Source: a virus
DNA: 28,041 bases
Direction: 5' to 3' (one strand)
Virus record (IMG/VR): IMGVR_UViG_3300001533_002754
Coordinates: 2,200 to 30,240 of that record
In this document: positions 1 through 28,041 of the stretch, piece by piece
Numbering within the stretch: the first letter of the stretch is position 1
Layout of the letters: each line of letters opens with the position of its first letter
Made by a program: the position numbers and the translations under genes
The notes under the pieces: generated by a model
Databases searched by the model: none
What the model saw: the letters and a program-made list of their open reading frames with translations, nothing else
What the model was told of the DNA's origin: nothing

Positions 1-194
1 TTTATAGTATATCCAATTTTTTTAAACCCTTCTATTATCCTTACCTCATCATCTCTAACTTGCCAATCGGTGCATAGTAAAAAATTTACCTCTATATTTT
101 CTTTCCTAGCATCCTCTATTGCATCCATTATATTTTGTTTTAGATCTTTTTCCCATTGTATTTTATCATTTCCCCAATTTTCAATATATCCCAT
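1..194 (-). CDS. Hypothetical protein, 3' end beyond window
   Basis: This is an open frame that begins at ATG 194-192 and runs off the left edge of the window, giving about 64 residues. The start overlaps the TAA of the upstream 100-aa gene by one base (TAATG), the coupling used throughout this operon. The visible part is hydrophilic, starts MGYIENWGNDK, is rich in Asp/Glu/Lys, and has a central IEVNFLLCTDW segment that looks like a beta strand. I recognise no family and suggest no function. The continuous frame, AT-rich codon use and overlap with the previous gene support it being real. Confidence 0.75.
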   Translation of the reverse strand, partial: MGYIENWGNDKIQWEKDLKQNIMDAIEDARKENIEVNFLLCTDWQVRDDEVRIIEGFKKIGYTI

Positions 195-496
195 TATATC
201 ATCCCCAGTTCTAAATACTGTTTTAAATCTTTTTTAGATATTATACCAAGTTCACTTAATATGAAACTATGTGTATATATTCTTTCTCCAAAGCTTCCCA
301 TTGTGACTATTGCTTCTGGCAACATCTTTAAAGCAGTAGAACAACAAGATAGTGCTTGTTTTTTAGTTTCGCATATTCCTAAAAATCTATAAACCTCTGC
401 ACCCTCTTCTAATACAGTTATAAAATATTTATCTTTTGGAATAGACATTATCTTATTATAGACCTCTAGTTTAGTTAAATCTTTATATGCCTCCAT
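194..496 (-). CDS. Hypothetical protein (100 aa)
   Basis: This encodes a 100-residue soluble protein of unknown function. The ATG is preceded by GGGGGAG about nine bases upstream and overlaps the TAA of the 95-aa gene (TAATG). Its own stop overlaps the next start. The sequence is of mixed alpha/beta character with a pair of cysteines (LSCCSTAL) near the middle. There is no signal peptide, membrane segment or motif I can name. It belongs to the distal end of the long overlapping operon that starts near 7222. Confidence 0.75.
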   Translation of the reverse strand: MEAYKDLTKLEVYNKIMSIPKDKYFITVLEEGAEVYRFLGICETKKQALSCCSTALKMLPEAIVTMGSFGERIYTHSFILSELGIISKKDLKQYLELGMI

Positions 497-783
497 TAAT
501 CCAACTCCCCCGTTAGTATTTTTTTATATTTATCTGCAAATTTATAATTTTTTTTAGCAAAATTAATTATTTTTAATTTGTCTTCTTTTGATAAATATAT
601 GTTAATATTTCTACCCTTTATAGCATTTTCTTTTATTGTATTTTTTAATATATCAAAATCTTCCGTTCTGCATGTATATTCACTTAACATTCTATTAAAC
701 TCTATTCTATACCTTTCATTTTTTATCTCAAACAATAAAACTAAAAATATAATAAATAAGCTGAAAAATTCTAAAATCCACAT
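496..783 (-). CDS. Small membrane-anchored hypothetical protein
   Basis: This encodes 95 aa with a strongly hydrophobic N-terminus (about residues 2-18, ILEFFSLFIIFLVLLF) followed by a charged, Lys-rich cytoplasmic-type domain. This looks like a single-pass membrane anchor with the C-terminus inside by the positive-inside rule. The ATG at 783 has an AAGGA site that lies inside the end of the preceding gene. The stop overlaps the next start by one base. I recognise no family. Small anchored proteins of this kind are common in phage early operons and often act on the host, but nothing here shows that directly. Confidence 0.75.
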   Translation of the reverse strand: MWILEFFSLFIIFLVLLFEIKNERYRIEFNRMLSEYTCRTEDFDILKNTIKENAIKGRNINIYLSKEDKLKIINFAKKNYKFADKYKKILTGELD

Positions 784-787
784 ATTC

Positions 788-1129
788 TTAAATTCCTTTC
801 ATAAAAAATGGATCGTGAGCTGAAACCCAGTAGCCTCGAACGTTTTTATTATACACTACCAAATTACTTTCATCTTTTAAATTTGTATCTAGCAATTTTC
901 TACCATTTCTATTTTTAACAAACATCATTCTTAAGTCAAGACCTGGCATAAAACTATCTACGTCTATTGCAACTATCTCACCTTTTACCCTCATCTCTTT
1001 TTTACCAAATACTAATAAATTTAAATCATTGTCTATAATTCTATCTGTATGTCCGCCCAGTTTATGCTCATTTAGATTTAAGTCTATAATACTAAAATTT
1101 TCTCTTTTCTCAAAACGCAATAACTTCAC
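788..1129 (-). CDS. Hypothetical protein (113 aa)
   Basis: This encodes up to 113 aa with no recognisable family. It is beta-rich, with stretches such as GEIVAIDVD and LVVYNKNVRGYWVSAHDPF, and has no membrane segment. The longest frame begins with GTG at 1129, which sits almost against AAGGGG. A TTG three codons downstream has more normal spacing, so the first residues are uncertain. The gene lies just downstream of an IS200/IS605-like right end (finishing near 1165), so its native promoter-proximal context was probably changed. It leads directly into the 95-aa gene. Confidence 0.65.
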   Translation of the reverse strand: MKLLRFEKRENFSIIDLNLNEHKLGGHTDRIIDNDLNLLVFGKKEMRVKGEIVAIDVDSFMPGLDLRMMFVKNRNGRKLLDTNLKDESNLVVYNKNVRGYWVSAHDPFFMKGI

Positions 1130-1158
1130 GCCCCTTCTGTTTTTTTATTCTCCACTGT

Positions 1159-1353
1159 CTACCAGTGAAACTCCCCCATAGATAAATCAAGGGGCTTTAC
1201 GCCAATTGTGATAAGTTTTACAGGATTAAAACTATCTTTTGATGTGGTTGTTTCAGCATATTCTTGCAAGATCCCACAACGCCTACGCTTAAAGGCTCTA
1301 TTGATATTATCTGGAACGCTCATTTTGCCACCACAAATGCAAGTTATAACCAT
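1159..1353 (-). pseudogene. Chimeric ORF: phage start fused to IS605-like remnant
   Basis: This is a 64-codon frame with a good ribosome site (AAGGAAG, 8 nt before ATG) and a phage-like start, MVITCICGG. The rest is visibly GC-richer than everything around it. From about residue 38 the frame reads through an imperfect hairpin (AAGCCCC...GGGGGAG) that ends TTTCAC. This layout, with a tnpB tail coding through a terminal hairpin that finishes in TTCAC, is also seen at 27946-27996. The CICGG...DNIN segment could be a decayed TnpB zinc-ribbon end (CxCG...RDINA), but the match is weak. I read it as a small gene cut by, or fused to, the right end of an IS200/IS605-family element. It could still be translated. 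Confidence 0.5.
1165..1200 (-). mobile_element. IS200/IS605-like right-end hairpin remnant
   Basis: Read on the minus strand, this is AAGCCCC, an imperfect palindrome around TTGATTTATCTA, then GGGGGAG and terminal TTTCAC. Terminal hairpins followed by (A)GTTCAC are typical of right ends of tnpB-carrying elements. The second copy of this architecture at the right edge of the window supports the call. No transposase core is left beside it. Confidence 0.5.
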
Positions 1354-1357
1354 ACAA

Positions 1358-1906
1358 TCACTTCCTTTCTAAAATTCCTTCTTCGTATATATATCTACTA
1401 CTTATTTCTTCGTCTAAAGTTGCGTCATAAAAATTGAAAAATATATAATCATTAAACTCATAATGAAACTCTTCTAAGTCGTCTACTATAAAGCTTCTTC
1501 TACTGCTTACAACTCGATTTCCTTTATATATTATAACAATGTGCATACTATCTCTTTCACTTTCCATCATAGTCCAACCTGTTATATTATTATATCCGTA
1601 TCTCCATATAGATAAAAGTGCTAAATTAGTACAGTCGCCATATCCATCATACATAGTTTGACTCGGAGTCTTCATTCCTATTTCACTTTTGTATAAAATA
1701 TGATTTTTTTCAAGCGTTTCCGACCAAGATTCATACAAAACAAATTGTTGATCTCTATATTTCAATTCATTTTCATTTCGATCTATAAAACTATGCATTG
1801 CTATTTGACCTATCCTAGCTTTCAACTCAAAAGCATTTCTTTCACCTGCGTCAGTAAAGCAACCTAAAAACAAACTACACATTAAAATCAAAACTAAACT
1901 TTTCAT
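1358..1906 (-). CDS. Predicted lipoprotein with transglutaminase-like cysteine-protease core
   Basis: This encodes 182 aa. The N-terminus is a classic lipoprotein signal: MKS, a hydrophobic run, then the lipobox LFLGC with the lipidated Cys at residue 16. The mature part would therefore be anchored outside the cell membrane. It carries GYGDCTNLALLSIWRYG (Cys92), then MHIVIIYKG (His122), then Asp residues near 142-143. That Cys/His/Asp order matches the transglutaminase-like fold, so a peptidase or amidase activity is possible. The ATG at 1906 has AAAGGAGGGG at good spacing. It is separated from the gene upstream by a hairpin. A surface-exposed phage lipoprotein made with early genes could alter the envelope or block superinfection, but that is inference. 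Confidence is high for lipoprotein and moderate for the fold. Confidence 0.75.
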   Translation of the reverse strand: MKSLVLILMCSLFLGCFTDAGERNAFELKARIGQIAMHSFIDRNENELKYRDQQFVLYESWSETLEKNHILYKSEIGMKTPSQTMYDGYGDCTNLALLSIWRYGYNNITGWTMMESERDSMHIVIIYKGNRVVSSRRSFIVDDLEEFHYEFNDYIFFNFYDATLDEEISSRYIYEEGILERK

Positions 1907-1926
1907 ATCCCCTCCTTTGAAAGGAA

Positions 1927-1947
1927 AGGCGAGAATTAATCTCGCCT
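1927..1947 (-). terminator. GC-rich hairpin, possible weak terminator
   Basis: An 8-bp perfect stem (AGGCGAGA/TCTCGCCT) with a 5-nt loop lies across the stop codon of the 63-aa gene and just upstream of the lipoprotein ribosome site. On the minus strand it is followed by TTTCCTTTC, a poor U-tract. It may be a leaky terminator or an mRNA processing or stability element separating the lipoprotein from the operon above. Confidence 0.5.
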
Positions 1948-2127
1948 CATTAATCTTTTCATTTTATTTACATCATTAACACTAAATAGATCGTAAGACT
2001 GATTTTTACACCACTGCTCTTTTTTCAATCTTTTACAGACTGATTTCTCAGAGTTCCCAGTGACTATCATAAAATCTATTAAATTACCATTGTCCTTGTC
2101 ATAAATTACTACTAAAAAATCTTGCAT
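1936..2127 (-). CDS. Hypothetical protein (63 aa)
   Basis: This encodes a 63-aa basic protein, starting MQDFLVVIYDKDNGN and ending KRLMRRD. The start lies inside the end of the 107-aa gene (16-nt overlap) with GGGAG upstream, indicating translational coupling. The predicted beta-strand start followed by a helical, Lys/Arg-rich C-terminus would suit a small nucleic-acid-binding protein. No family is recognised and this is not asserted. Its stop codon is inside the hairpin at 1927-1947. Confidence 0.7.
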   Translation of the reverse strand: MQDFLVVIYDKDNGNLIDFMIVTGNSEKSVCKRLKKEQWCKNQSYDLFSVNDVNKMKRLMRRD

Positions 2128-2435
2128 TTTGACTCATTCTCCCACCATTCAGAAAGCCAATCATACACGTATCTTTTTCTTTCTTTAGAATTTCCTTCTA
2201 AGTCGTATATATAACTTTCGGCTGTTAGCTCTCTACTTCTACTTTTTACCAAATGTTTATATTGCACTGTTATTACAATATCACCTAAAGATCTATTTAT
2301 TGCTATAGAAACTCTATTAAGATTATAATCTTTTATATTGGGGCATACGCCAGCGTTCTCATAGCAAAATTCAATAGCCTCTGACTTATCATTGGAGCAA
2401 AGTGTCTTCAAAACAGATTCTGTTTTTTTTACCAT
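2112..2435 (-). CDS. Hypothetical protein (107 aa)
   Basis: This encodes a soluble protein of 107 aa with no recognised domain. The start ATG overlaps the TAA of the PIN-PhoH gene (ATGGTAA), and GAGGAG in the end of that gene serves as its ribosome site. The C-terminal half is aromatic-rich and charged (YVYDWLSEWWENESK). The overlaps with both neighbours make co-translation with the PIN-PhoH protein likely. I suggest no function. Confidence 0.7.
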   Translation of the reverse strand: MVKKTESVLKTLCSNDKSEAIEFCYENAGVCPNIKDYNLNRVSIAINRSLGDIVITVQYKHLVKSRSRELTAESYIYDLEGNSKERKRYVYDWLSEWWENESKCKIF

Positions 2436-3748
2436 AATTTATACAACTCCTCTACAAACTTGCTACGCTGTATTGTTTCAAGTTTTAAATGACCCGACAA
2501 ATTACTATCTTTAAAAGCGTTTACAGTGTGATAAAGCCCCATCTCTCTTGAGTCTATATTTATCATCCTGCTAGACTGGTTTATATCTCCTGTGATAAAC
2601 AATCTTGAGTTTCCTAGTCGGCTTAAGAGTCCAAACATATTGGGTTTTGTTAATAATTGCAACTCATCAGCAAGTATTATAGAATTATTATAAGAGCTAC
2701 CAAGTATATCTTCGAGTGAACATATTTCAATTTTACCAACATCAATCCAACCTTCAAGTAATTTTACACCGTTCATAAAGCTATTACCTCTGTCTTTTTT
2801 GAGGACTTCCAAGTTAGAGGTTATACTACCTAGAGTGTGGATATATTTATCAACCATACTACCTTTTTTATATCCAACGTGTAAATTTTTATCAAGAGCT
2901 ATTGGAGGTTTTGCTATTACTATTTTTTTATATGGACTAGAACCATCCTCTATTTTCTCCAATGCACAAGCTAATTCTAATATAGTTTTAGCCGAGCCCG
3001 CTGAACCAGTTAATGTTACCATTGGAATACTATCATCCATTAGCAATTCTATTGCTAGTTTTTGTTCTAAATTTCTGGGTTCTAGACCTGCTGGATTAAT
3101 TTTATCATATCTTAATTTTTCAAGTTTACCATCTTTATAAATTGTAATAGCTTTCTTTTTAGGATTTGATAATGATTCCATAATGACAAATTGATTTTCA
3201 CTTGGAATTATTTTTATGTCCATAGGAGCTATTTTTTTTCCTGCATAAAATTTATCTATTAAGTCATCATTTACTTTTATTTCAGTTTTTCCAGTAAATA
3301 AATCTTTATATAAGTCATTGTTGGTCTCGCTTTTTTCAGTTGTAAAACCTAAACTTTTAGCTTTTAAAGAGAAAGACAAATCATTGGTCGCTAATATGGT
3401 TTTCCCATATATTTTATTACAATAACATAAACACCCCATTATAACATCATCATTGCAACTATATTCTATATTTAGGTTGTTCCTGTCGAAGTCCTTTTCA
3501 ACCTTTACAGATACATTGTTATCTAACTTTATCCAATCTAATAAATTCCCGTATCTATCTATTTTATCTAATTCTCTTATTGCTTTTCTAGCTTTATATC
3601 CCAATTCTCCATCTAAATACTTTTGCCTGTCAAGTTCTTTTATAGTCATATCACTAATTATAATACCGCAATTTTCCTTTTGAGATATAAATTCTTTTAG
3701 CCCAACATGTATAATTATATTAGTATCTATTAAAAAATTGATCTTCAC
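2429..3748 (-). CDS. PIN-PhoH fusion (PhoH2-type) RNase/ATPase
   Basis: This encodes 439 aa with two domains. Residues 1 to about 135 are a PIN-type nuclease domain: FLIDTNII at the N-terminus (Asp8) and further acidic residues in NDDVIMG (about 100) and TNDLSF (about 123). Residues about 225-439 are a PhoH-like P-loop ATPase with Walker A GSAGSAKT (248-255), a Walker B-like SIILADELQ (about 356-364), and the PhoH-typical IAKPPI and ITGDINQ segments. In bacteria, PIN-PhoH2 proteins are described as RNA helicase/ribonucleases, so a role in RNA turnover during infection is reasonable. The GTG start overlaps the last base of the ClpP-like stop (TAGTG). The canonical DEAQ Walker B reads DELQ here. 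Confidence 0.88.
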   Translation of the reverse strand: MKINFLIDTNIIIHVGLKEFISQKENCGIIISDMTIKELDRQKYLDGELGYKARKAIRELDKIDRYGNLLDWIKLDNNVSVKVEKDFDRNNLNIEYSCNDDVIMGCLCYCNKIYGKTILATNDLSFSLKAKSLGFTTEKSETNNDLYKDLFTGKTEIKVNDDLIDKFYAGKKIAPMDIKIIPSENQFVIMESLSNPKKKAITIYKDGKLEKLRYDKINPAGLEPRNLEQKLAIELLMDDSIPMVTLTGSAGSAKTILELACALEKIEDGSSPYKKIVIAKPPIALDKNLHVGYKKGSMVDKYIHTLGSITSNLEVLKKDRGNSFMNGVKLLEGWIDVGKIEICSLEDILGSSYNNSIILADELQLLTKPNMFGLLSRLGNSRLFITGDINQSSRMINIDSREMGLYHTVNAFKDSNLSGHLKLETIQRSKFVEELYKLW

Positions 3749-4464
3749 TAAGCATCACACTCGATATCTTCACAATTTTCGATATTACAATCGTCACACT
3801 CTGTTTTGAAGTCAGGTTCATAGTCTAGTAATTCATCTACTATCATATACTTCAAAGCTTCATCTCCTTGAAACTCCCAATCTAAATTTTTATCTTTAGA
3901 CCAAAAGTCTAAATCTTCTTGAGTTAAAACACTACCCCTTATAACTATTTCGTCTGCGCTTTTTTGTAACTTTTCTAAGAATTTAATACTGCTCTTCTGT
4001 TCCGCAAAAGTTCCAACATTCCAGCATCTTATAGAATGATACAAAAAAGTGGTATTCTTATATGCCATTCTATAGTGACCTGCACACAATATTATAAACC
4101 CTGCACTGGCAACAATTCCTGTTGCTATGGTATTTATTGGAGTTTCACAAGTTTCTATTAGTCCACAAAATCCCAAACAATCGTGTGCATTTCCACCATA
4201 GCTGCTTATGTATAAATTAATTGGCTGTGGTGAATATTTCGGGGAAACGTTACTTATAACTCCTTCCACATTAACCTGTGTATTGAAAACTTCTTCCAAC
4301 TTTTCTAATTGATCTTTTTGTGTTTCTATGTCGTATCTTTCTATAGCCTGTATTTTTTCTGTTAATATCTTTATTGACTCTCTACTAATTTCATCATATA
4401 AATACAAATCTCTTTCAGTGGCAGGGTCAAATTGACTGCCACAACTTAATGTAACTAAAGACAT
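3748..4464 (-). CDS. ClpP-like serine protease
   Basis: This encodes 238 aa with a ClpP/crotonase-like fold. The middle contains INLYISSYGGNAHDCLGF (the ClpP oxyanion-loop region), then GIVASAGFI with the presumed nucleophile Ser120. After that come LYHSI (His143) and NLDWEF followed by ALKYMIVDELL, where Asp195 would complete the triad. Canonical ClpP has ASMGA around the serine, and here it is ASAGF. The first 75 residues and a Cys/Asp/Glu-rich tail with four cysteines lie outside the core. It sits among nucleotide-metabolism genes rather than structural ones, so I favour an early regulatory or host-protein-degrading role over the capsid-maturation role ClpP-like proteases have in many phages. 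An AAA partner is not visible, and a host Clp ATPase may serve. Confidence 0.85.
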   Translation of the reverse strand: MSLVTLSCGSQFDPATERDLYLYDEISRESIKILTEKIQAIERYDIETQKDQLEKLEEVFNTQVNVEGVISNVSPKYSPQPINLYISSYGGNAHDCLGFCGLIETCETPINTIATGIVASAGFIILCAGHYRMAYKNTTFLYHSIRCWNVGTFAEQKSSIKFLEKLQKSADEIVIRGSVLTQEDLDFWSKDKNLDWEFQGDEALKYMIVDELLDYEPDFKTECDDCNIENCEDIECDA

Positions 4465-4478
4465 AAAATCACTCCAAT

Positions 4479-5747
4479 CTAATCTAATTTAATAGACATT
4501 ATATCGATATGCTCACCAACAAATCCAACATTTTGACTGGCATGCGAATCATGTATATTTAAAACCTTATCGCTAAATCCATTTGCACCGACGAGGCTTG
4601 CGTTTCTTGCATAATTGTCTGTAATTAAAGTAGAATGAATATGACCGAAAATACAATAATCAATCATTATTTTTTTCTTTTTAAACCATCTTACTTTAAT
4701 CGAAGCAACTTCATCTTCTAATTTTCTATGATTAATAAAATTTCCATGTGCCATATAGATATTTTTACCATTTATGTCTACAACTAATTCTATATTATCA
4801 CAATTATTTATAAAATTAACATTTTCGCAATCATCATATCTAGCCTGTAGCATCATAAATAATATAAAATCAAAACTATCTATTGCTATATTATCTATAC
4901 TGCTCATAAATTCTTTTGATACTATTCTACTTTCATTCCCAACAACTCCTGCAAGATTAATAATAAAACCTTCCTTTAAAAGATCATCTATCATCATACT
5001 TACACAAGAGTACAGTTCTTTTAATGCAAAAGCTCTTACGCTTTCATTGGTTAATTGTTTATCTCTATGTGAGTCAAGATTTAACATATCTCCTAAAAAC
5101 AAAGCATAAATATTTTTTATATTATTTTTTAATAGTTTTTCTTTGACTTCTTCTGTATATTTACTAACCCTTTCTTTTGCAACTCTAAAATTAAATTTAT
5201 TTTCTTCTAAATCTACTACCTCTCCTACGTGCCAATCCGACAATTGTAATATTCCAATTTTATCACTATCTTCTTTTATTTGTTTTTTTATTTTATATGA
5301 ATCAAATACTTCTACTTTATCTAATAATTCAGATAGTGTATCTTCTACTATTCCAGTATTTCGATTTTCCATTCTCCAAGCTTTTCTTTCTATTCTTTGA
5401 GTGTCCATTCTTTTTTGTAGCTGTCTTTTGGTCTTTATTAACAACTCTATTAGTTCAGTTTTTTTTAAATCATATTCGTCAATTTCAAAAACATCTAAGT
5501 CAAAAATATTTCTTTTCACAACTTCTTTTTCTGCGTTGAATTTTCCAAACTCTATATCGTCAAAATTTTCCACTTTGAATTTTTCAAGAAAGTATTTATG
5601 CTCATTGTGTTCTATCCATTCATTAGAATAATAACATTTCCGTAAGGCTCTTTCTATGCTCCATAGATTTTCTTTTACTAACACAGAAGATATTTTCTTA
5701 GTCAACCAAAAAACTCCATCATCTCTACTAAGCTTAAAATATTTCAC
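4479..5747 (-). CDS. Calcineurin-like metallophosphoesterase
   Basis: This encodes 422 aa. The C-terminal two thirds hold the dinuclear-metal phosphoesterase motifs in order: SDWHVGE (Asp171, His173), LGDML (Asp220), GNES (Asn271, where GNHD/E is usual), MAHGN (His334) and FGHIHS (His369, His371). Residues 1-165 form a charged helical N-terminal domain of unknown role that resembles the DNA-binding front part of some phage phosphoesterases. Substrate cannot be read from the sequence. Mre11/SbcD-like nuclease or protein/nucleotide phosphatase are both possible. The GTG start overlaps the TAG of the 36-aa gene, with AGGTGAT as the ribosome site. Confidence 0.85.
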   Translation of the reverse strand: MKYFKLSRDDGVFWLTKKISSVLVKENLWSIERALRKCYYSNEWIEHNEHKYFLEKFKVENFDDIEFGKFNAEKEVVKRNIFDLDVFEIDEYDLKKTELIELLIKTKRQLQKRMDTQRIERKAWRMENRNTGIVEDTLSELLDKVEVFDSYKIKKQIKEDSDKIGILQLSDWHVGEVVDLEENKFNFRVAKERVSKYTEEVKEKLLKNNIKNIYALFLGDMLNLDSHRDKQLTNESVRAFALKELYSCVSMMIDDLLKEGFIINLAGVVGNESRIVSKEFMSSIDNIAIDSFDFILFMMLQARYDDCENVNFINNCDNIELVVDINGKNIYMAHGNFINHRKLEDEVASIKVRWFKKKKIMIDYCIFGHIHSTLITDNYARNASLVGANGFSDKVLNIHDSHASQNVGFVGEHIDIMSIKLD

Positions 5748-5857
5748 TAGGCATCACCTTTTTCTATCTTGTATTTTATATAAGCACCTATTTCTTTATC
5801 CCCCCAGCCACAAAATTCTCTAAGAAATTTTATATTAGCTTTTAATTTTTCGCTCAT
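5747..5857 (-). CDS. 36-aa hypothetical protein
   Basis: This is a short gene filling the gap between the kinase and the phosphoesterase. ATG 5857-5855 overlaps the TGA of the kinase (ATGA) and has AGGAG eight bases upstream. Its TAG overlaps the GTG of the phosphoesterase. The product starts MSEKLKANIKFLREFCGWGD and continues KEIGAYIKYK, lysine-rich and probably helical. The perfect stop/start overlaps at both ends are good evidence that it is translated. No function is recognised. The LREFCGWGDKEIGAYI pattern faintly resembles a helix-turn-helix fragment, but it is too short to call. Confidence 0.7.
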   Translation of the reverse strand: MSEKLKANIKFLREFCGWGDKEIGAYIKYKIEKGDA

Positions 5858-6441
5858 AATTCCATCTCCTCTACACTAGGTCTGATAATTTTAGATCTTA
5901 TAAATTCGAAACAGTCTTGAATAGACTTATTTTCTACTTTAAAATCAACAACTTTACTTACCTTGTTTTCAGAAAAATCAATCGAATCTGCTTTTAGCCT
6001 TCTGTTCCACTCTTTTTTATCAAAACTCCCTCTTTCTATGGCTCTACTTTCTCTTATTTCATCATCTGCGTATATATAAAAAGATATAATTCTACTTTTA
6101 AATATCTTTTTAAAATCTTTTAGTCCTTCAATATCTAAGACAACTACATATTTTTCATTAGTTGCAACCTGTTTTTTCTCCACTCCGTAATACCAAACAT
6201 CACCACTGCTTTCCCCATCAGGATAGTATTTTCTGTATTCTAAAAAATTGTTATTAATTATCATTTTTTCAAAATTTTCATTATTTGTAAAAAAATATGG
6301 GTTGCCTTGTGTTTCCCCATCTCTCATAGGACGAGTAGTAGTTGAAGCTATAAAATTGTATCCCATTTTATTTATTATACTGGCTAAAGTATCCTTCCCA
6401 GTAGCACTTTTCCCACATAAAACTACTACAGTGTTAATCAT
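5854..6441 (-). CDS. Guanylate kinase-like (deoxy)nucleoside monophosphate kinase
   Basis: This encodes 195 aa. A P-loop GKSATGKDT (about 10-18) is followed by TTTRPMRDGE and GNPYFFTN, the guanylate-kinase nucleotide-binding signature. Further on come VVLDIEGLKDFKK and the REsRAIERG lid region. The family phosphorylates (d)GMP to (d)GDP with ATP, supplying dNTP synthesis. The size matches typical guanylate kinases. ATG overlaps the TGA of the HAD protein (ATGA), with GAGAGGAG upstream. Among dUTPase and nucleotidase genes it fits a dNTP-pool role. Specificity could be broader than guanine. Confidence 0.85.
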   Translation of the reverse strand: MINTVVVLCGKSATGKDTLASIINKMGYNFIASTTTRPMRDGETQGNPYFFTNNENFEKMIINNNFLEYRKYYPDGESSGDVWYYGVEKKQVATNEKYVVVLDIEGLKDFKKIFKSRIISFYIYADDEIRESRAIERGSFDKKEWNRRLKADSIDFSENKVSKVVDFKVENKSIQDCFEFIRSKIIRPSVEEMEL

Positions 6442-7016
6442 TTACACTCCTCTCTTTTATTATAAAAGTTATCAACTAAGTCTAAAATATTGTCCCAACT
6501 TTTAGCAACTACACCGTCCCATTCATTGTTCCACTTATATCTTTTATCATCCCCTTCGAATAGAATTTTTAATTTAGCTTTGCTATTTTCTAAGTTTTGA
6601 ATATGGTCGTCTATTATAATATCACATTCTATTAAATCTTTTCCGACTTTCATAGCATTTTTTTTATTTTTAGCAATCGTTATAATATTTATATTTGGTA
6701 GAAAAACATCAAACATTTTCATCTTATTGCTTAAATTTATATTGTCGCCTACTGTACATATTGCAACATCATATTTTTTATCTAGCAAACTTATAGATTT
6801 TCTAGCTTTTGAGTAAAACTTGGGAAACTTATATAAATCTTCGTGTCTAAATAGCTTGTCAATTTCTTCTCTGTCTTTCAGGTTTTCGCATATAGGCTTG
6901 AAATCCCAGTCTTGAACTTCTTGCCATTTATCGTCTTTGTTGTTGACTCTATTATTTAACATTACAAACATTTCTACTGTTTTAACTATAACTCCATCAC
7001 AATCTATTAGTATCAA
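6438..7016 (-). CDS. HAD-type 5'-nucleotidase-like phosphatase
   Basis: This encodes 192 aa. It begins MILIDCDGVIVKT, the HAD motif I DxD (Asp5, Asp7). It continues with DVAICTVGDN (motif II region), KNKKNAMKVGKDLIECDIIIDD (motif III/IV with the DD pair) and a C-terminal ILFEGDDKRYKWNNEWDGV similar to the 5'(3')-deoxyribonucleotidase (NT5C) branch. Such enzymes dephosphorylate (deoxy)nucleoside monophosphates. The start is TTG at 7016, chosen because AAGGGG lies eight bases upstream and the TTGA overlaps the TGA of the upstream Cys-rich gene. It is next to a nucleotide kinase, so the pair may tune monophosphate pools. Confidence 0.8.
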   Translation of the reverse strand: MILIDCDGVIVKTVEMFVMLNNRVNNKDDKWQEVQDWDFKPICENLKDREEIDKLFRHEDLYKFPKFYSKARKSISLLDKKYDVAICTVGDNINLSNKMKMFDVFLPNINIITIAKNKKNAMKVGKDLIECDIIIDDHIQNLENSKAKLKILFEGDDKRYKWNNEWDGVVAKSWDNILDLVDNFYNKREECK

Positions 7017-7222
7017 GTCTTTCGCCCCTTTCTTTTTCTTTTAATTGGAAAAGGAACTTCTTCGTTTCCTCTGGGCTCTTTCTTAGATCGTCTATCCATA
7101 AAGCAAGGGCAAATTATCAAAACACTTCCTTCTACTGCTAAAAGACCAGCACAAAACCCATCTTTTAGTTTACAGTGACTGCATTTACCAAGCGTCACCA
7201 GTGTCTGTTTAAATTTAGCCAC
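7013..7222 (-). CDS. Small Cys-rich protein, possible metal binding (69 aa)
   Basis: The longest frame reaches 7270, but a strong site GGGGAGGAG stands six bases before GTG 7222-7220, giving a 69-aa product starting MAKFKQTL. It has cysteines at about 14, 17, 24, 38 and 40 (KCSHCKLKDGFC and ICPC), a plausible Zn or Fe-S site. The tail is very basic (IKRKRKGRKT), suggesting nucleic-acid contact. It is the first gene of the overlapping operon that runs to the left edge of the window. I recognise no named family. Confidence 0.7.
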   Translation of the reverse strand: MAKFKQTLVTLGKCSHCKLKDGFCAGLLAVEGSVLIICPCFMDRRSKKEPRGNEEVPFPIKRKRKGRKT

Positions 7223-7308
7223 ATTCTCTCCTCCCCTATTCATATTATTGCAAGATTTATTATCTCGCAAGGCATTGATTTTACTACATTCTTAAATTAT
7301 GCAAATCA

Positions 7309-7374
7309 ATTCTAAGAGCTTTTAAAATAATATTGGTATAAATACATACCTACAAAACTAAAAGCTCTTAGAAT
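7309..7374. repeat. Perfect 16-bp inverted repeat with 34-nt loop
   Basis: Arms ATTCTAAGAGCTTTTA (7309-7324) and its exact reverse complement (7359-7374) enclose a loop that itself contains a short hairpin, GGTAT-N6-ATACC (7335-7350). It lies in the gap between dUTPase and the Cys-rich gene. No U-tract follows either arm, so it is not a classic terminator. It could be an operator, an mRNA structure or the trace of a mobile element. Confidence 0.85.
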
Positions 7375-7387
7375 CTAAATTAAAGCT

Positions 7388-7903
7388 TTATTTTCCAGAA
7401 GACCCCAATTTACCATCTCCTCTATGCGTAGTATTAGATATTATCTCTTCTTCTGTAGCTTCTTCTAATTTAGTATTAGGAACAGGTAAAACTACAAATT
7501 GTGCTATCGCCTTGTTTAATGGATAATAAACTACCCCATTCAATTCTTTTTCTTGAGTTTTTTCTGGGTCATAAATGACAATAGTTTTATTACTACAATT
7601 AGTTATAACAATATTCCATATTCCACGATATGATGAGTCTATCACGCCTGCCCCATATTTCATAGCTTTTACTCCTGTACTTCCTCTCTCTTGAATTTGA
7701 ACATAATACTCTTTTGGCACTATACTTCTAATTCCAGTTGAAAACATAAAAGTTTCATTCTTTCTAAGCATAATTACATCTTCACAATTTTTTTCAAACC
7801 AAGCAGGGTCTATATATAAATCAAACCCTGCATCTCCATCTTTTTTACTCGGTAAAACTACATTTTTATTTTGTCTTGATATTTTAATTTTAACTTCTTC
7901 CAT
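7388..7903 (-). CDS. dut: dUTPase (dUTP diphosphatase)
   Basis: This encodes a 171-aa trimeric-type dUTPase that converts dUTP to dUMP plus pyrophosphate, keeping uracil out of phage DNA and feeding thymidylate synthesis. All five motifs are present: DAGFDL (I), QERGSTG (II), GVIDSSYRGIW (III), KAIAQFVVLPV (IV) and RGDGKLGSSGK (V, where RGxGGFGSTG is usual). The ATG at 7903 is chosen because AGAGGA is nine bases upstream. Its own consensus promoter lies just upstream (7944-7972), and its 5' leader is nearly the same as that of the SSB-like gene, suggesting the same expression class. Confidence 0.95.
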   Translation of the reverse strand: MEEVKIKISRQNKNVVLPSKKDGDAGFDLYIDPAWFEKNCEDVIMLRKNETFMFSTGIRSIVPKEYYVQIQERGSTGVKAMKYGAGVIDSSYRGIWNIVITNCSNKTIVIYDPEKTQEKELNGVVYYPLNKAIAQFVVLPVPNTKLEEATEEEIISNTTHRGDGKLGSSGK

Positions 7904-7943
7904 TCCACATCGTCCTCTCTTTTTTTATTATTGTCACATATAT

Positions 7944-7972
7944 ATTATACCATATTTTAAATGATTTGTCAA
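7944..7972 (-). promoter_or_regulatory. Consensus promoter for dUTPase gene
   Basis: On the minus strand TTGACA (7972-7967), 17-bp spacer and TATAAT (7949-7944). It lies directly after the recD2-like stop codon. The -10 is preceded by AAAATATGG, and the following leader ends in AAAAAAAGAGAGGA before the dUTPase start. The same pattern recurs at 21854-21882. Confidence 0.9.
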
Positions 7973-7978
7973 GGATTT

Positions 7979-10195
7979 TTATAAAAATTCTTTTAAAAAA
8001 GTTTGTTTTTCTGATATATAAGATGTGTCTATTGCATATCTTATAGCTTTATTCTCTGCACATAGTATGCATTCTTTACTAGCTCTGGTTATTAATGTAT
8101 ATAAAAGCTCTCTGGTTAATAGAGAATAAGCATTAAAATCAATTCCTCCTATAACTGTTTCAAATTGAGAACCTTGACTAGAATGAACTGTTATTGCATA
8201 TCCAAGCTCTATATTCATACTAAAAGAAAATGGAACTATAACTCTAACATTATTTTTTAATCTTATTGTATATTCACCTAGTGCATTATCTATTTTTTCT
8301 ATTATCCCAGTATTTCCATTATAAATTGGATACTCCTGACCTTGTTTATTTATTATTTTATAGTTATTTTTTCTTATTATTATTTTATCTTTTTCTTTTA
8401 ATTTATATTTTTTATAATTTTTTGTAACTTCTCTATATTTATTAGTATTAGGATTATATATATTTTGTGCTAATTGATTTAATTCAAAAACCGAAGAGCC
8501 TCCTCTATATCTCATTGGAGTTATTATCTGTATGTCCATTATATCCTTTTTCTCTATACTGTCTTTAAAATATTTCATTATCTTAGGAGCTGTAAGAATA
8601 GAGTCTTTATGAGTGTCTATAGTAAAATCTTGTAACTCTCCCCATTTCTCTTTTTTATAAAAAACTTCATCTGTTATTTGCCTCCCATCTCTTATTTCTA
8701 TACTTTTAGTTATTATTGCTGATTTTTTTGCTTGTCGGTGTATCTTTGTAAGTTTTACTTTTGGTATTTTAGATCTTAATAAATCTGAGAATATATTGCA
8801 TTCTCCTATTGCTTCTAATTGTCCATCATCCCCTATTATTATCACTTTACCACCTGTTTTAAGTGACTGAATCAAACTATAAAAAAGATGTCCTCCCATC
8901 ATACTAGCTTCATCTAATATTATAATATCATAAAACAGAGGATTTTCTTTGTTGCGAACAAATTTTTTATTTTTATACTCTAATGCCCTATGGACAGTCA
9001 TTGTTTCACAATCTGTTACTTCTGATAGTCTGTCGGCTGCTTTTCCCGCCAGTGCAACCCCTATTGATTCGTATTTATTTAAAATATTGACTAGTGCATT
9101 AACCGTTACAGTTTTTCCACATCCAGCTGAACCACATAGCATAACAAAATTCTCATTCAAACCAAGTTTAATAAAGTTAAGTTGCTCGTCCGTAAAACTC
9201 CATCCTTGTTTTATTTCTAAAGACTTTATTTTTGACTCCCAATCATTAAATTCAAAAGTATTGTCAGAGTTTAAAATTCTTTTTACCTCTCTACTTATAT
9301 TTTTCTCTAAATCATAAAAATATTTTAATGCTATTCTTTGTTTATCCTCACTCCACCATAATCTACCCTCTTTTTTTAGTTCGTAAGCAGATTGTTTTAT
9401 TATCTTTTTATCTATATTTCCCCCCAGCTCCTGTTTAATATCATACATAAGCTCTCCAGAGTAAAGAAAAGAGTGTCCTGACTTGCCATACTCTTTTAAA
9501 TTATAAAGAATAAAGGACTTAACTCTGAATATAGAGTTTTCATCTATACCATTTGATAGAGCTATCTCATCAGCTTTTTTAAAACCTATTCCATCTACAT
9601 CATCTACTAATATATATGGGTTCTCCTTTATTTTTTTAACTACTATGTCTGGATTTTTATAAAAATCTAAAAACTTACTTATTATATTTTTGCTTAATCC
9701 TATATTCTTAAGCTCTATAAATATTTTACTATTATCTATATTTTCTTTATATTTTTCTATTAATCTACTAGCCTTTGCAGCTCCTATTCCCTTAACCGTC
9801 ATCAAGCTTTGAGCATCCTCTTTTTTTATAATGTCAAAAGGACTGTCAAGCTTTGAATAAAGACTATCAAACTCTTTGTCTGTTAATATACTTTTTAGAA
9901 AAATTTCTTTATCTTCTTTTTTTTCTAACTCCATATTACTTGCTATGTACTCTATTTCATAAGATTTTCCGTATTTGTTATTTTTTTCAGAAGCTATTAC
10001 CTTATACTTTAAATCATATATTATTTCTGGAAAATTTCCTATTAACTTAATATTTTTAACCGTAGGTTTTATATCACTATCTTCTAAGACTTCTAAAATA
10101 TCAGCCTCTACTACTCCCCAGTCACCTGTTTGTATTTTATTTTTAGGATATATCTTGTTTTTTATTTTTACATTGCATTTTAGAATTTTACTCAC
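7979..10195 (-). CDS. recD2: RecD2-type DNA helicase
   Basis: This encodes a 738-aa superfamily 1B helicase of the RecD2/YrrC type. The N-terminal half carries helix-hairpin-helix-like segments (LMTVKGIGAAKASRL about 131-145, VDGIGFKKADEIAL about 200-213), as in RecD2. Walker A is GSAGCGKT (355-362), Walker B is IIILDEASM, and near the C-terminus comes YAITVHSSQGSQF (motif VI region), followed by YTLITRA. Such enzymes unwind DNA 5' to 3', and in phages they probably aid replication or repair. The GTG start overlaps the polymerase stop by four bases (GTGA), so the two are coupled. It is the last gene of the RecJ-polymerase operon. Confidence 0.92.
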   Translation of the reverse strand: MSKILKCNVKIKNKIYPKNKIQTGDWGVVEADILEVLEDSDIKPTVKNIKLIGNFPEIIYDLKYKVIASEKNNKYGKSYEIEYIASNMELEKKEDKEIFLKSILTDKEFDSLYSKLDSPFDIIKKEDAQSLMTVKGIGAAKASRLIEKYKENIDNSKIFIELKNIGLSKNIISKFLDFYKNPDIVVKKIKENPYILVDDVDGIGFKKADEIALSNGIDENSIFRVKSFILYNLKEYGKSGHSFLYSGELMYDIKQELGGNIDKKIIKQSAYELKKEGRLWWSEDKQRIALKYFYDLEKNISREVKRILNSDNTFEFNDWESKIKSLEIKQGWSFTDEQLNFIKLGLNENFVMLCGSAGCGKTVTVNALVNILNKYESIGVALAGKAADRLSEVTDCETMTVHRALEYKNKKFVRNKENPLFYDIIILDEASMMGGHLFYSLIQSLKTGGKVIIIGDDGQLEAIGECNIFSDLLRSKIPKVKLTKIHRQAKKSAIITKSIEIRDGRQITDEVFYKKEKWGELQDFTIDTHKDSILTAPKIMKYFKDSIEKKDIMDIQIITPMRYRGGSSVFELNQLAQNIYNPNTNKYREVTKNYKKYKLKEKDKIIIRKNNYKIINKQGQEYPIYNGNTGIIEKIDNALGEYTIRLKNNVRVIVPFSFSMNIELGYAITVHSSQGSQFETVIGGIDFNAYSLLTRELLYTLITRASKECILCAENKAIRYAIDTSYISEKQTFLKEFL

Positions 10196-13100
10196 CCCTG
10201 CCCCTCTCTATCATATTTTAAAATTAAATCTCCATTTTTTTCTATATCTTCTATTAAAACTACGCTGTGCTGATAAATACTATTCCAATATTTTTTAGAA
10301 ACAAATTGATCTCCTCTTCTATATCCACTTACTATAATTTTATTCCCTCTAGAAAACCAGCTCTTCTCTAAAATTTTATTCTTATTTTCTTTTTTTGAAA
10401 ACTTTGAAATTTGTTTATCATAATATCCAAATTGACCTGCATAAAATTTTACATTTACCACACCATCTAAAGTTAATATTGACACAGTGTGTCTAGTTTT
10501 GTTTTTGTCTAATATTGTTCCTGCTATTTTATATAATACATATTTATTATATTTTTCTTTTTCTTCATAAATAATAGGCACCTCAGGCAAATCAACAAAA
10601 GAAGAAAGATTGTATTTTTCTATATCCACATCTTCAAGTTCATGTTTTGAAAAATAGCAACTTATTGAGTCCATTTCCCACTTAGATAAATCCCCAGCAC
10701 AATACTTATCCCAGTAGTATTTGTATTTGTCTTTAAAAATTTTTTCATTAAATAGCTTTAAAACACTTGTTTTTTTTATCCAGTTATTAATAGGAGAAAT
10801 AATCTTTTTAAAAGATTTTTCAAAATTTTTGCTGTGTATTGTCACACCATCTGAATCTATACTATAGTCTTTATTGTATATTAATTTATCCTCTAATTTA
10901 GCCTTAAAAAACTCTTCACAAAAACTGTCTAATTTTTTATTTTCTTTTTTATTTTTGTTGATATATCTTCTAAATTTATAAATTCTTTCATACTGTTTCA
11001 ATTCATTTGGTAAAATATCCATTTCTAAAATAGCATTAAAATTTTGCATTGTTAATTTTTCTTTTTCAGGGCAATCTATTCTTGTTATAGTTTTAATATA
11101 TTTTCTCATTATAGCATATCTATCACGATTTTCTACATCTTCAAAACTCCCAGCTTTTATTAAATTTATAACTGAAGTTTTATTTAAATTTTTATTCTTA
11201 TTTATAAAATCCTCTAAAGAGCTATACGGTCTATTGTTTATTATTTGGCTTACAACCTCATCTCCAATTCCATTAACACCTTTTAATCCAAAAATTATAT
11301 TGTTTTTTTCAATATCAGGATAAAAAGAAAATTGTGCTTTATTTATATCTGGTAGGGAAATGTTGATGCCTTTGTTTTGCATTTCCCCTATTGCTTTCGC
11401 TATTTTACCGTAGTCTGTATTTTTATCTTTATCAGAGTCAACTGCTCCTGCATTAACATTTAAACAAGCTGTATTCCAATATATTTCCCCATATTTATAA
11501 ACTAAATTCATATTTTGCAAACCTATCGCAGAATAAGGGATGGTATGATTCCTAGAAAAAGAGTATCCTAGTTGAGGAACTATTTGATATTCCCATATAT
11601 ACTTTAAAAACAAATCTCTACTATCACAACTTCTACCTTTTTCTATAAAAATCTTTTTTGTTTCTTCTACCAATCTACTATCTTTTTTTGCTATAGACTT
11701 TCTAAGCTTGTTTGCTTCCACTATTGTAAAATTTGTTATTTTGGGATTCATTGATATTTCCATTACGTCCTCTTGTTCCGTGGCAACACCGTAACTAATC
11801 TTTAAATGACTTTTTAATATATTTATTTCATCACTATTAAGTCCATTTTCCTTCATTTCTGCATACCAAAGCTTTATATTGTTTTTAAATTTTACGTATC
11901 TTTCCATAGGAGGTTCTTCCCCTTTTTGACCTGCCAATCTCATTACTGAATTTGCTATAGCCATTTCCTTTAAAGATTTAGGTTTTATATATTTAGCAGA
12001 TTGTATTCCTATATCTGTTGAGAATTGAAATAAATCTCCTATCTCTCCTTTTTCCAGCATGCCCCACATTTTCGCATTTGTTTTTTCTAGCTTGTCTGGG
12101 TGTAGGTAGTTATTATAGTTATCCCTTAAGCTCCCTCTATCTTTTATCACTCCACCATCTACTAATAAGTCTAAAGTACATCTTATTTTATCTAAATTTT
12201 CAACAGTTAAAAAATCAAATTTTAAATTTCCAGTGTATTCGCTGTCTTTTAAATCCCAGCAAGTTGTAAACTGTCCATTTGGAGCTTTCATTAGAGAATT
12301 TGACTCTAAAAAACCATTGTTATAAATTATAATTCCAGCTGCGTGGATAGACCGTCCGCACACAACCCCTTCTATGGACAGTGCGGTTTCTTTTAAGTTT
12401 GGATACTCTTCAATTGTCTTTTTAAATTCGGGCATTGCCTTTTTTTCTTCTCCATCTCCTTCTATGCACTCTCTTATTGTCCAAGCACTTCCTCTTTCAA
12501 TCGGAATCATATCAGCTAATAGCTGTGCTGTGTCGTGGCTAATTCCAAGACCTCTGCAACTAGTTAATATAGCAGATTTACTACCTTCTTTTTTAAAAGT
12601 ACATACATTTAAAACATTATTCTCTCCAAAGTTTTCCTTCATAGCTTTTAGTATTATTTGCCTCTTACTAGCTTCTGTGTCTATATCTATATCTGGAAGT
12701 TCTGGTCGACTTCTGTGAATATGTCTCCAGTTTGGTAGGTTATATTCTATTGGGTTAAGCTGTATAATATCTATTAAATAGGCAAAATATATTCCAGTTA
12801 TACTTCCTCTGGCAACTCCTATTATACTATTACCACCTTTTTCGTCCCATATTATATCAATCATTTTGTCCATTGTGTTGTAATAAGCAGACACTCTATC
12901 TTTTAAATCTTCGCTAATGTCCCATATATGACTTAATTCTTCATTTATCCTACCTACATTAATATTATTAAATTCTTGATTTTTCTCTAAGAAACCTTTT
13001 TCTATCTCACTTAATAACAATCTGTCTTGAACATATTCACTATTTGCAAATTTTTCTATATATTCAAAGCTTTGATAGTATTCCTTAAAAATATGTTGTA

Positions 13101-14028
13101 TTTTTATATTTTTAACTTCTCTTTTTGGTATCTTCATTTCTTCCTTTAGGTCAAAAAACTCTATCTTATCATATATTTTCATGGTGTTTTCTATGCCTTT
13201 AAAAATATCTTTTTCTTCTATATGGTCTTTCATTCTATCTAATATTTCCTCAGGGGTTTTCATCCAAGTGCTTTCATAAAAATCTAATAATTCTCTGTCC
13301 CCCTCTTTAGAACTTAAAAAAGCCTCGTGCAATTTTCTATCTTTTTTGTCTATATAGTGTATGTCATTAGTTATTATATAGTCAATTTTATAAGCCTTTG
13401 AAAGTTTTAATGCAAACTCATTAAATATTTTCTGCTCTTCGGATATTGCTGGTTGTAATTCTATATAGAAATCTTCATTAAAAATATTCTTCATTTTTTT
13501 TAAAAAGTTATCAATTTTTCTTTTATTCTCGATAGAACTATTTTCCAAATAGTCAAAAATTAATTTTGGAAAATAGCCTCCCAAACAAGCCGTACTACCG
13601 ATCACATTTCCTTTGTTTTCTTTCAAAACTTTTTCTAGATAGTCATATGTAATAATAACCCTCTCAAGACCTCTGTCAAAAAAACTATTCCTCCAAGCTT
13701 CAGTTGAAAGTTTTTTTATTTGATCGTATCCCTGTTTGTTTTTAGCAATTAAAATAAAATGCCAATATTTTTCATGTTTGTCTAAAGAGTCTACTAAATA
13801 GACTTCGTTGCCAAGAGCAACTTTAAAACTTTTATCTTCTTTCATTAGTTCTTTATTTTTTTTAATTGCTCTTACGTGCCCTCCTAAAGCCTCATGATCC
13901 GTTATTGCAATCCCCTTAAGCTTTTTATCATAAGCCTCTTGTATTAAATTTTCTATTTTAATATTAGAATCTATTAGTCTTAAGTTCGAAAATTCAGAAT
14001 GAGCGTGTAGCTCCATAAAATCTACCAA
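10192..14028 (-). CDS. dnaE: DNA polymerase III alpha subunit (DnaE type)
   Basis: This encodes a 1278-aa C-family replicative DNA polymerase. The N-terminal PHP domain appears intact: LHAHSEFS (His8, His10), ITDHEALGGH (43-51), NDIHYID (about 221-227). A metal-dependent proofreading function there is therefore possible. The catalytic palm has RPELPDIDID (441-450, the conserved acidic cluster), VLNVCTFKKEGSK, CGRSIHAAGI, and LKFDFLTVENLDKI for the third acidic region. GVNGIGDEVVSQI is the helix-hairpin-helix. No separate DEDD exonuclease domain is visible, so this is DnaE rather than PolC. The TTG start at 14028 is favoured because GAGGAGG lies about ten bases upstream. An internal ATG four codons on is the alternative. 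It overlaps the end of recJ. Confidence 0.95.
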   Translation of the reverse strand: MVDFMELHAHSEFSNLRLIDSNIKIENLIQEAYDKKLKGIAITDHEALGGHVRAIKKNKELMKEDKSFKVALGNEVYLVDSLDKHEKYWHFILIAKNKQGYDQIKKLSTEAWRNSFFDRGLERVIITYDYLEKVLKENKGNVIGSTACLGGYFPKLIFDYLENSSIENKRKIDNFLKKMKNIFNEDFYIELQPAISEEQKIFNEFALKLSKAYKIDYIITNDIHYIDKKDRKLHEAFLSSKEGDRELLDFYESTWMKTPEEILDRMKDHIEEKDIFKGIENTMKIYDKIEFFDLKEEMKIPKREVKNIKIQHIFKEYYQSFEYIEKFANSEYVQDRLLLSEIEKGFLEKNQEFNNINVGRINEELSHIWDISEDLKDRVSAYYNTMDKMIDIIWDEKGGNSIIGVARGSITGIYFAYLIDIIQLNPIEYNLPNWRHIHRSRPELPDIDIDTEASKRQIILKAMKENFGENNVLNVCTFKKEGSKSAILTSCRGLGISHDTAQLLADMIPIERGSAWTIRECIEGDGEEKKAMPEFKKTIEEYPNLKETALSIEGVVCGRSIHAAGIIIYNNGFLESNSLMKAPNGQFTTCWDLKDSEYTGNLKFDFLTVENLDKIRCTLDLLVDGGVIKDRGSLRDNYNNYLHPDKLEKTNAKMWGMLEKGEIGDLFQFSTDIGIQSAKYIKPKSLKEMAIANSVMRLAGQKGEEPPMERYVKFKNNIKLWYAEMKENGLNSDEINILKSHLKISYGVATEQEDVMEISMNPKITNFTIVEANKLRKSIAKKDSRLVEETKKIFIEKGRSCDSRDLFLKYIWEYQIVPQLGYSFSRNHTIPYSAIGLQNMNLVYKYGEIYWNTACLNVNAGAVDSDKDKNTDYGKIAKAIGEMQNKGINISLPDINKAQFSFYPDIEKNNIIFGLKGVNGIGDEVVSQIINNRPYSSLEDFINKNKNLNKTSVINLIKAGSFEDVENRDRYAIMRKYIKTITRIDCPEKEKLTMQNFNAILEMDILPNELKQYERIYKFRRYINKNKKENKKLDSFCEEFFKAKLEDKLIYNKDYSIDSDGVTIHSKNFEKSFKKIISPINNWIKKTSVLKLFNEKIFKDKYKYYWDKYCAGDLSKWEMDSISCYFSKHELEDVDIEKYNLSSFVDLPEVPIIYEEKEKYNKYVLYKIAGTILDKNKTRHTVSILTLDGVVNVKFYAGQFGYYDKQISKFSKKENKNKILEKSWFSRGNKIIVSGYRRGDQFVSKKYWNSIYQHSVVLIEDIEKNGDLILKYDREGQG

Positions 14029-15743
14029 TCTAAATCAACCTCCTCCTCTGGCATATCAATAAATTCTATTAAGTTGTATTCTTCAATTATAAATTGGTAC
14101 TTCTTTTCTTCATTATATTCATTTACGCCAACTTTTCCAACTGCTTCAATTTTAGCACTTTTGTTTTCAAAATTTAAAAAATCTTCATCATTGGGGAAGA
14201 ATTTAATGTATTCTATGTTATCTTTTTTAAAACTCATAAAAGTTTTTCTTTCATTAAAGAAAGGCTTTGTTATTATTAAATCTTTTACACAAATAATGGG
14301 CTCTTTGAAGTTTTGACCATATAAGTCTATCAAGCTAAAAATATCTAATATAAACTCCTTATTAATTTTACTCATCTTCATAATAAAATCCACTTCGTAT
14401 ATTTTTTCTTTTAAATCTATATCTAAACTATTAAAATATTCAACAATCTTTTTTATATTATTTCTTTTTACTGTCAACCCAAACGCATTGTCGTGTCCCC
14501 CTGCTAACTCTAATGCCTCACTATCAATTAATGTTTTTTTTAGTGAATCTATTGGGCTCCTATTAAAGTTTCTGGCACTTCCAGTAAAAACATCACTAGC
14601 CCCCTCTTTTTCTGCTAATACTAAAGTAGGTTTATTAAAACTATTAGACAGCGAGTTTGCAATTAAACCAGTAAAATTTTTATCGTTTATTTCTGTAGAG
14701 TTTACTATTAATATATTATTATATTCCATATTATATTTTTTAACTTGCTCTTTTAATTCTTTTATGTATTTATCTCTGTGTCTATTTTGTTTGTTTTTTA
14801 TATTTAAACATCTTCTAGCAAAATCCTCATAAAAAAAAACTTTTATTTCTTTATCACTACCTCTTTTTTTATAAGGGACTAGAGCTTTGTTGTCTATAAA
14901 AGCCTTGAAAAGATCAATCCTTTCTTCTGCACTCCCTATTCTAAACACAGAGTTTATAAGAGGGGCTATATAAAAACTTATTGCGGTTGGAGTTAATTTT
15001 TTAATACTTCTGCTTTGTTTTTTTAATAAAGCTTTAAAAAAATCATTTTTTATATTATTAAGCCCTTTCTTTATATAGTATCTATTTTCTAGATTTCTAA
15101 CGTCCATACAATCTGCTATTGTTCCCAGTGCAACTAAATCTAAGTACTCACTAGAATAATTAATTCCAAGCTTATCATCTAAAACCTTTAAAAACTTATA
15201 AACAACCCCTGCTCCACATAAGTTTTTATTACTGTAATTTGGGCTTAGTTGATTGTTTATAACTACTGCATCTTCGCTCTCTCTGTCTACTTCATGATGA
15301 TCTAAAACTAAAACATCAATTCCTTTCTCTTTTAATAGCTTGTGTTCTTTAAAATTATCACTACCACCATCTGGCACTATTAATAAGTCAAAGTCAAAAT
15401 TCTCTATTTCATCTAATACAATACCATGTTTTTTGCCTTTGTGCATGCTCCAAAAAATATTAGTCTCTTCTTTTTTTATTTTTTTGATATAATCATAAAT
15501 CATTGAAGCCGACGTCACTCCATCAACATCACAATCTGGTACTATATGGATATTGTGTCCATTTTTCAAATGATGTACTAACAAATTAACACCTTTCTCA
15601 ATATTTTTAAGAAAATAAGGTGTTATTTCATTCTCTGAACTAGCTTCTTTGAGTTTTTTTATTGACTCTACTCCTCTGTTTATTCCTATCGTTTCTATTA
15701 AATTAAATAAATAGTCATTCTCTCCTATAAGTCTATACTTCAT
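14022..15743 (-). CDS. recJ: RecJ-like single-strand DNA exonuclease
   Basis: This encodes a 573-aa DHH/DHHA1 family protein. The motifs are IVPDCDVDGVTSA (Asp70, 72, 74), LLIVPDGGSDN (Asp125), VLVLDHHEVD (Asp148, His149, His150), LVALGTIADCMDVR, and a C-terminal DHHA1 glycine motif AGGHDNAFG. RecJ degrades single-stranded DNA 5' to 3', serving recombination, repair and possibly primer or flap removal. The length matches cellular RecJ. The ATG at 15743 has AAAGGAGGG upstream, and it is the first gene after a consensus promoter. It overlaps the polymerase gene. Confidence 0.93.
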   Translation of the reverse strand: MKYRLIGENDYLFNLIETIGINRGVESIKKLKEASSENEITPYFLKNIEKGVNLLVHHLKNGHNIHIVPDCDVDGVTSASMIYDYIKKIKKEETNIFWSMHKGKKHGIVLDEIENFDFDLLIVPDGGSDNFKEHKLLKEKGIDVLVLDHHEVDRESEDAVVINNQLSPNYSNKNLCGAGVVYKFLKVLDDKLGINYSSEYLDLVALGTIADCMDVRNLENRYYIKKGLNNIKNDFFKALLKKQSRSIKKLTPTAISFYIAPLINSVFRIGSAEERIDLFKAFIDNKALVPYKKRGSDKEIKVFFYEDFARRCLNIKNKQNRHRDKYIKELKEQVKKYNMEYNNILIVNSTEINDKNFTGLIANSLSNSFNKPTLVLAEKEGASDVFTGSARNFNRSPIDSLKKTLIDSEALELAGGHDNAFGLTVKRNNIKKIVEYFNSLDIDLKEKIYEVDFIMKMSKINKEFILDIFSLIDLYGQNFKEPIICVKDLIITKPFFNERKTFMSFKKDNIEYIKFFPNDEDFLNFENKSAKIEAVGKVGVNEYNEEKKYQFIIEEYNLIEFIDMPEEEVDLDW

Positions 15744-15773
15744 TGCTGACCCTCCTTTTATTTTACTATATAG

Positions 15774-15802
15774 ATTATACCATAAAAAACATAAAAAGTC
15801 AA
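15774..15802 (-). promoter_or_regulatory. Promoter for recJ-polymerase-recD2 operon
   Basis: On the minus strand TTGACT (15802-15797), 17-bp spacer and TATAAT (15779-15774), about 30 bases before the recJ start. The bases before the -10 are TTATGG, like those at the dUTPase promoter. It follows directly on the primase terminator. Confidence 0.85.
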
Positions 15803-15843
15803 GAAAAAAAAATAGGATACAAAATATTATAATTTTGTATCCT
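15803..15843 (-). terminator. Intrinsic terminator after primase gene
   Basis: An 11- to 12-bp perfect stem (GGATACAAAAT and its complement) with a 6-nt loop is followed on the minus strand by a run of nine T. The primase stop codon lies inside the hairpin. Placed just before the recJ promoter, it separates two transcription units. Confidence 0.88.
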
Positions 15844-16921
15844 CTAAGGTCTTTATTTCTATTTTATTTTTCATTAAAAATTCCATGATCTCTTTTCCTT
15901 TGTCTACTGGAGAGTCTTTTTCATCTAAAACATTAAAGCTGTCCCATAAAACATATACCGTACAATATGGGGAAAACATTAGTGCCTTCTGTTTTATTTT
16001 TTCAGCATACTCTATAGCTTTTTCTGATTCGTGAGATTTATATTCTTTATCAAAAGCTAAGAAGACCTCCCTAACTCCTAATTGAACTACTAAATCTCTT
16101 TGATATTCGCTTATATTACTTCCACAACAAGCCACTGTAAAATTTAAATCACCATAATAAGAATTACATCTTAAAACTGATTTTTCTGATTCAAATATCA
16201 TTATTTTACTAGTCTTCTTTATGGATTCTACGTTTTTATTTAATCCATATAAATTAAACTGAAGTTGATGAGAATATATTTTTTTATTATATATCATTGG
16301 CATATATTTAAAACCACTTCCGACACTATCCTCATCAAGATTTCTAACTCTTATTCCAATTAAATTATTATAAATATCATAATGTGGAATTATAATTCTT
16401 TCATTTACTATGTCTAGTCTTATATTAAACTTCTCTATGGCAGAATTATATATCTCTTCTTCGTACCAATCATAGTAAAGCTCTTTTTTAAATAAACCTA
16501 ATATCTTTTCATTGTATTTTTCATATCCTTCAAATATATTATGTTTTTTATCTTTATCATATTTATTCAAATAAACCCAATCTGAAATTAAATTCTTGTT
16601 ATTAAAACCTATTTTACTAGTAACTCCTCTATCCTCTATATCTAGCACTTTTTTTATAAAATTTATAGACTCTTTTAACTCAAAACCCTTAACTTCCCCA
16701 ACCAAATCTATTAAAGAATAATTTTTTTGACACTCTGTAAAACACCTAAAAAGCTTACTATCTATAAAATAATACAACTTGTAACTATCTCCTCCGTGGC
16801 AAATGGTCTTAAATTTTAAATTTCCTTTGTTATCCTCTTTAAAATCACTTCCAAGTTCTTTCATAATTTTTTTTACTTCGGAAGTGTCTAATTCATTTTT
16901 AATATACTCAAAAATATTCAT
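15827..16921 (-). CDS. dnaG: DnaG-type primase
   Basis: This encodes a 364-aa primase. The N-terminal zinc-binding domain has CH (41-42) and a later CFTEC (60-64), the CHC2 pattern. The C-terminal part has a TOPRIM domain: IMIFESEKSVL (about 230) with the catalytic Glu, then VFLAFDKEY (about 285). It lays down RNA primers for the phage replisome and would work with the DnaB-type helicase encoded immediately upstream. ATG 16921 is chosen over the GTG two codons earlier because AAGGAGG is seven bases before it. It is shorter than cellular DnaG and lacks the C-terminal helicase-interaction domain, as is usual for phage primases. Confidence 0.9.
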   Translation of the reverse strand: MNIFEYIKNELDTSEVKKIMKELGSDFKEDNKGNLKFKTICHGGDSYKLYYFIDSKLFRCFTECQKNYSLIDLVGEVKGFELKESINFIKKVLDIEDRGVTSKIGFNNKNLISDWVYLNKYDKDKKHNIFEGYEKYNEKILGLFKKELYYDWYEEEIYNSAIEKFNIRLDIVNERIIIPHYDIYNNLIGIRVRNLDEDSVGSGFKYMPMIYNKKIYSHQLQFNLYGLNKNVESIKKTSKIMIFESEKSVLRCNSYYGDLNFTVACCGSNISEYQRDLVVQLGVREVFLAFDKEYKSHESEKAIEYAEKIKQKALMFSPYCTVYVLWDSFNVLDEKDSPVDKGKEIMEFLMKNKIEIKTLEDTKL

Positions 16922-16935
16922 AAGCACACCTCCTT

Positions 16936-19284
16936 CTAGAAATCTATATCATTTTCTAATATTTTTTCTATCTCTGTATCAATTAATATTTTTTCTATAT
17001 CAGTAGTTTCTATATCTATTATATCATAATTTTTATCAGTTATGAACTGGTCGTAACTTCTACAGGTTCCTAAATCTGCATAAGTCCAAACCATAACTCT
17101 ATTCAACTTACCCCTTCTAACTTTATAAATATGATAAATCCTATTAGGCTTTTTATAAAAACCATTGTTTAGTATATGTTCCACACACTCATAATCTTTT
17201 TTAGTAGGCTCTAAAACTATAACTCCAACATCTAATTTATCTGCTATAGCCTTACTACCTCTAAGTAGATTCTGATTTTTATTCTTACTGCTCTCCCAAT
17301 CTCCGTTTAGTTGAGAGCTAGTGCTGAAATGAATTTTTAAATTATTACATAAAAACTTCATTCTTTCGGCAAATATATATAGCACATTGTCCTCTCTAAG
17401 CCTCATACCTTTTGTCTTCTGTGCAATTTCTGTAAGCATCTTAACAGATGTGAATATATAATCAAAATATACATATCCTATATTATGTTCCAGTTTATAC
17501 TTTTTAACAGTTCTCTCTATGTCTTCGATATTAAAATTTGGTATTTGCTCTATCCACAGAGACGATGCTTCTATTAATTCTATTGCCTTGTCAATCCTTC
17601 GCTCCTCTTCTTTTGTATAGCTTCCTTTTAATATCTTAGCCTCATTAACATCTGATATAAACGCTATCATCATTGTCTGTATTTCATCAGGAGCTAATTC
17701 AGTAGAAATAAAAAGAGTAGGTTCTTTTAGGTTATAGTCAACCCAACTATTAGCTTCAGAATCGTATAAAACCCCAACAGAAGCTAGACATGCATCTCCA
17801 ACTGAATAACGAGTGTTATGAGTTACTATAAAATCATTCATTAAAAATAAGTGAGAAACATTATCAACAGTAAAACAAGTCATTTCAACAAACTTCCCAG
17901 TTTTCTTTATATCTTCTATGTGTATATAGTCTTTCTTTTCAAGAAGACACTTAAGTGTATACACATCTCTTTCGTCTTGTTTAAATGTGGCAACCATACC
18001 TAAACTATTGCACAATTTAACAATACTTTCAACCATTTTACTGCTCGTAGTAATAAAGCTAGCGAATCCTTCTTCATCAATATTTTCATTTGCATCTAAC
18101 AACCCCTGGAAGAGAGATTGTCTTTGACTAACACTTCCTAATAAATACTCTTCAGGAATGAAAATTTCATAAGAATCTTTATTCCGAAGATTAAAATATT
18201 CCAACTTCACATCATCATATCTAAAATCGCTATTTCCTATTATTAGCCCCATTGAGTATGGAGAAACTAGATACTCTCTCTCTGGATATTCTACAGGCTT
18301 ATTTAAAGGTATTTTAAACTTGTATTGCATAGCTTTAAATCCTCCGGCTCTTAAAGACCTTTCTTGTATAGTTTTAGTGTCTTCAACTCTCACTACACCT
18401 CTATCATAATACTGCCATAGATGTTCCTCGCAACATTCTGCCACTCTACCATCTTTAAGATAAACCTCATATATCTCTTTTTTTTCTTTTTGAGGATGAA
18501 CTTGTATTACTTTTACTGGTTTTCCGTCATCTCCAAATATGTAGTCTCCTTTTTTTATATCTCCTACCATTTTATCCCCATCAGGTGTTGGAATGATTGT
18601 AGTATTTGGGATTGCTTTACCTCCACCACTTTCAGAAGATCTCATATACAGCTTTTTAATTCTAGCTCCTCTTATTATAGTGTTATACATATGTCCGTTT
18701 ACTGGCACGCCCATCTCTGGCACTTTCTTTAACTCTTCTTTTAAGTCTTTCATACCTTTAGCGGCTTGATGTCCTATTTGCCCCTCTTCCTCATAATGAT
18801 TAGTTTTTATTTCCAATATTTTTTTATCGTAATAATCTATTATGTCTTGTACTGTTGATTCATTAAATCTCTTTTGTATTTCTTCCTGCAGTTTGAAGTC
18901 TAATATATCCTCATCATAAAAATAAGATATATCAAACCCTTTTTTCTTTATTTCTCTAAGTACAGTATATTTTTTTAGTATTTTATAATTATACTCAAAA
19001 TTCTCAAAAGAGCTTATTTCTATAATCTTTTCTACATATTCGAACCCATTATTGTCGCAAAATGTCTTGTATTGTTTTTCATATTTACTTATAAACTCGT
19101 CTAAAATTATGGGATCTATTTTTTTTACTCCGTTCATAATTAAATTATTAATAGAGCCAAATACTATTTTATGAAATTTTTCAGAAAAATCATCAATAGT
19201 TATCTTGTAATTTTCATCAAGTATTAAATCTGGCTTTTTGATTAAACATCCTAAAACTTCAATAGTAGCTGTTTTATCATACAT
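16936..19284 (-). CDS. dnaB: DnaB-type replicative helicase precursor, intein-containing
   Basis: This encodes a 782-aa precursor. The N-terminal DnaB domain (about 1-150; TIEVLGCLIKKPDLI) is followed by a RecA-like helicase domain whose Walker A, SESGGGK|T, is split between Lys and Thr by an intein (residues 224-490). After removal, the extein is about 515 aa, normal for DnaB. C-terminal motifs include LFISTELAPDEIQTMM (H1a), VYFDYIFTS (Walker B) and an SSQLNGDWESSKNKN stretch (H3). The host's DnaB role is replaced or supplemented. Until spliced, the ATPase cannot form. ATG 19284 is chosen over TTG 19290 because AAGGAAG is six bases from the ATG and abuts the TTG. The primase follows directly. 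Confidence 0.93.
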   Translation of the reverse strand: MYDKTATIEVLGCLIKKPDLILDENYKITIDDFSEKFHKIVFGSINNLIMNGVKKIDPIILDEFISKYEKQYKTFCDNNGFEYVEKIIEISSFENFEYNYKILKKYTVLREIKKKGFDISYFYDEDILDFKLQEEIQKRFNESTVQDIIDYYDKKILEIKTNHYEEEGQIGHQAAKGMKDLKEELKKVPEMGVPVNGHMYNTIIRGARIKKLYMRSSESGGGKAIPNTTIIPTPDGDKMVGDIKKGDYIFGDDGKPVKVIQVHPQKEKKEIYEVYLKDGRVAECCEEHLWQYYDRGVVRVEDTKTIQERSLRAGGFKAMQYKFKIPLNKPVEYPEREYLVSPYSMGLIIGNSDFRYDDVKLEYFNLRNKDSYEIFIPEEYLLGSVSQRQSLFQGLLDANENIDEEGFASFITTSSKMVESIVKLCNSLGMVATFKQDERDVYTLKCLLEKKDYIHIEDIKKTGKFVEMTCFTVDNVSHLFLMNDFIVTHNTRYSVGDACLASVGVLYDSEANSWVDYNLKEPTLFISTELAPDEIQTMMIAFISDVNEAKILKGSYTKEEERRIDKAIELIEASSLWIEQIPNFNIEDIERTVKKYKLEHNIGYVYFDYIFTSVKMLTEIAQKTKGMRLREDNVLYIFAERMKFLCNNLKIHFSTSSQLNGDWESSKNKNQNLLRGSKAIADKLDVGVIVLEPTKKDYECVEHILNNGFYKKPNRIYHIYKVRRGKLNRVMVWTYADLGTCRSYDQFITDKNYDIIDIETTDIEKILIDTEIEKILENDIDF
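17815..18615 (-). other. Class 3 intein in DnaB Walker A motif
   Basis: A 267-aa intein lies between GGGK and T of the P-loop. It starts with Ala (AIPNTTIIPTPDGDK), not Cys or Ser. Block B reads EEHLW with His288 and Trp290. Block F reads MTCFTVDN with Cys470. It ends VTHN (Asn490) before Thr491. Trp, Cys and +1 Thr form the WCT set that defines class 3 inteins, in which the block F Cys makes the first attack. Two weak LAGLIDADG-like segments (YSMGLIIGNSDF and LFQGLLDANENID) remain in the middle. They lack the usual spaced acidic and Gly residues, so the homing endonuclease looks decayed. Confidence 0.9.
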
Positions 19285-19298
19285 TCGCAACTTCCTTT

Positions 19299-19778
19299 CT
19301 ATAAATTATCTATATTTATAATTTTATTTTCAATTTTATAGTTTTCCTTATTTACTTTAACTTTATTTTTTTTGTAATTAGCTTTCGTGTCTTTCTTTTT
19401 AAGATTTTGCTTTAAAATAAAAAAATCTTTCGCTTCTTCGTAATATAAAGGCACAATCCCTATCCCATTAATATTTTCTGTTTTTTTGTTTTCTAATATA
19501 TCATAATAATACTTTAGTGTATATAATATACCAGAATATTTATATTCTTTTTCAGTTATATATTTATTTATCTGAGCATCTATCATTCCAGTAATTTTCC
19601 CATATATTTCTATTATATACTCTTCCAGCTTTTCCCTTTCAGGTTTCTCGCTCTCTTCTTTCTCATAGAGTTTTTTCACCATATCTCTATAGCACTTTAT
19701 ATGATATCTTCTTTTTTTATATACTTTATATTCTTCTCCTACTTTTTCTTTACAAACAGGGCAAATATGCTTACTCAT
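19299..19778 (-). CDS. Zinc-finger-like hypothetical protein upstream of helicase
   Basis: This encodes 159 aa. The N-terminus has HICPVCKEKVGEEY and YHIKC, so Cys6, Cys9, His26 and Cys29 could bind one zinc. The remainder is helical and charged, with a Lys-rich C-terminus, consistent with DNA binding. The ATG at 19778 has GGGAGGTG upstream. It sits between the Sak4-like ATPase and the DnaB-type helicase. A helicase-loading or single-strand-binding accessory role is an attractive guess from position only. No named family is recognised. Confidence 0.75.
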   Translation of the reverse strand: MSKHICPVCKEKVGEEYKVYKKRRYHIKCYRDMVKKLYEKEESEKPEREKLEEYIIEIYGKITGMIDAQINKYITEKEYKYSGILYTLKYYYDILENKKTENINGIGIVPLYYEEAKDFFILKQNLKKKDTKANYKKNKVKVNKENYKIENKIINIDNL

Positions 19779-19795
19779 AAAACACCTCCCGCTTC

Positions 19796-19835
19796 AAAAA
19801 ACATAGCAGGGCGGAAAAACCCTGCTATGTTTTTT
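19796..19835 (-). terminator. Strong bidirectional intrinsic terminator
   Basis: An 11-bp GC-containing perfect stem (ACATAGCAGGG and complement) is extended by an A-run on one side and a T-run on the other, around an 8- to 9-nt loop. Both strands end the hairpin in T-runs, so it would terminate from either direction. On the minus strand it ends transcription after the Sak4-like ATPase gene. Helicase and primase expression then needs readthrough or a promoter I do not see. Confidence 0.88.
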
Positions 19836-19885
19836 TATCAAAACTTAGTAAAAAGCCACTACCCTTTAGGGTAGCTGGTTGTTGA
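19836..19885 (-). repeat. 50-bp dispersed hairpin repeat, copy A
   Basis: This is similar to 23912-23961, with the last 24 bases (from the CCCTTTAGGG centre outward) identical and about 43 of 50 positions shared overall. On the minus strand it forms a bulged hairpin CCA(G)CTACCC-TAAA-GGGTAGTGG followed by CTTTTTACT. It overlaps the 3' end of the Sak4-like ATPase gene, supplying its last codons and TAG stop. The other copy abuts a tnpB pseudogene, so this is probably an IS-element end. Confidence 0.85.
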
Positions 19886-20875
19886 AACTTCCAATTCTTT
19901 TAAATCTGATAATATTAACTCTATTGATTCTTCTTGTTTTTTAGTAGCTTCTGATACTTTTGCTCCTCTACCCAAGTACTCTTCAACTATATCTTGATAC
20001 TCACTCATTCTATCTTGAGAGTCTAGCTTTATTGCTATTTGCTTAATTTCTGAAATCATCTCGTCAAAACTTTGCCTTTCCACTTCTAATTCACTTCTAT
20101 AATCTGAAAAATCTACTGTACTGTTTTTATTGTGCTTTTCTTGTTCTTCCACAGCTTTTTTTATAGCATTTTCAAGATTGTCAGCAGTAAATTCTTTCAG
20201 GAATGGTTCTAAATAATCAAATCTACTTCCTGCATGATATTGCTTGGTATTGGTTAACAGTAAAGAAGATTTTATTTCTTGTCCATTTTCATCTAGACCA
20301 TTGACTTTAGCATAAGCTATAATATCCACTAAGTCACATATAGGATCTATACTTCTTTTATCCCCACTAGGATATATCTTTGTGTACTCCTTCCCCTCGT
20401 CGTCAAGGAATTTTCTATCGCCCTCATGAGATATAAAAATAACGGTATATCCAGCAGAGATTAATAAATTCAATTCTCTTTTAAATTCAGTTTCGTATTC
20501 TTTCCAAAGTCCGTAACCATCGCTTCCATTTTTTATGCTTTCTGCTCCGTGTTTTTGACATACATAGTCTTGACACATTAAAGCTGCAGACTCTACACCA
20601 TCATAAATTAAAGTTTGATATTTTTCTTTAGCTTTATCTAAATTCTTTTTTAATGCTAGTTGCTTATTTATTTTTTTAAAATCTGACCATTTCTGTATTT
20701 GTAGAAATGGTATTCCTGAAATTGCATTCAATCCATTTTCAAATGGTAAATAAAATGGTTTTGGAAACTTTGTTGCAGTTGAAGTTTTACCAGTTCTATT
20801 GCTACCATACATCAGTATACTCTTTCCTTCTATCCCTTCTGTCGCCTTGCTTATTATTGGATTAAATATATCCAT
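19859..20875 (-). CDS. Sak4/AAA_24-type P-loop ATPase (recombinase-like)
   Basis: This encodes a 338-aa RecA-fold ATPase. Walker A is GSNRTGKT (24-31), Walker B is TLIYDGVES (Asp92), followed by VIFISHEGD (sensor region) and SGDKRSIDPICDLVDIIAYA, typical of the AAA_24 family found beside phage SSB genes. Phage members such as Sak4 are single-strand annealing or RecA-like recombination proteins, so a recombination or repair role with the SSB encoded upstream is likely. The C-terminal part is a charged coiled-coil-like helix. The last residues, about TTSYPKG, are coded by the dispersed hairpin repeat at 19836-19885, so the natural C-terminus may have been replaced. ATG 20875 has GAGGGAG upstream. 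Confidence 0.85.
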   Translation of the reverse strand: MDIFNPIISKATEGIEGKSILMYGSNRTGKTSTATKFPKPFYLPFENGLNAISGIPFLQIQKWSDFKKINKQLALKKNLDKAKEKYQTLIYDGVESAALMCQDYVCQKHGAESIKNGSDGYGLWKEYETEFKRELNLLISAGYTVIFISHEGDRKFLDDEGKEYTKIYPSGDKRSIDPICDLVDIIAYAKVNGLDENGQEIKSSLLLTNTKQYHAGSRFDYLEPFLKEFTADNLENAIKKAVEEQEKHNKNSTVDFSDYRSELEVERQSFDEMISEIKQIAIKLDSQDRMSEYQDIVEEYLGRGAKVSEATKKQEESIELILSDLKELEVSTTSYPKG

Positions 20876-20944
20876 AAAATCACTCCCTCTTATTTTTCTA
20901 AAGTTTAAATATTTTTCGTCTTACATATTATTTCTTGACAATCT

Positions 20945-21811
20945 TTAAAAAGGAAAATCATCATCAGCTTCTTTTCTAGCTTTACTACTTTCTTTTGTGT
21001 TTTTTTCTTTGTTTCTTAAACTCTCTAAATAATTTTCTCTTTCTTTTATAGCTTTCTTAATATCCTCTATTTTGTAAGCCTTAGGATCGTCTTCGTCTAA
21101 TTGATCGTCTCCACCCGTAACTAGATACTCTTTTTTAAATTTAACAGTTTCTTCTACTCTGGCTTTACCAAACCCTTCCTTTTTTTCAACTTTCCTTTCA
21201 ACTGTACTCACAATTTTTCCTGCAAGAGTTCCAGTAGCTTTTGTTTCAAAATTACTTTCTATATAATCTCCTGCTTCTTTAGTTGACACAAATTCTATAG
21301 GAGTTATGTTGCCTCCGTAACCAACTATATAGCCACCGATTATCATTCTACCAGTTTCTTCTTGTTCATTATCAAGTTCTGGAGTTATTTTAGTATAGAA
21401 GATTTCAACTTCAAAATTTGCTTTAGGCTTAAACTCACCTTTTACACGGTTTATAAAATTTGCACTTATTTGAACACCTTCTTTGAGTTGTCCTGCTATT
21501 GAAAAACTATTATCTCTAAACTCAGCCCCATTTATTTTCACTTTATCTGCATTGTCTGCATCTTCTGCTTGCGAGGTATATTCATCCATAACTGTAACAA
21601 GTCCTTTGTAAACTTTATTATCTGTTCCTTTTTTTGTTTTTTCAAAAGAAAATACTCTAACTTTTAACTCTTGATTTTCTCCAGTTTCTATGGTTACACT
21701 GCCTCCTATATATTTCTTACCATCGGCACTAGTTTTGATTTCCAAATCCTTTTCTTTTAAAACACCTTCTAAGCTTATTTTGTTTAGACCTTGTCTTAAT
21801 TCTGTTGCCAT
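20945..21811 (-). CDS. ssb: Single-stranded DNA-binding protein (SSB-like)
   Basis: This encodes 288 aa. The N-terminal part (NKISLEGVLKEKDLEI then YIGGSVTIET) has the strand pattern of an OB fold. The C-terminus is a charged linker ending DDDFPF, the acidic tip through which SSBs recruit partner proteins. It is larger than bacterial SSB (about 170 aa), as with several large-phage SSB proteins. It coats single-stranded DNA at forks. It heads the operon with the Sak4-like ATPase and has its own consensus promoter and the same leader as dUTPase. ATG 21811 is preceded by AGAGGATG. Confidence 0.85.
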   Translation of the reverse strand: MATELRQGLNKISLEGVLKEKDLEIKTSADGKKYIGGSVTIETGENQELKVRVFSFEKTKKGTDNKVYKGLVTVMDEYTSQAEDADNADKVKINGAEFRDNSFSIAGQLKEGVQISANFINRVKGEFKPKANFEVEIFYTKITPELDNEQEETGRMIIGGYIVGYGGNITPIEFVSTKEAGDYIESNFETKATGTLAGKIVSTVERKVEKKEGFGKARVEETVKFKKEYLVTGGDDQLDEDDPKAYKIEDIKKAIKERENYLESLRNKEKNTKESSKARKEADDDFPF

Positions 21812-21853
21812 TTCACATCATCCTCTCTTTTTTTTATTATTTGTTACAAAGGT

Positions 21854-21882
21854 ATTATATCATATTTTTAATTGATTGTCAA
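21854..21882 (-). promoter_or_regulatory. Consensus promoter for ssb-like gene
   Basis: On the minus strand TTGACA (21882-21877), 17-bp spacer and TATAAT (21859-21854), preceded by AAAATATGA. The -35 box contains the TGA stop of the ERCC4-type nuclease gene. The leader that follows (ACAAATAATAAAAAAAAG, then AGAGGATGATGTG) almost repeats the dUTPase leader. Confidence 0.92.
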
Positions 21883-22442
21883 TACTTTTTTAATATTTTT
21901 TCTTTTTCTATATGATTTTTTATTAATCTTCTTACTATCATCCAAAGATCGGTACAAACTATTATACCCTCTTTATACCCAAGGTCAACTAAATCATTAT
22001 TAAATTGAACATACTTTTTAATAAATGTAATATGGCTTCCTCTTCTAATTTTGTTCCTTGGATTTTCTTCTAATCTTTTTAGATCTTTAACTAAAATTCC
22101 AATATCTGCATTACATATAAAATAAAAATCAATATCAGCCTCTTTAGCCCTCTTTGCCTCTCTTAAAAGCCTATCGTATTTAGCAACGGTTGAAATAGAT
22201 TGGATCATATCTTGCCTTTTTTTTATTTCTATTCCAAAACTTGCCTTTGTCCACTCTCCCCTGTCAACTCTATATTCAAATGTAATGTCAGCGGTAGATT
22301 TTTTACATCCTTTCGGATAACAAGTTTTTTGCTCAATCTCTATTATTTTAGTACCATCTTTTCTTCTGCGTTTGTCTATTTCCCCTACGTATGACAAATC
22401 TTTTTCCCTTGTGTCTATTATTATTCTTATATCAAACTCCAA
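21879..22442 (-). CDS. ERCC4-type nuclease
   Basis: This encodes 187 aa. IRIIIDTREKD (Asp10) and SFGIEIKKRQDMIQSI (Glu72, Lys74) match the ERCC4/XPF nuclease signature (DxRE ... ExKxxxD). DFYFICNADIGILV and RGSHITFIKKYVQF fit the rest of that fold. Such phage proteins are predicted structure-specific or endonucleolytic enzymes acting in recombination or host DNA breakdown. Start TTG 22442 is chosen because AAGGAAG is about seven bases upstream and no better ATG exists. The stop lies in the -35 box of the ssb promoter. It is alone as a domain, with no helix-hairpin-helix partner region as in XPF. Confidence 0.8.
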   Translation of the reverse strand: MEFDIRIIIDTREKDLSYVGEIDKRRRKDGTKIIEIEQKTCYPKGCKKSTADITFEYRVDRGEWTKASFGIEIKKRQDMIQSISTVAKYDRLLREAKRAKEADIDFYFICNADIGILVKDLKRLEENPRNKIRRGSHITFIKKYVQFNNDLVDLGYKEGIIVCTDLWMIVRRLIKNHIEKEKILKKY

Positions 22443-22454
22443 ATAATCACTTCC

Positions 22455-22886
22455 TTAGAATAAATGTATTCTTTTATGTGGTGAGTTTCTTGTATCTATG
22501 TGAATCCAATTAACTTTATCTTCCATAAAAGTAATATATTTAAACTTTTCTTTATTTAATATTATTTCATTTCTAACACTTTCTGCCGACATTCCCCTTA
22601 TATGAAAGTCAATCGCTCTACCCATTGAGTGTTGAGAACAATATAAGACACTTTCTAAAGTTTTATTCTTGACTAATTCATCTAAATTAGAACGATATCC
22701 TCTCTGTGTAAACTTTCCACCCCACAACCAGTCGTTTATAATTACAGGCTTATTGAAAAACTCCCGTAAGTCATCAATGGTTTTTAACAATCTTTCATCT
22801 AAAAATTGCCAAGCCATTTCCCCATATTTATCATAAACTTGTTTAGAAACAAGCTCATGTAATTTAAAATATTTACATTTATACAT
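22455..22886 (-). CDS. M15-type (D-Ala-D-Ala carboxypeptidase-like) metallopeptidase
   Basis: This encodes 143 aa. CSQHSMGRAIDFH gives the zinc ligands His86 and Asp93 (HxxGxAxD), and WIHID gives His129 (WxHxD), the peptidase M15 signature. The family cleaves peptidoglycan peptides. No signal peptide or cell-wall-binding domain is present, so secretion would need a holin or membrane damage. It sits between an FTR-like gene and a nuclease in the early region, not near lysis or tail genes, which is odd for a lysin. A non-lytic role is possible. ATG lies one base after the upstream stop, with AAGGAAG upstream. Confidence 0.8.
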   Translation of the reverse strand: MYKCKYFKLHELVSKQVYDKYGEMAWQFLDERLLKTIDDLREFFNKPVIINDWLWGGKFTQRGYRSNLDELVKNKTLESVLYCSQHSMGRAIDFHIRGMSAESVRNEIILNKEKFKYITFMEDKVNWIHIDTRNSPHKRIHLF

Positions 22887-22887
22887 A

Positions 22888-23121
22888 TTAATCCACTTCC
22901 TTTATGTATAATTTACAATAGCATTCTTTCTCTTTTTTTCCATTAGAACATAGCAAAGTTGATGTTATTTTTTCTGGCAAGTGCATTATGTCGTATGGGC
23001 ATTTACTATTTTCATCTTTTGAAATTTGACATGGACAGTATCCATTATTATCTTCTATTTTTTTTATTAAGTTTCTTACATAATTAATATCTGGATTTAG
23101 TATTAAATCTATTGATTTCAT
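22888..23121 (-). CDS. Ferredoxin-thioredoxin reductase catalytic-chain-like protein
   Basis: This encodes 77 aa with six cysteines: GYCPC (29, 31), KCPY (41), LLC (58) and ECYCKLYI (67, 69). The order CPC ... CP(C) ... CxC-x-LY follows the catalytic beta chain of ferredoxin:thioredoxin reductase, which carries a [4Fe-4S] cluster next to a redox disulfide. The middle motif has Tyr where a cluster Cys is expected, and Cys58 might compensate. In an anaerobe this could reduce the phage glutaredoxin or host thioredoxins and so support ribonucleotide reduction. That link is inference from the nearby nrd genes. Starts at ATG 23121 with a G-rich site upstream. Confidence 0.65.
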   Translation of the reverse strand: MKSIDLILNPDINYVRNLIKKIEDNNGYCPCQISKDENSKCPYDIMHLPEKITSTLLCSNGKKEKECYCKLYIKEVD

Positions 23122-23150
23122 TCTATATATCTACCCCCCTTCTTAATGTC

Positions 23151-23358
23151 TTAAAGGCTTATTCGGCTTGACGCTGATTTATATGCGTTTAGAAATTTTG
23201 ATATTTCAGTTTTAGGTTCTCCTTTGAATAATATATGTATGTGGTCTAAATCATGATTCCATTCCATAACAGATATTTTGTAATTGGTTGCAATTTTTCA
23301 AATATTTCTTTCAATCTATTTGAAATAACACCATCAATAACTTTTTCTATTTTTTACT
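23151..23358 (-). pseudogene. tnpA: IS200/IS605 TnpA transposase fragment (frameshifted)
   Basis: The minus strand encodes KVIDGVISNRLKEIFEK, and after a one-base frame change in an A-run near 23295 continues IATNYKISVMEWNHD, then LDHIHILFKGEP, then TEISKFLNAYKSASSRI. That is the middle of an HUH/Y1 transposase of the IS200/IS605 family, with the HIH metal-binding motif intact. The N-terminus is cut and a TAA at 23151-23153 stops the frame before the catalytic tyrosine helix. No activity is expected. It lies between the 69-aa gene and the FTR-like gene. Confidence 0.88.
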
Positions 23359-23369
23359 AACAAAATCCT

Positions 23370-23579
23370 CTAACATCTATCCCAGCCCTCCCCGTATTTT
23401 CTATCAAAGAAAAAGCAAATTGCTTCTGATATTATTTCATCATAATCCTGTAATTTATTTTTTCTTTTACAATAGTTAAAACAAGTTCTTGTTATTTCTG
23501 AATCTGATAGTGCAGTTACATCATTTCCGTTTTTTTCTTTGATTTTTGTTTTTATTTTTTCTATCAAAATTTCGTCCAT
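23370..23579 (-). CDS. Hypothetical protein (69 aa)
   Basis: This encodes a 69-aa largely helical protein (MDEILIEKIKTKIKEKNGND start, ICFFFDRKYGEGWDRC end) between two transposase fragments. Start ATG 23579 has AGGG about six bases upstream. The pattern of a short Lys-rich helix, a TCFNYC segment and a hydrophobic helix is faintly like phage head-tail connector proteins, but not enough to assign it. Its position, between a tnpB remnant upstream and a tnpA remnant downstream, suggests it survived IS insertion and decay. It would be transcribed from the promoter at 23984-24012. Confidence 0.6.
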   Translation of the reverse strand: MDEILIEKIKTKIKEKNGNDVTALSDSEITRTCFNYCKRKNKLQDYDEIISEAICFFFDRKYGEGWDRC

Positions 23580-23651
23580 AAATTACCCTGCTAACATAAA
23601 TCTATAAAAATCTATAAATTTAAGATTCTTGTTGTTTCTTCGTATCCTATT

Positions 23652-23925
23652 TCAATTTATAAATAAATCTACTTTAGTTTGATATAATACTCCACAACCG
23701 TAATTTTCTACCTTGCCAGCCGTATGCACATACATTTGCTTTTTAATTTGCAATTTTGTATATTTCACACTCTCTTTCTGTTCTAATATTTCTTAGTCTT
23801 CTATGCATACGCTGTATTCTTAATTTATTCTTTTCTATAATCGATGATTTGTTAGCAGTTTCACCACCTTTCTTTTTAATTTTTTCTCTAATTTCTTAAT
23901 TTTATTTGTTTTATCAAAACTTAGC
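23652..23925 (-). pseudogene. tnpB: IS605-family TnpB fragments (frameshifted, internally deleted)
   Basis: This fills most of the 437-bp gap between the 69-aa gene and nrdD. The minus strand reads KTNKIKKLEKKLKRK, then in another frame KKGGETANKSSIIEK and KLRIQRMHRRLRNIRTE. This is the Lys/Arg-rich central part of TnpB that precedes its first catalytic segment. A short later piece (YVHTAGKVENYGCG) may be the C-terminal tail. The N-terminal half and all RuvC and zinc-ribbon parts are missing. The hairpin repeat copy B is joined directly to its start, marking a deletion junction. Confidence 0.8.
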
Positions 23926-23961
23926 AAAAACCAGTATCCCTTTAGGGTAGCTGGTTGTTGA
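23912..23961 (-). repeat. 50-bp dispersed hairpin repeat, copy B
   Basis: This is the second copy of the repeat at 19836-19885. On the minus strand it reads GTCAACAACCAG, CTACCCTAAAGGG, ATACTGG, TTTTTGC. The pairing at the foot of the stem is weaker than in copy A. It is placed between the promoter at 23984-24012 and the tnpB fragment, consistent with being an element terminus or an attenuator-like leader hairpin. Confidence 0.85.
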
Positions 23962-23983
23962 CATTGACAATCAATTTACTAAT

Positions 23984-24012
23984 ATTATATCATATTTTCA
24001 ATTAATTGTCAA
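23984..24012 (-). promoter_or_regulatory. Consensus promoter downstream of nrdD, with flanking inverted repeat
   Basis: On the minus strand TTGACA (24012-24007), 17-bp spacer and TATAAT (23989-23984), preceded by AAAATATGA. The -35 region (24000-24012) is an inverted copy (12 of 13 bases) of 23964-23976, so the -10 box is flanked by TTGACAAT-type arms. This could be an operator, and on the plus strand it creates a weaker facing promoter. The gene originally driven seems to have been replaced by IS debris. Confidence 0.88.
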
Positions 24013-24017
24013 TAGTT

Positions 24018-25976
24018 TTATTTAGTTAAATCATAAAAAACTCTATTTTCTAACTCTTCTTTTCTTAAATCATGAAAGTTCTCACTCTTAACTATATATC
24101 CTACTATTTTTATCCCATACCCTTTACGCTTTCCACCGCATATTGGGCAAGTTTCTCCATAAAAACTATGTTCTTCTTCACAATAACTGAATTTATGTAT
24201 TAAAGAATAATAGATAACTCCCATTTTAGCAATATGAGTAGCTAAACTCCACGCATCTTCAAAATTATCTATCGGCTCTCCTATGTTAAAATGACCTATA
24301 GCTCCACCACCGCATTTAGGGTCATAGTTAGCACAAGTTTCAATCCTACTATTAAAATCAGCCTTTTGTGTTAAAGGAATCCATTGATTTTCATATATGT
24401 TTGTATTTTCAGTTATATTGTTTTTGAAGAATAATTTATCTTTAAACAATAATATTTTACCACAACCTTCAGCAGGAATCTGCTCAGCATTTGATGTGAA
24501 TCCATATAAATCTAAAGTTTTTGAATTTTCTTTATTTATTATTTTAAATATTTCTTCCATCATATTCTTACCCATATCATTATATTCAACTTCACCTATT
24601 TCATTTTCACTTATGCCTCCCATAAACTTAATTGAGGAATATAGTGAATTTATACCTATAGTCATAAATTGACGATTTTTATCTATTAAACCACTATTAT
24701 ATATAGGTAATTTATTTTTCTCTATAAGTTGTTCTAATATTTTTCTTATAACATATAAAACTTTATGAGAAAAATTTATTCTGTATATTAACAATTCTTT
24801 GTATTTATTAAAATCTCCATCAGACTCATAGGCTATTCTTGCAAAATTTATAGTGTTGACCTGCATAGAACCTATGGAAATAGACGTGCCTCCTATACTT
24901 GAGAAAAAACCTTCTATTTTCTCTTTGCCTTTATTAATCTCCTCAACTGAATTAACCAATCTGCAGCAAGAACTCAAAGATGTTATATCATCTGCATTGT
25001 ATATATTAGTATCTTGCCAAGTCATATTATGTTTAACTACATATTTTGCTACATATTCATCTTCATAGTTTTTATTTTCATCTACTTTTAAGGATGCTGT
25101 AAGAACTGGATATGTATAAAAGAATTTAAATCTTAATTTATTAACATATTCTAAAAAGTTTTTTTGAAACTCTACAAATTCATCAAAATAATCTATCATA
25201 TAAGTCCCGTCTACAAATGTTTGATCACCGAAAAAAGCTTCAAGATGAGGTCTGTCTAGTATTTGACAATTTACATAAGCTGACTGTATACCATCTCTAA
25301 CAGTTGGTTGATTTATTCTAAATATAAATTTTTGAAAAGCTTGATCTCTTTCTCTGTCGGCATTCTCTTTAGATATATACCCACTATCTACATCATCTTT
25401 CCAAAATTTAAACATCCACAATATCATACTAGGTATTGCCACAGCTCCGCTCAATTGATTAGAGGCATAGTTTACAAACTCTGCAACATGGTCTACCCAA
25501 GTCGAGAGATGTTTTGCTCTACCACCTTTCATATTTTCTATAAAAAATAAGCCCCTTTCAGCAACTAATTTAAGTGAAAATGAATAACAATAAGGAAGAG
25601 TAGATGCTGAAACACCGTTATGGAGATAATATCGACCTTTCACCTGATCCTCTATCCATTCATTTGCAAAATCTAACCCATATTCATCTATAAGTTCGTT
25701 ATATATTTTATTATGAGATATGATTCTCCATATTGGCTTAATAGCTTCATTTTTAATTGTATTTATAGTAGTGCTTGAAACATTAGCACTATCGTCAATA
25801 CTAGCGTTAGCTATGTTATCTGAGCTTAATATATTTTTTAGCATGTTCATGGGTTTAAGCTTATCATCACTTATTCCTTCTATAGATAAAAGTTTATTAC
25901 CAAAACTACAACTATTTATTATTTCTTTATATTTTTTAATAAAATTAGAATTTAATCCTAATTCGTCTACCATCAT
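24018..25976 (-). CDS. nrdD: Anaerobic (class III) ribonucleotide reductase
   Basis: This encodes a 652-aa oxygen-sensitive glycyl-radical enzyme that reduces ribonucleotides to deoxyribonucleotides. LPYCYSF (Cys130) and SSCCRLV (Cys338) are spaced like the two active-site cysteines of the T4 enzyme. The C-terminus has a zinc site, YCEEEHSFYGETCPICGG, and the radical segment KIVGYIV with the glycine expected to carry the radical. One of the four usual zinc cysteines appears to be His or shifted. There is no ATP-cone, as in T4 NrdD, so allosteric overall-activity control is probably absent. ATG 25976 has GGAGATGG upstream and overlaps the nrdG stop. Confidence 0.94.
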   Translation of the reverse strand: MMVDELGLNSNFIKKYKEIINSCSFGNKLLSIEGISDDKLKPMNMLKNILSSDNIANASIDDSANVSSTTINTIKNEAIKPIWRIISHNKIYNELIDEYGLDFANEWIEDQVKGRYYLHNGVSASTLPYCYSFSLKLVAERGLFFIENMKGGRAKHLSTWVDHVAEFVNYASNQLSGAVAIPSMILWMFKFWKDDVDSGYISKENADRERDQAFQKFIFRINQPTVRDGIQSAYVNCQILDRPHLEAFFGDQTFVDGTYMIDYFDEFVEFQKNFLEYVNKLRFKFFYTYPVLTASLKVDENKNYEDEYVAKYVVKHNMTWQDTNIYNADDITSLSSCCRLVNSVEEINKGKEKIEGFFSSIGGTSISIGSMQVNTINFARIAYESDGDFNKYKELLIYRINFSHKVLYVIRKILEQLIEKNKLPIYNSGLIDKNRQFMTIGINSLYSSIKFMGGISENEIGEVEYNDMGKNMMEEIFKIINKENSKTLDLYGFTSNAEQIPAEGCGKILLFKDKLFFKNNITENTNIYENQWIPLTQKADFNSRIETCANYDPKCGGGAIGHFNIGEPIDNFEDAWSLATHIAKMGVIYYSLIHKFSYCEEEHSFYGETCPICGGKRKGYGIKIVGYIVKSENFHDLRKEELENRVFYDLTK

Positions 25977-26500
25977 GCGCTACCATCTCCTTTGTATTTT
26001 AGTATTTCATTAAAGTTATTATCTATTATAACTTGATTAATGCTACCAAGAACATATTCATCCCCGAAATTCAATTCTTCGATATACTCTCCACACACTA
26101 TTCTATTATAATATCTTATATCTATTTTTTCTTTTTTTATTTGTTTTGGAGTTCTCCAAGTATAAACAATACTTTTTATATCCTTAGAATTAAAATATTT
26201 TGCTAACTCATGAGAATATTTTCTATTGACTTTAGACAAGGGCTCGCCACCTATTAAAGCCAACTCACATTTTCCAAATATTTTTCTCATTTTTTCTATT
26301 TTATCTTTTATTATTTTAATAGCTTGTTCAATATCAAGCTTATACCCCACATCGTTTTCTTGTAATTCAACATTATGACAACTTTTACAAAAGCTTCCTG
26401 TTAATTCTTTTTTGTCGCATAAAGATAGGTATACCGAAATAGTTGGCACACCCAATCCATCTGCTGACATACTTTCTTTAATCTGTATACTCCTTTTCAT
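25973..26500 (-). CDS. nrdG: NrdG: radical-SAM activase of class III RNR
   Basis: This encodes a 175-aa activase that uses a [4Fe-4S] cluster and S-adenosylmethionine to form the glycyl radical on NrdD. Cluster cysteines are Cys28, Cys38 and Cys41, giving CX9CX2C instead of the usual CX3CX2C, followed by CHNVEL, which matches the NrdG signature CxNPEx. ALIGGEPL is the SAM-binding GGE motif. The position directly before nrdD with a four-base overlap, and after glutaredoxin, confirms the role. ATG 26500 has GAGGTGG upstream. The lengthened cluster loop is the unusual feature. Confidence 0.9.
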   Translation of the reverse strand: MKRSIQIKESMSADGLGVPTISVYLSLCDKKELTGSFCKSCHNVELQENDVGYKLDIEQAIKIIKDKIEKMRKIFGKCELALIGGEPLSKVNRKYSHELAKYFNSKDIKSIVYTWRTPKQIKKEKIDIRYYNRIVCGEYIEELNFGDEYVLGSINQVIIDNNFNEILKYKGDGSA

Positions 26501-26693
26501 TTATCCACCTCACCGCTGCTTTGTAATCCAAAAAATCATCATTAAGTTTTAAAACAGGAACAGCATTTATACCCAGTTTCTTCATCTCATTTATATCTTG
26601 ACATTCTTTAAAGTCTATGTTCTTTTTCTTTATTTTGTCTTTTAATATATTACATCTTCCGCAAGCTTCAGTAGTATAAACAATTATATCCAA
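26478..26693 (-). CDS. Glutaredoxin/NrdH-like redoxin
   Basis: This encodes a 71-aa thioredoxin-fold protein with active site EACGRC (Cys11, Cys14) and the cis-proline segment NAVPVLKL. The length and CxxC site match NrdH/glutaredoxin-type electron donors. It probably supplies electrons for ribonucleotide reduction or keeps other phage enzymes reduced. Many class III enzymes use formate, so its exact partner is open. TTG start at 26693 with a GGTGAT-type site. It overlaps nrdG by 23 bases. Confidence 0.9.
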   Translation of the reverse strand: MDIIVYTTEACGRCNILKDKIKKKNIDFKECQDINEMKKLGINAVPVLKLNDDFLDYKAAVRWINEKEYTD

Positions 26694-26695
26694 AA

Positions 26696-27106
26696 TTAAT
26701 CACCATCTCCATCTTCACTATCTTTGGCTTGATTTTCTATTTCAATATTAATATTTTGAACCATCTTTACTAAAGTTTTCTTTACTTTTTCATCTGATAA
26801 ATAATTTAAAACTATATTATCAAAATCCTCTTTAGTATTGAATTGTTTTTTGAACCCACCATACTCCACAAAACTTCCATCATTCTTCTCAACTATTTCA
26901 AACAATTTAATACCGTAAGGTGAGTTTGGCACTTCTGCATAAACTGGCATAGTCTGAACATCTTTTGTTAATATATTTATTTTAAAATATCCACTTGTCA
27001 GCTCTTGTAATTCTTTAGATATTTCGCCTAATATAACCATTCTTTCATCTGCTAAATTTGTATCATTGCCATCAAAATCATATCCTAAATCTTTCAATAT
27101 AGCCAT
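26696..27106 (-). CDS. Hypothetical protein (136 aa)
   Basis: This encodes a soluble acidic protein of 136 aa (tail AKDSEDGDGD) with a beta-rich centre (YFKINILTKDVQTMPVYAEV, then GIKLFEIVEK). No motif or family is recognised. ATG 27106 overlaps the stop of the gene above and has GGAG eight bases upstream. It lies at the head of the glutaredoxin-nrdG-nrdD genes and is almost surely co-transcribed with them. A regulatory or assembly function in ribonucleotide reduction is possible but unsupported. Confidence 0.75.
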   Translation of the reverse strand: MAILKDLGYDFDGNDTNLADERMVILGEISKELQELTSGYFKINILTKDVQTMPVYAEVPNSPYGIKLFEIVEKNDGSFVEYGGFKKQFNTKEDFDNIVLNYLSDEKVKKTLVKMVQNINIEIENQAKDSEDGDGD

Positions 27107-27357
27107 TATATCAACTCCATTTTCTTTAATCTTCTTTTTTTGTTATTATTGTGTATTAAATTTGGTCTTCTAATTGTTTTAGATTTCGGAAAATCTCTAT
27201 AATAGGTTTTTCCAATATAAGCAGGTACATCAATTTCCGTCCCGTCTTCCAAGATTTCTTTTTTCATATAAGCAAAAACCATACTATTATGAATCTTATA
27301 TCCTTTACAAGCTTCTTTGCATTCTAATTCAAACTGTCTTCTTTCTTCTTTACTCAC
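27106..27357 (-). CDS. Hypothetical protein (about 83 aa)
   Basis: The frame extends to TTG 27366, but GGAG nine bases before GTG 27357-27355 makes the GTG the better start, giving MSKEERRQFELECKEACKGY. It has a Lys/Arg-rich tail ending NNNKKRRLKKMELI, suggesting nucleic-acid contact. No family is recognised. The GTG overlaps the TAA of the Cys-rich peptide upstream, and its own stop overlaps the next start, so it belongs to the nrd operon. Confidence 0.7.
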   Translation of the reverse strand: MSKEERRQFELECKEACKGYKIHNSMVFAYMKKEILEDGTEIDVPAYIGKTYYRDFPKSKTIRRPNLIHNNNKKRRLKKMELI

Positions 27358-27499
27358 AAAACTCAACTCCCTCTGTATTTTTACATCTATCGCAATGACT
27401 ACAAACCTTGCAATCGCAATGGCATTTATGCCAACACTCCTTGTCTTGTAATAAGATGTCTATAAACAACGCAAGCCAATTTCCACTCAACTTAATCAC
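27350..27499 (-). CDS. Small Cys-rich peptide (46-49 aa), metal-binding candidate
   Basis: This is a short frame not obvious from length alone. The C-terminal half reads KECWHKCHCDCKVCSHCDRC, giving seven cysteines and two histidines within 20 residues, then a short acidic end EGVEFCE. Such density indicates zinc, iron or Fe-S binding. The start is either GTG 27499 or, with better spacing from AAAGGA, TTG 27490. The stop overlaps the GTG of the next gene. It is the first gene of the nrd operon, where a metal- or redox-linked role would fit. That is inference. Confidence 0.6.
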   Translation of the reverse strand: MIKLSGNWLALFIDILLQDKECWHKCHCDCKVCSHCDRCKNTEGVEFCE

Positions 27500-27510
27500 G
27501 TCCTTTTAAT

Positions 27511-27535
27511 AAAAAAGCAGGGCAAAGCCCTACTT
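27511..27535 (-). terminator. Intrinsic terminator after HU-like gene
   Basis: A stem of nine pairs with one mismatch (AAGTAGGGC/GCCCTGCTT), 3-nt loop, followed on the minus strand by six T. It overlaps the HU stop codon TAG at 27530-27532. No clear promoter follows before the Cys-rich peptide, so readthrough probably feeds the nrd genes. Confidence 0.85.
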
Positions 27536-27799
27536 AATAGCATCCTTAAATGTTTTTCCTATTTTAATTTTTACTTTCTTACCTGCTGGTACGCTTATTT
27601 CTTCACCAGTTTTAGGATTTCTTCCTTTTCTAGATTTAGTTCCCACTAATTCAGTTGATAAGAATCCAGTCAGCGAAATTCCACCATCTAAAGTACCTTC
27701 TATAATACTCTCTTCAAACTTGCTGTATATTTCTTTAGCTCTAATCCTACTCACTTCTAGTTTCTCTGCTAAGACCTCAATAAACTCTTTTTTCGTCAA
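27530..27799 (-). CDS. hup: HU-like DNA-binding protein
   Basis: This encodes an 89-aa HU/IHF-family protein that bends and compacts DNA. The start TKKEFIEVLAEKLEVSRIRAKEI matches the HU helical body, and RKGRNPKTGEEISVPAGKKV is the DNA-binding arm signature, followed by KIKIGKTFKDAI. TTG 27799 is chosen over ATG 27808 because the AAAGGAG site touches that ATG but stands nine bases from the TTG, and because HU proteins usually begin MNKxELI at exactly this point. The gene overlaps the membrane-peptide gene upstream and ends in a terminator. Confidence 0.93.
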   Translation of the reverse strand: MTKKEFIEVLAEKLEVSRIRAKEIYSKFEESIIEGTLDGGISLTGFLSTELVGTKSRKGRNPKTGEEISVPAGKKVKIKIGKTFKDAIK

Positions 27800-27944
27800 A
27801 TAAACCATCTCCTTTTTTTATTTTTTTTATAAACACAATTGCAATTGCAATTATAAAAGCCAATAAATATAAGCCAACTCCTATTAATATCGGAGAAAAA
27901 ACCAACCACCAACCCCAAGTTATAAGACTACATAATTTTAGCAC
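27777..27944 (-). CDS. Small integral membrane protein (55 aa)
   Basis: This frame starts at GTG 27944 and reads LITWGWWLVFSPILIGVGLY followed by LLAFIIAIAIVFIKKIKKGD: one long or two short membrane spans, then a basic cytoplasmic tail. The Trp-rich WGWWLVFSP start is a common look for small phage membrane proteins. The end overlaps the HU gene in a different frame. The start is only one base past an IS605-type right end, and the GGTGAG of that IS end is the sole ribosome-like site, so the native 5' end may be lost. Function unknown. Confidence 0.65.
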   Translation of the reverse strand: MLKLCSLITWGWWLVFSPILIGVGLYLLAFIIAIAIVFIKKIKKGDGLFDEKRVY

Positions 27945-27945
27945 T

Positions 27946-28041
27946 GTGAACTACTCACCACTTAAATTCTAAAGAATTTTGAAGTGGGAGCTTCATTAGA
28001 AGATTGATATTTAAGTTTCCACCTATTACTAGGCAATCCTT
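27946..28041 (-). mobile_element. IS605-family right end with TnpB C-terminal tail
   Basis: The minus strand from 28041 reads a frame with RWKLKYQSSNEAPTSK, the tail type typical of TnpB (NEAP encoded by the end hairpin). It then has a clean hairpin, CCACTT-CA-AAATTC-TTTA-GAATTT-AAGTGG, then TGAGTAGTTCAC ending at 27946. That is the usual right-end structure of tnpB-bearing elements, whose transcript supplies the omega RNA scaffold. The element body lies beyond the window, so I cannot say whether it is intact. Confidence 0.75.

Follow-up and report, generated by a model that had tools for sequence, protein, structure and literature searches.

What enables an intein that begins with alanine to splice, and what keeps it in an essential position once its homing endonuclease has decayed, are the questions raised by the replicative helicase gene of the phage DNA analyzed here. 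The window, as we call the whole stretch that was analyzed, is 28,041 nucleotides long and forms a portion of a viral record of 30,240 bases. We consider it very probable that the element in this gene is a class 3 intein of an SPbeta-like phage DnaB that is now immobile and is held because DnaB needs splicing.

The interrupted gene is an open reading frame on the minus strand (16936 to 19290) that was assigned to the DnaB-type replicative helicases through Pfam, NCBIfam, and PHROG matches and is kin to YorI of SPbeta. It matched the N-terminal (DnaB, 7e-8) and C-terminal (DnaB_C, 7e-16) domain families of Pfam and PHROG 19, “DnaB-like replicative helicase” (2.5e-45); matches to Pfam CNOT1_HEAT and DUF899 were under the cut-off and were disregarded. 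The frame starts with TTG, and an alternative ATG two codons further in has the better-placed Shine-Dalgarno sequence. The precursor has 784 amino acids, of which 517 remain when the intein is subtracted, and the best annotated kin of the exteins are SPbeta-group helicases, at ~40% identity. The gene adjoins those for a primase, a RecJ-like nuclease, and a YorL-type DNA polymerase that is 44% identical to the SPbeta enzyme, which is the context of DnaB in SPbeta-like phages, and the replication genes around the helicase are full length. The SPbeta-like genes point to a Firmicute host, and the presence of an NrdD gene suggests that this host is an anaerobe.

Downstream of the NrdD gene, at positions 23629 to 23698 on the minus strand, we also noted a strong match to the RAGATH-18 RNA (Rfam RF03064, 67.3 bits). 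RAGATH-18 has been reported to act as the guide scaffold of IS607 TnpB nucleases (PMC11061315). No TnpB open reading frame adjoins the RNA in the window; the frames upstream resemble a decayed TnpB by eye, although a search for TnpB in that region gave no Pfam match and one fragment had no counterpart in phages by tblastn. Enterocloster phage CB457P1 has a stretch with 72.7% identity.

A sequence-only reading of this DNA had placed an intein at positions 17815 to 18615, within the P-loop of DnaB, and both its coordinates and its location proved exact. With borders taken from the open frame and from an alignment with 79 homologous inteins, the element is 267 amino acids long, is encoded on the minus strand, and lies precisely between Lys225 and Thr493 of the Walker A motif (GK^T). 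It comprises residues 226 to 492 of the frame counted from TTG, which are residues 224 to 490 when numbering starts at the ATG, as it did in that reading. The frame is open throughout, and the flanking extein sequences can be aligned with intein-free helicases. Because the Walker A Thr is the first residue of the C-extein (Thr +1, or G:8; 17812 to 17814, minus strand), where it would also serve as the second branch point, a complete ATP site is to be expected only once the intein has been removed, and splicing should therefore be required for the helicase to acquire it. The position implies no more than this; the sequence-only reading went further in proposing that splicing controls formation of the site and that the element is fixed.

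The residues expected of a class 3 intein are all present. Residue 1 is Ala (block A, codon GCA; 18613 to 18615, minus strand), so that the N-terminal junction has no Cys, Ser, or Thr nucleophile. Block B contains HLW (18415 to 18423, minus strand), with His at B:10 and Trp67 of the intein at B:12 (codon 18415 to 18417); both are conserved in relatives. Cys247, the presumed initiating nucleophile, occupies F:4 (17875 to 17877, minus strand), and block G ends in THN (17815 to 17823, minus strand), in which Thr265, within VTHN, is G:5, followed by His G:6 and Asn G:7 (codon 17815 to 17817). The sequence-only reading had taken Thr +1 to be the third member of the Trp-Cys-Thr (WCT) set. Since the triplet is defined as Trp B:12, Cys F:4, and Thr G:5 (PMC5222942, PMC3196547), the true Thr is the one at G:5 (Thr490 from the TTG; Thr488 in the earlier numbering), and the class is unaffected by this correction because G:5 and +1 are both Thr.

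Checked against the 79 homologous inteins, the block F Cys at position 4 and the block B Trp were both in place. All of them had His B:10, Cys F:4, His G:6, and Asn G:7 (79/79), and exceptions were confined to Thr G:5 (present in 78/79) and Trp B:12 (77/79); with key residues so nearly invariant the signature is not a matter of chance. These counts also bear on a class 2-type route, in which Cys F:4 would be incidental and the direct attack on the N-terminal junction would come from Thr +1. Class 2 inteins likewise lack a nucleophile at residue 1, and inteins bearing the class 3 signature could in principle use either pathway (PMC5222942), but the window intein has the full WCT set, belongs to a lineage in which Cys F:4 is present in 79/79, and resembles in its signature three inteins, all of those tested, in which Cys F:4 was needed (PMC5222942). 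We regard the class 2 route as very unlikely.

The fold agrees with the class 3 assignment. An AlphaFold2 model of the intein (mean pLDDT 93.4, pTM 0.89) has the HINT fold, and the top mini-intein alignments of its splicing half were to mycobacterial class 3 DnaB inteins (6RIY and 6BS8): Z was 19.4 both for the Mycobacterium chimaera inteins 6RIX and 6RIY (rmsd 1.9 to 2.1; 1.9 for 6RIY) and for the M. smegmatis intein 6BS8 (rmsd 1.6). The whole-length model matched PI-SceI with a Z of 22. Sequence signature and fold together thus bore out the proposed class.

By the mechanism known for class 3 inteins (PMC5222942, PMC7664689), Cys F:4 would act together with His B:10 and Thr G:5 in a direct attack on the bond between Lys and Ala1, and the acyl group would then be transferred to Thr +1. 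The last Asn (G:7) would cyclize and the extein halves would be joined, which would bring GK and T together in the Walker A motif.

The suggestion that a case in a Firmicute phage widens the range of class 3 inteins did not hold. In scans of IMG/VR, the GK^T site proved to hold a class 3 intein in at least 17 further SPbeta-like DnaB loci, among them a few near-duplicates (for example, L083/L084), and ~50 DnaB loci were intein-free. On the intein tree, the window fell inside a DnaB clade (15 rows, support 95/96) on a long branch (0.92), and the sister of this clade was a pair of inteins from Staphylococcus phage CF5 and Lactococcus phage 949 (99/89). A survey in 2020 had catalogued 1701 class 3 inteins, 82.5% of them with LAGLIDADG motifs (PMC7891396), and a class 3 intein in the P-loop of mycobacterial DnaB has been described (PMC6195587). 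Given these relatives and precedents, neither the class, nor the site, nor the host range is new; a wider host range as a novelty is ruled out, the same and sister lineages being already present in Firmicute phages and IMG/VR. A quick tree built from the exteins showed clustering of intein-bearing and intein-free sites, though not as a single clade; at least two changes are required, which is the pattern expected of an element gained or lost more than once.

The closest counterparts, in the SPbeta-like loci (L081-L094, L100, L102, and L060-L065), share the extein, the site, and the class signature with the window intein and are mostly 41 to 52% identical to it, with 34 to 36% for the two most distant. 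The mycobacterial DnaBi1 and MchDnaB1 inteins (6BS8, 6RIX, and 6RIY) resemble it in class, P-loop location, fold, Ala1, and WCT set (PMC6195587, PMC7664689). Unlike it, they are mini-inteins of 139 to 145 amino acids that lack an endonuclease domain and have DxxH rather than CxxH in block B, and the M. smegmatis intein has Ser instead of Thr at +1. The class 3-like inteins of CF5 and 949 also come from Firmicute phages and have Ala1, Cys F:4, THN, and the GK^T site, but they reside in other host proteins (an RNA ligase in CF5), have Ile in place of Trp B:12, and retain intact endonuclease motifs. An insert in Enterocloster phage CB473P1 was rejected as a relative of the same class, as it starts with Cys and its blocks A, B, and G could not be aligned.

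Two of the same-site DnaB inteins, those of L060 (4001 to 5077) and L089 (3001 to 4080), have Cys at residue 1 in addition to the class 3 Trp and Cys, with Ser at G:5 in L089, and so combine the signatures of classes 1 and 3. Inteins with such mixed motifs were reportedly described by Tori and Perler in 2011, so this combination is probably not new. In other related phages, DnaB is split by an insert of ~1.0 to 1.2 kb at other, more C-terminal places (L053, 4001 to 6697; L054, 1162 to 3866; L055, 4001 to 6503; L056, 2428 to 4927; L057, 4001 to 6621); an Rfam search of the inserts in L053, L054, L055, and L057 gave no match at the gathering level.

The endonuclease of the window intein had been called vestigial, a description that the alignment supported. 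The remnant of a LAGLIDADG homing endonuclease (approximately 17944 to 18276, minus strand; Pfam Hom_end, 8e-5), delimited by the alignment and a deletion map, has IGNS in place of LGDG and DANE in place of DTDG, so that the catalytic Asp is replaced by Asn at both intein residue 128 and intein residue 176, positions at which 77/79 and 75/79 relatives have Asp. About 90 endonuclease residues have been deleted, ~50 to 60 of them after residue 135 and ~28 to 35 near residues 215 to 224, making this intein the shortest of the 80 (the others have 303 to 374 amino acids). By comparison, the 17 same-site inteins have 354 to 371 amino acids, and 16 of them retain both LGDG and D(T/A)DG. A same-site intein in L065/L137 also has a damaged endonuclease, with LSDA and DAKG for LGDG and DTDG, and its decay appears to be independent.

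With neither catalytic Asp and without a full-length domain, the enzyme is probably dead, judging from its sequence. That the remnant might still be active, or that the intein might be mobilized in trans by the enzyme of another phage, is brought to mind by the same-site relatives in related phages whose endonucleases are apparently intact. The missing Asp residues and the ~90-residue loss speak against the first of these, and the second, possible in itself, was without a supporting sign in this analysis; we consider either extremely improbable.

The two halves of the intein have diverged at different rates. The mean identity of the splicing domain to the 15 other clade members was 0.61 (0.59 within the clade), whereas that of the endonuclease was 0.43 (0.58 within the clade), and the residual of the window intein, -0.17, was the largest negative one among the 16 clade members. 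Faster divergence of the endonuclease matches the prediction of relaxed constraint on the endonuclease with constraint on splicing kept. The same comparison bears on whether the whole intein is inactive, in a decaying phage fragment, as in the Arthrobacter pseudogene Arth_1007. The long branch, the dead endonuclease, and the origin of the window in a 30-kb fragment would fit such a history. However, Arth_1007 has lost Cys F:4 and His B:10 (PMC3196547), both of which the window intein keeps, and here the splicing domain is as conserved as that of relatives, the frame is open, the catalytic residues are intact, and the replication genes alongside are full length, which makes inactivity a very unlikely explanation.

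We therefore favor an intein that still splices. The LAGLIDADG endonuclease would formerly have spread it by homing and would have been killed by active-site substitution and deletion. With that enzyme dead, the intein would now be passed on with the helicase gene and be kept solely by the need for splicing. Because the endonuclease remnant is still confidently folded in the model (most blocks >85), it may have a structural role. A further step, in which the dead endonuclease tunes splicing as a structured part, or a conserved Cys pair near block B (ECCEEHLW) makes splicing redox sensitive, so that the intein acts as a replication switch, seems to us unlikely.

The general picture of class 3 inteins is unchanged by this case, which could be of use in splicing studies as a naturally reduced intein. 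It offers a clear snapshot of the intein life cycle within class 3, in which mobility would have been lost with the splicing residues intact, while the same helicase site in other SPbeta-like phages holds inteins that are apparently still mobile.
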